Below are positions 1 to 53,019 of a stretch of DNA of 53,019 nucleotides, in pieces (the stretch's first letter is position 1; every line of letters begins with the position of its first letter). Position numbers and translations under genes: made by a program. The stretch comes from Sulfurovum sp. Lineage in GTDB: Bacteria > Campylobacterota > Campylobacteria > Campylobacterales > Sulfurovaceae. The notes below the pieces were generated by a model. That model was not told the origin of the DNA and did no database searches. It saw nothing but the letters and a program-made list of their open reading frames with translations. The stretch is taken from positions 1 through 53,019 of the forward strand of contig JALSUP010000181.1 of the NCBI GenBank assembly GCA_027071315.1, read 5' to 3'.

Positions 1-75
1 AGCAATTATGGAAGAAAAATATGGAAAAATAACTATTTTATCGGGAATATTGGCGCTATAATTTTTTTAAATTGA

Positions 76-429
76 AAACTGATAAAACAGGAAGGCTGGA
101 GAAGTATTTTTAGAGGTTCCCTTAATAGTAAGACATCTTCCGCTAATGCTTCTTCATCACAATCAAGTTCAGGTGGAGGAACGGGTAGAGGTGCTGGAGA
201 AAACATGAATACCCCTATCACGAGCAGTAATAGTGGTACCAGTATGGGTTCTATGGCAAAGACGGCTATTGGTGGCACTATAAAAGCCACAGCAGGAATC
301 ATGGGTGCCATGGCATCTGAAGCTTTAGACCTTAAACCTAGTATGTCTGCGTCATCAAATCAAAATGATGAACCTAAAAGATTTCCTACAGAGTATAAAG
401 CACAAGAAAATAACAAGGATGAACCCTAG
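76..429 (+). CDS. Uncharacterised Ser/Gly-rich protein, integrated element
   Basis: The reading frame is open from 76 to the stop at 427-429. The first ATG is at 205, preceded by GGAG at 196-199, so the gene may be only 205-429 (74 codons). The stretch before 205 is also strongly Ser/Gly-rich in the same frame, so the true start may be further left or lost to a frameshift near 60-110, where all three frames meet stops. Low-complexity Ser/Gly followed by a short Gly/Ala/Met-rich hydrophobic segment resembles the disordered tails of TrbL/VirB6-like conjugation proteins, but that is only an analogy. It begins a tightly packed rightward series ending in the integrase. Function unknown. Confidence 0.4.
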   Translation, partial: KLIKQEGWRSIFRGSLNSKTSSANASSSQSSSGGGTGRGAGENMNTPITSSNSGTSMGSMAKTAIGGTIKATAGIMGAMASEALDLKPSMSASSNQNDEPKRFPTEYKAQENNKDEP

Positions 430-430
430 C

Positions 431-562
431 ATGACTCAATCTACCGTATATACTCCTAAAGAGAGTTTTAGTGAGAAATATAAACCTTACCTTTACAAGA
501 TAAGTAAAGATGCGGGGTATGCTCTTGATCTAGCAAAATACAACAAGGATAATCCAATATGA
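431..562 (+). CDS. Small hypothetical protein (43 aa), integrated element
   Basis: The ATG at 431 directly follows the stop of the preceding frame, with AAGGA at 415-419 about 11 bases upstream. An in-frame ATG at 419 would add four residues but has the AAGG directly against it. The product is basic and polar, rich in Lys and Tyr, with no membrane segment and no recognised domain. Its stop overlaps the next start in an ATGA arrangement (559-562), which suggests translational coupling and supports the gene being real. No function can be assigned. Confidence 0.45.
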   Translation: MTQSTVYTPKESFSEKYKPYLYKISKDAGYALDLAKYNKDNPI

Positions 563-753
563 ATATTGAAAAACTAATCCATGAATTGAGTGAAACTATT
601 GTTGGTGCTGTTCTGATAGTTATTTCATTTAGCTATATAGGATTTAACTCTATAGAAAAAATAGTTATCAGTACTGTCTTTATGTTGATTGGTGGATATT
701 ATATTTTCAAGGCGAACAGATCATACAAAAGGAGAAAGAACAATGCAAAATAA
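559..753 (+). CDS. Small two-helix membrane protein, integrated element
   Basis: A 64-residue protein with two predicted hydrophobic segments (about residues 14-29 and 33-50) and a strongly basic C-terminus (residues 53-64, rich in Arg and Lys). It overlaps the upstream frame by ATGA and overlaps the next gene by 11 bases, so it sits in a compact operon. Two-helix proteins with a basic tail are common in conjugative or phage cargo, including holins and entry-exclusion proteins, but nothing in the sequence selects one of these roles. Confidence 0.5.
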   Translation: MNIEKLIHELSETIVGAVLIVISFSYIGFNSIEKIVISTVFMLIGGYYIFKANRSYKRRKNNAK

Positions 754-964
754 AACACTTTATCTAAAAACAAATGCCATGGCAAAACTTATAGGCTATA
801 GTGGCGACTATCTACTTAAAAACCGTGAAGTACTCTTTTTTGAGGGTATTCACTACTTCCCAAAAGAGAAGCGTCTTGACTGGAAAGTAGCAAAGATGAT
901 TGAGTGGGTAGAGGGTAATTCTATCTCTAATCAAGCAAAAAACATTTTGGATTTGGTATCATAA
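743..964 (+). CDS. Excisionase-like small DNA-binding protein
   Basis: A 73-residue protein starting at ATG 743, placed by the ribosome-binding site AAAGGAGA at about 728-735. The frame is open back to 689, but an earlier start would lie deep inside the preceding gene and lacks a ribosome-binding site. Residues 11-50 read like a winged-helix or AlpA-type DNA-binding fold (a Met-Ala-Lys-Leu-Ile-Gly-Tyr-Ser helix-turn, then a wing with His-Tyr-Phe-Pro and Leu-Asp-Trp). It ends 34 bases before the integrase, the usual place for a recombination directionality factor. The assignment is by context and general character; a small transcriptional regulator is the alternative. Confidence 0.6.
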   Translation: MQNKTLYLKTNAMAKLIGYSGDYLLKNREVLFFEGIHYFPKEKRLDWKVAKMIEWVEGNSISNQAKNILDLVS

Positions 965-998
965 TGTGCCCATTGTCTACTGGAGAGGATGGTAAATA

Positions 999-2063
999 AT
1001 GGTAAAAATGTTCAGGAGATCCAACGGAAAACTGTATCTGGAGTATGAAGCCTATGGCAAAATCGTACAAAAGAGTACACGACTTGAGGATACTTCACAA
1101 AACAGAGCATTGGTAAAAAAAGAGGTGATTCCAGCACTCCAAGGGAAGATACTTAGAGGTGAGTTATCCCAAGAAAAGCCTAAGACGTTTTCATATTATA
1201 GTGAAATATATCTTAGTGATAAAACGCACTTAAAAACATATAATAGAGTCGTTAAGCATGTTGCATCGATTAATGCAGTTCTTGGAGATATTCAAATAGA
1301 TCTACTAAGAAAGTCTGATATAAAAGACTGGGCTAGAGATATGTTATTTACACGAACACCTAAAACGGTTCGTAACTATTTGACAAGTATCAGAGGTGTT
1401 GTTGACATAGCCATAGATAAAGAGGTCGTTAATCACAATGTAGCCTACAATCTAAAGCTACCTACACACCAACCTGAAGAGGTAGAACCTTTTTCTGAAG
1501 AAGCCGTAAGACTTCTATTTGCCAAGGCAAATAAGTTTTTAAAGCTCTATTTAGCGATAGGGTTTTACACTGGTATGAGAACTGGAGAGATACTAGGACT
1601 CATGTATAGTGATATTGACTTTGAGAGAAAAGTAATCCATGTGAAAAGGTCAATATCTGAGGGGAAAGTGACAACACCTAAAACTAAAAGTAGTATTAGA
1701 CAAGTTCCAATCCTTGATGATTTATTACCATATTTAACAAAGCCTACTAACTCCTTATGGATATTTAGTCGCCAAGATGGTACAAGGTTAGGTAGATTTG
1801 GAGAGAACCGATACAGAGAATGGCATAAGCTCTTAGAGGAGTGTAAACTTGCCTATAGAAAGCCTTATGCTACAAGGCATACATACATCGTTACGATGTT
1901 AAAAAATAGTAATTTGAGTATTTTACAGATTGCACAGATTGTAGGACATACTACGACACAGATGATCATTCAAAATTATGGTAAATACATAAAAGGTGAG
2001 CATTTGAAATTAGATAGGGATTTAAAGTTGTTTACTGACAAATCAGCTGACAGTACGGCTTAG
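999..2063 (+). CDS. Tyrosine recombinase / integrase
   Basis: A 354-residue site-specific recombinase. The start is set by GGAGAGGA at 982-989, nine bases upstream. The N-terminal ~65 residues form an arm-binding region, followed by a core-binding SAM-like domain (about 65-155) and a catalytic domain (about 165-335). Visible catalytic positions are Arg in Thr-Gly-Met-Arg-Thr-Gly-Glu, the Arg-His pair in Ala-Thr-Arg-His-Thr, His in Val-Gly-His-Thr, and the nucleophilic Tyr in Gln-Asn-Tyr-Gly-Lys. All are intact, so the enzyme is probably active. It ends 13 bases from the 3' end of tRNA-Ser, the classic position for an integrase using a tRNA attachment site. It presumably integrates and excises the element extending left of the window. 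Confidence 0.93.
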   Translation: MVKMFRRSNGKLYLEYEAYGKIVQKSTRLEDTSQNRALVKKEVIPALQGKILRGELSQEKPKTFSYYSEIYLSDKTHLKTYNRVVKHVASINAVLGDIQIDLLRKSDIKDWARDMLFTRTPKTVRNYLTSIRGVVDIAIDKEVVNHNVAYNLKLPTHQPEEVEPFSEEAVRLLFAKANKFLKLYLAIGFYTGMRTGEILGLMYSDIDFERKVIHVKRSISEGKVTTPKTKSSIRQVPILDDLLPYLTKPTNSLWIFSRQDGTRLGRFGENRYREWHKLLEECKLAYRKPYATRHTYIVTMLKNSNLSILQIAQIVGHTTTQMIIQNYGKYIKGEHLKLDRDLKLFTDKSADSTA

Positions 2064-2076
2064 AGTGCCTATTTGA

Positions 2077-2100
2077 TGGCCGGGAGAGGGGGATTCGAAC
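2077..2100. other. Candidate attachment site at the 3' end of tRNA-Ser
   Basis: The 3' end of tRNA-Ser (T-arm, acceptor stem and CCA) lies directly against the integrase gene. Integrases of this type commonly recombine within tRNA 3' ends and leave a direct repeat at the far end of the element. The far end is outside the window, so the repeat cannot be seen here and the exact limits are a guess. Confidence 0.4.
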
Positions 2101-2164
2101 CCCCGGAGGTATAACCCTCACCGGTTTTCAAGACCGGCACATTCGACCACTCTGACATCTCCCG
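2077..2164 (-). tRNA. tRNA-Ser (anticodon UGA)
   Basis: An 88-base class II tRNA on the minus strand. The 5' acceptor strand CGGGAGA (2158-2164) pairs with TCTCCCG (2081-2087), followed by discriminator G and an encoded CCA (2077-2079). The anticodon loop is CTTGAAA, giving anticodon TGA. The long variable arm is typical of tRNA-Ser. It is the last gene of the minus-strand tRNA cluster, and its 3' end adjoins the integrase. Confidence 0.95.
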
Positions 2165-2216
2165 ACATTTTGTAGAATAGAATTTTATCTAAAAAAGATA
2201 AGAAACTATTTAAAAG

Positions 2217-2317
2217 TTTTGATGAAACACCAAATAAGGTACACTATCTTCAAAATCGACTGGTCGATTGAGCCTTCTGCTGAAGAATTAATAGCGTACC
2301 ATTTGATGTTTCATCAA
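2217..2317 (-). repeat. Structured palindromic insert between tRNA-Ser and tRNA-Leu
   Basis: The outer arms, 2219-2242 and 2296-2317, are inverted repeats carrying TTGATGAAACA and GTACC blocks. Between them are two smaller hairpins: ATCGAC/GTCGAT on the minus strand near 2255-2269, and a TTCT/AGAA hairpin near 2272-2287. The predicted shape is a three-way junction of about 100 bases lying within the tRNA cluster transcript, with its right arm ending one base from the CCA of tRNA-Leu. It could be a REP-like mobile palindrome or a processing element. No function is established. Confidence 0.6.
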
Positions 2318-2318
2318 G

Positions 2319-2405
2319 TGGTACCCGGAGCCGGACTTGAACCGGCACGGTCGCAATGACCGGGGGATTTTAAGTCCCCTGTGTCTACCATTCCACCACC
2401 CGGGC
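2319..2405 (-). tRNA. tRNA-Leu (anticodon UAA)
   Basis: An 87-base class II tRNA. The anticodon loop CTTAAAA gives TAA, and the long variable arm is present. The 5' acceptor strand GCCCGGG (2399-2405) pairs with TCCGGGT through G-U pairs at both ends, with encoded CCA at 2319-2321. It is part of the minus-strand cluster transcribed from about 2640. Confidence 0.95.
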
Positions 2406-2436
2406 ATCAAGGTACCAATTTATTTCTGTATAGTTA

Positions 2437-2512
2437 TGGAGGAACCAGCCGGACTCGAACCGGCGAATAGCAGCTTTGCAGGCTGCGGCCTTACCAACTT
2501 GGCGATGGTTCC
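2437..2512 (-). tRNA. tRNA-Cys (anticodon GCA)
   Basis: A 76-base tRNA with acceptor stem GGAACCA/TGGTTCC and encoded CCA at 2437-2439. The anticodon loop CTGCAAA gives GCA. It lies 13 bases from tRNA-Gly in the same transcript. Confidence 0.95.
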
Positions 2513-2525
2513 ACACATATTTTTA

Positions 2526-2600
2526 TGGAGCGGGCGAACGGGTTCGAACCGTCGACCCCAACCTTGGCAAGGTTATGCTCTACCGCTGAGCTACGCCCGC
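2526..2600 (-). tRNA. tRNA-Gly (anticodon GCC)
   Basis: A 75-base tRNA with acceptor stem GCGGGCG/CGCCCGC and CCA at 2526-2528. The anticodon loop TTGCCAA gives GCC. It is the first gene of the minus-strand tRNA cluster, closest to its promoter. Confidence 0.95.
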
Positions 2601-2644
2601 GCATCCATACCGCATTTAAGTCGTTAGCTTAAAATTGGAGTGCG

Positions 2645-2650
2645 ATTATA
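2645..2650 (-). promoter_or_regulatory. -10 box of the tRNA cluster
   Basis: TATAAT on the minus strand, about 45 bases upstream of tRNA-Gly, with an AT-rich upstream region and no clear -35 box. It is divergent from the ilvD promoter. Confidence 0.6.
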
Positions 2651-2685
2651 TCTAAAATACTTTTAAAAGTAAATAGTTTTTGTGA

Positions 2686-2691
2686 TATAAT
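2686..2691 (+). promoter_or_regulatory. -10 box of ilvD
   Basis: TGTGATATAAT contains TATAAT preceded by a near extended -10, 31 bases upstream of the ilvD ATG. No -35 box is visible, only a T-rich upstream region, which fits the Campylobacterota promoter pattern. Confidence 0.65.
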
Positions 2692-2721
2692 CAAAAAAAC
2701 AATCATTAAAGGCATAAGAGC

Positions 2722-4410
2722 ATGAGAAGTAGCGAGATAAAAGAGGGTTTTAGCAGAGCACCGCACAGAAGTTTGTTACGTGCAACAGGCGTAAAAGATG
2801 AAGATTTTGAAAAACCGTTCATTGGTGTAGCAAACTCATTTATTGAAATCATTCCGGGACACTTTTTTCTGAACAAAGTTTCTGAAGTTATTAAAGAAGA
2901 GATCAGAGCCAATGGCTGTGTTCCTTTTGAATTCAATACCATCGGTGTCGATGACGGGATTGCTATGGGGCATGACGGAATGTTGTATTCACTTCCGAGC
3001 CGTGAGATCATTGCCAACTCTATTGAGACGGTCATGAATGCACATAAGCTTGATGCGATGATCGCCATCCCAAACTGTGACAAGATCGTCCCGGGGATGA
3101 TCATGGGTGCTTTACGTGTGGATGTGCCTACTGTCTTTGTTTCCGGCGGTCCTATGGCTGCGGGACACATGGAAGATGGTACTCCGATCGATCTTGCAAC
3201 TGTTTTTGAAGGTGTGGGAGAGTTTGAAGCAGGAGAGATCACAGAAGAGAAACTGACAGAAATGGAATGTAACGCCTGTCCAAGCGGCGGATCATGCTCT
3301 GGAATGTTCACTGCAAACTCTATGAATACCCTGATGGAAGCCATGGGAATCGCACTGCCAGGTAACGGAACCATTCTTGCACTGACACCTGAGAGAACTG
3401 AACTTTACAAAAAAGCGGCAAGACGCATTTGTGAAATTGCAAAAATGGAAGCATCAGAGCAGGAAAAATACAGAACAAGAAATATCCTCAATGAAAATGC
3501 TGTACGTAATGCTTTTGCTGTCGATATGGCTATGGGCGGGTCTTCAAATACGGTACTTCATATGCTTGCCATTGCCAAAGAGGCAGAGGTTGACTTTAAC
3601 CTGAAAGATATCAATGCCATCTCTAAGCGGGTTTCACACATTACAAAGATCTCTCCTTCTTTGACTACGGTGCATATGGAAGATATTAACAAAGCAGGTG
3701 GTGTCAATGCGGTGATGCATGAGATGATGAAACGCGGTGATGACATTTTACGTGACAATCTCTCTGTGTCCGGCGAAACACTTTATGAGAAAGTAAAAGA
3801 TGCAAAGATATTGGATACCAATATTATTCACACCATAGATAACCCTTATTCAGAAGTAGGCGGGCTTGCCATTCTTTACGGAAATCTTGCAGAGCAGGGT
3901 GCGGTCATTAAGACAGCAGGTATTACGGGAGAGAGAGTCTTTACCGGTACAGCGGTTTGTTTTAATTCTCAGGATGAAGCAATTGAAGGTATCCTGGCAG
4001 GAAAAGTCAAAGCGGGTAATGTGGTTGTGATCCGTTATGAAGGACCAAAAGGCGGACCGGGAATGCAGGAGATGCTGAGTCCTACGAGTTTGATCATGGG
4101 GATGGGTCTGGGTGATTCGGTTGCCTTGATCACCGATGGAAGATTCTCCGGTGCGACCAGAGGAGCGAGTATTGGGCATGTGAGCCCTGAAGCAGCAGAG
4201 GGTGGTCTTATAGGACTGCTTGAAGACGGTGATGAGATACACATTGATGTTGACCAGTACATTTTACAGGCGAATTTGAGTGATGAAGTGATCGCTGAGA
4301 GAAAAGCGACCTTCAAACCACTCGTGAAGCCTTTGAAGAGCAAGTGGCTAAGACAGTACAGAGCGTTGGTGACCAATGCAAGTAACGGTGCCATTCTGGA
4401 AGCAGAATAG
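2722..4410 (+). CDS. ilvD: Dihydroxy-acid dehydratase
   Basis: A 562-residue cytosolic enzyme that dehydrates 2,3-dihydroxy-isovalerate and -methylvalerate to 2-oxo acids in valine and isoleucine biosynthesis. Cys119 in Pro-Asn-Cys-Asp-Lys and Cys192 in Gly-Gly-Ser-Cys-Ser-Gly-Met-Phe-Thr are the family cluster ligands. At residues 45-47 it has Pro-Gly-His, where the [2Fe-2S] class carries a further Cys. This resembles the E. coli-type enzyme, so an oxygen-labile [4Fe-4S] cluster is inferred. The length is normal for the family. It has its own promoter and is followed without a gap by a small membrane protein gene. Confidence 0.97.
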
Positions 4411-4842
4411 ATGGATAAGGCATTTTTACTCTATGTGATGGTCGGTCTGGGATTTTTCTATGTTATTACGCATTATGTCGGAGAGATACAGAAAGAAGAT
4501 GAAGTCATTGGGAAAAGTGTCTATGCGAAAGAGCATAAATATGACAACTCCTTCGGAACAGATAATGTCGGACGTGTGGTGTTTGACCTTCCAAATGCCA
4601 ATCTCTCCACACAAATGAAAGTATGGAATGAAACTTCATTTAAAGAGGAGTTGTTAGCGCTTTTCCCCTCTTTTGAAGAGATGAAAGTCTTTATAGAAGA
4701 CAGGGTACAGAGTGAAGCCTTGCGTGAAAAACTGCTTCTACAGCTTGCAAAGGCGGAAGACGGATTCCTCTCCGGAACGATGAACGGGAAAGAAGTCAAA
4801 GCATCGTTGAGTACGCTCAAGGGGACCGCTGATAATAGGTGA
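4411..4842 (+). CDS. Hypothetical membrane-anchored protein
   Basis: A 143-residue protein whose ATG directly follows the ilvD stop, so it is probably co-transcribed. Residues 4-20 form one hydrophobic segment with a short N-terminal tail; the rest is polar with an amphipathic helical region (about 75-125). No family is recognised. The last codons (from 4823) lie inside the left arm of the long-hairpin repeat, so the C-terminus is probably encoded by, or was duplicated into, that element. No link to branched-chain amino-acid synthesis beyond position can be claimed. Confidence 0.7.
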   Translation: MDKAFLLYVMVGLGFFYVITHYVGEIQKEDEVIGKSVYAKEHKYDNSFGTDNVGRVVFDLPNANLSTQMKVWNETSFKEELLALFPSFEEMKVFIEDRVQSEALREKLLLQLAKAEDGFLSGTMNGKEVKASLSTLKGTADNR

Positions 4843-5084
4843 TATCCACAACATCTCTAGCTTTTGTCTAGGCTAGGCACTCTTTTGAAGTCCTAGCCGT
4901 AGCTAAGTCAAAAAAGAGTAACAACGCATAGGCGAAAGCTAGTGATGCCCGAAGGGTGGGCTTTACAAACGCAATCTTGCATAAGATACTTACTTCGTCT
5001 TAGCTATGGCTAGGACTTGAAAGTCTCTTGCCCAATCTTACATTTGTAAAATCCATTGTGGGAATTACCTATTATCAGCGGTCC
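4823..5084. repeat. Long-hairpin dispersed repeat, copy 1
   Basis: The core (about 4846-5061) is roughly 90% identical by eye to 21341-21555. The outer arms 4823-4840 and 5067-5084 are an 18-bp perfect inverted repeat (GGACCGCTGATAATAGGT and complement), followed inward by CCACAA/TTGTGG. A second inverted pair lies inside (AAGTCCTAGCC-TAGCTAAG near 4887-4910 and its complement near 4998-5020). The outer arms are not shared with copy 2. The element sits between convergent genes and its left arm overlaps the end of the 4411-4842 gene. Confidence 0.85.
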
Positions 5085-5095
5085 ACTAGGTAAAT

Positions 5096-6289
5096 TTACT
5101 GCTTTGAATCGCTGTGCGTGATCTTCTCATGCCAGGCAGAAAGTGTCTTTTCAAAACCGATCTGCCGGGTTTCATAAAAGTGCAGTCCTTTACTCAGATA
5201 GGACTGTGCCACCCAACCCCCAAAATCATGCGGATAGACATACGTTTTCGCATGTGTCTTAATATGATCAGGAATAGGGTAGATCTCTCCGTCCTGAATG
5301 GCTTTCTGTGCTTTATTGATCGCCATATAGGCCGTATTGGACTTGGGTGATGACGCCAGGTAGATGACCAGTTGGGAGAGCGATATGCGTGCTTCCGGGT
5401 AGCCGATATGTTTGACAATATTCAATGTCGAGGAAGCAAGGTTCAGGGCAGGGGGGTTGGCATTGCCAATGTCCTCGGATGCCAAAATAGCCAAACGCCG
5501 GGCAATAAACTCTGCCGGTTCCCCTCCCTCGATCAATCTTGCCAGATAATAGACCGCAGCATCGATGTCAGAGCCTCTAATACTCTTGATCATGGCAGAG
5601 GTCAGCTCGTAGTGACTTTCGCTCTCAGATGAGCCTGCCTGCATCGCGTGGGGGCGAATCTGTTTGAGTGTGGAGAGTGTGACAGGCGTATGCACAGCTT
5701 GTGCACTCTCGAGAAGGTTCAACATGGCTCTCACATCTCCTCCGCTTGAAAATACCAGATACGCTTTGGCATCCTCTTCAATCAGCACTTTCTCAACTGT
5801 CGCAATTTTTTCTAAATAGGCAAGCATATCATCCTGGGAAAGGGCTTCCAACTCAAAAAGGTGTGAACGCGAACGCATGGCAGCGGTCAAAGAGTAGTAA
5901 GGGTTCTCTGTTGAAGCCCCTATAATGAGTGCTGCGTTATTTTCCATAAAAGGCAGCAGTACTTCCTGCTGGTTTTTACTTAAACGATGCACTTCATCTA
6001 TGAAGATGAGGGGTTTCTGCAGGGCATTTTGGTACTCTTTGAAGATCTTTCGTAACTCTTCTATTTTTAGGGATGTGGCATTCATTTCATAAAAAGGACG
6101 CTGCAGATCTGTGGCAATGATCCGTGCCAGCGTGGTCTTCCCACAGCCCGGAGGCCCGTAAAAGAAGGTATGTGGAAGCTTTTTACTCTCTATGAGCTTC
6201 TGAAGGACGGCATTTTTGCCTAAGAGATGCTGCTGCCCAATGATCTCATTGAGGGTCTTGGGACGGTATTTGAGTGCCAGATTTACCAC
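5096..6289 (-). CDS. rarA: Replication-associated recombination protein A (RarA/MgsA)
   Basis: A 397-residue AAA+ ATPase of the RarA/Mgs1/WRNIP1 family, acting at stalled replication forks. Walker A is at Gly45-Thr52 (GPPGCGKT), Walker B at 95-99 (IFIDE), and sensor 1 in the Ala-Ser-Thr-Glu-Asn-Pro block near residue 129. The C-terminal half carries the MgsA tetramerisation region. The size is slightly below the E. coli protein (about 447). The ATG is four bases after the stop of the rluB-like gene, so it is the last gene of the minus-strand run. Its 3' end comes close to the long-hairpin repeat. Confidence 0.93.
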   Translation of the reverse strand: MVNLALKYRPKTLNEIIGQQHLLGKNAVLQKLIESKKLPHTFFYGPPGCGKTTLARIIATDLQRPFYEMNATSLKIEELRKIFKEYQNALQKPLIFIDEVHRLSKNQQEVLLPFMENNAALIIGASTENPYYSLTAAMRSRSHLFELEALSQDDMLAYLEKIATVEKVLIEEDAKAYLVFSSGGDVRAMLNLLESAQAVHTPVTLSTLKQIRPHAMQAGSSESESHYELTSAMIKSIRGSDIDAAVYYLARLIEGGEPAEFIARRLAILASEDIGNANPPALNLASSTLNIVKHIGYPEARISLSQLVIYLASSPKSNTAYMAINKAQKAIQDGEIYPIPDHIKTHAKTYVYPHDFGGWVAQSYLSKGLHFYETRQIGFEKTLSAWHEKITHSDSKQ

Positions 6290-6292
6290 AAT

Positions 6293-7171
6293 TTAATCTC
6301 TTTTTTTAAACTTTTTTTCGTTTTCTGCTTTACGTTTCAGGTACTCTTTTTCACGTAGATTCTCTGCTTCCTGCTTTTTGGCATTGGCTTCATTGAAGAT
6401 GGCTGCCTTGGCATTGGCGTCACGGCGTTTCATAAAGTCATGGACTTCGTCATATTCACGCTGTGTAAAGAAACGTGTTTTGTTGGTCGGCAGGTTATTG
6501 AGGTCTATGCCTCCGAATGAGACACGTTTCAGGTCCAGTACTTTGGCTTCAAAGTGCGCAAAAAAACGTCTCAGTTCTCTGTTCTTCCCCTCACGAATGG
6601 TGACACGGAGTTTAGCAAAGTTTTTTCCTTCTCCTCTAAGCTCAAAGTGTGCAAAAGGGGCAAATTCCATAGAGAAGATCTTTGATCTCTCATGGGCACC
6701 CGCACGGGCATCATCGAGGACGAGTCCCTCTTTCATGGCAGAGATCATCTCTGGCGTGACAGGTTTGTCAAGTTTCAGGTTGTAGGTACGGTCAAGCTGG
6801 CTCTCCATGAGTGCGGAGGCAACGTCTGCATTGTCTGTCATAAGTAAGAGACCCTCTGAAGCGAAGTCCAGTCTTCCTACAGGTATGAAGTGTCTGAATT
6901 TCCCCGGCAGTTTATGGTAGATGGTGGTACGGCCACGGTCATCTTTCTTTGTGACCAACGTCCCTTTGGGTTTATTGTAGACAATGATGGTCAGGTCATT
7001 ACTCTCTTTGATCAACTGTCCTTTGACAAAGACTTTGTCGTCTCTTTGGACATCGTAGCCAAACTCTTTGATGGTCTTTTTGTCAATGCTGACTTCTCCT
7101 GCTTCTATGAGTTTGTCTGCATCCCGTCGTGAGTATTTGCTGTTGTGTGATATATATTTGTTTAGTCTCAT
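6293..7171 (-). CDS. rluB: 23S rRNA pseudouridine synthase, RluB/RsuA family
   Basis: A 292-residue enzyme that isomerises uridine to pseudouridine in rRNA. An S4 RNA-binding domain fills residues 1-50; the catalytic domain follows, with Asp102 in Gly-Arg-Leu-Asp-Phe-Ala-Ser-Glu-Gly-Leu. The C-terminus (about 240-292) is a charged Lys/Glu/Arg/Ala helix that probably adds RNA contacts. The product could be RluB, RluE/F or RsuA; the S4 domain excludes RluE, and RluB is the best guess. It lies 20 bases after the kdsD stop and directly before rarA. Confidence 0.88.
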   Translation of the reverse strand: MRLNKYISHNSKYSRRDADKLIEAGEVSIDKKTIKEFGYDVQRDDKVFVKGQLIKESNDLTIIVYNKPKGTLVTKKDDRGRTTIYHKLPGKFRHFIPVGRLDFASEGLLLMTDNADVASALMESQLDRTYNLKLDKPVTPEMISAMKEGLVLDDARAGAHERSKIFSMEFAPFAHFELRGEGKNFAKLRVTIREGKNRELRRFFAHFEAKVLDLKRVSFGGIDLNNLPTNKTRFFTQREYDEVHDFMKRRDANAKAAIFNEANAKKQEAENLREKEYLKRKAENEKKFKKRD

Positions 7172-7191
7172 GTGTTCTCTTTATGTTCTAA

Positions 7192-8160
7192 TTAATGGCT
7201 CTTGATACCGGCATTGACAAGGTCATGTATGTGTAATACGCCGATGAGCTCTTCATTGTCATTGGTAATGGGAAGTAACTGAATACGTGCATTTTCAATG
7301 ATCTCCAGCGCTTCGCTGGCTAGCAGTTCTGTGTTGTTGTAGGACTTGGGTGCAATCGTCGCATAATCGATGGCTAAATGGTCCATATTGAAGCTTTCCA
7401 GCATAAGTGCACGTCGAAGGTCACCATCGGAGAGAAGGGCGGTAAATTTGCCCTTTTTGTTCACGATAAGTACGGTTCCGAGTTTTCCTTCACTCATTTT
7501 GACAATGGCTTCTTTAAGTGTGGTCGTTTCATCAATGATCGGCAAGGATTCTGTCCGCATCAGGTCCTTGATCTTGATAAAAAGTTTTTTTCCCAAAGCC
7601 CCGCCCGGATGATTGGAAGCATAGGCTTCTTTTTTAAAGCCGCTTTTTTTCATCAGTGCAATGGCAAGGGCATCTCCCAGTGCCATGGTGAGCGTGGTAG
7701 AAGTGGTCGGGGCAGCATTGAAAGGACAGGCTTCTTTCTCTACGGCAATATCCAATACGATGTCTGCATAACGTCCGAGCGAAGAATTTTTATTTCCCGT
7801 CAGCCCGATAAGCGGGATGTCAAAACGTTTAATGTGCGGAAGTATCTTGGTCAGCTCTTCACTCTCTCCGCTGCTGCTGATGGCCATCAAAATATCTTCT
7901 TTCCCGATCATCCCAAGGTCACCGTGCAGTGCTTCTGTGGGGTGAAGAAAGAAAGAAGAAGTACCGGTACTGGCAAAGGTGGCAGCCATTTTTGCCCCTA
8001 CCAGACCGGACTTTCCGACACCGGTGATGATGAGCTTTCCTTTGGTTTCAAGGATGAGGCTGAGGGCTTTCAGAAAATTGTCATCAAGACGCTCTGCCGC
8101 TCTGTTGAGGGCATTGGCTTCAATATGAAAAGTTTCCTGTGCAATTTTAATGAGATCCAT
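7192..8160 (-). CDS. kdsD: D-arabinose-5-phosphate isomerase (KdsD/KpsF)
   Basis: A 322-residue enzyme converting ribulose-5-phosphate to arabinose-5-phosphate, the first step of KDO synthesis for lipopolysaccharide. An N-terminal SIS domain carries Gly-Val-Gly-Lys-Ser-Gly near residues 46-51 and an Ile-Ser-Ser-Ser-Gly-Glu-Ser phosphate loop; two CBS domains occupy the last ~120 residues. The ATG at 8160 gives the normal family length. A TTG at 8229 would add 23 residues coded by the adjacent palindrome and is rejected. The gene follows RNase J by 108 bases, an order I recall from Helicobacter. Confidence 0.93.
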   Translation of the reverse strand: MDLIKIAQETFHIEANALNRAAERLDDNFLKALSLILETKGKLIITGVGKSGLVGAKMAATFASTGTSSFFLHPTEALHGDLGMIGKEDILMAISSSGESEELTKILPHIKRFDIPLIGLTGNKNSSLGRYADIVLDIAVEKEACPFNAAPTTSTTLTMALGDALAIALMKKSGFKKEAYASNHPGGALGKKLFIKIKDLMRTESLPIIDETTTLKEAIVKMSEGKLGTVLIVNKKGKFTALLSDGDLRRALMLESFNMDHLAIDYATIAPKSYNNTELLASEALEIIENARIQLLPITNDNEELIGVLHIHDLVNAGIKSH

Positions 8161-8229
8161 GTTTTGTCTTTGTGAAATTTGATGTAAGATTATAGCATAT
8201 TTTGTAGAGGAAGGTTCAAGCTGTAGCAA

Positions 8230-8261
8230 GTCGGGCCAGGGTGGAAGCCCTTTGCCCTGAC
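8230..8261. repeat. REP-like palindrome / possible terminator
   Basis: A 32-base imperfect palindrome from GTCGGGCC to CCCTGAC with an internal GGGTGGAAGCCC hairpin, in the gap between the RNase J stop and the kdsD start. It resembles REP elements and may attenuate read-through within the minus-strand run. Confidence 0.55.
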
Positions 8262-8268
8262 AAGATAA

Positions 8269-10461
8269 TTATACGATGAAGATCGTAGGGATAATAAGCG
8301 GGTATCTCTTTTTCGTTCTGACCACATGCTTACGTACGACAGCCCGGATGTCATTTTCAATGATACGGTGGTCTTTCAGGGCTTCCGGTTTCATGTTGAG
8401 AAGAAGTGTTTCAATGAGTGTTTCTATCTCTTTTGTAAACTTCTTTGTCTCTTTTTCTGAAACAAGACCATGTGTTGAAATAACAGGCTTTCCAACCACT
8501 TTCTGGTTACTCTGTCCAATCTGTGCTACGATGTTCACAATACCGTCTTCAGCCAGTTTCTGTCTGTCAAGAACGACATCATTTTCAATGGTCATATTGT
8601 TCTGATTATCAATATATGTTTTACCCGTCTTAACGGTTTTCACTTTCTTGATGAATTTCGGTGTGATCTCAACCTGGTCTCCGTCAGACATGAGCAGGAT
8701 ATTACGCTTGTCTACACCACAGCTGATGGCTGTTTGTGCGTGTTTTGCAATGTGATTGTATTCACCGTGTACAGGAAGGAAGAATTTAGGCTGTACCAGT
8801 CTCAATATAAGCTTTTGCTCTTCCTGTCCCGCGTGACCGGAAACGTGGATGTCTGCAAACTCTTTATAGCGTACGGTCACACCTGCTTTCACAAGCAGGT
8901 TCATCAGTTTGGAAACAGAACCTTCATTTCCCGGAATAGCAGAAGCAGAGATGATGACGGTATCAGACGGCTTAAGCTTGATGTGTCTGTGCTCATCGGT
9001 TGCCATACGGTTCAATGCTGCCATAGTTTCACCCTGTGAACCTGTCGTGACGATCAAAATCTCATTGTCTGAGTATTTTGGTACTTCATGCACTTCAATG
9101 AAGTGTCTGTCTTCAATGTCCACAAACCCAAGTGCTCTGTTCGTCTCTACGTTTCGCTCCATTGAACGACCGATAACACAGATCTTTCTTCCGTGCTTCA
9201 CACCACGCTCCATGGCCTGGTAGATACGGTGTACGTTGGAAGAGAACGTTGACATGATCACTCTTCCTTTTGCAAGGTTAAAGAGTGTGTCAAATGTTTT
9301 TCCTACCACAGTTTCACTCTTGGTGAATCCCGGGTTGTGTGAGTTCGTTGAGTCAGAGAAGAGACAAAGTACCCCTTTTGCCCCATAGTAGGCATAACGG
9401 TGAAGGTCCATCGTATAGTTATCGACAGGTGTGTGGTCAATTTTGAAGTCAGCCGTATGAATGATGGTTCCTGCCGGTGTCTCAATGGCCAAAGAACAGG
9501 CATCGATAATGGAGTGTGTATTGTGCATCCACTCTATTTTCATGTCCCCGATCTCATACTGCTTTCTGATGGTGACAAAGTTGAAGTATTTTGTATCGCC
9601 TTTGAGACCGTGTTCATTGAACTTGTTCTCTATCATTGCCAGCGCAAGTGGTGTGGCGTAAATAGGGAATTTCAACTCTTTAAAGAGGTAAGGCATAGCA
9701 CCGATGTGGTCTTCGTGACCGTGTGTAATGATGACAAATACTTTTTTACCTGATGCTTTGAGTGTATGCAGGTATGAGAAGTCTGGGACTAAAATGTCTA
9801 CACCGTGCATGGTTTCATCTGGGAAAGACATTCCCACGTCGATGATGATCGCTGTGGTTTCTGTCTCAAGTACAGCCATGTTCCCACCGATTTCACCAAG
9901 ACCACCTAGCGGGGTAAAACGAATTTTGCCTTTAGATGCTATGTCAATCTGCTTCCATGGGTTCATGGTTGCTTCTTTGACGCGAGCATTCTCTTCAATA
10001 GAGGCTCTCATAGTGTCATTTACAGTAGTGACGTTCTTTTTACGACCTCTGCCTCCACCTTTGTTACTGTTACTATTCCTGTTTTGGTTGCTTCTGTTTT
10101 GGTTGTTCTCTGGCTTGTTACTGCTGCCGGGTTTATTGCTGTTTTGTCTGTTATTTGGGTTGTTTGGTTTACGGTTTTGGTTGTTTCTGTTATTGTTGTT
10201 TGGTTTTCTGTTACCGTTTACCTCTTTTTCCTGTACATTCCCATCGACTTCTTTGTTAGGATTTGGTTTGCGGTTTGGGTTATTATTTTGGTTTCTGTTG
10301 TCATTGCCTCTTTGCGCATTCCCTTTGTTTTCGCCACCTTGCCTGTTGGCATTACTGTTTTGTCTGTGTGGATTAGGACGGCGTTCTCTGCTCTGGCTAC
10401 TGTTTTGTGTTTTTGGCTCTTGACTTTGAGATTTTTCGTTGTCTGTTTTGTTGTTTTCCAT
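8269..10461 (-). CDS. rnj: Ribonuclease J
   Basis: A 730-residue endo/5'-3' exoribonuclease of the metallo-beta-lactamase (beta-CASP) family, central to mRNA decay in Campylobacterota. Residues 1-145 form an Asn/Gln/Arg/Lys-rich disordered extension, as in H. pylori RNase J. The metallo-beta-lactamase core follows, with the metal motif His247-x-His249-x-Asp251-His252, then the beta-CASP region and a C-terminal domain. The ATG at 10461 has AAAGGA nine bases upstream. It overlaps the end of ksgA by 65 bases, so the low-complexity extension is read in two frames there. Confidence 0.95.
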   Translation of the reverse strand: MENNKTDNEKSQSQEPKTQNSSQSRERRPNPHRQNSNANRQGGENKGNAQRGNDNRNQNNNPNRKPNPNKEVDGNVQEKEVNGNRKPNNNNRNNQNRKPNNPNNRQNSNKPGSSNKPENNQNRSNQNRNSNSNKGGGRGRKKNVTTVNDTMRASIEENARVKEATMNPWKQIDIASKGKIRFTPLGGLGEIGGNMAVLETETTAIIIDVGMSFPDETMHGVDILVPDFSYLHTLKASGKKVFVIITHGHEDHIGAMPYLFKELKFPIYATPLALAMIENKFNEHGLKGDTKYFNFVTIRKQYEIGDMKIEWMHNTHSIIDACSLAIETPAGTIIHTADFKIDHTPVDNYTMDLHRYAYYGAKGVLCLFSDSTNSHNPGFTKSETVVGKTFDTLFNLAKGRVIMSTFSSNVHRIYQAMERGVKHGRKICVIGRSMERNVETNRALGFVDIEDRHFIEVHEVPKYSDNEILIVTTGSQGETMAALNRMATDEHRHIKLKPSDTVIISASAIPGNEGSVSKLMNLLVKAGVTVRYKEFADIHVSGHAGQEEQKLILRLVQPKFFLPVHGEYNHIAKHAQTAISCGVDKRNILLMSDGDQVEITPKFIKKVKTVKTGKTYIDNQNNMTIENDVVLDRQKLAEDGIVNIVAQIGQSNQKVVGKPVISTHGLVSEKETKKFTKEIETLIETLLLNMKPEALKDHRIIENDIRAVVRKHVVRTKKRYPLIIPTIFIV

Positions 10462-11254
10462 CTAAATTATCCTTTAATTCATTATATATGTGATGATAAA
10501 TAGATGTCTCAGCTTCATGAGGTCGCAAATTCGGATCGAGATCCAGTTTTGCAAAGGTTTGAGTAACCATATCTTTGGAAAAAGCGCCCATAAGATTTTT
10601 GGAAAGTTTCTTTCTTGGTTGCTGGAAGGCAATCTTCAGGAAAGATTCAAACTTTTCATCATCTCGGGTACGCTCTTTTTCTATTAAAAGTACGGCAGAA
10701 GTGACGTTTGGAGGCGGTACAAATGCTTCGGGCTCAACTTCGAAACAGAGTGTCGCTTTCCCCACGCTGGTTGCAAGGACAGAGAGCGCTGAAAACGCTT
10801 TCTCTTTTGCAACGGCTGCAAACTTGACAGCCACTTCTTTTTGGACCATGACGAGAATGGACCGGCACTGTTCATCTCTGAACGCTTTTAATATGATATT
10901 GGTTGCAATATAATAGGGCAGGTTGGCTACCAGATGATAAGGCTCATCCAGTAAACTCCCCGACTCCCAACGCTCAAGCACATCTCCGCAACGCAGTTCG
11001 AAGGTCCCTTTGTGGATGGGATCTTCAAACTCTGTTGTAAGATGCTCGCATAATCTTTTATCAACCTCAAATGCTGTGACATTTCTAGCTTTTACAAGCT
11101 CTTTGGTTAAATCACCTAAGCCAGGCCCAATTTCGGCAACCCTGAGGTTGTCATTGGGCATCGCTTGGACGATTTTGTGTAGATACATATCATTTTTTAA
11201 AAAGTTCTGGCCAAATTTCTTTGATGCGAATTCTGCCAAATCATCGATAATCAT
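10397..11254 (-). CDS. rsmA: 16S rRNA dimethyladenosine transferase (KsgA/RsmA)
   Basis: A 285-residue SAM-dependent enzyme that dimethylates two adjacent adenines near the 3' end of 16S rRNA during 30S maturation. Visible motifs are Gly-Gln-Asn-Phe-Leu near the N-terminus, the SAM-binding Glu-Ile-Gly-Pro-Gly-Leu-Gly, and the catalytic Asn-Leu-Pro-Tyr. The ATG at 11254 fits family N-termini better than an upstream GTG at 11272. The last ~22 residues are Lys/Arg/Gln-rich, extend past the usual end, and lie in the overlap with RNase J. It is the first gene of the minus-strand run. Confidence 0.95.
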   Translation of the reverse strand: MIIDDLAEFASKKFGQNFLKNDMYLHKIVQAMPNDNLRVAEIGPGLGDLTKELVKARNVTAFEVDKRLCEHLTTEFEDPIHKGTFELRCGDVLERWESGSLLDEPYHLVANLPYYIATNIILKAFRDEQCRSILVMVQKEVAVKFAAVAKEKAFSALSVLATSVGKATLCFEVEPEAFVPPPNVTSAVLLIEKERTRDDEKFESFLKIAFQQPRKKLSKNLMGAFSKDMVTQTFAKLDLDPNLRPHEAETSIYHHIYNELKDNLDGKQQNRQRKISKSRAKNTKQ

Positions 11255-11330
11255 ACTATAAAATACCTTCACATTAGATGTGGTTATCTTTCGTTAAACA
11301 CGCCTAATCCCCTATTTGGGATAATTTTTG

Positions 11331-11336
11331 TATAAT
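11331..11336 (+). promoter_or_regulatory. -10 box of hisF
   Basis: TTTTTGTATAAT contains a perfect TATAAT, 36 bases upstream of the chosen hisF ATG. The implied transcript start near 11343 leaves the earlier in-frame ATG (11354) almost without leader, supporting the later start. Confidence 0.65.
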
Positions 11337-11371
11337 CTTACCATAAAAATACAATGAAAAGAGTTGACTCG

Positions 11372-12136
11372 ATGGATTATTTCGCAAAACGTATCATTCC
11401 CTGCCTGGATGTGAATGATGGACGTGTAGTAAAAGGGGTGAACTTTGTGGGTTTACGTGATGCAGGTGATCCCGTAGAGGTGGCAAGACGTTACAATGAA
11501 GAGGGTGCCGATGAGATCACTTTTCTGGACATCGGTGCCAGTCATGAAGGGCGTGATACCATTGTTGATGTGGTTAAAAAAGTGGCACAGGAAGTTTTCA
11601 TTCCTCTGACCGTCGGCGGTGGTATTCGTGAACTTCCCGACATTTACAATTTGCTCAATGTGGGCTGTGACAAAGTAAGTATTAACTCTGCCGCCATTAA
11701 AAGACCCGCTTTCATCGAAGAAGGTGCCAAACGTTTCGGTTCTCAGTGTATTGTGGTTGCCATTGATGCAAAGCGTGTGGGCAATGACAAATGGCACATC
11801 TTTACCCATGGCGGACGAAACGATACAGGTATAGATGCACTCCTCTGGGCTAAAGAGGCCTATGACCGTGGTGCAGGTGAACTTCTGGTCACCTCCATGG
11901 ATGCGGACGGTACCAAAGCAGGTTTCGACAATGAACTCAACCGCAAGATAGGCGAGCTTGTGAACATTCCCGTCATTGCTTCTGGTGGTGCAGGTACGAT
12001 GCAGCATATTGAAGAAGCATTTACTCTTGGAAATGCCGATGCCGCATTGGCCGCTTCCATCTTTCACTTCAAAGAGATTGACATAATGGATTTAAAAAGC
12101 TATCTTAGATCAAAAAATATACCGGTAAGGACTTAA
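11372..12136 (+). CDS. hisF: Imidazole glycerol phosphate synthase cyclase subunit
   Basis: A 254-residue (beta/alpha)8-barrel enzyme that uses ammonia from HisH to close the imidazole ring in histidine synthesis and releases AICAR to purine metabolism. Asp13 in Pro-Cys-Leu-Asp-Val and the Asp in Val-Ala-Ile-Asp-Ala-Lys near residue 130 are the catalytic pair. Phosphate-binding Gly-Gly and Ala-Ser-Gly-Gly-Ala loops are present. The chosen ATG has an AAAAGAG ribosome-binding site; an upstream ATG at 11354 would add six residues. hisH is not adjacent in this window. Confidence 0.96.
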
Positions 12137-12138
12137 AT

Positions 12139-12675
12139 ATGATTATATGTGCTGGAAAAAGCGAACAGTTTGACTTTGCAATGCCTGTGGGCATTGGCAT
12201 GATGGAGGTCGCGATCAACCTGACGCGTCTCTGTGAAAATAAAAAACCTGACTACATTTTATTTGTGGGGACTGCAGGCTCTTACGGTGAAAAAAAGATC
12301 TTTGACATTATTGAGTCAAAAACAGCTGCCAATATTGAAAACAGTTTTTTCTCCGGAAAATCATACAGCCCTCTGGACAATGTCGTTACATTTACAAAAG
12401 ATGTTTCACGTGAAACACTGGTGAACTCTTCCAATTACATCACCACCGATAAAGAGATAGGGAAACACTACACAGCACAAAATGTACACATAGAAAATAT
12501 GGAATTTTTTGCCGTGATGAAAGTGGCACAGTTTTACGGCATCTCTGCCGGCGGTATTTTTGTGGTGAGCAATTACTGTGATGAAAATGCCCATGAAGAT
12601 TTTTTGAAAAATCAGAAAGAGGCAATGAAGAAATTAGATGCCTATGTGAAAGAGAGAGCGAAGAAAAACGCGTAG
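12139..12675 (+). CDS. Short nucleoside phosphorylase-like protein
   Basis: A 178-residue protein starting two bases after the hisF stop. It carries phosphorylase-superfamily signatures: Gly-Ile-Gly-Met near 18-21, Val-Gly-Thr-Ala-Gly-Ser at 43-48, and a Asn-Met-Glu-Phe-Phe-Ala-Val block equivalent to the ribose-binding Met-Glu. It is about 50 residues shorter than MTA/SAH nucleosidases and lacks their N-terminal segment with the first catalytic acidic residue, so activity is uncertain. Campylobacterota relatives are often labelled purine-nucleoside phosphorylase. Codons 88-93 contain a perfect parS palindrome (12402-12417). Confidence 0.75.
   Translation: MIICAGKSEQFDFAMPVGIGMMEVAINLTRLCENKKPDYILFVGTAGSYGEKKIFDIIESKTAANIENSFFSGKSYSPLDNVVTFTKDVSRETLVNSSNYITTDKEIGKHYTAQNVHIENMEFFAVMKVAQFYGISAGGIFVVSNYCDENAHEDFLKNQKEAMKKLDAYVKERAKKNA
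12402..12417. promoter_or_regulatory. parS: parS site 1 (ParB/Spo0J binding)
   Basis: An exact match to the 16-bp chromosomal parS consensus TGTTTCACGTGAAACA, inside the nucleoside phosphorylase-like gene where it encodes Val-Ser-Arg-Glu-Thr. A second exact copy lies 2.3 kb away. parS sites nucleate ParB loading for chromosome segregation and cluster near replication origins. Confidence 0.9.
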
Positions 12676-12704
12676 GGCGGATTTCTTTCAGCTTAGACAA
12701 ATTT

Positions 12705-12770
12705 TGGGCAACCACAAGGGATTGCCCCTGCGGTATTTCAGATATGTAGGGGTGCTCCTTGTGGGTACCT
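12705..12770. repeat. BIME-like palindrome downstream of the phosphorylase-like gene
   Basis: The arms 12705-12730 (GGGCAACCACAAGG...GCCCCT) and 12746-12770 (AGGGGTGCTCCTTGTGG...CCT) are imperfect inverted repeats. It resembles a widespread class of bacterial REP pairs and may also end transcription before rlmN. Confidence 0.65.
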
Positions 12771-12803
12771 AATTTTATAGAATAATTATAGATAAAGAAA
12801 AAC

Positions 12804-13874
12804 ATGAAAAAAATAATACAGGACTACACGAAAGAGGAACTGGCAGACATCATCAAACCCTCTTTCCGTGCCAAGCAGATCTACAACTGGATCTACCATA
12901 AATATGCAGACTCTTTTGAAGCGATGAAAAACCTCCCTAAAGAGATGCGTGAAAAACTGGATGATGAATATACGATCGCGCCATTGAAGACTTTAACCGT
13001 GCAGAACAGTATGGACGGCAGCCGAAAATATTTGTTTGAACTGCATGACGGACATACCGTTGAAGCGGTCTTACTGCTTATGAGAGCTAAAGAGTATCAT
13101 AAAGATGGCTCTGTAAAGCATCAGGAGCGCTATACAGTGTGTATCTCTTCTCAGGTAGGGTGCAAGGTAGGGTGTGCCTTTTGTTTGACCGCCAAAGGCG
13201 GTTTTATGCGTAATTTGACTGCCGGAGAAATCACTGAGCAGCTGCGTATGATCAAAAAGGACAATGACATCGATGCCAACCGCCGTGTCAACATCGTCTA
13301 CATGGGTATGGGAGAGCCGCTTGACAACCTTGAGAACGTTGCCAAATCTGTCAAGCTCTTTGCCGACCCGGACGGTATGGCCATTGCCCCACACAGACAG
13401 ACCATCTCCACCTCCGGACTCTCTGCCAAGATAGAGAAGCTCGGTAAAATGGAACTTGGCATTAACCTTGCCATTTCACTGCATGCGGTAGATGATGAGT
13501 TGCGTCAACAGTTGATGCCTATTAACAAGGCATACAACATTGCTTCCATCATTACAGCGGTGAAGAATTTCCCTGTCAACGACAGAAAGCGGGTCATGTT
13601 CGAGTACCTTGTCATCAAAGATGTCAATGACGATCTCTCGGCAGCGAAGAAACTTCTCTCTCTTCTTGACGGGATTAAAGCGAAAGTGAACTTGATTTAT
13701 TTCAATCCTTACGGAGGAACGGAATTCAAGCGTCCTTCTGAAACTGACATGAAGAAGTTCCAGGAATTTTTGACTTCACGCGGTCTGCACTGTACCATTC
13801 GTGAGTCTAAAGGTTTGGATATCTCTGCTGCCTGCGGTCAGTTGAGAGAACAAGAATCAGAAGGAGAAGCATAA
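12804..13874 (+). CDS. rlmN: 23S rRNA (A2503-C2) / tRNA (A37-C2) methyltransferase RlmN
   Basis: A 356-residue radical SAM enzyme that methylates C2 of A2503 in 23S rRNA and A37 in some tRNAs. The [4Fe-4S] motif is Cys120-x3-Cys124-x2-Cys127. The Gly-Glu-Pro-Leu SAM motif follows, and the methyl-carrying Cys sits in Ala-Ala-Cys-Gly-Gln-Leu near the C-terminus. The Gln rather than Cfr-type residues and the family length favour RlmN. Its stop overlaps the start of a 33-codon gene. The ksgA-rnj-kdsD group is nearby, a grouping I recall from other Campylobacterota. Confidence 0.96.
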
Positions 13875-13975
13875 TGCCTGATATTCAAATTGCGATGTTG
13901 ATATTTATTGTCTTGGTGGTGGGTGTTGGTGGCGGTTGGTTCGTCTATGAAGCAAATAGGTCGGATGATGACTAA
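13874..13975 (+). CDS. Small single-helix membrane protein
   Basis: A 33-residue reading frame whose ATG overlaps the rlmN stop (TAATG) and has GGAG eight bases upstream. Residues 5-25 are a continuous hydrophobic, Gly/Val-rich segment ending in Trp-Phe-Val-Tyr; the C-terminus is acidic (Ser-Asp-Asp-Asp). The coupling, ribosome-binding site and transmembrane character argue that it is expressed. No family is recognised; a small inner-membrane protein coupled to rlmN is the most that can be said. Confidence 0.6.
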   Translation: MPDIQIAMLIFIVLVVGVGGGWFVYEANRSDDD

Positions 13976-13981
13976 TTGATC

Positions 13982-14011
13982 TGTAGGGACAGGGGATGCT
14001 TTGTCCCTACA
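13982..14011 (+). terminator. Terminator-like REP hairpin
   Basis: A 10-bp perfect inverted repeat TGTAGGGACA/TGTCCCTACA with a 10-base loop, followed by an A-rich stretch without a U-run. It lies seven bases after the small membrane protein gene. Confidence 0.55.
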
Positions 14012-14089
14012 AATAATACAATCTATATTCCCCAAAACCACAAAACTTAAACTATTTCCCCTCCCCAATAAAATCCAAACAAACCTAAG

Positions 14090-14425
14090 AATAATGCATC
14101 CGGCGAAAGCCAAGTTATATTACTCTTCCCTGTCTCTACGAACGACCTTGAAAGCGATAGTGATTCGAGAGTAGAGACGATTTTTTGCTTCGTTTTTTCT
14201 AAAAAAATGAAGGGAGAATTTTGCCACAGTTAATATGTATCGGAACTGTGATTTCATATAGTTTGTTTGTATTTCCTATATGCTTATATCGTGATATTGT
14301 TCCTCTTCATTCCTTTTCTTTTTTGCAATGCGCAAAAAAAGAAAACGAATCCAAAAGAAAAAACCACAAACTGCGGCCGTGTTGAATAAATATTCTTTTT
14401 GTTTGGATTTTTATAGGCATTATGA
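14090..14425 (-). repeat. MITE-like ~330-bp repeat, copy A (halves in swapped order)
   Basis: This fills the ~490-base gap between the rlmN unit and the RluA-family gene. On the minus strand it holds the same two modules as copies at 19511-19770 and 46672-47003. The GCGCATTGCAAAAAAG / TTTGTGGTTTTTT module is at about 14330-14415, and the hairpin module with TTCAAGGTCGTTCG and GCCGGATGCATTAT is at about 14090-14225. The order is reversed relative to the other copies, with unrelated sequence between. No gene is seen in it. Confidence 0.7.
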
Positions 14426-14467
14426 ACTGCCCTGTTATTTGGGTTGAAGAGCAGAGAGATTAGGGAA

Positions 14468-15394
14468 TTATTTGTTAAATTCTCTTATTTCTTTTGGGCA
14501 AAGCAGATTCTTCATTGCCTTGAAATCGACCTTACTTTCTATGTGGTATTTCGCACCATAGGGAAACGTTAAGGTCTGAGCATGCAGCATCAATCTTGGC
14601 GCACCTGTCTGTGTCAGACGATCTTCCGGGGAGAGGTCGTCTTCAAGGTAGTCGTTGGCAGTATTGAAAGTGGTACCGTAGAGAGGATCACCCAGAATCG
14701 GATGTTTCACGTGAAACAAATGAATTCGGATCTGGTGGGTTCTTCCTGTGTGGGGGTAGCAGGCTATGAGGGTGGCATCCAGGGTTTCATTGTATTCAAG
14801 GGGGATGAAATCAGTATGTGATTTCTTTCCCTCTTCGCTAATGCACACCTTGTGCTTGTTGCTACTGTAGTCTTTACGTATTTGAATGGACTCGTCAACA
14901 AAGAAAGGTTCTGTCAGTTTTCCGTCCACCCAGGCGAGGTAGGATTTTTCAATACTTCTGTTCTCAAAAGAGGATTTCAGATAGCTCTCTGCCTTCTTGT
15001 GTTTTGATGCCAGAAGCAGTCCTGAGGTTTCCATATCGATGCGGTGCACAGCATTGGCAGAATCGCCCGCAATGGTGCGAATTTCGTCTAGAAGAGAGTA
15101 GGGGGTGGCCATGGTATTGGGGTGGACCAAAACCCCTGAGAACTTCTCGAAGACCATAAAGTCCCTGTTGTGAAAGAGAGGTGTCTGTCCCTGTGAGTCC
15201 GGCTTGAAATAAACCACTTCGATCTCACCCTCAATATCTTCACCCGTATTGAAGATGGAAACACCGTCAACAAGGAGTCGACCTTTGGCAAGGACACGCT
15301 GAGCCTGACCCTGTGTGAAATTGAAGGTACGCATGATGAAAAGAAAGGCTGGCATCTTCTGTGGAACGGTAAATTTCTCTTTGACGAACGGCAT
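14468..15394 (-). CDS. RluA-family 23S rRNA pseudouridine synthase
   Basis: A 308-residue pseudouridine synthase of the RluA/RluC/RluD class. An N-terminal S4-like segment (about 20-60) is followed by the catalytic domain, with Asp120 in His-Arg-Ile-Asp-Met-Glu-Thr-Ser-Gly. The start at 15394 is set by an AAAGGGG ribosome-binding site eight bases upstream; longer readings run into the promoter region of purB. The usual Arg-x-His-Gln-Ile-Arg motif is followed by Leu-Phe-His-Val-Lys-His-Pro, where relatives usually have Ile-Gly-His-Pro. That change coincides with a perfect parS site (14703-14718). Target position not determined. Confidence 0.92.
   Translation of the reverse strand: MPFVKEKFTVPQKMPAFLFIMRTFNFTQGQAQRVLAKGRLLVDGVSIFNTGEDIEGEIEVVYFKPDSQGQTPLFHNRDFMVFEKFSGVLVHPNTMATPYSLLDEIRTIAGDSANAVHRIDMETSGLLLASKHKKAESYLKSSFENRSIEKSYLAWVDGKLTEPFFVDESIQIRKDYSSNKHKVCISEEGKKSHTDFIPLEYNETLDATLIACYPHTGRTHQIRIHLFHVKHPILGDPLYGTTFNTANDYLEDDLSPEDRLTQTGAPRLMLHAQTLTFPYGAKYHIESKVDFKAMKNLLCPKEIREFNK
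14703..14718. promoter_or_regulatory. parS: parS site 2 (ParB/Spo0J binding)
   Basis: A second exact TGTTTCACGTGAAACA, inside the RluA-family gene, encoding Phe-His-Val-Lys-His on the minus strand. It lies 2,301 bases from site 1. A coincidental second exact 16-mer in this window is extremely unlikely, so both are probably functional partition sites. Confidence 0.9.
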
Positions 15395-15492
15395 GATACT
15401 AACCCCTTTATAACTGCTATTTGGATAGAATAATACCAAATTATTATATAGGGCACCTATGATTAGCAGTGTCCTACACACAAAGGTATGAC

Positions 15493-16821
15493 ATGGTTGA
15501 AAGATATTCAAGACCGGAGATGGCAGAAAAGTGGACACAGTATGCACGTTATGCAGCATGGCTGGAAGTGGAAAAAGCAGCAGTGAAGGCATGGGCAAGA
15601 CTGGGGAAGATCCCTCAGGAAGATGCGGACAAGATCGTTAAGAATGCAAAGTTCTCCGTAGAACGCATTGAAGAGATAGAGGCAGTGACAAGACATGACC
15701 TCATTGCATTCAATACTTCTGTTTCTGAAAGTCTGGGTGACGAGTCCAGATGGTTCCACTACGGTATGACCTCTTCGGATGCTGTCGATACAGGTGTGGC
15801 GCTGCAGATGAGAGACTCTCTGAATATCATTATCGCTGATGTCAAAATGCTGATGGCGTCCATTAAGAAACGTGCACTTGAGCACAAAATGACACTGATG
15901 GTGGGAAGAAGCCACGGTATTCACGGTGAGCCTATTACTTTCGGTCTCACGCTTGCTGTCTGGTATGATGAAATGGCACGTCACCTCAAGAATCTTGAAG
16001 AGACCATGGATGTGATCTCTGTAGGGCAGATCTCCGGTGCCATGGGTAACTTTGCACACGCGCCGCTTGAGCTTGAAGAGTATGCTATGGCAGAGCTTGG
16101 ACTCAAGCCTGAACCATGTTCGAACCAGGTGGTACACAGAGACAGATATGCACGTCTTGCTACGGCATTGGCACTTATGGCCTCTTCTATTGAAAAGTTC
16201 GCTGTACAGGTACGCCACCTTCAGCGTACAGAAGTCTATGAAGTGGAAGAGTATTTTGCCAAAGGGCAGAAAGGTTCTTCAGCCATGCCGCACAAAAGAA
16301 ACCCGATCCTGACAGAAAACATCACGGGACTGGCCAGAACTATCAGATCATTTGCTATGCCGGCCATGGAAAATGTCGCACTCTGGCATGAAAGAGATAT
16401 CTCCCACTCTTCCAATGAAAGATTCTGGCTTCCTGATGCCTTTATTACTTCTGACTTTATGCTGCACAGAATGAACAATGTCATTGCCAATCTTACGGTG
16501 ATGCCGGAGAATATGATGAAGAACCTGAACCTGACAGGCGGGCTTGTCTTCTCCCAAAGAGTATTGCTTGAGCTTCCTCTTGCCGGTGTAAGCCGTGAAG
16601 ATGCGTACAGAATCGTGCAAAGAAATGCAATGAAAGTCTGGGAAGAGATCCAGCAGGGAAGACCGAGTACCAATGAGAAGGGTGAGTCGCTTTACCTTCA
16701 GTATCTGCTTGCGGATGATGAGTTAAGAGAGTCTCTTTCGGAAGAGCAGATCCGTGAGTGTTTCAACTTTGACTATTATACAAAGAATGTAGATAAAATA
16801 TTCGCCAGAGTATTCAAATAA
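15493..16821 (+). CDS. purB: Adenylosuccinate lyase
   Basis: A 442-residue homotetrameric lyase of the fumarase/aspartase superfamily, acting twice in purine synthesis (SAICAR to AICAR, adenylosuccinate to AMP). The superfamily signature Gly-Ser-Ser-Ala-Met-Pro-His-Lys-Arg-Asn-Pro is near residue 260. The His-Gly-Ile-His-Gly-Glu-Pro active-site loop is at 141-147 and Thr-Ser-Ser-Asp at 93-96. The ATG at 15493, with AAAGGT upstream, gives the standard N-terminus; an upstream GTG (15469) is not supported. It is transcribed divergently from the RluA-family gene. Confidence 0.97.
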   Translation: MVERYSRPEMAEKWTQYARYAAWLEVEKAAVKAWARLGKIPQEDADKIVKNAKFSVERIEEIEAVTRHDLIAFNTSVSESLGDESRWFHYGMTSSDAVDTGVALQMRDSLNIIIADVKMLMASIKKRALEHKMTLMVGRSHGIHGEPITFGLTLAVWYDEMARHLKNLEETMDVISVGQISGAMGNFAHAPLELEEYAMAELGLKPEPCSNQVVHRDRYARLATALALMASSIEKFAVQVRHLQRTEVYEVEEYFAKGQKGSSAMPHKRNPILTENITGLARTIRSFAMPAMENVALWHERDISHSSNERFWLPDAFITSDFMLHRMNNVIANLTVMPENMMKNLNLTGGLVFSQRVLLELPLAGVSREDAYRIVQRNAMKVWEEIQQGRPSTNEKGESLYLQYLLADDELRESLSEEQIRECFNFDYYTKNVDKIFARVFK

Positions 16822-16834
16822 TAAACAATGCACA

Positions 16835-16852
16835 GGGTGGGAAATCCCACCC
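16835..16852 (+). terminator. Terminator-like hairpin after purB
   Basis: A near-perfect palindrome GGGTGGGAAATCCCACCC, 13 bases after the purB stop, without a strong U-run. It could equally be a REP unit. Confidence 0.55.
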
Positions 16853-17003
16853 ACACTACTTCTCCAAAACTATCATCTCCTCTTATGTAAACATTGCCTA
16901 AAAATGATACAGAAATTAACAAATATACAAGCATTATTTGAGTAAAATCAATTTAATATTATGACCTCTGGACAAGGGGTTTTCAGACAAATCGGGAGTA
17001 GAG

Positions 17004-19373
17004 ATGATCAGAGTTGTAAAGCGTAACGGCAGAGTAGAGACATTGGATGTATCGAAGATCCAAAAGTATACATTGGCATCGGTAGAAGGCCTTTCCGGCG
17101 TAAGCCAGAGTGAGTTGGAAGTCGATGCAAAACTACAGTTCCGCGATATGATCAGTACGGAAGAGATCCAGACAACACTCATTAAAACGGCTGTTGACAA
17201 AATTGATATTGACAGACCCAACTGGACGTTTGTCGCTTCAAGACTTTTCCTTTACGACATTTACCACAAGGCAACAGGCTTTACAGGCTATAACCATTTG
17301 AATGAATACTTTGCACGCGGGGAGAAAGAGGGGCGTATCGTACTGGGACTCAAAGACAAGTATGACCTTGAGGATCTGAATGCCTACCTGAAGCCTGAAC
17401 GTGACCTTCAGTTCACTTACCTTGGTATTCGTACCTTGTATGACAGATACCTGCTTAAAGACAAAAAAGGCTCGCCTATAGAGCTTCCTCAGCAGCTTTT
17501 CATGGGTGTGGCAATGTTCCTGGCGCAAAATGAATTTGACTGTCAGACATGGGCAAAGAAGTTTTATGACATCCTGTCAAAGTTTGAAGTCATGGCAGCG
17601 ACACCTACCCTGTCAAATGCAAGAACACCAAGACATCAGTTAAGCTCCTGTTACATCGGGTCAACACCTGACAACATTGAAGGGATCTTTGACGGGTACA
17701 AAGAGATGGCATTGCTTTCCAAGTTTGGTGGCGGTATCGGATGGGACTGGTCTCTGGTACGTGGTATGGGGTCTTACATTGACGGGCATAAACATGCTGC
17801 GGGAGGGATCGTTCCTTTCCTTAAGATCGCCAATGATGTTGCTATTGCCGTTGATCAGCTGGGGACACGTAAGGGTGCCATTGCTGTTTACATTGAGCCC
17901 TGGCATGTTGACATCAGAGACTTCCTTGACTTGAAAAAGAACTCAGGTGAAGAGCGTCGTAGAGCCCATGATCTCTTCCCTGCCATCTGGTTGAATGACC
18001 TCTTCATGTCAAGAGTAGAAGCCGATGAAATGTGGACACTCTTCGATCCTTTTGAAGTGACAGAGTTGACAAGCCTTTATGGTGAAGCATTTGAGAAACG
18101 TTATATTGAACTGGAAAACTCGGAAGAGGAAATTACCCGTGAACGTGTTTCTGCCAAAGGCTTGTGGAAAGAGATGCTGCGTTCCTACTTTGAGACAGGA
18201 AATCCTTTCCTTACCTTTAAAGACACAGCAAACAGAGCCAACCCGAACAAGCATGTGGGTGTCATTCGTTCCACAAACCTGTGTACGGAGATCTTCCAGA
18301 ATACAGGACCCAATACGTACAGAACACAGTTTACATTTGATGACGGCACAGTAGAAGCCTATGATGAAAACGAGATATTGACAGTTGACACAGGCGTAAG
18401 TAAACCGGCAAAGAAAGTCACTGCCCTTGACAGCCTGAACGGTAAACAGATATGGATCGTTGACAAAGAGAAAACAGACGGCGATACAGCGGTCTGTAAC
18501 CTCGCTTCTGTCAACCTGTCAAAAGTCAATACCCAGGAAGACCTGGAGCGTGTCGTGCCTATTGCCACACGTATGCTTGACAATGTGATTGACTTGAACT
18601 TCTACCCTCTGGCAAAAGTAAAGCGGACCAATGAGAAGTCACGCTCCATCGGACTGGGTGTCATGGGTGAAGCGCAGATGCTTGCAGAAGCAGGTGTTGA
18701 GTGGGGAAGTTATGAGCACTTTACAAAGATCGATGAAGTGATGGAGTCTTTCTCTTACTATATCATTAAAGAGTCAAGTAACCTGGCTTTGGAAAAAGGT
18801 GCCTACCCGACCTTTGAAGGTTCAGACTGGTCAAAAGGTATTTTCCCAATTGACAAAGCCAATGAGAATGCCTGTAAACTTGTTGACAGAGGCGGTCTCT
18901 TCGGTTACAACCATGACTGGCAGGCGCTGAGAGAAAAAGTCAAAACAGACGGTATGAGAAACGGTTACCTGATGGCGATTGCCCCGACTTCGTCCATCTC
19001 TATTTTGACAGGTACGACACAGGCGATCGAACCGGTCTATAAAAGAAAGTGGTTTGAAGAGAACCTTTCAGGACTCATTCCTGTGGTGGCACCAAACCTC
19101 TCTCCTGAGACATGGGAGTATTATGTCCCTGCCTATGACCTGAACCAAAATGTGCTTATTAAAGCCGGAGCGATCCGTCAGAAGTGGCTCGACCAGGGTC
19201 AGTCTCTGAATATCTTTATTACACTCGATAAAGCTTCGGGTAAATATTTGAATGAGATCTACATGAATGCCTGGAAGTTCGGATTGAAGTCGACCTACTA
19301 TCTAAGATCCCAGTCTCCTGAGTCTTCCGGAGATGTGGAAGACCGTTCGCAGGAATGTGTTGGGTGTCAGTAG
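17004..19373 (+). CDS. nrdA: Ribonucleoside-diphosphate reductase alpha subunit (class Ia)
   Basis: A 789-residue large subunit reducing ribonucleotides to deoxyribonucleotides with NrdB as radical source. An ATP-cone allosteric domain occupies about residues 1-95. Active-site Cys are in Ser-Ser-Cys-Tyr, Asn-Leu-Cys-Thr-Glu and Val-Cys-Asn-Leu-Ala. The radical-relay Tyr-Tyr pair is in Ser-Thr-Tyr-Tyr-Leu-Arg, and the C-terminal redox tail ends Glu-Cys-Val-Gly-Cys-Gln. All catalytic positions are present. nrdB lies 3 kb downstream, separated by gltA and ppnP, so the subunits are not in one operon here. Confidence 0.96.
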   Translation: MIRVVKRNGRVETLDVSKIQKYTLASVEGLSGVSQSELEVDAKLQFRDMISTEEIQTTLIKTAVDKIDIDRPNWTFVASRLFLYDIYHKATGFTGYNHLNEYFARGEKEGRIVLGLKDKYDLEDLNAYLKPERDLQFTYLGIRTLYDRYLLKDKKGSPIELPQQLFMGVAMFLAQNEFDCQTWAKKFYDILSKFEVMAATPTLSNARTPRHQLSSCYIGSTPDNIEGIFDGYKEMALLSKFGGGIGWDWSLVRGMGSYIDGHKHAAGGIVPFLKIANDVAIAVDQLGTRKGAIAVYIEPWHVDIRDFLDLKKNSGEERRRAHDLFPAIWLNDLFMSRVEADEMWTLFDPFEVTELTSLYGEAFEKRYIELENSEEEITRERVSAKGLWKEMLRSYFETGNPFLTFKDTANRANPNKHVGVIRSTNLCTEIFQNTGPNTYRTQFTFDDGTVEAYDENEILTVDTGVSKPAKKVTALDSLNGKQIWIVDKEKTDGDTAVCNLASVNLSKVNTQEDLERVVPIATRMLDNVIDLNFYPLAKVKRTNEKSRSIGLGVMGEAQMLAEAGVEWGSYEHFTKIDEVMESFSYYIIKESSNLALEKGAYPTFEGSDWSKGIFPIDKANENACKLVDRGGLFGYNHDWQALREKVKTDGMRNGYLMAIAPTSSISILTGTTQAIEPVYKRKWFEENLSGLIPVVAPNLSPETWEYYVPAYDLNQNVLIKAGAIRQKWLDQGQSLNIFITLDKASGKYLNEIYMNAWKFGLKSTYYLRSQSPESSGDVEDRSQECVGCQ

Positions 19374-19402
19374 TAGTCATTTCTATTTTAAAATTTTCGT
19401 AG

Positions 19403-19420
19403 GGTGCGTAATCACGCACC
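19403..19420 (+). terminator. REP-type hairpin after nrdA
   Basis: GGTGCGT-AATC-ACGCACC, a 7-bp stem with a 4-base loop, 29 bases after the nrdA stop. The GTAGGGTGCG context is a common bacterial REP motif. Confidence 0.55.
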
Positions 19421-19510
19421 ACATCATAAAGACTGCATGTAAAAATATCTTTGCCGAAAGGCTTTAATATTGCTTCTCTTTTTTATTCCTGTTTCTTTTT
19501 AATTTAAATT

Positions 19511-19770
19511 GTGGCGTTGTTCTTCTCTTCATTTTTTTAGAAAAAACGAAGCAAAAAATCGTCATCTCTCTCGAATCACTCCGCTTTCAAGGTCGTTCGA
19601 GATGACAGGTAGAGCAATTTAATGGCTTGGCTTTCGCCGGATGCTTTATTTTCATAGAAAGATATAATGATTTACTGTGCGAAAAACTAATGCCCATAAA
19701 AAATTTACTTGCAATAAAAATTTATTCAACACGCCAGCAGTTTGTGGTTTTTTCTTTTTTGGTTACTTCT
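19511..19770 (+). repeat. MITE-like repeat, copy B (right end interrupted)
   Basis: It begins GTGGCGTTGTT (19511-19521), the terminal inverted repeat seen in copy C, and continues with the shared hairpin module (CGTCATCTC...GAGATGAC) and the TTTGTGGTTTTTT module. The right terminus is missing: at 19771 the sequence changes to a different palindromic element. It lies in the 635-base gap between nrdA and gltA, which holds no gene. Confidence 0.75.
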
Positions 19771-19910
19771 AGCTCGTTCCCATCATCTTGATGGGAATGC
19801 ATACTTCGCTTCAAATTTCAAAACAACTACAATCCATCGCTAGATGAAAGAAAAACCAAAATAAGACAAAAATTCTGATATGCATTCCCACGCAGAGCAT
19901 GGGAACGAGC
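19771..19910. repeat. REP-pair element inserted at the end of copy B
   Basis: The arms 19771-19803 and 19879-19910 are inverted repeats (AGCTCGTTCCCAT...GGGAATGCATA and complement), each itself a small hairpin. The GCTCGTTCCCA...TGGGAATGCA motif is one I recall as a widespread REP type associated with Y1 transposases. About 75 bases without a gene lie between the arms. Confidence 0.7.
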
Positions 19911-20008
19911 CTTTATTGCCAGAAACACTATTTATAGTACCTAACACGTAAAATAAGCCACTTTAAACCCTTTTTTAACCCATGGTATGGAAAATAAAAT
20001 AAAAACGC

Positions 20009-21292
20009 TTATTTCCCACGGTATAATTGCCGTGGACGGGCGATCTTCGACGTCTCATCTTTTTTAAACTCTATCCATTGTGTTATCCAACCCACAGTAC
20101 GACCAATCACAAATATAGGTGTAAACATCGATTTTGGAATTTGAAGGGCGGTTAAAATAATGCCTGTGTAAAAATCAATATTCGGGTAGAGGTTGCGTGA
20201 AATGAAATAGTCGTCATTTAAAGCGATCTCTTCTATCTTTCTGGCGATAGCCATGAGTTCTGTATTGAGATTCAGTTCAACTCTCAGTTCATCCTGCAAA
20301 CCTTTGAGTATTTTGGCACGCGGATCAAAGTTTTTGTAGACACGGTGCCCGAAGCCCATAAGCCTGAAATCATCATCGGGGTCTTTGGCTCTCTCTATGA
20401 AAGCCTCTACTTTGTCTACCGAGCCAATCAGCTCCAGTTGTGCAATAACCGATTCATTGGCACCGCCGTGGGCACGACCCCAGAGTGCAGAGATACCTGA
20501 AGAGATGGCCACATAAGGGTGGGCACCGGTAGAGGCAACGCCGCGTACCACCGTGGTCGAAGCATTCTGCTCATGGTCTGCGTGCAGGGTGAAGATGGTA
20601 TCGAGGGCGCGTACTTCCACCTCTTTGATCTCTTCGTGTCCTGTGGCACAGAGGTGCATCTTGCCGCCGGGGTAGGCACGCATCATGGTCAGGAAGTTTT
20701 TGGTAAATCCCAGGTCTATATCAGGTTGAATGAAGGGAATACCGAGAGAGTGGCGGTAGGAGAAGGCAGCAATGGTCGGGATCTTTGAAATGATACGCCT
20801 GGCCATCTCCTGATAGCCTGCGTCATCCTGACAGCTTTTGTGGTCATCATAAAAAGTAGAGAGGGCGGTGACTGCGGCAGAAAGGGTTGCCATGGGGTGT
20901 GCATTGTCGGGGAAGGCAGCAAAAAGATGTCTCAATCCTTCATGCAAAAAGGCACGGTGTCTGATTTCCAGATCAAAATCCTGCAAGGTATCTTTGTCCG
21001 GCAGTTCACCTGTCAGCAGCAGATAGCAGGTCTCCATGTAGCTGTGTTCAGTGGCCAGTGTTTCAATGGGCACACCACGGTAGCGCAGTTCGCCTTTTGC
21101 CCCGTCTATGAAAGTAACGGTCGAAGTACAGGAGGCGGTGGACGTGTAGCCGGGGTCATAGGTGAAAAGACCGCTGTCTTTAAAAAAACTGCGCAGGTCA
21201 AGAACGGAAGGACCTCTTGTACCTTCAAGTATGGGGTATTCGTAGCTTTGTTTTGTCTGATTGTTGGTGAGGGTAAAAGATTGTTTTGACAT
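20009..21292 (-). CDS. gltA: Citrate synthase (type II)
   Basis: A 427-residue hexameric-type citrate synthase condensing acetyl-CoA and oxaloacetate, at the entry to the (possibly reductive or split) TCA cycle. The catalytic residues are His in Leu-His-Ala-Asp-His-Glu-Gln, His in Phe-Gly-His-Arg-Val-Tyr, and Asp in Asn-Ile-Asp-Phe-Tyr. The start is supported by AAGGAG nine bases upstream. A long-hairpin repeat (21315-21580) begins 23 bases before the start, within its promoter region, and could affect its expression. Confidence 0.96.
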   Translation of the reverse strand: MSKQSFTLTNNQTKQSYEYPILEGTRGPSVLDLRSFFKDSGLFTYDPGYTSTASCTSTVTFIDGAKGELRYRGVPIETLATEHSYMETCYLLLTGELPDKDTLQDFDLEIRHRAFLHEGLRHLFAAFPDNAHPMATLSAAVTALSTFYDDHKSCQDDAGYQEMARRIISKIPTIAAFSYRHSLGIPFIQPDIDLGFTKNFLTMMRAYPGGKMHLCATGHEEIKEVEVRALDTIFTLHADHEQNASTTVVRGVASTGAHPYVAISSGISALWGRAHGGANESVIAQLELIGSVDKVEAFIERAKDPDDDFRLMGFGHRVYKNFDPRAKILKGLQDELRVELNLNTELMAIARKIEEIALNDDYFISRNLYPNIDFYTGIILTALQIPKSMFTPIFVIGRTVGWITQWIEFKKDETSKIARPRQLYRGK

Positions 21293-21314
21293 GAAAGACT
21301 CCTTCTACGGATAT

Positions 21315-21580
21315 TTGAACCCTCTGCACAACCTAGCCGTTCACAACATCTCTAGCTTTTTTCTAGGTTAGGCACTCTTTTGAAAGCCTAGCCATAGCTA
21401 AGGTGAAAAAGAGTAACAACGCATAGGCAAGCTAGTGATGCCTGAAGGGTGGGCTTTGCAAACGCAATCTTGCACAAGATATTTACTTCGTCTTAGCTAT
21501 GGCTAGGACTCATAAATCTCTTGCACAATCTCACATTTTCAAAACCCATTGTGAATGTCTAGGTTGTTCAGAGTGTTCAA
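21315..21580. repeat. Long-hairpin dispersed repeat, copy 2
   Basis: The core (21341-21555) matches copy 1 at about 90% by eye, including the inner inverted pair (CCTAGCCATAGCTAAG / CTTAGCTATGGCTAGG). The outer arms 21315-21346 and 21549-21580 are a 32-base inverted repeat with four mismatches. Beyond the shared CACAA/TTGTG junction they have no resemblance to the arms of copy 1. The element lies between divergent gltA and ppnP, so it cannot be only a transcription terminator. Confidence 0.85.
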
Positions 21581-21639
21581 GAGTAAGTCTAGCCTCATTG
21601 TGTAGAATCGCTGTGTAATCATCTTTGCAGATATTTTGC

Positions 21640-21645
21640 TATAAT
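21640..21645 (+). promoter_or_regulatory. -10 box of ppnP
   Basis: TTTTGCTATAAT contains TATAAT, 23 bases upstream of the ppnP ATG; no -35 box is evident. Confidence 0.6.
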
Positions 21646-21667
21646 TCTTTCAAAAAAGGTGTTGAGC

Positions 21668-21979
21668 ATGACAAAATTTGAAAATGTAGAAGTAGAGATA
21701 GCGGGAAACAGTTATTTTGACGGAGCGGTCACTAGCCGTACAGTGAACTTTGCGGACGGCAGTAAAAAAACCCTTGGTTTTATGTTGCCCGGAGAGTATG
21801 AGTTCGGTACGGCTGCGGCTGAACTGATGGAAATTACGTCAGGAGAGCTGGATGTCAAACTGCCGGGTTCAGATGCCTGGGTCAGCATCAAAGGTGGAGA
21901 ATCTTTTTCTGTGCCGGCCGACAGTAAGTTTCAGGTGAAGGTGAGATCTGTGACCGATTACTGCTGCTCGTATTTATAA
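21668..21979 (+). CDS. ppnP: Pyrimidine/purine nucleoside phosphorylase (DUF1255)
   Basis: A 103-residue cupin-fold protein of the PpnP family, which phosphorolyses purine and pyrimidine nucleosides in vitro. The characteristic Asn-Ser-Tyr-Phe-Asp-Gly-x-Val-x-Ser-Arg-Thr-Val block is at 14-26, and Leu-Gly-Phe-Met-Leu-Pro-Gly-Glu-Tyr-Glu-Phe-Gly follows. The length is normal. The ATG at 21668, with AAAAAAGG upstream, is preferred to a GTG at 21659. It is a single gene with its own promoter, near other nucleotide genes (nrdA, nrdB). Confidence 0.9.
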   Translation: MTKFENVEVEIAGNSYFDGAVTSRTVNFADGSKKTLGFMLPGEYEFGTAAAELMEITSGELDVKLPGSDAWVSIKGGESFSVPADSKFQVKVRSVTDYCCSYL

Positions 21980-22027
21980 TTGACGGGTTCAATTATCGTA
22001 ATACACAAACAGTACACACAGAAAAAC

Positions 22028-22110
22028 TATAATACCGACATGAAGATCGGAGAGTGTCATCCCTCCCTCCCCTTATTTAGACACTCATCCCTTCAACGGG
22101 TCGGTCTTCA
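22028..22110 (+). ncRNA. Candidate small structured RNA with a C-rich loop
   Basis: TATAAT at 22028-22033 would start a transcript near 22040 that folds into a 9-bp stem (22041-22049 with 22102-22110, one G-U pair) enclosing a 7-bp stem GAGTGTC/GACACTC (22052-22058, 22080-22086). The 21-base loop contains CCCTCCCTCCCC. A second hairpin (22112-22189) with a T-run inside follows. No reading frame is seen. The C/U-rich loop recalls antisense sRNAs that pair with G-rich leaders. It is predicted from sequence only. Confidence 0.4.
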
Positions 22111-22111
22111 C

Positions 22112-22189
22112 GGTAACTTTTCGATGATTTATACCTTCTCCCTTTTTTTGGTATGAGCTCCTTATCAATTATTTTTTTGAAAAGTTACC
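22112..22189. repeat. Palindromic structure following the sRNA candidate
   Basis: An 11-bp perfect inverted repeat GGTAACTTTTC/GAAAAGTTACC with an inner ATACC/GGTAT pair and a T-run (22143-22149) between. It could be a terminator for the upstream RNA or another REP-like unit. Confidence 0.5.
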
Positions 22190-22203
22190 TTTACTACAGA
22201 CCT

Positions 22204-22369
22204 TTAGTCATTTCCCCAGCCGTGCATACGTCTGGCAACGATCACATCATACTCCGTAAATATATCATCTATAATGGCTGCCTTCGGAAAAATGCATCAC
22301 ACGCTGTGCGGGTTTATTTTGTATAATTTCCAGGAGTTGGTCGACCTGGTCCAGTTCAATATTTTTCAT
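22204..22369 (-). pseudogene. Small frameshifted reading frame
   Basis: On the minus strand an ATG at 22367-22369 opens a 30-codon frame that runs into a stop. A shift near Ser-Glu-Gly (about 22278) continues to a natural-looking C-terminus (Ile-Ile-Asp-Asp-Ile-Phe-Thr-Glu-Tyr-Asp and onward, stop at 22204). The span of 166 bases is one more than a multiple of three, consistent with a single insertion. No clear ribosome-binding site and no recognised family. It may be a remnant or noise. Confidence 0.3.
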
Positions 22370-22402
22370 AGTAAAAGTGTAGCCAAAAATCAGTCTAAAA
22401 GT

Positions 22403-22408
22403 GTATAA
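22403..22408 (+). promoter_or_regulatory. -10 box of nrdB
   Basis: AGTGTATAAT contains a perfect TATAAT that overlaps an in-frame ATG at 22408. If this is the -10, transcription starts near 22415 and the first usable start codon is ATG 22441, which has AAGG (22431-22434) at good spacing. Confidence 0.6.
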
Positions 22409-22440
22409 TGTTTGATATTAAAAATCAAGCAAGGTATAGA

Positions 22441-23460
22441 ATGTTACGTAAAAAGATTTACAATCCGGAATCTAAAGAAACAACCAATGAAAGACGTATT
22501 TTTGGTGGAAACCCCACCGGAATTTTTGAGTTGAACGATATCAAATATCAGTGGGCCTATAACCTTTGGGAAATGATGCTCAATAACACCTGGTTCCCGA
22601 AAGAAGTCGATATGACAAGAGATGTCAATGACTATAAACAGCTCACCGATGCTGAAAAATCTGCCTATGACAAGGTACTGGCACAGTTGATCTTTATGGA
22701 CTCACTGCAGACCAATAACATTATAGACAATCTCAACCCTTTTATTACTTCACCGGAAGTCAATCTCATTCTGGTAAGACAAGCTTTTGAAGAGGCACTG
22801 CACTCACAGAGTTATGCCGTCATGGTTGACAGTATTTCGACCAATTCAAAAGAGATCTATGAGCTTTGGAGGAGAGACATGAAGCTCAAATCGAAAAATG
22901 ATGCCATTGCCAAAATTTATGAAGAGCTCTCTTCCAATCCAAGCGATACCAATATTGTCAAAGCGATGTTCGCCAACCAGATACTTGAGGGTATCTACTT
23001 CTACAGCGGGTTTGCCTACCTTTATACGCTGGCACGTTCAGACAAAATGCTGGGAACCGCACAAATGATCCGTTTTATTCAAAGAGATGAAGTGACGCAC
23101 CTGCTTCTTTTCCAGAATATGATCAATACGACTAAAAAAGAGAGACCGGAACTCTTTACCGAAGAGCTCATTGCCGATGTCTACAAAATGTTTGAAGATG
23201 CGGTAAAGCTTGAGTGTGAATGGGGTGCATACATTACACAGGGGCAGATACTCGGATTGACAGATGAGATCATCGAGCAGTATATCAAGTACCTGGCAGA
23301 CAAAAGACTGCATGCTGTTGGTCTGGAGAAGCTTTATAATGTTGAACACCCTATTAAATGGGTTGACAACTTTTCACAGTTCAATGACCAGAAAACAAAC
23401 TTCTTTGAAGGAAATGTAACCAATTATTCCAAAGGAAGTTTGGACTTAGACGACTTTTAG
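22441..23460 (+). CDS. nrdB: Ribonucleoside-diphosphate reductase beta subunit (class Ia)
   Basis: A 339-residue ferritin-like subunit that houses the di-iron tyrosyl radical for NrdA. Iron ligands visible are Asp87, Glu118 and His121 (Glu-Glu-Ala-Leu-His), the Glu in Gln-Ile-Leu-Glu-Gly, and Glu/His in Asp-Glu-Val-Thr-His. The radical Tyr125 is kept in Ser-Gln-Ser-Tyr. The start at 22441 is preferred because the upstream ATG (22408) overlaps the -10 box and relatives begin with Arg-Lys-Lys-Ile-Tyr-Asn-Pro. It leads a rightward run of five genes. Confidence 0.95.
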
Positions 23461-23468
23461 GAGAGACT

Positions 23469-24203
23469 ATGATACGAACCATCCCCAAGAACATAGATGT
23501 GGCAGTACTTCAGCTTGCCTCGGCAAAACGCTATCAGGAAAATCTTGACAGGCTTTTGACATATATCGCTGAGCACCATGACAAGCAGGTGATCGTGGCT
23601 CCGGAAGTCTTTTTGACAGGCTATGATTATGAACATTTGACCACGGCAGCAAAGTTTTCAGCCAAAGCACTGAAGATCTTGAAACAGGAAGTCAATGAGC
23701 AAATTGTGGTATTGACACTTATCTTGGAAGAGGGGGATGGTTTTGTCAATCAAGCCGTCGTGATCCACCGGCATAAAGTGATCTACAGGCAGAACAAAGT
23801 CAAACTCTTCAAACTGGGCGACGAAGACCTCTATTTTCATGCAGGGAAAAAGAAGAAGATCGTCCCTTTTGAGATCGACGGGGTCAAGTATGCCATTCTT
23901 ATCTGTTTTGAACTGCGTTTTAAAGACCTATGGAAACAGGTCGAGGGTGTGGATGTTGTGATCGTCCCTGCGCGCTGGGGACTGCTGCGCAAAAAGCATT
24001 TGGAAATTCTCTCGTCCGCTCTGGCCGTCATGAACCAGTGTTATGTGCTGGTCTCAAATTCAGCCGATGCCGATATGGCAAGTTCTTCTTCCATCATTTC
24101 TCCTTATGGCAGTGTGGTACAGGATGACAGCCTAAGTGTTGTAGAGGGTGTCATCGATTTCCGTGAAATCAGGAAGATGCGTCGTTATATCGTCATGGAC
24201 TAG
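23469..24203 (+). CDS. Carbon-nitrogen hydrolase (nitrilase superfamily)
   Basis: A 244-residue amidase-type hydrolase with the Glu-Lys-Cys triad visible: Glu46 in Ala-Pro-Glu-Val-Phe, Lys110 in Arg-Gln-Asn-Lys, and Cys146 in Ile-Cys-Phe-Glu-Leu-Arg. The start is set by AGGAG, with only eight bases after the nrdB stop, so they are probably co-transcribed. The second residue of the Lys motif differs from the common Tyr-Arg-Lys, so the substrate cannot be inferred. Candidates include omega-amidase or N-carbamoyl hydrolase types. Cytosolic. Confidence 0.85.
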   Translation: MIRTIPKNIDVAVLQLASAKRYQENLDRLLTYIAEHHDKQVIVAPEVFLTGYDYEHLTTAAKFSAKALKILKQEVNEQIVVLTLILEEGDGFVNQAVVIHRHKVIYRQNKVKLFKLGDEDLYFHAGKKKKIVPFEIDGVKYAILICFELRFKDLWKQVEGVDVVIVPARWGLLRKKHLEILSSALAVMNQCYVLVSNSADADMASSSSIISPYGSVVQDDSLSVVEGVIDFREIRKMRRYIVMD

Positions 24204-24263
24204 AGCTTCCTAAAGCAACTTTAGGTAAAATTCGCTTATTAAAGTTTGAGGATAGAGACAGAG

Positions 24264-24899
24264 ATGATCAAGGCTAGGAACAGACAAAATCTTGTCAAAG
24301 AGATGGAAGAGCATTTTGCACTCGATGCCCATGTAAAAGAGGCCTTTTTAGCGGTAGACAGAGAATCCTTCGTACCCAAAGAGTTCAAGCATCTCTCTTA
24401 TAAGCTCGATGCACTTCCTCTGGCAGCCAGCCAGTGGATCTCTTCTCCCCTGACCGTCGCAAAAATGACACAGCACCTTGAGCTCAAAGGTATTGATTCT
24501 GTCCTTGAAGTAGGCTGCGGCAGCGGCTATCAGGCTGCCATACTCAGTAAGATATGCCGCAGGGTCTTTACCATTGAACGTATTGATGAACTGCTTAAAG
24601 AAGCAAAAAGTACCTTTTCCAAACTGGAGATACACAATATCTTTACCCGTTTTGATGACGGACAGCGGGGCTGGAAACAGTATGCCCCTTTTGAACGTAT
24701 CCTCTTTTCTGCCACGGCCAAAAAAATACCCGATGTACTTTTTGAACAACTTGCCGAAGGCGGCATCCTCATTGCCCCGGTAGAGCAGTCAGAAAATTAT
24801 CATATTATTACACGCTACTACAAAAAGAACGGACGTATCACTTCCGAGACCATAGAGCAGTGTCTCTTTGTCCCTATACTGGACGGCACACAAAAATAA
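24264..24899 (+). CDS. pcm: Protein-L-isoaspartate O-methyltransferase
   Basis: A 211-residue SAM-dependent repair enzyme methylating isoaspartyl residues of damaged proteins. The family block Ser-Gln-Trp-Ile-Ser-Ser-Pro-Leu-Thr-Val-Ala is at 56-66, and SAM motif I (Leu-Glu-Val-Gly-Cys-Gly-Ser-Gly-Tyr-Gln) at 81-90. The ATG at 24264 is preferred to a TTG six codons earlier; GAGG lies upstream. It follows nrdB and the hydrolase in the same direction; I recall nrdB-pcm proximity in Helicobacter. Confidence 0.93.
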   Translation: MIKARNRQNLVKEMEEHFALDAHVKEAFLAVDRESFVPKEFKHLSYKLDALPLAASQWISSPLTVAKMTQHLELKGIDSVLEVGCGSGYQAAILSKICRRVFTIERIDELLKEAKSTFSKLEIHNIFTRFDDGQRGWKQYAPFERILFSATAKKIPDVLFEQLAEGGILIAPVEQSENYHIITRYYKKNGRITSETIEQCLFVPILDGTQK

Positions 24900-24977
24900 G
24901 CCCCTGTCAGCAGAAAGTGACAACCTTTCATCAATTTTATGTTATGATTGACAAAACTGTAAACATAGGAAATGATA

Positions 24978-25655
24978 ATGGAAAAGTTGATGAAACCTGC
25001 GGAGTACGCAAAAGAGCTTGGTATTTCAAGACAGGCGGTCTACGCGAAAATAAAAAGAGGCATACTTACCGCTAAAAATGTAGACGGTAAACTTTACATT
25101 GTGGTTGACAACAGTGTCAAAACAGACAAGACCATTACCAATGAACCTGTTGTCGAAACAAAAGCAGTCAAGACTGATACCCCTCCCAAAGAAAAAGTCT
25201 CTAAAGATTATAAAGCATTGCTGGAAGCCAAAGATGAAACCATTGCCGTCCTCAAAGATACGGTCAAAGACTTGAAAAAATCCAATAAACAGATCTCCAC
25301 GACACTTAGAGGAGAGATCGATCTTCTCAAAGATGCCTTTCATGAAATGAGAAATCTCTACGTCCATCAACTGGAACACAAGCAGAATTCTGAAGCCATT
25401 GAAGTGGTTACAGAAGAAGAGAATATGGTAGAAAATATAGAAGAGAGTGTGCATGAGAGTGTGGAAGTGGTAGAGGAGCAGTGGGTTTCTGTGAAAAAAT
25501 TCTTTAAAGCCCTCGGCGTGAAGAAAGAGAAACATCAGGAAAAGCTCTATAAACGTTTGAAAAAAGCCTTTAAAGCCGGAGATGAGCGTTTGTCAAAAGA
25601 GGAAGGCAAACTCAAGATCAATACCAATAAAGCCTATAAAGATCTGGTAAAGTAA
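24978..25655 (+). CDS. Helix-turn-helix / coiled-coil protein
   Basis: A 225-residue protein. Residues 4-40 form a helix-turn-helix resembling MerR-type or Campylobacterota DUF3972-like N-termini (Ala-Glu-Tyr-Ala-Lys-Glu-Leu-Gly-Ile-Ser-Arg-Gln-Ala-Val). A Thr/Lys-rich linker, a coiled coil (about 80-125), an acidic Glu/Val-rich stretch (about 135-165) and a Lys-rich C-terminus follow. The ATG at 24978 has AGGA at good spacing; one two codons upstream is too close. It ends one base before the antiporter gene, so the two are probably coupled. DNA binding is inferred; targets unknown. Confidence 0.7.
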   Translation: MEKLMKPAEYAKELGISRQAVYAKIKRGILTAKNVDGKLYIVVDNSVKTDKTITNEPVVETKAVKTDTPPKEKVSKDYKALLEAKDETIAVLKDTVKDLKKSNKQISTTLRGEIDLLKDAFHEMRNLYVHQLEHKQNSEAIEVVTEEENMVENIEESVHESVEVVEEQWVSVKKFFKALGVKKEKHQEKLYKRLKKAFKAGDERLSKEEGKLKINTNKAYKDLVK

Positions 25656-25656
25656 G

Positions 25657-26754
25657 ATGCAGGTACTGAAAGATCTTTCCAGAGAATACAGCCTTTTTTT
25701 AGCGATCATCACCTATTTCGGTATCAGCTATTTTGAACATACCCTTATACAGAGTACCCTGGGTAATCTCATCGGTTTTGGTATCCTGTTCGCGGTTATT
25801 ATCTATGCTGCCATGTCTGTGGCACACCATGCGGAGATGCTTGCAGAGAAGTTCGGTGAGCCTTACGGTACACTCATTCTCACCATGTCTGCCGTCATTG
25901 TAGAGATCGTGATCATCGTCATTATGATGATACATGCAGGGAGTCCTGAACTCGCACGTGATACCATCTACTCGGCTGTCATGCTTGACATTAACGGACT
26001 GCTGGGGATCGCAGCCATTATCGGAGGTATCAAGTACGGAGAGCAGCCTTATAACGTAGACTCTTCAAACTCTTACCTCTCCATGCTTCTGGTGGCGATC
26101 GGTATTGCCATGGTTTTACCGGAGTTTGTAGACCCTGTCTACCATCACAGGTTCATGATGTTCAATGTCGTGGTCTTTCTTTTTCTCTATGTCATCTTTA
26201 CCCGTGTGCAGTTAAAGTCGCACAAATACTTTTTTGAGTATGAAAAGATTTCTGCCGGCTGTGAAGAGGGTGAAGTATGTGAAGCCATTCACCCTCCTGA
26301 AGAGATCAATGCCTGGTATCATGCGGTCAATCTGGTTATTTCCATTATTGTCATTGGTGTCTTGGCAGAAATACTCTCCGTCTTTATGGGAAATACTCTG
26401 GAAACCTTCGGTCTTCCGCTTGCTATCGGTGCGGTTGGTGTTGCCGTCATTTCAGCGGCACCGGAGCTTATTACCGCAGTACGTGCAGCCCTCGACAACC
26501 GTATGCAGACCGTCATTAACATTGCACTTGGTGCTTCATTGGCGACCGTGCTTCTGACCATTCCTGCGGTCATCATAGCCTCGTACTTCATGCATATGGA
26601 GTTGAACCTTTCACTCACGCCGATACAGACCATGATGATCTCTCTGACCCTCCTGGTGAGCATTGTAAACTTCAATGACGGAGAGACCAATGTGCTGGAG
26701 GGCTTCCTGCACTTTATTCTCTTTGTGGTGTTTGGCTTCCTGCTCTTTGTCTAA
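25657..26754 (+). CDS. Ca2+/cation:proton antiporter (ChaA/CaCA family)
   Basis: A 365-residue inner-membrane protein with about 10-11 hydrophobic segments in two homologous halves. The first alpha-repeat carries His-His-Ala-Glu-Met-Leu-Ala-Glu-Lys-Phe-Gly-Glu-Pro-Tyr-Gly-Thr-Leu-Ile-Leu with the conserved acidic residue in Ile-Val-Glu-Ile. The second is at Ala-Ala-Pro-Glu-Leu-Ile-Thr-Ala near residue 270. An acidic/Cys-containing loop (about 200-215) separates the halves, as in ChaA. It probably exports Ca2+ or Na+/K+ in exchange for protons. It is the last gene of the nrdB run and ends against a convergent bat/MoxR locus. Confidence 0.88.
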   Translation: MQVLKDLSREYSLFLAIITYFGISYFEHTLIQSTLGNLIGFGILFAVIIYAAMSVAHHAEMLAEKFGEPYGTLILTMSAVIVEIVIIVIMMIHAGSPELARDTIYSAVMLDINGLLGIAAIIGGIKYGEQPYNVDSSNSYLSMLLVAIGIAMVLPEFVDPVYHHRFMMFNVVVFLFLYVIFTRVQLKSHKYFFEYEKISAGCEEGEVCEAIHPPEEINAWYHAVNLVISIIVIGVLAEILSVFMGNTLETFGLPLAIGAVGVAVISAAPELITAVRAALDNRMQTVINIALGASLATVLLTIPAVIIASYFMHMELNLSLTPIQTMMISLTLLVSIVNFNDGETNVLEGFLHFILFVVFGFLLFV

Positions 26755-26757
26755 GCG

Positions 26758-26769
26758 TTAGAGGTGCCC
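26758..26769. repeat. TTAGAGGTGCCC motif, site 1
   Basis: A 12-bp sequence also found at 49232-49243 and, inverted, at 52898-52909. Here it lies between the convergent antiporter and DUF58 genes. It may be an insertion-sequence end or MITE scar. Confidence 0.4.
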
Positions 26770-27596
26770 TAAAGAAAGAGTTTGAGAAGCTTTGGGAGAG
26801 GGTCTTCATCTGTAAAGATTTTGACGGAGCGTATGTCATAGCGTGCAAAATGTGCCTGCTGTGCCTGCTCGTGTTCCAGTAGTTTTTCACGGTATTGGCT
26901 CATGTTCCTTTTTCCAAAGTAAGTTTCTCTCTTCTCTCCACTTTGTGGTGCGACAAGTGTCACCTCTCCCAACTTTCTCGGTAACTCCTCTTCTCTGTCA
27001 CGTATAATGACGGCAATGACTTCATGTTTTTGGCTCAAAAGAGAGAGGTCGACAGGCTCAAGAAAATCACTCACAATAAAGAGCAGGGAAGGCTTGTGAA
27101 TACGTCTGAAAAGGTCCTGTATGGCTTTTCCCTGATTGAGTTTCGTGTTGAGAAGAGGGTATTCAAAAAGTGTTTCAGAAAACTGCTCAAGGTGAAATAT
27201 CTGCTTACTGGGTGCCATGGTATGCGTTTTTTCCTCTGTATAGGCTATCCCCGTAAAAAGGTCTGCATTTTGAAGGGTCGCATAGCCCAAAAGGGTCGCG
27301 ACTTCTGTCAGTTTGCCCTGTTTTGCCTGCGCCTTGCCAAAGTAAAGCGACCCGTCCATCAGCGTAGCAACCACCACAGAGAGCTCACGGCTGGCATGCA
27401 GTTCTTTAATGTAGGGCTTCCCCAGTTTTGCCGTAATGGTCCAGTTGATCTTACGGATGTCGTCGCCTACCTGATACTCCCGAAGTTCTGCAAAGTCATA
27501 GCCTTCACCATGCAGTTTGGAGAGGTTATGTCCCGAGAGCAGTGTATAGACCTGGTGTCTGGCTTTGAGCTGCAGGGCTTTGAGTGCGGTGTTCAT
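26769..27596 (-). CDS. DUF58 domain protein (bat/MoxR locus)
   Basis: A 275-residue protein of the DUF58 family, distantly related to von Willebrand A domains and a standard partner of MoxR ATPases. The characteristic Leu-Arg-Glu-Tyr-x-Val-Gly-Asp-Asp-Ile-Arg-Lys-Ile-Asn-Trp block is at 37-51. No N-terminal membrane helices are seen, as in the short cytosolic DUF58 proteins. It is separated from moxR by 121 bases that contain a REP pair. It is the last gene of the minus-strand bat locus; its role in envelope or oxidative-stress complex assembly is inferred from the family. Confidence 0.88.
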   Translation of the reverse strand: MNTALKALQLKARHQVYTLLSGHNLSKLHGEGYDFAELREYQVGDDIRKINWTITAKLGKPYIKELHASRELSVVVATLMDGSLYFGKAQAKQGKLTEVATLLGYATLQNADLFTGIAYTEEKTHTMAPSKQIFHLEQFSETLFEYPLLNTKLNQGKAIQDLFRRIHKPSLLFIVSDFLEPVDLSLLSQKHEVIAVIIRDREEELPRKLGEVTLVAPQSGEKRETYFGKRNMSQYREKLLEHEQAQQAHFARYDIRSVKIFTDEDPLPKLLKLFL

Positions 27597-27607
27597 GATG
27601 CTCTCCG

Positions 27608-27703
27608 CGTAGGTCGGGGTACCCTTACCCCGACATTTGTTTGCAGGCTTAGTCTGTATGTGTCGCTATGCTTTTTGTCGGGGTGAGGGCACCCCGACCT
27701 ACG
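27608..27703. repeat. REP pair (BIME) between moxR and the DUF58 gene
   Basis: Two inverted copies of a palindrome, 27608-27635 and 27676-27703 (CGTAGGTCGGGGT...ACCCCGACA and complement). It interrupts an otherwise overlapping operon and may weaken DUF58 expression or stabilise the upstream mRNA. Confidence 0.75.
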
Positions 27704-27717
27704 GATGCAGTAGAGAT

Positions 27718-28665
27718 TCATGGGATAGGAAGCGTCTCCACAATTTGGGAGATGATCTCATCCGAAGTCATTCCTTTTGCTCTGGCTTCATAAGAGAGGA
27801 CCAGACGGTGTCTTAACACATCGTGTACCACATAGCCAATGTCGGCAGGGGTGACAAAGTCATGTCCTCTCAGGAAGGCTTTGGCTTTTGCTGCTTTGTA
27901 CAGGTCTATAGAGGCACGGGGACTGACCCCGAACATAATATTTTCACTCAATGCTTCAAGCCCGAATTTAGCAGGGTCTCGTGTGGCAGAGATGAGGTCA
28001 ATAATATAATGCTCAAGCTCCGGGTCGATGTGAATACGCTCCAGTTCACCCTGTAATGCCTGTAGCTCTTCTATGGTCAGTACGGCTTGCACTTCTCCAA
28101 AACTCTTACTGGCACCTTTTCGCATGATTTCCAGTTCCTCTTCGGGACTGTTGTGGGAAACGACCAGCTTCATCATAAAACGGTCAAGCTGTGCTTCGGG
28201 CAGGGCATACACACCCTCCTGCTCAATAGGGTTCTGTGTTGCCATGACAAGGAATGGTGAGGCAATAGGAAAGGTTTCATCTGCAATGGTCACCTGTCTC
28301 TCCTGCATCACTTCTAGCAGGGCAGACTGCACTTTGGCCGGGGCACGGTTAATTTCATCAGCCAGAAGAAGGTTGGTAAAGAGCGGCCCCTTTTTAATGC
28401 TGAAAGAGTGGTCCTGCGGATTATAGATCTGCGCACCGATAATGTCCGAAGGCAGAAGATCGGGGGTGAACTGTATACGTTTAAAGTCAAGCCCCAATGC
28501 TTTTGAAAGGGCATTAATGGTGGTTGTTTTTGCCAGCCCCGGTACCCCTTCAATGAGGATGTGTCCGTCAGAGAGTAAGCCAATGAGCAGTCCCTCTATC
28601 ATGACCTCTTGACCGATAACTGCTTTTTTTAACTCTTGTTTGAGCTTTTCTATTTTTTGATTCAT
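27718..28665 (-). CDS. MoxR-family AAA+ ATPase
   Basis: A 315-residue AAA+ chaperone-type ATPase. Walker A is at Gly40-Thr47 (GVPGLAKT), Walker B is Leu-Leu-Ala-Asp-Glu-Ile-Asn-Arg near 103-110, and the Gln-Asn-Pro-Ile-Glu-Gln-Glu-Gly sensor region follows. MoxR proteins work with von Willebrand A proteins to mature or activate complexes; here the partners are the Bat proteins and DUF58 of the same locus. The start overlaps the batD stop by four bases (ATGA), showing tight coupling. Confidence 0.93.
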   Translation of the reverse strand: MNQKIEKLKQELKKAVIGQEVMIEGLLIGLLSDGHILIEGVPGLAKTTTINALSKALGLDFKRIQFTPDLLPSDIIGAQIYNPQDHSFSIKKGPLFTNLLLADEINRAPAKVQSALLEVMQERQVTIADETFPIASPFLVMATQNPIEQEGVYALPEAQLDRFMMKLVVSHNSPEEELEIMRKGASKSFGEVQAVLTIEELQALQGELERIHIDPELEHYIIDLISATRDPAKFGLEALSENIMFGVSPRASIDLYKAAKAKAFLRGHDFVTPADIGYVVHDVLRHRLVLSYEARAKGMTSDEIISQIVETLPIP

Positions 28666-29801
28666 GAAAGTTTCTCCCGTAGCGAATGTTTGATCTGTTT
28701 TAAGTCTATTTTACCATTTCTGTATAAAGCATTTTCCAATGCCTCTGTCTCCTCAGCAAAGCTCTGTTTGTCTGCCGCCATGAGTACCTGGAGAAGAGAC
28801 CGCGCATCTTTACACGCTGCTATTTTCTCTTCAAGCGGATGCCGCAGTGCGGCCTGTTCTCTCTTTTTCTTTTTAATGCTACGGGCACTCATATACCCCG
28901 CTGCAAAGGTAAGCAGATACCCCAGTAGTGTGACGAACCATGAAAAGTCTACATGAAAAGGCAGCGGGTTGTCTGAACTGTCAAGCAGTATGCTGCGGTC
29001 AGCCGGGTGAATATCAAAGTGCTGTTCCGGTATTTCAAGCACGTAAGATTTCTCTGTTTTAGGATTAAAAGCATGTAACTTAACGGCAGAGAGTGTAAAA
29101 CTTTTATCGTGTGAAACGGCCATCGTATAGGTCACTTCATAGCGGATGCTTTTTTTGTCCGGAAAGTTTTTAACCACAGGGGGCTGTCTGAAAAAGCTCA
29201 CCTCTCCCTCTTGCGGGAAAATATGATCCAGCACAGGAGGGTAGCCTTCTCCTCTGATGACTACTTTCATATTGATGGGTTCATAGGCTTCTGCTGTATG
29301 CTGTTTGATCTCCCAGTCAAGCGTGAAGTCTCCGATAAGCTCCGTGCCTTCGGGGAGAGGTTTTACATCGATGTGCACAGGCGGTACTTCTACCTTATGG
29401 TCAACGGTTTCAAGTTTTTTAAAGTCGTCCCTGTCTCCGGAGAAAGAGTAGGCGACCTTGTGTTCATCGGTCACACGCTCAAGCAAGTCGAAAGTCACAT
29501 CAACGGGCCCCTCTTTGAGCGGGTAGAGCACGTAAAGGTAGTGTATGTAGGAGTGGTGCAGGGTCGTGTCCTGTACCGTGTCTATCTGTACCACACGGTA
29601 GGCTTTGCTCGGGTTCACCGCAAAGTTAAAAAAGAGGACGACATCGGGGTTGGTCTGATTGATGTCTACACTTAAGCGTATGGGCTCATTTTGGTAGGGG
29701 GTGGGGTTGTCAACATGAAAGTCATAAGTGAAATTCTCTGCCTGCAATGGCAGAATAATGGCAAAGAGAAACAGAAGGCTGCTACCAAGGGCGTGTTTCA
29801 C
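28662..29801 (-). CDS. BatD-like periplasmic/membrane protein
   Basis: About 379 residues from a GTG at 29801, chosen because AAAGGA lies seven bases upstream and the resulting N-terminus is a clean signal peptide (about 1-22). An ATG at 29828 would add nine polar residues and lacks a ribosome-binding site. The exported part is beta-rich, with two Ig-like modules of the BatD/oxygen-tolerance family; one transmembrane helix lies near 289-308, and the cytosolic tail is a basic helical domain. It overlaps the BatB-TPR gene by 20 bases and moxR by four. Family assignment rests on context and architecture. Confidence 0.75.
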   Translation of the reverse strand: MKHALGSSLLFLFAIILPLQAENFTYDFHVDNPTPYQNEPIRLSVDINQTNPDVVLFFNFAVNPSKAYRVVQIDTVQDTTLHHSYIHYLYVLYPLKEGPVDVTFDLLERVTDEHKVAYSFSGDRDDFKKLETVDHKVEVPPVHIDVKPLPEGTELIGDFTLDWEIKQHTAEAYEPINMKVVIRGEGYPPVLDHIFPQEGEVSFFRQPPVVKNFPDKKSIRYEVTYTMAVSHDKSFTLSAVKLHAFNPKTEKSYVLEIPEQHFDIHPADRSILLDSSDNPLPFHVDFSWFVTLLGYLLTFAAGYMSARSIKKKKREQAALRHPLEEKIAACKDARSLLQVLMAADKQSFAEETEALENALYRNGKIDLKQIKHSLREKLS

Positions 29802-31332
29802 GGATGTATCCTTTATTGATAAGTTCATAGACTTTGGAGCTCAGAGGCTGAGGCTCTGTATTTTTATCCATCATGAGTCTTTTCTTCTCTTTATTGTCCG
29901 ACTTTTCCTGCTTGCTCTCTCCCCCGGTACCCGAACCTGAACTGGGCTGGTCTTCCTCGCGTTCTTTTTTCTCATCGCTGCTCTCCTGAGCTTCGCTTTT
30001 ACCGGCATCTGAATTTTGTGATTTGGGGTGGGCAATGCCCAACCCTGCATCCTCTTTCTGTTTTAACAGTGCAACGAGCTTTAGGTTGTACAGGGCATCA
30101 CTGTCTTTCCCCAACTGTAATGCCTTAGTATAATACATTTTGGCTTTATCGTACTCTTTGAGCAGGGCATAGGCATTGGCGGTATTGTAAAAAAGCATCT
30201 GTTTAATGTCTGCTTTGCTGGAACGGATCGATCTGTACCGGGCAATGGCTTTTTTGTAGTCGCCTAAACGGTAGTAGGTATTGGCTTCTGCGACTCTGCT
30301 TTGCAGAGAAACCGTTTCAATGGAAGCCAGGGCTTCTTTGGTACGGTTGAGATCGTTTGCTTCGTAGGCCGCATAGGCATTGTTCAGGTAAAAACCGTCC
30401 CATACCGATGCTTCAGCCTGTATACCGGCAAGTGCAAGGATGAGAAGAAGATATTTGGACCCTCGTGTATGCACCAGCAGAAAGAGCAGCAGGGCAAGGA
30501 GTAAAGGTATTTGGTAGAGTTCGCTGTAGGTATGCTGTTTCTTACTGATCTCCTGTGACTCTCTGTCCTGTGCTTCCAGTACTTCATGCAGGGCTGTGGC
30601 TGTGGCTTCGGGAGAAGAAGAAGGTGTAACATAGGCTCCGTCCAGGGCTTCTGCCAAAGGCTTCAGTATAGGGTTGATACGGGAGATGATCAGGTGTTCT
30701 TCTTTGTCTTTGACCAGCGTACCGTCCGGGTTCTCTATGGTGGCACCGGCACTGGTTCCCAGCGCAAGAATAGCAAGATGGACCTGTGCTTTTTTAAGCT
30801 GCTCGGCCAGTGCTTCGCTGTTCTGGTCTTCTCCTCCATCGGTGATGAGAATAAGATCTTTGTTTTGACTGTGCATTTTTTGGAGTTTCGCAAAGAGTTT
30901 TTTAAGTGACGTCCCTTTGGTAAGAATATACTCCGGATTCAGACTTTTGAGTGCTGTCAGAATGAGTGCATGGTCTGTGGTGGGAGGAGAAAGCAGCAGA
31001 GGGTTGGAAGTAAAGGCAATGAGCATAATATTGTCCTGCGGGTAACGTGCCAGCAGGGAAGTAATCGTACTTTTTGCAAATTCATAGCGTGAAGGCTGAA
31101 GGTCTTTTGCCCGCATGGAGTAGGAGACATCCAGCACAATGATGATGTCTCTGGCTTCTATTTTACTCTCCTGAATCCCCTCTTTGACGACAGGGCGCGC
31201 AAGGGAAACAATGATGAGTGCAAGTACCATACCGTGAATGATGTTTTGCAGATTTCTCTCTTTGCGCTGCCAAAAGAGCAGTCCCAGAGGAAGGAGCAGC
31301 CATAAAAATGTGGGGTAGAGTAAGCCTATCAT
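29782..31332 (-). CDS. BatB-type von Willebrand A protein fused to TPR (BatC-like)
   Basis: A 516-residue membrane protein. Two N-terminal helices (about 3-20 and 33-47) precede a VWA domain with an intact MIDAS (Asp68-x-Ser70-x-Ser72). A third helix follows near 270, then three or so TPR motifs (about 310-420, with Tyr-Arg-Leu-Gly-Asp-Tyr-Lys-Lys-Ala-Ile-Ala), and an acidic Glu/Asp/Ser/Lys-rich tail. In many bacteria BatB and the TPR protein BatC are separate genes, so this is a fusion. It overlaps BatA by four bases. VWA and TPR parts suggest a scaffold for MoxR-driven assembly in the periplasm. Confidence 0.88.
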   Translation of the reverse strand: MIGLLYPTFLWLLLPLGLLFWQRKERNLQNIIHGMVLALIIVSLARPVVKEGIQESKIEARDIIIVLDVSYSMRAKDLQPSRYEFAKSTITSLLARYPQDNIMLIAFTSNPLLLSPPTTDHALILTALKSLNPEYILTKGTSLKKLFAKLQKMHSQNKDLILITDGGEDQNSEALAEQLKKAQVHLAILALGTSAGATIENPDGTLVKDKEEHLIISRINPILKPLAEALDGAYVTPSSSPEATATALHEVLEAQDRESQEISKKQHTYSELYQIPLLLALLLFLLVHTRGSKYLLLILALAGIQAEASVWDGFYLNNAYAAYEANDLNRTKEALASIETVSLQSRVAEANTYYRLGDYKKAIARYRSIRSSKADIKQMLFYNTANAYALLKEYDKAKMYYTKALQLGKDSDALYNLKLVALLKQKEDAGLGIAHPKSQNSDAGKSEAQESSDEKKEREEDQPSSGSGTGGESKQEKSDNKEKKRLMMDKNTEPQPLSSKVYELINKGYIRETRPW

Positions 31333-32234
31333 TTCTCTCTCCCTGCATAAAGCATCCAGAGTAAAAGAAGAAGTGCAGCAAAGCCCAAAGGAAAGAGAAT
31401 TAAAAGTTTCTGGTTAAGGTAGTTCTCACCACGGATTTGACTGGGTTCCAGACGATCGATCTCTTTAAAGACTTCAGTCAGGGCTTCGGCGGAGACAGCG
31501 GCATAACTTTTCCCGCCGCTCTCTTTGGCCATGGTTTCAAGCAAGGCCGCATCGTAGTCACTCTTCTTTCCTATACCAATGGTGTAGATCTTAATGCCTT
31601 TCTCCTTTGCCAGTTTGACGGCTTCCTTGGGTGACGTTCTCCCGGCATTGTGGTACCCGTCTGTCAGTAGAATAATGGCTCTGTTTTCTGCTTCACCAAA
31701 AGAGAGTGTACGTATGGACTGCATCACGGCATCGCCGATGGCCGTACTCTCTCCGGCGATGCCGACATTGGTCATGTCGAGCAGGAAAGAGAGGGCATCA
31801 AGATCGTAAGTGAGTGGGGAAGCGGTGTAGGCAAAGGTACCGAAGACCACTACTCCCATGTTGTCATCCAAACGTTTTTTGCTAAAGGCTTTGGCAAGTG
31901 CAATGGTGCTCTCGTATTTATTCTGATAGCGGTCTTTACTGTTGTATCCGCTCTCGGCCATGGAACCGCTGGCATCAATGGCCAGGATGAGGTCTCTTCC
32001 CTTTTTATGGGCATTCCCGGCGGCATCGTAGACAAAAGGTTTGGCCAGTGCAAAGACCATGAGAGAAAAAATGAGTATTTTGAGCCAGGGTTCCCAGGAG
32101 AGCAGTGGACTTTGTCTGCTGATCCAGTCGAGTTTGGGGAAGTAGTAGCTTTTGTTGTACTGTTTACACCAGAGGAAGCAGGGTAGGAGTAGAAGCAGTA
32201 AAAAAAACCAGGGGGCGCCAAAAATAAAATGCAT
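31329..32234 (-). CDS. BatA-type von Willebrand A protein
   Basis: A 301-residue membrane protein, first gene of the minus-strand locus. N-terminal helices lie at about 5-22 and 50-66, the VWA domain has an intact MIDAS (Asp87-x-Ser89-x-Ser91), and a C-terminal helix spans about 278-296. The topology puts the VWA domain in the periplasm, as in BatA. It overlaps the BatB-TPR gene by ATGA. The upstream region is shared with the divergent L,D-transpeptidase gene. Confidence 0.9.
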   Translation of the reverse strand: MHFIFGAPWFFLLLLLLPCFLWCKQYNKSYYFPKLDWISRQSPLLSWEPWLKILIFSLMVFALAKPFVYDAAGNAHKKGRDLILAIDASGSMAESGYNSKDRYQNKYESTIALAKAFSKKRLDDNMGVVVFGTFAYTASPLTYDLDALSFLLDMTNVGIAGESTAIGDAVMQSIRTLSFGEAENRAIILLTDGYHNAGRTSPKEAVKLAKEKGIKIYTIGIGKKSDYDAALLETMAKESGGKSYAAVSAEALTEVFKEIDRLEPSQIRGENYLNQKLLILFPLGFAALLLLLWMLYAGREK

Positions 32235-32269
32235 AGAGGGATTTTAACATTTCTATGATGAGTTTACGC

Positions 32270-32275
32270 TATAAT
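32270..32275 (+). promoter_or_regulatory. -10 box of the L,D-transpeptidase gene
   Basis: TTACGCTATAAT contains TATAAT, 68 bases upstream of the ATG, leaving a leader of about 60 bases. Confidence 0.5.
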
Positions 32276-32342
32276 TATTACACAATCCGTTAACAGCAAA
32301 GCGAAAAAGCTTAGCCCTTAATGTTTAAAAAGAGTAAAAACA

Positions 32343-34007
32343 ATGATGAAACAAATACAGACATTTTTAATGCTAATTGCCGTAACTCTCACCTTTTCTC
32401 TGCACAGTACAGCACTGGAAGCAGGAGAGATAGAGTATCAGGAACAGGCCTCCGAGATCATTTTTAATTCACTGCAGAGTGAAGAGAAGGGCAGTTTTTT
32501 ACGCAAAGCCTACAAACAGCTTCTCTTTACCCCCGTCTGGATGCATGAAAAGGGACTCTCTTCCGCAGCCAAGGAACTCTTTGACTACATTGCAGACGAT
32601 GAAACCCTTGACAGACAGGGAAAACTCTACCGTGACAGTCTTACCCTGCGTCAGATGGCAGAAAATCTCTATGCCCGCGGTGGTGACATTTATGAGAAAG
32701 TGAGCCTTGAGTTTAAAATAACCCAACTCTATAAAGGCTATACGGACTATGCCTTTTTCGGTAGTATCAACTGGGGAGCCTTTCAGGCGCGCATCTCCAA
32801 CCTGATGGTCAACGATGTCAGTACGGAGTGGGTACTGCACAGACCCGGTGTCTACCCTGTTAAGATCCTGGAACAGGCTGCTTTCGGTACGAGCCTGAAA
32901 AAGATGTTTGACGCCCTGCAGCCGACAGCATACCACTATAAAGCCTTGCAGAAAGCCCTGATCCACTACATGAAAATACGTGAAGAGGGCGGCTGGGAAC
33001 CGGTCTATCTGTCAAAGAAACTGACAGCGGGAAAACGTGACAGAGGGGTCTACTCCCTGCGCGAACGTTTACGCATGACAGGCGACTATGTAAGCTGCGG
33101 AGAAGAAGAGGAAGACCGTTATGACCACTGTCTGCAGGAGGCTGTCAAGCGTTTTCAAAAACGGCACGGACTCAAAGCAGATGGGGTCGTAGGCCCTGTC
33201 ACCGTTAAAGTACTGAATGTACCGGTACAAGAGCGTATTACCACGATCCGTCTCAATCTTGACAGGCTCAAGTGGCTGAACGAGAGAGAGGGGAACCGTC
33301 ATGTCATCGTCAATATCCCTGATTTCAAACTCTATTTTGAAGAAGACGGCAAACTGATACAGACGATGCGTGTGGTAACGGGAAAACCCAACCACCCGAC
33401 ACCTATTTTCTCCGATACGGTCGAGTACATCGTGCTGAACCCCTACTGGAACATCCCTAAGAGCATTATCCAGAAAGAGATGATCCCGAAGCTGTTACGC
33501 AACCCCAATGCCATGGCAAAACAGGGTATTGAAATACGTGCCGGCTGGGGGAAAGATGCGCCGCTTGTCAACCCTCATTCTGTCAACTGGGCGCAATACC
33601 GCTACAGCAAGACCGTACCCTACCGTTTCGCACAGGTACCGGGTTATAAAAATGCCCTGGGGAAAGTAAAATTCCTCTTCCCCAACAAGTTTTCGGTCTA
33701 CATGCACGATACCCCGTCAAAACATTTGTTCAAACGTTCAAAACGGGCATTCAGTCACGGCTGTATACGTCTTCAGAACCCAAGAGGACTGTTGAAGACC
33801 TTTTCGACCTTCAATGAAAATGTCGATTATGACAAAGCGCAAAAAACGCTTAAAGGGAAAGAGAAGACATTCCTGAAACTCAATCACAAGGTACCTATTG
33901 ATGTCGTCTATCTGACGGCATGGGTCGATTATGACGGGAAACTGCAATTTAGAGATGATGTTTATCACTATGACGAGATGCAGTTGAAATCATTTAGAAA
34001 GTGGTAA
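32343..34007 (+). CDS. Periplasmic L,D-transpeptidase (YcbB/LdtD-like)
   Basis: A 554-residue exported enzyme that forms 3-3 cross-links in peptidoglycan or attaches substrates to it. A signal peptide covers about 1-26. A helical N-terminal domain and a peptidoglycan-binding module (about 245-300, Phe-Gln-Lys-Arg-His-Gly-Leu-Lys-Ala-Asp-Gly) precede the YkuD catalytic domain (about 315-500), with Cys474 in Ser-His-Gly-Cys-Ile-Arg-Leu and the upstream catalytic His in Tyr-Met-His-Asp. The architecture and length are those of YcbB. An ATG one codon downstream is an equal start. It is probably followed in the same transcript by coaE and dapF. Confidence 0.92.
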   Translation: MMKQIQTFLMLIAVTLTFSLHSTALEAGEIEYQEQASEIIFNSLQSEEKGSFLRKAYKQLLFTPVWMHEKGLSSAAKELFDYIADDETLDRQGKLYRDSLTLRQMAENLYARGGDIYEKVSLEFKITQLYKGYTDYAFFGSINWGAFQARISNLMVNDVSTEWVLHRPGVYPVKILEQAAFGTSLKKMFDALQPTAYHYKALQKALIHYMKIREEGGWEPVYLSKKLTAGKRDRGVYSLRERLRMTGDYVSCGEEEEDRYDHCLQEAVKRFQKRHGLKADGVVGPVTVKVLNVPVQERITTIRLNLDRLKWLNEREGNRHVIVNIPDFKLYFEEDGKLIQTMRVVTGKPNHPTPIFSDTVEYIVLNPYWNIPKSIIQKEMIPKLLRNPNAMAKQGIEIRAGWGKDAPLVNPHSVNWAQYRYSKTVPYRFAQVPGYKNALGKVKFLFPNKFSVYMHDTPSKHLFKRSKRAFSHGCIRLQNPRGLLKTFSTFNENVDYDKAQKTLKGKEKTFLKLNHKVPIDVVYLTAWVDYDGKLQFRDDVYHYDEMQLKSFRKW

Positions 34008-34047
34008 ACACTATACATGCAAATATATTAAAAAAAGGAGGATCAAA

Positions 34048-34641
34048 ATGTCATTTCAATATGCCTATGCTCTAACAGGAGGGATCGCCACGGGTAAAAG
34101 TACAGTGGTCAAACGTATGGCGGAGTGCGGATTCCGTGTCATCGATGCCGACAGGATCGCACATGATGTACTTGATGAGCAGAGCGAGAAGATCGTGGCG
34201 CTTTTTGGTGAAGACTTTGTCAACAACGGTAAAGTTGACAGAAAAAAGCTTGGTTCTCTGGTCTTCTCCGACCCTGAAAAACGAAAAGAACTGGAAGCCC
34301 TGCTGCACCCTATCATTTACAGTAAAATTGCCGCTGTCTCGGACAAACTTGACAAACGTGCAGAGCCCTATCTGGTAGATATACCGCTCTTTTACGAGGG
34401 GGGACGTTATGCCATTGCCAATGTGATCGTGGTCTATGCCCGGCCGGAACAGCAGCTGGAGAGAGCCATGCAGAGAGACGGTTTAAGTCAGGATGAGGTG
34501 CAGGCGCGTATGGATGCACAGATCGACATTGATGAGAAGCGTGACAACGCCATGTATGTCATTGACAACAGCGGTACACTGGCTCAGTTAATGTCTGAAA
34601 TTGAGCGTGTCAGAGATGAGATAAGAGGAGATATGCTATGA
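34048..34641 (+). CDS. coaE: Dephospho-CoA kinase
   Basis: A 197-residue enzyme for the last step of coenzyme A synthesis. The P-loop Gly-Gly-Ile-Ala-Thr-Gly-Lys-Ser-Thr is at about 11-19, the Asp-Ala-Asp-Arg-Ile-Ala-His block near 34-40, and the Asp-Ile-Pro-Leu-Phe-Tyr-Glu region near 111-117. AGGAGG directly upstream is a strong ribosome-binding site. It overlaps dapF by four bases (ATGA). Confidence 0.95.
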   Translation: MSFQYAYALTGGIATGKSTVVKRMAECGFRVIDADRIAHDVLDEQSEKIVALFGEDFVNNGKVDRKKLGSLVFSDPEKRKELEALLHPIIYSKIAAVSDKLDKRAEPYLVDIPLFYEGGRYAIANVIVVYARPEQQLERAMQRDGLSQDEVQARMDAQIDIDEKRDNAMYVIDNSGTLAQLMSEIERVRDEIRGDML

Positions 34642-35384
34642 CAGTGACCAAGTATTCGGCCAACGGCAATGACTTTGTCATGTTCATTGCCCAGAAGCAT
34701 GAAGACCGTTCTGCCCTGGCAAAAAAACTGTGTCACAGACAAAACGGTGTGGGTGCGGACGGTCTGGTCGTACTGGTACCTCATAACGACTATGACTTCG
34801 AGTGGGAATTTTACAACTCCGACGGTTCCCATGCTGACATGTGCGGGAATGCAAGCCGGGCAGTCGCCCATTTTGCCCATGAAAAAGGTATTTCCAAAGA
34901 CGGAACAGCGGAGTTCCTCACCGGTGCCGGTGTCATCCGTGCAACCATCAACGGACTCTATGTTGTCTCCGATATGACAACACCTGACATACTCAGCCAG
35001 GACATTGAAGAAGAGGGTGAGACTTGGTGGCTCATCAACTCTGGCGTGCCCCATCTGGTAGCTGTGAGAGATGACATTGAGGAGTTCGATCTTAAAAAGG
35101 CAAGGGCTTTGCGCGAAAAGTACAATGCCAATGTCAACATTTGTAAAGTAGAAGATGGCACCATGTATGTCCGAACCTATGAACGCGGGGTAGAAGATGA
35201 AACGCTGGCCTGCGGTACGGGAATGGTCGCCTGTTTCATACGCAACCACATAGAAGGCAGGGTCAAGGAACAGGTCAAAGTACACCCCAGGAGCGGGGAT
35301 GAACTCTATGTCTCCTACGAGGCGGGTGTTTACCGTTTTGGCGGGAAAGTCACAAAAACATTTATAGCAGAAACCATAGAATAA
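34638..35384 (+). CDS. dapF: Diaminopimelate epimerase
   Basis: A 248-residue enzyme converting LL- to meso-diaminopimelate for lysine and peptidoglycan. The two catalytic Cys are in Asp-Met-Cys-Gly-Asn-Ala and Leu-Ala-Cys-Gly-Thr-Gly. The N-terminal Ala-Asn-Gly-Asn-Asp-Phe motif is intact. At 248 residues it is about 25 shorter than E. coli DapF, which is usual in Campylobacterota. Position after the transpeptidase and coaE links it to cell-wall supply. Confidence 0.95.
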   Translation: MTVTKYSANGNDFVMFIAQKHEDRSALAKKLCHRQNGVGADGLVVLVPHNDYDFEWEFYNSDGSHADMCGNASRAVAHFAHEKGISKDGTAEFLTGAGVIRATINGLYVVSDMTTPDILSQDIEEEGETWWLINSGVPHLVAVRDDIEEFDLKKARALREKYNANVNICKVEDGTMYVRTYERGVEDETLACGTGMVACFIRNHIEGRVKEQVKVHPRSGDELYVSYEAGVYRFGGKVTKTFIAETIE

Positions 35385-35397
35385 GGAAAAGAAGAAA

Positions 35398-36039
35398 ATG
35401 ATCTTAAAACAGTTTGTAGTCTTGGCAATACTGGCAGTCTCTGCCTGGTCAAGCGATTTTGACAGAGCAGTCGCCGAATATAACAAAGGCAATTTTGTGC
35501 AGGCACTCAATGCCTTTTACGTCTTGGCCAAAGAGGGAGATGCAGAAGCGCAGTACAATGTGGCACTCATCTATGCCAACGGCAAGGGTGTCAAGCAGGA
35601 CATGTCCCAGGCCATGGAGTGGTATGAAAAAGCCGCAAAGTCAGGTTCCGGAGAGGCTGCCTACAATCTGGGGGTGATCTACTACAACATGGATGAGTCA
35701 CATCCCCAGCATTATGAACGTGCCGAGCGCTGGTATGCTCTGGCGGCAGAAAAAGGTGTTGACCGTGCGGCCAATAACCTTGCCGCCATGTATCTGGAAG
35801 GGAAAGGGGTTGAGCAGAACAATATTCGGGCGCTTGAGTATTTTAAGCAGGCAGCCGAAAAAGGCAATGTCAATGCCCAGTTGAATGTGGCGCTCCTGTA
35901 TGCCTGGGGAGAGGGTGTCCCCAATGACAAAATGAAAGCCTATAAAAACTTTAAAAAAGCACTGACCTCAGGAAAAAGTGAAGCCAGTCACTACCTCGAT
36001 AAACTCTGTACAGAGAGTGCCTGGGTCTGTAAAAACTAA
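35398..36039 (+). CDS. Exported Sel1-repeat (SLR) protein
   Basis: A 213-residue protein with a signal peptide (about 1-19) followed by roughly four to five Sel1-like repeats of 36 residues (for example Ala-Gln-Tyr-Asn-Val-Ala-Leu-Ile-Tyr-Ala-Asn-Gly-Lys-Gly-Val). Two Cys at the C-terminus (Leu-Cys-Thr-Glu-Ser-Ala-Trp-Val-Cys) could form a disulphide, as in the Helicobacter cysteine-rich Hcp proteins, though the repeats here lack the regular Cys pairs. It follows dapF by 13 bases with GGAAAAG upstream. A periplasmic scaffold or cell-envelope role is the family expectation. Confidence 0.85.
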   Translation: MILKQFVVLAILAVSAWSSDFDRAVAEYNKGNFVQALNAFYVLAKEGDAEAQYNVALIYANGKGVKQDMSQAMEWYEKAAKSGSGEAAYNLGVIYYNMDESHPQHYERAERWYALAAEKGVDRAANNLAAMYLEGKGVEQNNIRALEYFKQAAEKGNVNAQLNVALLYAWGEGVPNDKMKAYKNFKKALTSGKSEASHYLDKLCTESAWVCKN

Positions 36040-36079
36040 ATTTTTAAGCCAGGAGCTCCTTTTTTAAGTATCTCTTGGT

Positions 36080-36085
36080 TATAAT
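36080..36085 (+). promoter_or_regulatory. -10 box of tRNA-Val
   Basis: TGGTTATAAT contains TATAAT, 21 bases upstream of the mature 5' end of tRNA-Val. Confidence 0.6.
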
Positions 36086-36105
36086 TCTGCCCTAACACTA
36101 CATTT

Positions 36106-36181
36106 GCTCGCTTAACTCAGTTGGTAGAGTGCCACTATGACATGGTGGAAGTCACAGGTTCAAGTCCTGTAGCGAGCACCA
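36106..36181 (+). tRNA. tRNA-Val (anticodon GAC)
   Basis: A 76-base tRNA with acceptor stem GCTCGCT/AGCGAGC, discriminator A and encoded CCA. The anticodon stem is CCACT/GGTGG (one T-G pair), with loop ATGACAT giving anticodon GAC. It has its own promoter and lies just upstream of the restriction-modification locus, a common insertion position, though no integrase is beside it. Confidence 0.93.
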
Positions 36182-36301
36182 CTCTAATTCATCACTAATT
36201 CCCATATAAACAACTTACTTTCAAACTATACTATTTATTCCCTGACTCTGCCGCACATTATACATTATTATCACATAGTTCATTTTGGATATCATTTTGG
36301 C

Positions 36302-36307
36302 TATAAT
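36302..36307 (+). promoter_or_regulatory. -10 box of the hsd locus
   Basis: TTTTGGCTATAAT contains TATAAT, 28 bases upstream of the TTG start of hsdM. Confidence 0.55.
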
Positions 36308-36334
36308 TGATACAAACAATATGAGGATACTCAC

Positions 36335-37924
36335 TTGACAGAACAAAAATTCCTGCAAGACCTGGAAAAGAAGCTGTGGACATCAGCCAATAAGCTACTG
36401 CCATCACTCGATGCGGCGGTCTATAAACATGTGGTACTGGGTATGGTATTTGTGAAGTATGTCTCTGACAGCTTTGAAACACGTCGGCAGGAGTTGATGG
36501 CTGCGTTTAAAGACCCTGAGAATGACTACTACCTTGGTGAAGACTCTGATGATTTTATAGACGAGGAGTTGGAGAACAGGGACTACTACACGGAGAAAAA
36601 TGTCTTTTGGGTACCTGCTGCGGCTCGTTGGCAGTACATTCAGGACAACATCCGTCTCTCTCTTGGTTCGGCACTTCCTCTGGGTGGTGAGTTTAAGGGT
36701 GCGGGGAAGATGCTCGATGATACGATGGAGCTGATAGAGAAAGAGAACCCCAAACTCAAACGCATCCTCAACAAGAACTATGCACAGTTGCAGATAGAAC
36801 AGAACAAGCTCGCTGATCTGCTAGACCTTATAGCGACAATTCCTTTTGAACATGAAACACTCAAAGCCAAAGATATACTTGGTCATGTGTATGAATACTT
36901 TTTAGGACAGTTTGCAGGAGCAGAAGGCAAAAAAGGCGGGCAGTTCTATACGCCGAAGTCCATCGTCAATCTCATTGTTGAGATGGTAGAGCCGTTCAAA
37001 GGCAGAGTTTATGACCCTGCTATGGGTTCTGGCGGGTTTTTCATCTCTTCCGAAAAGTTCATAGAGGAGCACAGCGGGAAGATCAAAGACATCTCTGTTT
37101 ACGGTCAGGAGTCCAACCCGACCACATGGAGACTGGCGGCGATGAACATGGCGATCCGTGGTATAGACTTCGACTTCGGGAAAGAGCCCGGTGATACTTT
37201 CACCAAAGATCAGCACCCAGACCTGAAAGCTGACTATGTGCTTGCCAATCCACCGTTCAATCAGGATGAATGGTGGGATGCAAGTCTGGAGAGTGATGCC
37301 CGGTGGAAGTACGGTACACCACCCAAAGGCAACGGAAACTATGCATGGATGCAGCACATGCTCCACCACACCAGACCCAACGGTGTTGTCGGTCTTGTGC
37401 TTGCCAACGGAAGCCTCAGTACCACGTCAGGCGGAGAGAAGGAGATACGGGAAGCCATTGTTAAAGCAGACTTGGTCGAAGCCATTGTTGCTCTACCGTC
37501 ACAGCTCTTTGCCAACACACAGATACCTGCCTGCATCTGGATACTTAACCGCAACAAGTCACAAAAAGGCAAAACTCTGTTTATTGATGCCAGAGAAGTT
37601 GGGAGCATGATAACAAAAGCACAAAAAGCTTTTGATGATGCAGATACCAAAGCATTAGCCGACACTTTCCATGCGTTTAGAAAAGGTGAAGATGTCGATG
37701 AACTTGGAGCTTATTATAGTGCGACGACTGAGGAGATCGCCAAACAGGAGTACATTCTGACTCCCGGACGCTATGTGGGTGTGGCTGAAGAGGAAGATGA
37801 CGGTGTGCCGTTTGGGGAGAAGATGGCAGTGTTGACTGCTACGCTTGGGGAACAGTTTTCAGAGTCGGCTCGATTGGAGAATGAGATTAAGAAGAACTTG
37901 TCGGGGCTTGGGTATGAAGTCTAA
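36335..37924 (+). CDS. hsdM: Type I restriction-modification system methyltransferase subunit
   Basis: A 529-residue N6-adenine methyltransferase. The start is TTG at 36335, preceded by GAGGA at spacing eight; no ATG fits. An N-terminal HsdM helical domain (about 5-150) precedes the catalytic domain, with the SAM motif Asp-Pro-Ala-Met-Gly-Ser-Gly-Gly-Phe near 225 and the catalytic Asn-Pro-Pro-Phe near 303. With HsdS it methylates host sites; with HsdR it forms the restriction complex. It overlaps hsdS by 11 bases. Confidence 0.96.
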   Translation: MTEQKFLQDLEKKLWTSANKLLPSLDAAVYKHVVLGMVFVKYVSDSFETRRQELMAAFKDPENDYYLGEDSDDFIDEELENRDYYTEKNVFWVPAAARWQYIQDNIRLSLGSALPLGGEFKGAGKMLDDTMELIEKENPKLKRILNKNYAQLQIEQNKLADLLDLIATIPFEHETLKAKDILGHVYEYFLGQFAGAEGKKGGQFYTPKSIVNLIVEMVEPFKGRVYDPAMGSGGFFISSEKFIEEHSGKIKDISVYGQESNPTTWRLAAMNMAIRGIDFDFGKEPGDTFTKDQHPDLKADYVLANPPFNQDEWWDASLESDARWKYGTPPKGNGNYAWMQHMLHHTRPNGVVGLVLANGSLSTTSGGEKEIREAIVKADLVEAIVALPSQLFANTQIPACIWILNRNKSQKGKTLFIDAREVGSMITKAQKAFDDADTKALADTFHAFRKGEDVDELGAYYSATTEEIAKQEYILTPGRYVGVAEEEDDGVPFGEKMAVLTATLGEQFSESARLENEIKKNLSGLGYEV

Positions 37925-39221
37925 ATGGGATGGTGTGAAACTTGGTGATTATTGCTCTAAAATAGGAAGTGGATCGACACCAAGAGGCGGTAGTAGTGTA
38001 TATTTAGAAACTGGAGAATATGCATTATTCAGAAGTCAAAATATATTGAATAATACCTTCAGTAGTAATGGCTTGGTATATATCGATAGTGAAGCTGCTA
38101 AAAAATTGAAAAATGTTAGCATTGAAGAAGATGATGTTTTACTTAACATAACTGGGGACTCTGTAGCCAGAGTGTGTAAAGTCCCTTCTCAATATTTACC
38201 TGCTAGAGTTAATCAACATGTAGCAATTATAAGAACTAAGCAAAATGAGTTAAATTCATCATATGTAAATTACTATCTAAATTCTCAATCTATGCAAAAC
38301 TATATGTTATCAATATCTTCAGCAGGTGCAACCAGAAATGCTTTAACTAAAGTGATGATAGAAAACTTTGAAATACCAAAACCACCAATAGAAATCCAAA
38401 AGAAAATAGCCCACATCCTCTCAACCCTCGATGACAAAATCGAACTCAACCGCAAGATGAACGAGACACTCGAAGCGATGGCTCAGGCTCTGTTCAAGTC
38501 CTGGTTTGTGGACTTTGACCCTGTACATGCGAGGGCTAAAGCAGATAGTGATGCAGAGCTGGAACTTGCTGCCAAAGAGCTTGGTATATCGAAAGAGATA
38601 CTGGAGCTTTTCCCGAGTGAGTTTGTGGAGAGTGAGATGGGGATGATTCCGTCGGGCTGGGAGGTTTCAACTATAGAAGATGAGTTTAATGTAACTATGG
38701 GGCAGTCTCCATCTGGGAAGTCTTATAATGAAACTCAAAATGGTATGATTTTTTTTCAAGGAAGAAGAGACTTCGGTACTTATTTTCCAAGTGAAAGAGT
38801 ATATACCACAGAACCTAAAAGACTAGCGAAAGAAGATGACATTTTATTGAGTGTTCGTGCTCCCGTTGGTGATATTAATATAGCTATGAAAGAGTGTTGC
38901 ATAGGACGAGGTCTGTCTGCATTAAAACATAAAAGTGACTCTTTAGGTTATAGTTATCTTGTTTTGAAAAACCTTCGTGTATATTTTGATGGTTATAACA
39001 CCGAGGGTACAGTATTTGGTTCAGTTAACCAAAACACTCTCAAGTCATTAAAGATACTAAAAGATGAACAAATTATCCAAAAATTCAACAAAATAGTTGA
39101 CCCTATGTTTAAACAAATAAAGAATAATTCAGTTGAAATATTGTCATTACAAAAAACAAGAGATACACTTCTTCCGAAACTCCTCTCTGGTGAGTTGGAT
39201 GTGTCGGAGGTGGAGCTATGA
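37914..39221 (+). CDS. hsdS: Type I restriction-modification specificity subunit
   Basis: A 435-residue subunit with two target recognition domains (about 8-155 and 250-405) and two conserved helical spacers: the central one around Ile-Leu-Ser-Thr-Leu-Asp-Asp-Lys-Ile-Glu-Leu-Asn, the distal one ending Leu-Leu-Pro-Lys-Leu-Leu-Ser-Gly-Glu-Leu. The recognition domains are visibly more AT-rich (37950-38390 and 38670-39140) than the spacer and neighbouring hsdM, the usual sign of domain exchange. The ATG at 37914 overlaps hsdM; an upstream ATG at 37845 would be deep inside hsdM. A REP array begins eight bases after its stop. Confidence 0.95.
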   Translation: MKSKWDGVKLGDYCSKIGSGSTPRGGSSVYLETGEYALFRSQNILNNTFSSNGLVYIDSEAAKKLKNVSIEEDDVLLNITGDSVARVCKVPSQYLPARVNQHVAIIRTKQNELNSSYVNYYLNSQSMQNYMLSISSAGATRNALTKVMIENFEIPKPPIEIQKKIAHILSTLDDKIELNRKMNETLEAMAQALFKSWFVDFDPVHARAKADSDAELELAAKELGISKEILELFPSEFVESEMGMIPSGWEVSTIEDEFNVTMGQSPSGKSYNETQNGMIFFQGRRDFGTYFPSERVYTTEPKRLAKEDDILLSVRAPVGDINIAMKECCIGRGLSALKHKSDSLGYSYLVLKNLRVYFDGYNTEGTVFGSVNQNTLKSLKILKDEQIIQKFNKIVDPMFKQIKNNSVEILSLQKTRDTLLPKLLSGELDVSEVEL

Positions 39222-39228
39222 AAGGAGC

Positions 39229-39352
39229 AGCGGTTTTAACCGCTGAAGTGTTAGGCGGTAGTGTATGTTGCGCGACTGAAGTCGCACTTCCGAGAAGTGT
39301 TGGGGCATCGACTTTAGTCGTTGATCTGTTTTGCACGACTGAAGTCGCAGCG
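39229..39352. repeat. REP cluster upstream of the RAYT gene
   Basis: Four short palindromes at 39229-39244 (AGCGGTTTTAACCGCT), 39272-39285 (GCGACTGAAGTCGC), 39309-39320 (CGACTTTAGTCG) and 39336-39347 (CGACTGAAGTCG). The block is repeated in the same order and orientation, at about 85% identity by eye, at 39942-40070, on the other side of the RAYT gene. Confidence 0.9.
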
Positions 39353-39374
39353 CCTGTTTTTCTTCGGAGTGCTC

Positions 39375-39893
39375 ATGAATAAAAAACGTCATCTTCCACA
39401 TATCGACATGGTTGGCTACTATCAGTTTGTTACTTTCCGGACACATGACAGTATAGATGACTTTTTGAAACGCATATCAAAAGAAGATATTTCCAACTCG
39501 TTGAAGCAATATAAGGTAGATAAATATCTTGATACCTCACACAAAGGTGCTTATCTGAATGGGGAAGTAGTGCAATGGTTTAAAAGTTTTTTACTTTCAA
39601 AGGATGGAATATTGTATAATCTTGTAGCATTCAGTATTATGCCTAATCATTTGCATCTGCTTTTCAAACAAAAAGAAAATATTGCAACGACGATTAAGAT
39701 TGTCAAAGGTGCCAGTGCTTTTGAGATAAATAAAATACTCAATCGTAAAGGTACTCTGTGGGGAAAGGGATATTTTGATAAAGGCATACGAGATCAGGAA
39801 CATTTTGATGTAGTCTATAACTATATTGCACACAATGCAGAAAAAGCAAACTTGTCAGATGCAAAGGAGAGGTTTCATGGTATTTATGGCTGA
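39375..39893 (+). CDS. REP-associated tyrosine transposase (RAYT, Y1_Tnp family)
   Basis: A 172-residue HUH-type single-strand transposase related to IS200/IS605 TnpA. The metal-binding HUH motif is His-Leu-His in Met-Pro-Asn-His-Leu-His-Leu-Leu-Phe near residues 93-101, and the candidate nucleophile is a Tyr in Val-Val-Tyr-Asn-Tyr-Ile near 150. The C-terminal helix expected for REP binding is present. The ATG at 39375 gives the family-typical N-terminus (Arg-His-Leu-Pro-His). It is flanked by REP clusters that it probably recognises, and it separates hsdS from the ATPase and hsdR genes. The motifs are intact, so it may be active. Confidence 0.93.
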   Translation: MNKKRHLPHIDMVGYYQFVTFRTHDSIDDFLKRISKEDISNSLKQYKVDKYLDTSHKGAYLNGEVVQWFKSFLLSKDGILYNLVAFSIMPNHLHLLFKQKENIATTIKIVKGASAFEINKILNRKGTLWGKGYFDKGIRDQEHFDVVYNYIAHNAEKANLSDAKERFHGIYG

Positions 39894-39906
39894 TGGGTTG
39901 TTTTAC

Positions 39907-40070
39907 GCGACTGAAGTCGCATCTCCTGCAAGTGTAGGGGCAGCGGTTTTAACCGTTGAAGTGTTAGGTGGTAGTGTATGTTATGCGACTGAAGTCGTAT
40001 CTCCGAGAAGTGCTGGGGCAGCGACTTTAGTCGTTGATCTATTTTACGTGACTAAAGTCGTATCTCCGAG
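39907..40070. repeat. REP cluster downstream of the RAYT gene
   Basis: Palindromes at 39907-39920, 39942-39957, 39985-39998, 40021-40034 and about 40046-40062. From 39942 on it duplicates the upstream cluster (39229-39352). Together they frame the RAYT gene in direct repeats. Confidence 0.9.
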
Positions 40071-40113
40071 AGAATATAGTGTTGTGTAAGAAAAAACATA
40101 AAGAGGAAAACTA

Positions 40114-41661
40114 ATGGCACTACCAATTAACATCCACGAACTCATCCACGGCTCCACAGTAGAATGGGAACGCATAGAGTTCAAAGAGGGTTGGAACCCT
40201 GAGATTATCCTCCATACCATCTGTGCCTTCGCTAACGATGTGAACAACTGGGGCGGTGGGTATCTTGTCATTGGTATAGCAGAAGAGAATGGTCGTGCTG
40301 TGTTGCCTCCTAAGGGTATAGAGATTGATAACTTGGATAAGATGCAACTGGACATCCATCGCCTCTGTCAGAAGATTGTTCCGGCTTATACACCCGTAGT
40401 AGCACCGTACGAAATAGACGGTAAACATATCTTGGTAGTATGGGTGCCAGGTGGCGAGACCAGACCTTACAAAGCATCACGAAGCCTTGCCAAAGGTGCT
40501 GAAAAACTTTACTATGTCCGCCGTGGTTCTTCTTCTCCAAAAGCAAACGAACAGGAAGAGCAACAGTTAATGCAGTTGGCAGCCAAAATACCGTTTGATG
40601 ACAGAATCAACCATCATGCGAGTATTGATGATTTGTCATTGGCAGAAATTCGTATGTTCCTGCAAGATGTGAAAAGTGACTTGTTTAAGAGTTCAGAAGG
40701 TATGACATTTGAAGAGTTGGTCAGGGTAATGCAAATTGCACGAGGTCCGAGTGAGTATCTGAGACCTGTAAATGTGGGGTTGCTCTTTTTCTCGGAGACA
40801 CCTGAGAAATTTTTCCCGTATACGCAGATAGAAGTCAACATCTACCATGATGATATTGGTGACAGTTTTACCGAAAAGGTTTTTAAAGGAGCCATACATC
40901 AACAGCTTAGAAAAGCTCTTTCTCACATAAAAACACAGGTCATTCAAGAGCATGTACAAAAAGTAGAGGGACAGGCAGAAGCCATTCGATTTTACAGCTA
41001 TCCATTCCAAGCCATAGAGGAGGCACTTGCCAATGCGGTGTATCATAAGAGTTATGAAATACGAGAACCTATAGAAGTCAATGTACGCTTGGATCAGATA
41101 GAGATACTCTCGCATGGAGGTCCCATGCCGCCTTTGAGTCAAGATGATTTCAAAAAAGAGCGCATTATTAGCCGAAGGTATCTCAATCGCCGCATAGGTG
41201 ATTTTTTGAGAGAGTTACATTTGACGGAAGGGAAAGGCACAGGCATACCGAAGATACGTCGGGCAATGCGAAATAATGGTTCCCAAAAGCCTGTCTTTGA
41301 GACAGATGATGACAGGAGTTATTTTCTTACAATTTTGCCAAAGAGAACTTGGGCTTCTGAAGGGGGACAAGTTGGGGGACAAGTCCTGTTTAAACAAAAG
41401 CAAACTATCGAGTATGGCGACCCTGCCATAGAAATACTACTTATGCTGCAAGACGAGGACAAGTCTTCAAGTGAAATCGTAAAAACGCTGGGACTTCAAA
41501 GTCTTTCAGGAGCACTCAAACGGCAACTTAGAACATTGATAGGTGATAAAAAAATTGCATATTTGTACCCGGATAAACCAAGAAGCAGTAAACAAAAATA
41601 TATACTTACTACAGAAGGAAGAGCCTTTCTTGAAACATTGAAAAAGAGAAAAGATGATTAA
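40114..41661 (+). CDS. AlbA-domain putative ATP-binding / transcriptional regulator
   Basis: A 515-residue protein with a Schlafen AlbA_2 domain at about 10-140 (Glu-Phe-Lys-Glu-Gly-Trp, then Phe-Ala-Asn-Asp and Gly-Gly-Gly-Tyr-Leu-Val-Ile-Gly). A GHKL-like ATP-binding region lies near 300-400 (Glu-Ala-Leu-Ala-Asn-Ala-Val-Tyr-His, then Gly-Lys-Gly-Thr-Gly-Ile-Pro-Lys), with a winged helix at the C-terminus (about 445-510). Such proteins are often found inside type I restriction loci. It overlaps hsdR by eight bases, so it is translated with hsdR. Regulation of, or accessory defence with, the restriction system is inferred; the biochemical role is not known. Confidence 0.85.
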   Translation: MALPINIHELIHGSTVEWERIEFKEGWNPEIILHTICAFANDVNNWGGGYLVIGIAEENGRAVLPPKGIEIDNLDKMQLDIHRLCQKIVPAYTPVVAPYEIDGKHILVVWVPGGETRPYKASRSLAKGAEKLYYVRRGSSSPKANEQEEQQLMQLAAKIPFDDRINHHASIDDLSLAEIRMFLQDVKSDLFKSSEGMTFEELVRVMQIARGPSEYLRPVNVGLLFFSETPEKFFPYTQIEVNIYHDDIGDSFTEKVFKGAIHQQLRKALSHIKTQVIQEHVQKVEGQAEAIRFYSYPFQAIEEALANAVYHKSYEIREPIEVNVRLDQIEILSHGGPMPPLSQDDFKKERIISRRYLNRRIGDFLRELHLTEGKGTGIPKIRRAMRNNGSQKPVFETDDDRSYFLTILPKRTWASEGGQVGGQVLFKQKQTIEYGDPAIEILLMLQDEDKSSSEIVKTLGLQSLSGALKRQLRTLIGDKKIAYLYPDKPRSSKQKYILTTEGRAFLETLKKRKDD

Positions 41662-44600
41662 TGAAGACCAAGTAGAACAGTTAGCTATAGAGTGGTTCCA
41701 AGAGCTAGGGTACGATTATCTACACGGCTATGACATCGCCCCTGATACCAGCACACCTGAGAGAAAAAACTTTCAGGAAGTCTTACTCTCCAATAGACTC
41801 TATACCTCATTGACAAAACTCAACCCCACACTCCCTAAAACTGCCATAGATGAAGCAGTACACCTCCTGCAAAAGCCACAGCACGCCACACTCATACAGA
41901 ACAACCGAGCCTTTCACAAGATGCTGTTGCAGGGCATACCTGTAGAGGTAAAAGGGAAAGACGGCAGCAAAGGTGATGTGGTCAAGATCATCGACTTTCA
42001 GAATGCCGACAATAATGACTTTCTGGTGGTCAATCAGTTTACCGTCAAAGGTACAAAGGGGAACAGGCGACCTGACCTCATTGTATTCATAAACGGCATC
42101 CCTCTCTCTGTGATAGAACTTAAAAACCCAGCCGATGAGAATGCTGACATTTTCAAAGCCTACAACCAGCTGCAGACCTACAAAGATGAGATAGAAGACC
42201 TCTTTGTTTACAACGAAGCCCTCATTATCTCTGACGGTATCAATGCCAGAGTAGGTTCTCTTACGGCGACGGATGAGCGTTATATGTATTGGCGGACTAT
42301 CAGAGATGAGACAGATAAGCCATTGTTGGAGTATGAACTCGACACGCTCATCAAAGGCTTTTTTGACAAAGAACATTTGCTCGACTACATACAGAACTTC
42401 GTACTCTTTGAAGATGACGGAAAGAAGATCATCAAGAAGATCGCAGGGTATCACCAGTTTCATGCAGTAAGAGAAGCCATAGACTCAGTCATGGAAGCAT
42501 CACTCAGCGGTTCAAGACGTGGTGGTGTGGTGTGGCATACGCAGGGGTCTGGGAAGTCCATCTCTATGGCATGTTTTGCAGGGAAGCTGACCAAACAGCC
42601 CGAGATGAAGAACCCGACACTGCTCATCGTCACAGACAGAAACGACTTGGACGGTCAACTTTTTGCTACCTTCTCCTCAGCTAAAATGCTACTGGGGCAG
42701 GAGCCGGTGCAGGTGGAGAGTGTGGAAGATCTGCGTCAGATACTGGAGAACAAACCCTCAGGAGGAATCATCTTCACCACCATACAGAAGTTTGCACTCA
42801 AAAAAGAGGAGAGCCATTTTCCCGTACTGAGTGAGAGAGACAACATCGTCGTCATTGCCGATGAAGCGCACCGTTCACAGTATGGATTTGATGCCATGCT
42901 GAACAATGAGACAGGTCAGTTTAAATACGGCTATGCCCAACACCTCCGAGATGCTGTTCCCAATGCCACATTCATAGGGTTTACAGGTACGCCGATAGAG
43001 AGTGAAGACAAAGACACACGAGCGGTCTTTGGTGACTACATCTCTGTCTATGACATAGAAGATGCCGTGGCGGACGGTGCAACAGTTCCCATTTACTACG
43101 AGAGCCGCCTTGCCAAGCTGGACCTGGATGCTGACGTACTCAAAGAGATAGACGAAGATGTGGGTGAACTGGTAGAAGATGAAGAGAAGTCCGACAGAGA
43201 AAAGTTCAAGAGCAAGTGGTCTGCTCTGGAGAAGCTGGTTGGGGCAAAGCCACGTATTGAGCAGATAGCCAAAGACTTGGTAGAGCATTTTGAAGAACGT
43301 ACTGCCATCATAGAGGGTAAAGGGATGATCGTGGCGATGAGTCGTCAGATCGCTGTGGAGCTTTACGATGCCATTGTCGCTCTGCGTCCGGAGTGGGATA
43401 GTGATGATCCCAAAGGTGATTATAAAAAGGGTGCCATCAAGATCATCATGACAGGTTCTGCCTCAGACAATGCCAACATGCAAAAACACCTCTACTCCAA
43501 ACAGGTCAAAAAAGAGATAGAGAAACGCTTCAAAGACCCCGATGATGAACTCAAGCTGGTCATCGTCAGAGATATGTGGCTCACAGGCTTCGATGCTCCA
43601 AGCGTGCATACCATGTATGTGGACAAACCGATGCGTTCACACAACCTTATGCAAGCCATCGCCAGAGTGAACCGTGTGTTTAAAGACAAAAAAGGTGGAC
43701 TGGTCGTTGACTACATCGGTATAGCCAACGAACTCAAACATGCCCTCAAGGCTTACACCCATGCAGGCGGTAAAGGGACAGGTACCATAGATACGGCAGA
43801 AGCACTGGCAGAGATGCTGAAACGTTTGGAGATTGTGCAGGATATGTATCATGGCTTTGACTACTCGGAGTATATGACCAAAGCACACATGTTGCTGGCT
43901 CCTGCTGCTAATCACATCTTGGGACTGGAAGATGGAAAGAAACGCTACTCGGATGAAGTGTTGGCACTGACCAAGGCATTTTCTCTCTGTGGCACGCTCG
44001 ATGATGCCAAGACACACAAAGAGGAGATAGCTTTCTTTCAGGCGGTTAAAGCCATCATCCAGAAGTCAGATAGAAAAACAGGTAAGAAAGATGACCCGAA
44101 CAAAGCTATTAAGCAGATCATCGATAATGCTGTGGTGTCCGAAGGGGTAGAGGACATCTTCTCTTTGGTCGGATTGGACAAACCAAACATTGGCATACTC
44201 TCTGAAGAATTCCTGGAGGATGTGGCAAACATGGAGCATAAGAACCTGGCAGTGGAACTGTTGGAACGATTACTCAAAGATGAGATCAAGGCGAAGACCA
44301 AGACCAACATCGTGCAGGAGAAGAAGTTCAGTGACAGACTACAGGCGACACTCACGCAGTACCATAACAGAGCCATAGAAACAGCGAAGGTCATAGAAGA
44401 GCTCATACAGATGGCGAAAGACTTTGCAGAAGCCAACAAGCATGGTGAAGAGCTAGGGTTGAGCTTTGATGAGCTGGCATTCTACGATGCCCTTGCAGAG
44501 AATGAGTCTGCCATGAGAGAGATGGGAGATGAGATACTTAAAAATATCGCGATAGAGCTTACTAAAAAGTTACGAAACTCTGTCAGTGTAGACTGGCAGA

Positions 44601-44848
44601 AGCGTGAGTCTGTGAGAGCGAAGATGAGAAATATGATACGCATCATCCTCAGACGCTACAAGTATCCTCCTGACCAGCAGTTGGAAGCGATCAAGATGGT
44701 CATGCAGCAGGCAGAAGTGCTGAGTGATGAGTGGAGCCATAATGAGTATGATGCATCTGTAAAATCGTATGCAGTGAATAACAGCGAGGGAGAGGTGCTG
44801 CTGGTGGCTGAACCAGAGCAGGGGTATGGGAAGAAAAACAGTGACTAA
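41654..44848 (+). CDS. hsdR: Type I restriction endonuclease subunit R
   Basis: A 1064-residue motor-nuclease subunit. The N-terminal nuclease has the PD-(D/E)xK pattern in Pro-Asp-Leu-Ile-Val-Phe and Val-Ile-Glu-Leu-Lys-Asn (about 140-162). The SF2 translocase follows, with Walker A Thr-Gln-Gly-Ser-Gly-Lys-Ser near 297-303, Asp-Glu-Ala-His near 402-405, Phe-Thr-Gly-Thr-Pro near 440, and a C-terminal helical domain for HsdM/HsdS contact. All catalytic motifs look intact. It cleaves DNA away from unmethylated sites after ATP-driven translocation. It is the last gene of the locus. Confidence 0.96.
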   Translation: MINEDQVEQLAIEWFQELGYDYLHGYDIAPDTSTPERKNFQEVLLSNRLYTSLTKLNPTLPKTAIDEAVHLLQKPQHATLIQNNRAFHKMLLQGIPVEVKGKDGSKGDVVKIIDFQNADNNDFLVVNQFTVKGTKGNRRPDLIVFINGIPLSVIELKNPADENADIFKAYNQLQTYKDEIEDLFVYNEALIISDGINARVGSLTATDERYMYWRTIRDETDKPLLEYELDTLIKGFFDKEHLLDYIQNFVLFEDDGKKIIKKIAGYHQFHAVREAIDSVMEASLSGSRRGGVVWHTQGSGKSISMACFAGKLTKQPEMKNPTLLIVTDRNDLDGQLFATFSSAKMLLGQEPVQVESVEDLRQILENKPSGGIIFTTIQKFALKKEESHFPVLSERDNIVVIADEAHRSQYGFDAMLNNETGQFKYGYAQHLRDAVPNATFIGFTGTPIESEDKDTRAVFGDYISVYDIEDAVADGATVPIYYESRLAKLDLDADVLKEIDEDVGELVEDEEKSDREKFKSKWSALEKLVGAKPRIEQIAKDLVEHFEERTAIIEGKGMIVAMSRQIAVELYDAIVALRPEWDSDDPKGDYKKGAIKIIMTGSASDNANMQKHLYSKQVKKEIEKRFKDPDDELKLVIVRDMWLTGFDAPSVHTMYVDKPMRSHNLMQAIARVNRVFKDKKGGLVVDYIGIANELKHALKAYTHAGGKGTGTIDTAEALAEMLKRLEIVQDMYHGFDYSEYMTKAHMLLAPAANHILGLEDGKKRYSDEVLALTKAFSLCGTLDDAKTHKEEIAFFQAVKAIIQKSDRKTGKKDDPNKAIKQIIDNAVVSEGVEDIFSLVGLDKPNIGILSEEFLEDVANMEHKNLAVELLERLLKDEIKAKTKTNIVQEKKFSDRLQATLTQYHNRAIETAKVIEELIQMAKDFAEANKHGEELGLSFDELAFYDALAENESAMREMGDEILKNIAIELTKKLRNSVSVDWQKRESVRAKMRNMIRIILRRYKYPPDQQLEAIKMVMQQAEVLSDEWSHNEYDASVKSYAVNNSEGEVLLVAEPEQGYGKKNSD

Positions 44849-45210
44849 TGTGTATTTATCGATAGATTAATCATCCCGTTAATCATTGATTTTCCAAGCG
44901 TACATCTTCACGGGTTATAATACTCATAAGAAAGAGAGATCTTTCACAACGATGTTGAGAGTTTGTTTACTCCTTGTCCAAAATTGTGAACTTCCTTGTT
45001 TGCTCTTAGCAATCGTACCTACTTAGAAGCGATTTTTTTCATATTTCCTTGTTTTTTATATGATCTCCTTGTTTATCGCTTCTAATTTTTCCTTTTAATT
45101 TAAAATTGACTTCATGATCCTTAAGAAAAAATGCTATAGTACTGAAAATTTTCAAAGAGACCTCCTGCTGGCATGTTCTGTCAGATATTTGGTCAGTAAA
45201 GGACACAGAG
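44849..45210. other. Intergenic region without a recognised gene
   Basis: A 362-base AT-rich gap. It contains an isolated TATAAT near 44915, three copies of TCCTTGTTT between 44990 and 45075, and an AGAAGCGAT/ATCGCTTCT inverted pair (about 45025-45034 and 45076-45085). No reading frame with a ribosome-binding site was found. It may carry the promoter of the DoxX gene near its right end. Confidence 0.5.
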
Positions 45211-45594
45211 ATGACAGACAATATAGGAAAACTGATACTGAGGATGATGCTTGGCGGTTTGATGCTTTTTCACGGGATCTATAAGCTGCAGCATGGTATA
45301 GGCTTCATTAAGGGTCTGGTGGTTGCACAGGGCTTGCCTGAAGTGCTTGCCTATGGTGTGTATGTGGGAGAGATCGTGGCTCCTATACTGTTGATACTGG
45401 GGTGGAGAAGCCGCATATGGGCAGGGATCATTGCTGTCAATATGCTGGTGATCATTTATCTGACACAATTGGGAGCATTCTTGAAACTTGGCGGGCATGG
45501 TGCCTGGGCGGTCGAGTTACAGTTCTTCTATTTGCTGTCTGCCCTGGCCATTGCTTTTTTAGGCTCAGGAAAATTTGCCGTCAAAGAAGATTAG
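45211..45594 (+). CDS. DoxX-family membrane protein
   Basis: A 127-residue inner-membrane protein with four hydrophobic segments (about 6-22, 45-65, 70-88, 103-121) and the family pattern Leu-Arg-Met-Met-Leu-Gly-Gly-Leu-Met-Leu-Phe-His-Gly near the N-terminus. AGAGATG gives a modest ribosome-binding site. DoxX proteins are linked to redox and thiol stress in several bacteria. The following gene, an exported methionine sulphoxide reductase, fits an oxidative-stress theme, but they are 70 bases apart and may be separate units. Confidence 0.85.
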   Translation: MTDNIGKLILRMMLGGLMLFHGIYKLQHGIGFIKGLVVAQGLPEVLAYGVYVGEIVAPILLILGWRSRIWAGIIAVNMLVIIYLTQLGAFLKLGGHGAWAVELQFFYLLSALAIAFLGSGKFAVKED

Positions 45595-45664
45595 TCGCTT
45601 TAGTACATTTGCACTACACAGACCTTTTGTATAGTGTCGCCAAATGATTACAAAAGGTTTTAAA

Positions 45665-46597
45665 ATGAAAATACTATTGACACTGCTCATACTTTTATGG
45701 GCAAGTACTGCATTCTCTGGAGACATGAAAGCATGGACTCCCCAACTCAATAAACTTTCCAAGTTTGAAAGAAATGTCATTGTCAACAAAGGCACAGAAA
45801 GGGCATTTTCCGGAAAATATGTCAACACAACAGAGGCAGGGGTTTACAGGTGTAAAGTCTGCGGTTCTGCACTTTACAGATCGGGTGACAAGTTCTCTTC
45901 CCATTGCGGCTGGCCAAGTTTTGACGATGCCATTCCCGGAGCCATAAAAGAAGTCCCTGACAGAGACGGAAGACGTACAGAGATCGTCTGTGCAACCTGT
46001 GGTGCCCACATGGGGCATGTCTTCAAGGGCGAAGGCTACACAAAGAAAAATACCCGCCACTGTGTCAACTCCGTCTCTTTACAGTTTGAAAAGAAAAAGG
46101 CAGTCACCCCACAGTTGAAAAAAGCCTATTTTGCGGGTGGCTGTTTCTGGGGTGTGGAGTATTACATGGAGAAGATCCCCGGGGTGAAAGAGGTGATCTC
46201 CGGTTTTATGGGTGGCCATGTTAAAAATCCGGCCTATAAAGAAGTGGTACGTAAAAAGACAGGTCATCTTGAGACGGTTGAGGTGATCTACGATCCTTCC
46301 AAAGTAAGTTACGAGACACTTGCCAAAACCTTTTTTGAAATTCATGACCCGACCCAGAAAAACGGTCAGGGACCGGATATCGGGTCGCAATATCTCTCTG
46401 CTGTTTTCGTCAGCAATGCCAGCGAGCGTAAGACTGTCAATAAGCTTATAAAGATTTTAGAAGCCAAGGGGTTGAAGATCGCCACCAAAGTGTTGGATAA
46501 GGCACCGTTTTACTCAGCTGAAGCGTATCATCAAAATCATTATGTCCGCAAGGGCGGAAAGCCTTACTGTCATGCACGTATAAAAAGATTTGATTAG
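45665..46597 (+). CDS. msrBA: Exported MsrB-MsrA fusion methionine sulphoxide reductase
   Basis: A 310-residue repair enzyme reducing both R- and S-methionine sulphoxide. A signal peptide (about 1-18) directs it to the periplasm. MsrB comes first (about 25-143), with zinc Cys63/66 and Cys109/112 and the catalytic Cys133 in Arg-His-Cys-Val-Asn. MsrA follows (about 150-305), with catalytic Cys160 in Gly-Gly-Cys-Phe-Trp-Gly. No thioredoxin-like domain is fused, unlike Neisseria PilB. The ATG at 45665, with AAAGG upstream, gives a clean signal peptide; an ATG seven codons earlier does not. Confidence 0.94.
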   Translation: MKILLTLLILLWASTAFSGDMKAWTPQLNKLSKFERNVIVNKGTERAFSGKYVNTTEAGVYRCKVCGSALYRSGDKFSSHCGWPSFDDAIPGAIKEVPDRDGRRTEIVCATCGAHMGHVFKGEGYTKKNTRHCVNSVSLQFEKKKAVTPQLKKAYFAGGCFWGVEYYMEKIPGVKEVISGFMGGHVKNPAYKEVVRKKTGHLETVEVIYDPSKVSYETLAKTFFEIHDPTQKNGQGPDIGSQYLSAVFVSNASERKTVNKLIKILEAKGLKIATKVLDKAPFYSAEAYHQNHYVRKGGKPYCHARIKRFD

Positions 46598-46671
46598 TCA
46601 TCTCTTGTATCGCTATACATTGGATGGGAATAATTTTTTCTCTTTTAGCTAACTTCCTTTGTATTTATGGT

Positions 46672-47003
46672 GTGGCGTTGTTTCTCTCTTCATTTTTTTA
46701 GAAAAAACGAAACAAAAAATCGTCATCTCTCTCGAATCGCTCCGCTTTCAAGGTCGTTCGAGATGACAGGTAGAGCAATTGATAACTTGGCTTTTGCCGG
46801 ATGCATTATCTACATAGGAAAATATAATTGCTTACTGTGGGAAAAACTAATGCCTATAAAAAATTTACCTACAAAAGAATTCATTCAACACGCCAGCAGT
46901 TTGTGGTTTTTTTATCGATGCGTGAAACGTGCTTTTTTGGTTACTTTTTTCTTTTTTTGCGCATTGCAAAAAAGAAAAAAGTGACAGAGAAAAACAACGC
47001 CAC
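46672..47003 (+). repeat. MITE-like repeat, copy C (complete)
   Basis: A 332-base element with terminal inverted repeats GTGGCGTTGTT (46672-46682) and AACAACGCCAC (46993-47003). It contains a GTCATCTC...GAGATGAC hairpin and the TTTGTGGTTTTTT and GCGCATTGCAAAAAAG modules shared with copies A and B. It lies between msrBA and the globin gene. Reading frames inside it (for example 46667-46984) are repeat sequence and are not believed. Confidence 0.8.
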
Positions 47004-47080
47004 AATCTAAATAAGAGGAAATAGAAATAAACGTAAAGAAATCAGTTACTAATCGAGTAAACTTTATAAACCAATAAAGT

Positions 47081-47539
47081 TTACTCCCTCGTATTGATCA
47101 TCCATATCGAAAACACATTCACATAATCCCAGAAACTCTGCATATTCTCATCTGATATCTGTCCGACAAGCGGCTGTAAAGCATCTTCCATCAGTACCAG
47201 CCAGTGAAGTCGTGCTTCGGGGGTGATGGCAAAGGGGGCATGTCTTCTTCCCATTTGCGGGGCACCTCTGTTCTGGTTGAAGTAGGGCGTCCCTCCGCAG
47301 ATCTGTATGAAAAAGTCTGCCGAGTGCTGGGAAGCGATCATCATCTCCTCTTCACTTTGAGGAAAGAGATCTTTAATGGTACTTTTGTGCAGTGAAGTGT
47401 AAAAACGTCTGAAGAGGTCACGCATGCCCTCTTCGCCTATTTCTGTTAAAAATGCAGGGTTTGGTTTTGTGACAGGTGGTTTGACACCCTCTTGATAGGG
47501 AAGGATGTTGAAATTCAAAGAAGAACTGGAAAAATTCAT
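47081..47539 (-). CDS. Truncated haemoglobin (group II-like)
   Basis: A 152-residue globin of the 2-over-2 type. The proximal haem His is His100 in Gly-Arg-Arg-His-Ala-Pro-Phe-Ala-Ile, followed by the group II-typical Arg-x-His-Trp-Leu. Tyr47 may be the distal B10 Tyr. An N-terminal extension of about 28 residues precedes the fold. Likely roles are oxygen or nitric-oxide handling in a microaerophile. Group II is preferred to group III by the Gly-Gly-x-Pro-Tyr and Trp positions. Confidence 0.85.
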   Translation of the reverse strand: MNFSSSSLNFNILPYQEGVKPPVTKPNPAFLTEIGEEGMRDLFRRFYTSLHKSTIKDLFPQSEEEMMIASQHSADFFIQICGGTPYFNQNRGAPQMGRRHAPFAITPEARLHWLVLMEDALQPLVGQISDENMQSFWDYVNVFSIWMINTRE

Positions 47540-47640
47540 ATGTAGATACCTTTTTTGTAAAGGTTATAGCGATTTATGCTGAAACTGTCAAGAATCAACA
47601 TGAAAAAACTTGACATCTGCCCCAAAGTATGCAAAATCTC

Positions 47641-47680
47641 CTCACTCCTCACTCCTCACTCCTCACTCCTCACTCCTCAC
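47641..47680. repeat. 7-bp tandem repeat (CTCACTC, 5.7 copies)
   Basis: A perfect tandem array of CTCACTC ending three bases from the stop codon of the zinc-ribbon gene on the minus strand. The copy number is likely to vary by slippage. It lies in a convergent-free 3' region. Confidence 0.9.
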
Positions 47681-47683
47681 TAA

Positions 47684-47956
47684 CTAGCGACAGCGCCCAC
47701 TTCCGCATCCGCTGTTCCCGTCTACGGCAAAGGAGTTGTAGTAACCGCACTCCGGGCATTCATAAGAGAGAAGCTTCGGACCGGAGCATCCGCCTGATCT
47801 CTGGTCTACCAGTTCAATACTGTCATGGTGGCATTTTGGACAAAAACCGCGTTCAATACTGGCAAGGTCCTCTTTTTTCTCTTTGAGGTAATAGACATAC
47901 ACAAGCACAGAACCGCTCAGTATAATGAGTAAAAATGCCAGGAGATAGAAGTCCAT
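47684..47956 (-). CDS. Small membrane-anchored zinc-ribbon protein
   Basis: A 90-residue protein. One transmembrane helix covers about residues 4-24, then a cytosolic zinc ribbon with Cys39-x2-Cys42 and a second Cys-x2-Cys near 68-71. The C-terminus is Gly/Ser/Cys-rich and ends Ser-Gly-Cys-Gly-Ser-Gly-Arg-Cys-Arg. Two extra Cys within the ribbon region could bind a further metal. No family recognised. It is 11 bases downstream of the metallopeptidase gene and likely co-transcribed with it. Confidence 0.7.
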   Translation of the reverse strand: MDFYLLAFLLIILSGSVLVYVYYLKEKKEDLASIERGFCPKCHHDSIELVDQRSGGCSGPKLLSYECPECGYYNSFAVDGNSGCGSGRCR

Positions 47957-47967
47957 AAATGTGTCCT

Positions 47968-48642
47968 TTAGTAAGTGGTATAGGTTTTAAGTTCCTGTAC
48001 CTGTTGTTTATAGTCAGGTAAATACTTTCCAACCATCGCCCAAAATGCTTTCTGGTGATGCTTGTGCCTAATGTGTGCCAACTCATGTACAATAATGTAT
48101 TGTATCACATCCGGAGGGAGTTTCATCATCATGGTATTGAAGGAGAGGTCATTCTTGCCTGAACAGCTCCCCCATTGTCGTTTTGTCTTGCGAAAAGAGA
48201 TTTTGTTGGGAGAGAGTTCCATCCGTTGAGCCCATAAGTCAACCAAAGAGGGAATATACGCTTTCGCATTGTCTCTGTAAAAGCTGTCAATATGCTTTTG
48301 TGTCAGTGTGGCATCGTAGTGATGGTAACGTAACAAAAAATGTGACGCTTCAAAACGAAGAGAGACTCTTTTTTTTTCGTGCTGTTCAGTATGTAGAGGA
48401 TAGGCTTTGCCTAAAAAATAGATCTCTGCTTTTTCGGGCTCGCTTGTCTGCTTCCCTTTTTTGCTTCGTATCTTCTCTCTTGAACGGCTGATCCATGCTG
48501 CTTTTTTCAGTAAAAGTTTTTCAAGGTATGCAGTAGAAATTTTGGGAGACTTGATGATAAGGTTCCCCTCATCATCAAAACTAAGGTAGGTATGTTTGAG
48601 TCTGTTGTTGACTATGTGGGTGTAGCTCGGCAATAGAGGCAT
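47968..48642 (-). CDS. YgjP/DUF45-type zinc metallopeptidase
   Basis: A 224-residue protein of the YgjP-like gluzincin family (M48-related, SprT-like fold). The zinc motif His-Glu-Leu-Ala-His is at about 186-190, with the third ligand His in Lys-His-His-Gln-Lys-Ala-Phe-Trp. The family block Trp-Gly-Ser-Cys-Ser is near 156-160. Length and motif order are typical. The physiological substrate is unknown for the family. It lies between the lipoprotein and zinc-ribbon genes in one minus-strand group. Confidence 0.9.
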   Translation of the reverse strand: MPLLPSYTHIVNNRLKHTYLSFDDEGNLIIKSPKISTAYLEKLLLKKAAWISRSREKIRSKKGKQTSEPEKAEIYFLGKAYPLHTEQHEKKRVSLRFEASHFLLRYHHYDATLTQKHIDSFYRDNAKAYIPSLVDLWAQRMELSPNKISFRKTKRQWGSCSGKNDLSFNTMMMKLPPDVIQYIIVHELAHIRHKHHQKAFWAMVGKYLPDYKQQVQELKTYTTY

Positions 48643-48648
48643 GGTGAC

Positions 48649-49104
48649 TTAGTTCATAAGCTGGCCGTTCTTGTACTTGGCTTTTCTGCAAACCTTTCCG
48701 TTCGGGTAATAGCTGTACGCGTATCCATTTTTTACACCGTTCTGGTAGGTATAGGTGATCATTCTGTCTCCATTGGGATAAAATGATTTATCGACACCAT
48801 GTACTTTGCCGTTGACATAAGGCACCTGTCTGATCACACGTCCTTTTTCATCAAACTGGGTCAGGAGGCCATTTTTAACCCCGTTGGTCATGTTGACGGT
48901 CGATATCTGGTGTCCGGTATAGCCATACTCTTTAAGTGTACCGTTTTTCCCTGTACTGTCACTCCAGATAAATTCTGAACGCAACTGTCCGCCGGTAAAG
49001 TATTCTTTGTCTACTTTCTTCCCGAAAGAGGGTGAGGTACAGGCACTTAAAAAGAGAAGTGAAAAAAGAAAAAGGACCAATGTCAGTTTTTTACGTGTAA
49101 ACAT
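48649..49104 (-). CDS. MORN-type repeat lipoprotein
   Basis: A 151-residue protein. An N-terminal signal with lipobox Leu-Ser-Ala-Cys places the lipid-anchored Cys at residue 22. The mature part has about four MORN_2/YwqK-type repeats (Phe-Tyr-Pro-Asn-Gly-Asp, Tyr-Tyr-Pro-Asn-Gly-Lys, Tyr-Gln-Asn-Gly-Val-Lys-Asn-Gly). Databases often name such proteins toxin-antitoxin YwqK antitoxin; no toxin partner is adjacent here, so that name is not used. The ATG at 49104 with AAGG upstream is preferred to a TTG three codons earlier. Confidence 0.85.
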   Translation of the reverse strand: MFTRKKLTLVLFLFSLLFLSACTSPSFGKKVDKEYFTGGQLRSEFIWSDSTGKNGTLKEYGYTGHQISTVNMTNGVKNGLLTQFDEKGRVIRQVPYVNGKVHGVDKSFYPNGDRMITYTYQNGVKNGYAYSYYPNGKVCRKAKYKNGQLMN

Positions 49105-49134
49105 ATATGTCAACCTTGTTTTAAATCTAGGTGC

Positions 49135-49146
49135 ATAGTATACTAT
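49135..49146. promoter_or_regulatory. 12-bp perfect palindrome in a divergent promoter region
   Basis: ATAGTATACTAT lies between the lipoprotein gene (minus) and the secreted repeat protein gene (plus). It contains TATACT/TATAGT -10-like hexamers on both strands and could be a shared promoter or an operator. Confidence 0.4.
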
Positions 49147-49231
49147 AAATTACTTTGTAGAGAAAAGAAGACAGATTAATCTTGGAATGGATATACTAGC
49201 AGTAGAAATAAGTTATGAACATATAGGGTTA

Positions 49232-49243
49232 TTAGAGGTGCCC
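49232..49243. repeat. TTAGAGGTGCCC motif, site 2
   Basis: Identical to 26758-26769 and complementary to 52898-52909; it lies 20 bases upstream of the secreted repeat protein gene. Confidence 0.4.
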
Positions 49244-49262
49244 TTATATAAAAGGAGAAAAA

Positions 49263-50063
49263 ATGGTAAAAATAAAACATCTGTATGTAGTGTTAATATG
49301 GGCAGGACTACTACTACCTTCCTCCATATGGGCAGAGCACTTTTGGGTGGGTCTGTTTTCCAAAAAAACACCCTACACAGAACAGTCTTTAATTGTGAGT
49401 ACGAAACTGAGTCATTTTAATACCTCTATTGAAAGAGAGTGGCGTAATAATTCTCAAATTGTCGACATAGAATACGGCGATGACCGCTGGATGGCAATCT
49501 CTGCCAAAGGAACGGGCTATACGCAGCAGGTCTATATTCATAAGCGAGACTGGAAAAAATTTGAAGCTTCGGTAGCGGCTTACTCTCAACAGGGATTCAA
49601 GCTTATCAATGTGGAGAACGGCAAGGGGTACTGGCTTGGCATCATGGCAAAAGGGACAGACTATACGGATGTCATACTTAAAAATATCCGTTATGAAGAG
49701 GCATTTCTCAAAGAAATCACCAGGCAGTGGAATGCAGGCTATCATTTGATCGATGTCGAGCCGGCAGAAGGTACCTGGGTAGGTATTTTTGCCAAAGGTA
49801 CGGGTTTTGAAGACCAGGATTACCACAGTGTCGATGACTGGGATGCCGTTCCCGGTATCATCAAAGAGCGATGGGATCAAGGCTACAGACTGCTCAATGT
49901 GGAATACGGCGGAGGAAAATGGTTCTGTATCTTTGTGAAAGACAAGAGAGCAAGAATTGAGTCTTACTCTGTCAATTCCAGAATTCCTGCCTTTAGAAAG
50001 TCGATTCATAAGCAGTGGAACAGAGGATATCAGCTGATTGACCTGGCACACGGAAGAGACTAA
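49263..50063 (+). CDS. Secreted five-repeat protein (DUF7477-like)
   Basis: A 266-residue protein with a signal peptide (about 1-24) and strong AAAGGAG upstream. The mature part is built of ~48-residue repeats of the form Trp-x2-Gly-Tyr-x-Leu-Ile-x-Val-Glu-x-Gly-x-Gly-x-Trp-x-Gly-Ile-x-Ala-Lys-Gly-Thr. Four are complete; the N-terminus begins with the second half of a unit (Phe-Trp-Val-Gly-Leu-Phe) and the C-terminus ends with the first half (Trp-Asn-Arg-Gly-Tyr-Gln-Leu-Ile-Asp). Such split units often close a ring, so a five-bladed propeller is suggested. I recall DUF7477 for similar repeats; function unknown. Confidence 0.75.
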   Translation: MVKIKHLYVVLIWAGLLLPSSIWAEHFWVGLFSKKTPYTEQSLIVSTKLSHFNTSIEREWRNNSQIVDIEYGDDRWMAISAKGTGYTQQVYIHKRDWKKFEASVAAYSQQGFKLINVENGKGYWLGIMAKGTDYTDVILKNIRYEEAFLKEITRQWNAGYHLIDVEPAEGTWVGIFAKGTGFEDQDYHSVDDWDAVPGIIKERWDQGYRLLNVEYGGGKWFCIFVKDKRARIESYSVNSRIPAFRKSIHKQWNRGYQLIDLAHGRD

Positions 50064-50068
50064 AGCGT

Positions 50069-50095
50069 AAAAATATGTCAATTTGACATATTTTT
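50069..50095. terminator. Bidirectional terminator-like palindrome
   Basis: A 13-bp perfect inverted repeat AAAAATATGTCAA/TTGACATATTTTT around a single T, with A- and T-runs at the ends, six bases after the stop of the repeat-protein gene. The stem is AT-rich, so it could also be an operator for radC. Confidence 0.5.
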
Positions 50096-50117
50096 ACCAA
50101 AGGGCTGAAAATCATTT

Positions 50118-50123
50118 TATACT
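50118..50123 (+). promoter_or_regulatory. -10-like box of radC
   Basis: TTTATACT, seven bases before the radC ATG, contains TATACT (about 50118-50123). It implies a leaderless or nearly leaderless transcript; an upstream promoter is equally possible. Confidence 0.3.
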
Positions 50124-50129
50124 CATAAA

Positions 50130-50789
50130 ATGAAAACTTTAAAAGAATTGCATAAAAGTGACCAGCCCAGAGAAAAACTTCTGCACAAAGGGGTGGAAGC
50201 CCTCAAAAATGATGAGCTTCTTGCCATACTGCTCGGTACCGGCATACAGGGGAAAGATGTGCGAAAGCTCTCCAAAGAGATCATTGCACTGCTTGATGAG
50301 GGTTTGGACATGCTGACCCTTGAAAAACTCTGTACTGTCCATGGACTGGGACAGGTCAAAGCCTCACAGATACTCGCTTCTATTGCGCTGAGCAAACGCT
50401 ACCTCATACGTGCCAACAAACGTATTACTTCCGCACAGGAGGTGTATGACGAACTCAGATCCTTTTCGACCAAGTCGCAGGAACACTTTCTCAGCATCAC
50501 CCTGGACGGTGCCTCCCACATCATCAACACCCGAACGGTATTCATCGGAACGCTGAACCAGTCGCTGGCACACCCCAGAGAGGTCTTCTCCGATGCTATT
50601 GCCGACAGGGCCGCCGGTATCATCATCGCCCACAACCACCCCTCCGGCACACTCGAAGCCAGCAGGGCCGACATACAGATCACCCAGCGTTTAAAAGAAG
50701 TTTCCAAACTGGTAGGCATCGAACTGCTCGACCATGTCATTTTGTCAAAGCAGGGGTACTACAGTTTTTCGGATGAAGGTCTGTTATGA
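50130..50789 (+). CDS. radC: RadC/JAB-domain protein
   Basis: A 219-residue protein with an N-terminal UPF0758 helical/HhH-like region (about 1-95) and a C-terminal JAB1/MPN metalloprotease-like domain, whose JAMM motif is His-Asn-His-Pro-Ser-Gly-x8-Asp near 168-181. The length is normal for RadC. The name is historical; a direct DNA repair role is not established. It stands alone between the repeat-protein gene and a decayed transposase remnant. Confidence 0.93.
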   Translation: MKTLKELHKSDQPREKLLHKGVEALKNDELLAILLGTGIQGKDVRKLSKEIIALLDEGLDMLTLEKLCTVHGLGQVKASQILASIALSKRYLIRANKRITSAQEVYDELRSFSTKSQEHFLSITLDGASHIINTRTVFIGTLNQSLAHPREVFSDAIADRAAGIIIAHNHPSGTLEASRADIQITQRLKEVSKLVGIELLDHVILSKQGYYSFSDEGLL

Positions 50790-50820
50790 CTATGAAGAGA
50801 CAGACCCTCCGTCTGAAAGG

Positions 50821-50927
50821 GTATGACTATTCGTAAGAATTGGCGAAATGATATCTCGTACCGTAGACTGATGTTGTATATCAAAAACAATCCTTTGAGA
50901 TGGGAAGAGAACAGTTTGTATTCGTAA
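50821..50927 (+). pseudogene. Decayed RAYT/Y1 transposase C-terminus
   Basis: In the frame 50832-50927 the translation contains Tyr-Arg-Arg-Leu-Met-Leu-Tyr-Ile-Lys-Asn-Asn-Pro-Leu-Arg-Trp-Glu-Glu, the typical C-terminal helix and Asn-Asn-Pro-Leu-x-Trp end of REP-associated transposases. A Tyr-Asp-Tyr in another frame just upstream, followed by one apparent base loss, fits the Tyr-x-x-x-Val-Arg-Asn segment of the same family. No start or upstream domain is left. It is not derived from the intact RAYT at 39375, whose C-terminus differs. Confidence 0.65.
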
Positions 50928-51019
50928 AGGTACGTTTCTTCTAACACCTTCTCTTCACCCAACAGGGTGATGAATTCCCTGCGCTTTTTCGCTATACTCA
51001 GCTATATAAAGGGGAGACA

Positions 51020-52726
51020 ATGCAAAAAAATATCTTCAATTCAAAACGGGCGGCTATGATTCTGTATGTGCTGCTGCCATTCACTTTTCTTCATGCTTCC
51101 GGTACGCCTGTGATGACACCGATCATCTCTTACCTGCTATCAGACACCTCGTTTCCCAATGCTGTACCGCATAATGAAAGTTTTACTTCCGAGCACTTCA
51201 GCGGTTCACAGAACTGTGCCCGTTGTCATGACGGTATTGTTGATGAGAGTAACGGTAAAGATGTCTCCATTGTCAAGAGCTGGAAAAGCAGTATGATGGC
51301 AAATGCCGCCATAGACCCTCTCTGGAGAGCAAAGGTCGCCAGTGAAATCAAGCGTAATCCGCAGCATAAAGAAACCATTGAGAAGAAGTGCAGCCGCTGT
51401 CATACGCCTATGGCAACGGTCGAAGCAGGGTTTGCAGATGACCCCGTTGCACTTTTCGGCGACGGTTTCTTCAACCCTGCCAACCCCCATTATGATGAAG
51501 CGATGAATGGCGTCTCCTGCAGCCTCTGCCACCAGATAGAGAACACACCCGATCTTGGCACCCCTGCAGGCTCGTCCGGGCACTTCACCATTGTGGACAA
51601 CAGCGGCACCGACAGGAAGATATACGGACAGTATACTTCTCCCCGAACACCACCCATGCAGAACAGTGTCGCATTCACCCCGGCATACAGCGCCCACATG
51701 GATGACTCCAAACTCTGTGCCAGCTGTCACAACCTGGAAACCCCGGTCATCGATATGCAGGGAGAGATCAGCGATCAGCTCTTCCCCGAACAGATGGTCT
51801 ATACGGAGTGGGAGAACAGTGCCTATGCCTCGACACAGAGCTGTCAGTCCTGCCATATGCCTAAAACGGAAGGCAGTGTGATCATCTCGACCCGTGGTGG
51901 CAGACTGTCGGCGAGAAGCCCTTTCTATACGCATCAGTTCATCGGTGCCAATACCTATATGCTGGAGATCATCAAAAACAACCGTACGCTCCTGGGTGCC
52001 ATGGCGGACGAAGCGAGTTTTGACAAGACCATTACAGAGACGAAAACCCTGCTGCTTGCTGCCGCAGAAGTAGGTATCGTCGAAAAGAGTTTTAGTGATG
52101 GGACACTGAACTTTAAAGTCAGGGTCAGAAACCACAGTGGACACAAGTTCCCGACAAGTTACCCGGCCCGCCGTGCCTGGCTGCATGTCAAAGTGCTTGA
52201 TGCCGAAGGGAAGACCGTATTTGAGTCGGGTGCGATGGACAGCAGAGGAAAGATACCGGATATAGACGGGAAGCCGGATCCTCTTCAGTACGAACCGCAC
52301 CATGAGACCATTACCACTGCGTCGCAGGTGCAGGTGTACGAAACGGTGATGGCAGACATGAACGACAACCTGACTTACACCCTGATGCATGCATCTCACT
52401 ACCTGAAAGACAACCGCATATTGCCCAACGGCTTCGACAAGTCAAGCGCCCCTGCCACGGTCAAGCCTTACGGCCTGGCCATGACAGACAGTGACTTCAC
52501 CGGTGGAAGCGACACTGTCAACTATGCCATTGCCAATGTGGGCAACAGCAGTCAGTACACCATTACCGTGACATTGAAATACCAGACACTCCCCTACGGC
52601 TTTGCCAATGATCTCTTTAAAGACACAGACCTGAAAGAGGTGGCACTCATGAAATCACTGGACGATCAGACAACCGTACATTCGGAAGACATTTCAAGCA
52701 GTACCGAGGTGGTGACGGTACCGTAG
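51020..52726 (+). CDS. Exported five-haem cytochrome c
   Basis: A 568-residue protein with an N-terminal export signal (about 1-27) and five Cys-x2-Cys-His haem sites: Cys66-His70, Cys124-His128, Cys167-His171, Cys233-His237 and Cys275-His279. The remaining ~280 residues lack haem sites and are beta-rich, with His-Ser-Gly-His-Lys-Phe-Pro near 370-380. The haem part resembles cytochrome c554/multihaem electron-transfer modules; the C-terminal region is seen in uncharacterised multihaem proteins. Periplasmic electron transfer is the likely role. It is preceded by GGGGAG and appears to be a single gene; no redox partner is adjacent in the window. Confidence 0.88.
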   Translation: MQKNIFNSKRAAMILYVLLPFTFLHASGTPVMTPIISYLLSDTSFPNAVPHNESFTSEHFSGSQNCARCHDGIVDESNGKDVSIVKSWKSSMMANAAIDPLWRAKVASEIKRNPQHKETIEKKCSRCHTPMATVEAGFADDPVALFGDGFFNPANPHYDEAMNGVSCSLCHQIENTPDLGTPAGSSGHFTIVDNSGTDRKIYGQYTSPRTPPMQNSVAFTPAYSAHMDDSKLCASCHNLETPVIDMQGEISDQLFPEQMVYTEWENSAYASTQSCQSCHMPKTEGSVIISTRGGRLSARSPFYTHQFIGANTYMLEIIKNNRTLLGAMADEASFDKTITETKTLLLAAAEVGIVEKSFSDGTLNFKVRVRNHSGHKFPTSYPARRAWLHVKVLDAEGKTVFESGAMDSRGKIPDIDGKPDPLQYEPHHETITTASQVQVYETVMADMNDNLTYTLMHASHYLKDNRILPNGFDKSSAPATVKPYGLAMTDSDFTGGSDTVNYAIANVGNSSQYTITVTLKYQTLPYGFANDLFKDTDLKEVALMKSLDDQTTVHSEDISSSTEVVTVP

Positions 52727-53019
52727 AGAGAGGGTATCAATACCGCCCCTATTTCTGGAGAATTGGATCAGAGAAGATATAGGATACAAAATCCAGTTAA
52801 AGATCTTTTATCATGGAAATTGCGGATATATTTGCGGGTATTTATAGTGATGAAGTATTACATTATAGGGGAAGGTCTGCTTTATTATATGCTTTATGGG
52901 CACCTCTAAAAATACCCTCCCAATTCCAAAATCAGAACCTAAAGTCATTATTCCTCAAATGATGCCTTCATTCATTTGAGAGAAATTCTATAAAATCAAT
53001 AGAAAAAATTCTTCCATAA
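52727..53019. other. Right-edge intergenic region
   Basis: 293 bases to the window end without a convincing gene. It holds a GGTATCAATACC palindrome just after the cytochrome gene (about 52735-52746), and at 52898 an inverted TTAGAGGTGCCC copy followed by AAAATACCCTCCC. The latter could be the terminal repeat of an insertion sequence continuing to the right. Confidence 0.4.
52898..52909. repeat. TTAGAGGTGCCC motif, site 3 (inverted)
   Basis: GGGCACCTCTAA, the reverse complement of the motif at 26758 and 49232. Confidence 0.4.

Follow-up and report, generated by a model that had tools for sequence, protein, structure and literature searches.

A putative non-autonomous transposon with long pairing arms at the end of a Sulfurovum gene

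The locus and extent of the element

In the present study, we analysed a stretch of 53,019 nucleotides from Sulfurovum sp. (contig JALSUP010000181.1 of assembly GCA_027071315.1; hereafter, the window), in which an element with long inverted arms is located between two convergent genes (Table 1). An inverted repeat was found at 4820-4851/5056-5087, the 32-nt arms of which are 88% complementary and lie 204 nt apart, with a shorter inverted repeat nested within it. The edges of this element, copy 1, were placed at 4821-5086 by a comparison with 92 copies, the set that was also used for the family-wide analyses of arms and of the tree. The hairpin originally predicted at 4823-5084 is, thus, real, but its edges lie 2 bp further out on each side. 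The length of 266 bp is within 1 bp of that of nearly all type A and C copies (265-267 bp). The whole element is a quasi-palindrome and carries no transposase gene within its 266 bp, and the predicted fold of copy 1 is very stable, with an MFE of -114 to -116 kcal/mol.

Table 1. Positions of the element, its parts, its relatives, and the neighbouring genes in the window.
Feature	Position	Strand	Remarks
Upstream gene, 143 aa	4411..4842	+	no Pfam/NCBIfam match
Candidate full MITE, subtype A (copy 1)	4821..5086	+ (core orientation defined as +)	length and ends as in other type A/C copies
Left terminal inverted repeat GGGGACCGCTGATAATAGGTGATATCCAC; family consensus GGGNACCTCTAATAATAGGTGATACCCAC	4821..4849	+	
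Conserved non-coding core, two imperfect hairpins	4850..5057	+	
Core hairpin I, element positions 37-122	4857..4942	+	consensus structure, paired changes
Core hairpin II, element positions 142-230	4962..5050	+	consensus structure, paired changes
Right terminal inverted repeat, reverse complement GTGGACCGCTGATAATAGGTAATTCCCAC	5058..5086	-	
Convergent neighbour, RarA/MgsA-like AAA+ ATPase	5096..6289	-	
Copy 2 of the element, TIR subtype B (GAACCCTCTG...)	21317..21578	+	
Truncated remnant, one type C TIR end only	49212..49243	-	

Copies and subtypes of the family

A search of the own genome detected 13 full copies, such that copy 1 is one of at least 13 in this bacterium. When copies were aligned outward from the core, their terminal inverted repeats (TIRs) of ~27 bp fell into three mutually alignable subtypes: A (GGGNACCTCTAATAATAGGTGATACC), carried by copy 1 and five more copies in the own genome; B (GAACCCTCTGAATAACCTAG), which is divergent but homologous and is carried by copy 2 and three more; and C (GGGCACCTCTAATAACCCTAGATGC), carried by three. 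The core was correctly predicted to be common to copies 1 and 2 (89% identity over 214 bp), and L002 is 93% identical to copy 1 across the whole element. The outer arms had been described as unique to the site of copy 1; however, the type A TIR is also present in L002-L005 and L007 of the own genome and in dozens of copies in relatives. At the family level, copies do share fixed arms, namely, ordinary TIRs of three subtypes, and those of copies 1 and 2 looked unrelated because a type A copy had been compared with a type B copy. The lone type C end in the window (Table 1) sits upstream of an ORF at 49263.

Within the genus, 33 of 60 related genomes contain matches, as do three genomes from a different family within the order. 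When named genomes were scanned for the pattern, 106 matches were obtained, and the 80 listed among them are labelled as Sulfurovum, Nitratifractor or otherwise unnamed Campylobacterota/Epsilonproteobacteria. The architecture is kept at identities of 75-93%, with many paired changes. None of the Rfam covariance models matched the element near any family threshold.

Target duplications and insertion sites

Exact 4-bp duplications flank 24 of the 47 type A copies and 22 of the 35 type C copies, against 4.4 and 2.7, respectively, expected from shuffled right flanks; the two types together have 46/82, with about 7 expected, and no other duplication length was in excess in these types. The type B copies have no clear duplication (one of ten). 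Copy 1, the flanks of which are TCAA/TAGG, has no visible target duplication, and a small later change at its right junction is one possible reason. Duplicated targets are AT-rich (TTTA, TATA, TAAA, TTAA, and ATAT). Insertion by the IS5 family generates a 4-bp duplication at an AT-rich target, and the duplications of the present family fit this specificity. None of the 53 copies with longer flanks lies within an ORF; 6 are located between convergent genes and 13 between divergent genes, and in tandem contexts there was no preferred orientation relative to the genes (16 vs 16).

We consider the element to be a non-autonomous transposon of Sulfurovum and related Campylobacterota, specifically a type II MITE, in which the TIRs alone resemble an autonomous element, that is most likely mobilised in trans by IS5-superfamily transposases (probability about 0.9).

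Candidate partner insertion sequences

In the own genome (G000), PF01609 transposase genes at C211 and C206 terminate next to GGGCACCTCTAATAACCC and GGGCACCTCTAAAAACCC. The first belongs to the IS5 family by NCBIfam NF033581 (IS5_4; 172 bits, cutoff 140), and a full-length relative that is 79% identical to it scores 258 with the same model; the second resembles IS1182, with a score under the IS1182 cutoff. These IS5-superfamily insertion sequences (NF033581; IS1182-like) have, next to their transposase gene, the terminal repeat GGGCACCTCTAAWAACCC that is also the TIR of the element; the element differs from them in having no transposase and shares the ends alone. From this sharing of ends, we infer mobilisation in trans by IS5-type transposases: DDE transposases encoded elsewhere in this genome by other insertion sequences would most likely recognise the GGGNACCTCTAAWAA ends, and the element would insert into AT-rich intergenic sites, where 4 bp are duplicated.

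An autonomous partner with matching ends is present in the genome, in which only the right end of the IS5 element is assembled; an autonomous element complete with a type A TIR on each side was not obtained because contigs stop ~120 bp inside the insertion sequence. A more abundant insertion sequence with GGGMACCTCTAAAAATAC ends terminates many contigs, and the two window ends are among these breaks: positions 1-121 and 52898-53019 lie within the terminal sequences of this high-copy insertion sequence (GGGAACCTCTAAAAATAC / GGGCACCTCTAAAAATAC). At L106 (635-2360, G024), an IS256-like transposase gene, the frame of which is broken, splits an IS5-type copy with an internal deletion.

The end of the upstream gene

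As originally predicted, the left arm is also the end of the upstream gene: the last six codons (GTADNR) and the TGA stop at 4840-4842 of the ORF at 4411-4842 belong to the left TIR, which starts at the third base of the Lys137 codon and continues with GGG ACC GCT GAT AAT AGG TGA. Flanking ORFs of other copies also terminate 22 nt into the element. Among homologues of the upstream protein, about 50 of 65 loci stop right after the residue aligned with Lys137. As these homologues show, the element inserted at the upstream gene's native stop codon, and the TIR now supplies the gene end, comprising six codons and a stop. The gene ends within the arm because of this insertion site and the stop codon of the TIR itself, which account for the overlap that had been interpreted as the right arm being an inverted copy of a gene end. 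The original stop may persist as TAG at 5087, outside the element. This locus is a concrete case of a transposon end that has become the end of a protein-coding gene.

The same gene end was compared in a related clade, in which G001 is empty (CCCTTAAGTAG), whereas G052 reads CCCTTTA, an insert of 24 bp, and then TTAAGTAG. Inserts of 24 bp, about 6 bp, and about 46 bp were observed at L317, L320, and L312 (G052, G048, and G037, respectively), while G001 and G029 are empty. The short inserts in G048 and G037 may be remnants, and a hot spot for insertion or a series of remnants is possible at this gene end in relatives.

Short forms of the element

A 24-bp form, GGGCACCTCTAATAATAGGTGCCC (up to one mismatch), was detected in 14 genomes of the genus. 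Each arm carries an AGGT repeat, and the 24-bp sequence is exactly that expected after a deletion between the two; 50-bp type C forms likewise fit a deletion at a GGGTT repeat. Such deletions, between short direct repeats carried by the arms, would probably leave these remnants, and we regard both forms as probable deletion scars on the basis of their junctions. The own genome contains five palindromic remnants of 50 or 24 bp, consisting of the TIR and TIR-adjacent sequence only (C140:38514-38563, C168:5221-5270, C18:945-968, C148:6716-6739, and C163:3100-3123), and four of the five have exact 4-bp duplications.

The 24-bp forms may instead be mobile minimal elements themselves, a possibility that we consider doubtful but worth retaining. 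Exact 4-bp duplications flank 19 of the 30 forms examined (5.2 expected), the site of one inserted form is empty in a relative (G052 vs G001), and in one genome a 24-bp form is present in the absence of any full copy. However, the junction is exactly as predicted by a deletion between AGGT repeats, and target duplications would outlast such a deletion. Four candidate pairs were aligned in search of a full element and a 24-bp remnant that occupy one orthologous base, and no clean pair was obtained: in three, the two forms are in one intergenic region or in adjacent regions, but at other bases or with another subtype, and one is elsewhere.

Paired changes between the arms

The claim that arms differ between copies and yet pair was confirmed with statistical support for types A and C (within-genome permutation p < 0.0003): the two arms of a copy are more alike than when arms are permuted among copies that share genome and subtype (type A, 0/5000 permutations; type C, p = 0.0002). 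Deviations from the subtype consensus were mirrored 22 times in type A (4.0 expected) and 57 times in type C (9.0 expected), the latter of which contains inherited sets. In copy 1, T8->G, which is in no other copy, and A11->G are present in both arms. On the tree of 92 copies, Watson-Crick to Watson-Crick double changes on a single branch numbered 87 for the outer stem and 56 for the inner stems, counts that contain some inherited subtype differences, against 0-5 when partners were slid by 1-3 columns. Because of these paired changes, the pairing of the hairpin is not a product of chance. Among bases private to one copy, 12 were mirrored in the outer stem, including T8->G of copy 1, against 0-5 with slid partners; the 7 in the inner stems, against 1-5, are not convincing.

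Evolution via G-U intermediates would favour transitions. In the outer stem, transitions and transversions were in a ratio of 53:34 among double changes and 79:50 among single changes, i.e., the same transition share of 61%, which fits any mutation being copied across the arms. Template switching has been reported to create and repair hairpins (PMC8794818). As in the maintenance of hairpins by template switching and in quasipalindrome mutations, both stem arms of the present element change on one branch without a G-U intermediate; however, the previous study describes RNA genes, while the process inferred here concerns the arms of a mobile element (PMC8794818).

The original prediction offered three mechanisms for arms that differ and still pair, of which template switching between the arms fits the spectrum of paired changes, the inversion of target flanks was refuted, and selection on the whole hairpin, considered below as selection on a folded RNA, has mixed evidence. 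Hairpin-templated copying from arm to arm explains the paired arm changes best. During replication, a mutation in one arm would be copied to its partner, most likely through template switching on the hairpin, such that copies may drift apart while each remains self-complementary.

Regarding selection, the core may be a functional structured RNA transcribed from the + strand, with arms kept paired by selection on the fold rather than by DNA copying, which we consider unlikely. The architecture is constant at the above identities, and single changes leaving G-U pairs are more frequent on the + strand than on the - strand (75 vs 35 events, p = 0.0002), an excess that is not explained by the mutation spectrum because unpaired transitions have no comparable strand bias (197 vs 208). 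On the other hand, the G-U bias is weak when counted per base pair (26 vs 15, p = 0.12) and is absent from copy-private changes, the - strand fold is predicted to be more stable in 78 of 92 copies, orientation relative to genes is neutral, paired changes are not enriched in transitions, and Rfam gave no match. A combination, in which a strand-specific RNA structure in the core is under selection while being carried as a transposon, and the fold is kept by both selection and template switching between the arms, appears similarly improbable; if true, the family would document hairpin-templated mutation in nature. The long hairpin is available in dozens of copies with different ages, which allow paired changes, intermediates, and deletion scars to be counted, and the family is a good natural test of whether template switching or selection on RNA matches inverted repeats.

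Comparison with known elements and other origins of the arms

The element resembles bacterial MITEs, such as Correia/NEMIS, RUP, ERIC, and QMITE of Coxiella, in being shorter than 500 bp and non-coding, with TIRs of ~27 bp, and also in its short target duplications, intergenic sites, strong hairpin, and shortened copies; QMITE1 of Coxiella ranges from 39 to 400 bp (PMC10969869). In a comparison of these characteristics rather than of the sequences directly, it differs from the same MITEs by a 4-bp duplication, three TIR subtypes on one core, 24-bp minimal forms, and the absence of an Rfam match. REP elements, which are mobilised by RAYT, are palindromes of 20-40 bp with a GTAG/CGTC tag and a tyrosine transposase; the present element, at 266 bp with DDE-type ends, is not of this type. 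The family was not found described in the open papers searched, with most subscription journals and ISfinder lying outside that search. It is a new MITE family of a kind already known.

A bidirectional transcription terminator or a REP-like stabiliser of mRNA 3' ends serving the convergent pair is a very improbable reading of the element: copy 1 is located between convergent genes and has a strong predicted fold, but this context is shared by only 6 of the 53 copies, fewer than the 13 between divergent genes, and the length of 266 bp, the transposon ends, and the target duplications in the family argue against it. An mRNA 3' element was ruled out by the absence of an orientation preference, and a pre-existing palindrome as the target of a loop insertion by the arms being family TIRs. 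A secondary effect on transcripts is possible at the site of copy 1.

The formation of the arms at each site upon insertion, by inversion or template-switched copying of the target flank, would account for a left arm that overlaps a gene end with its inverted copy on the right and for the different arms of the two copies in the window, but is refuted as their origin by the presence of the same arms in the five other own-genome copies and dozens in relatives, by homologues of the upstream gene that stop at the arm edge and lack the arm sequence, and by the 4-bp duplication beyond the arms in most type A/C copies, because of which no target flank was inverted; it survives only as later homogenisation of the arms.
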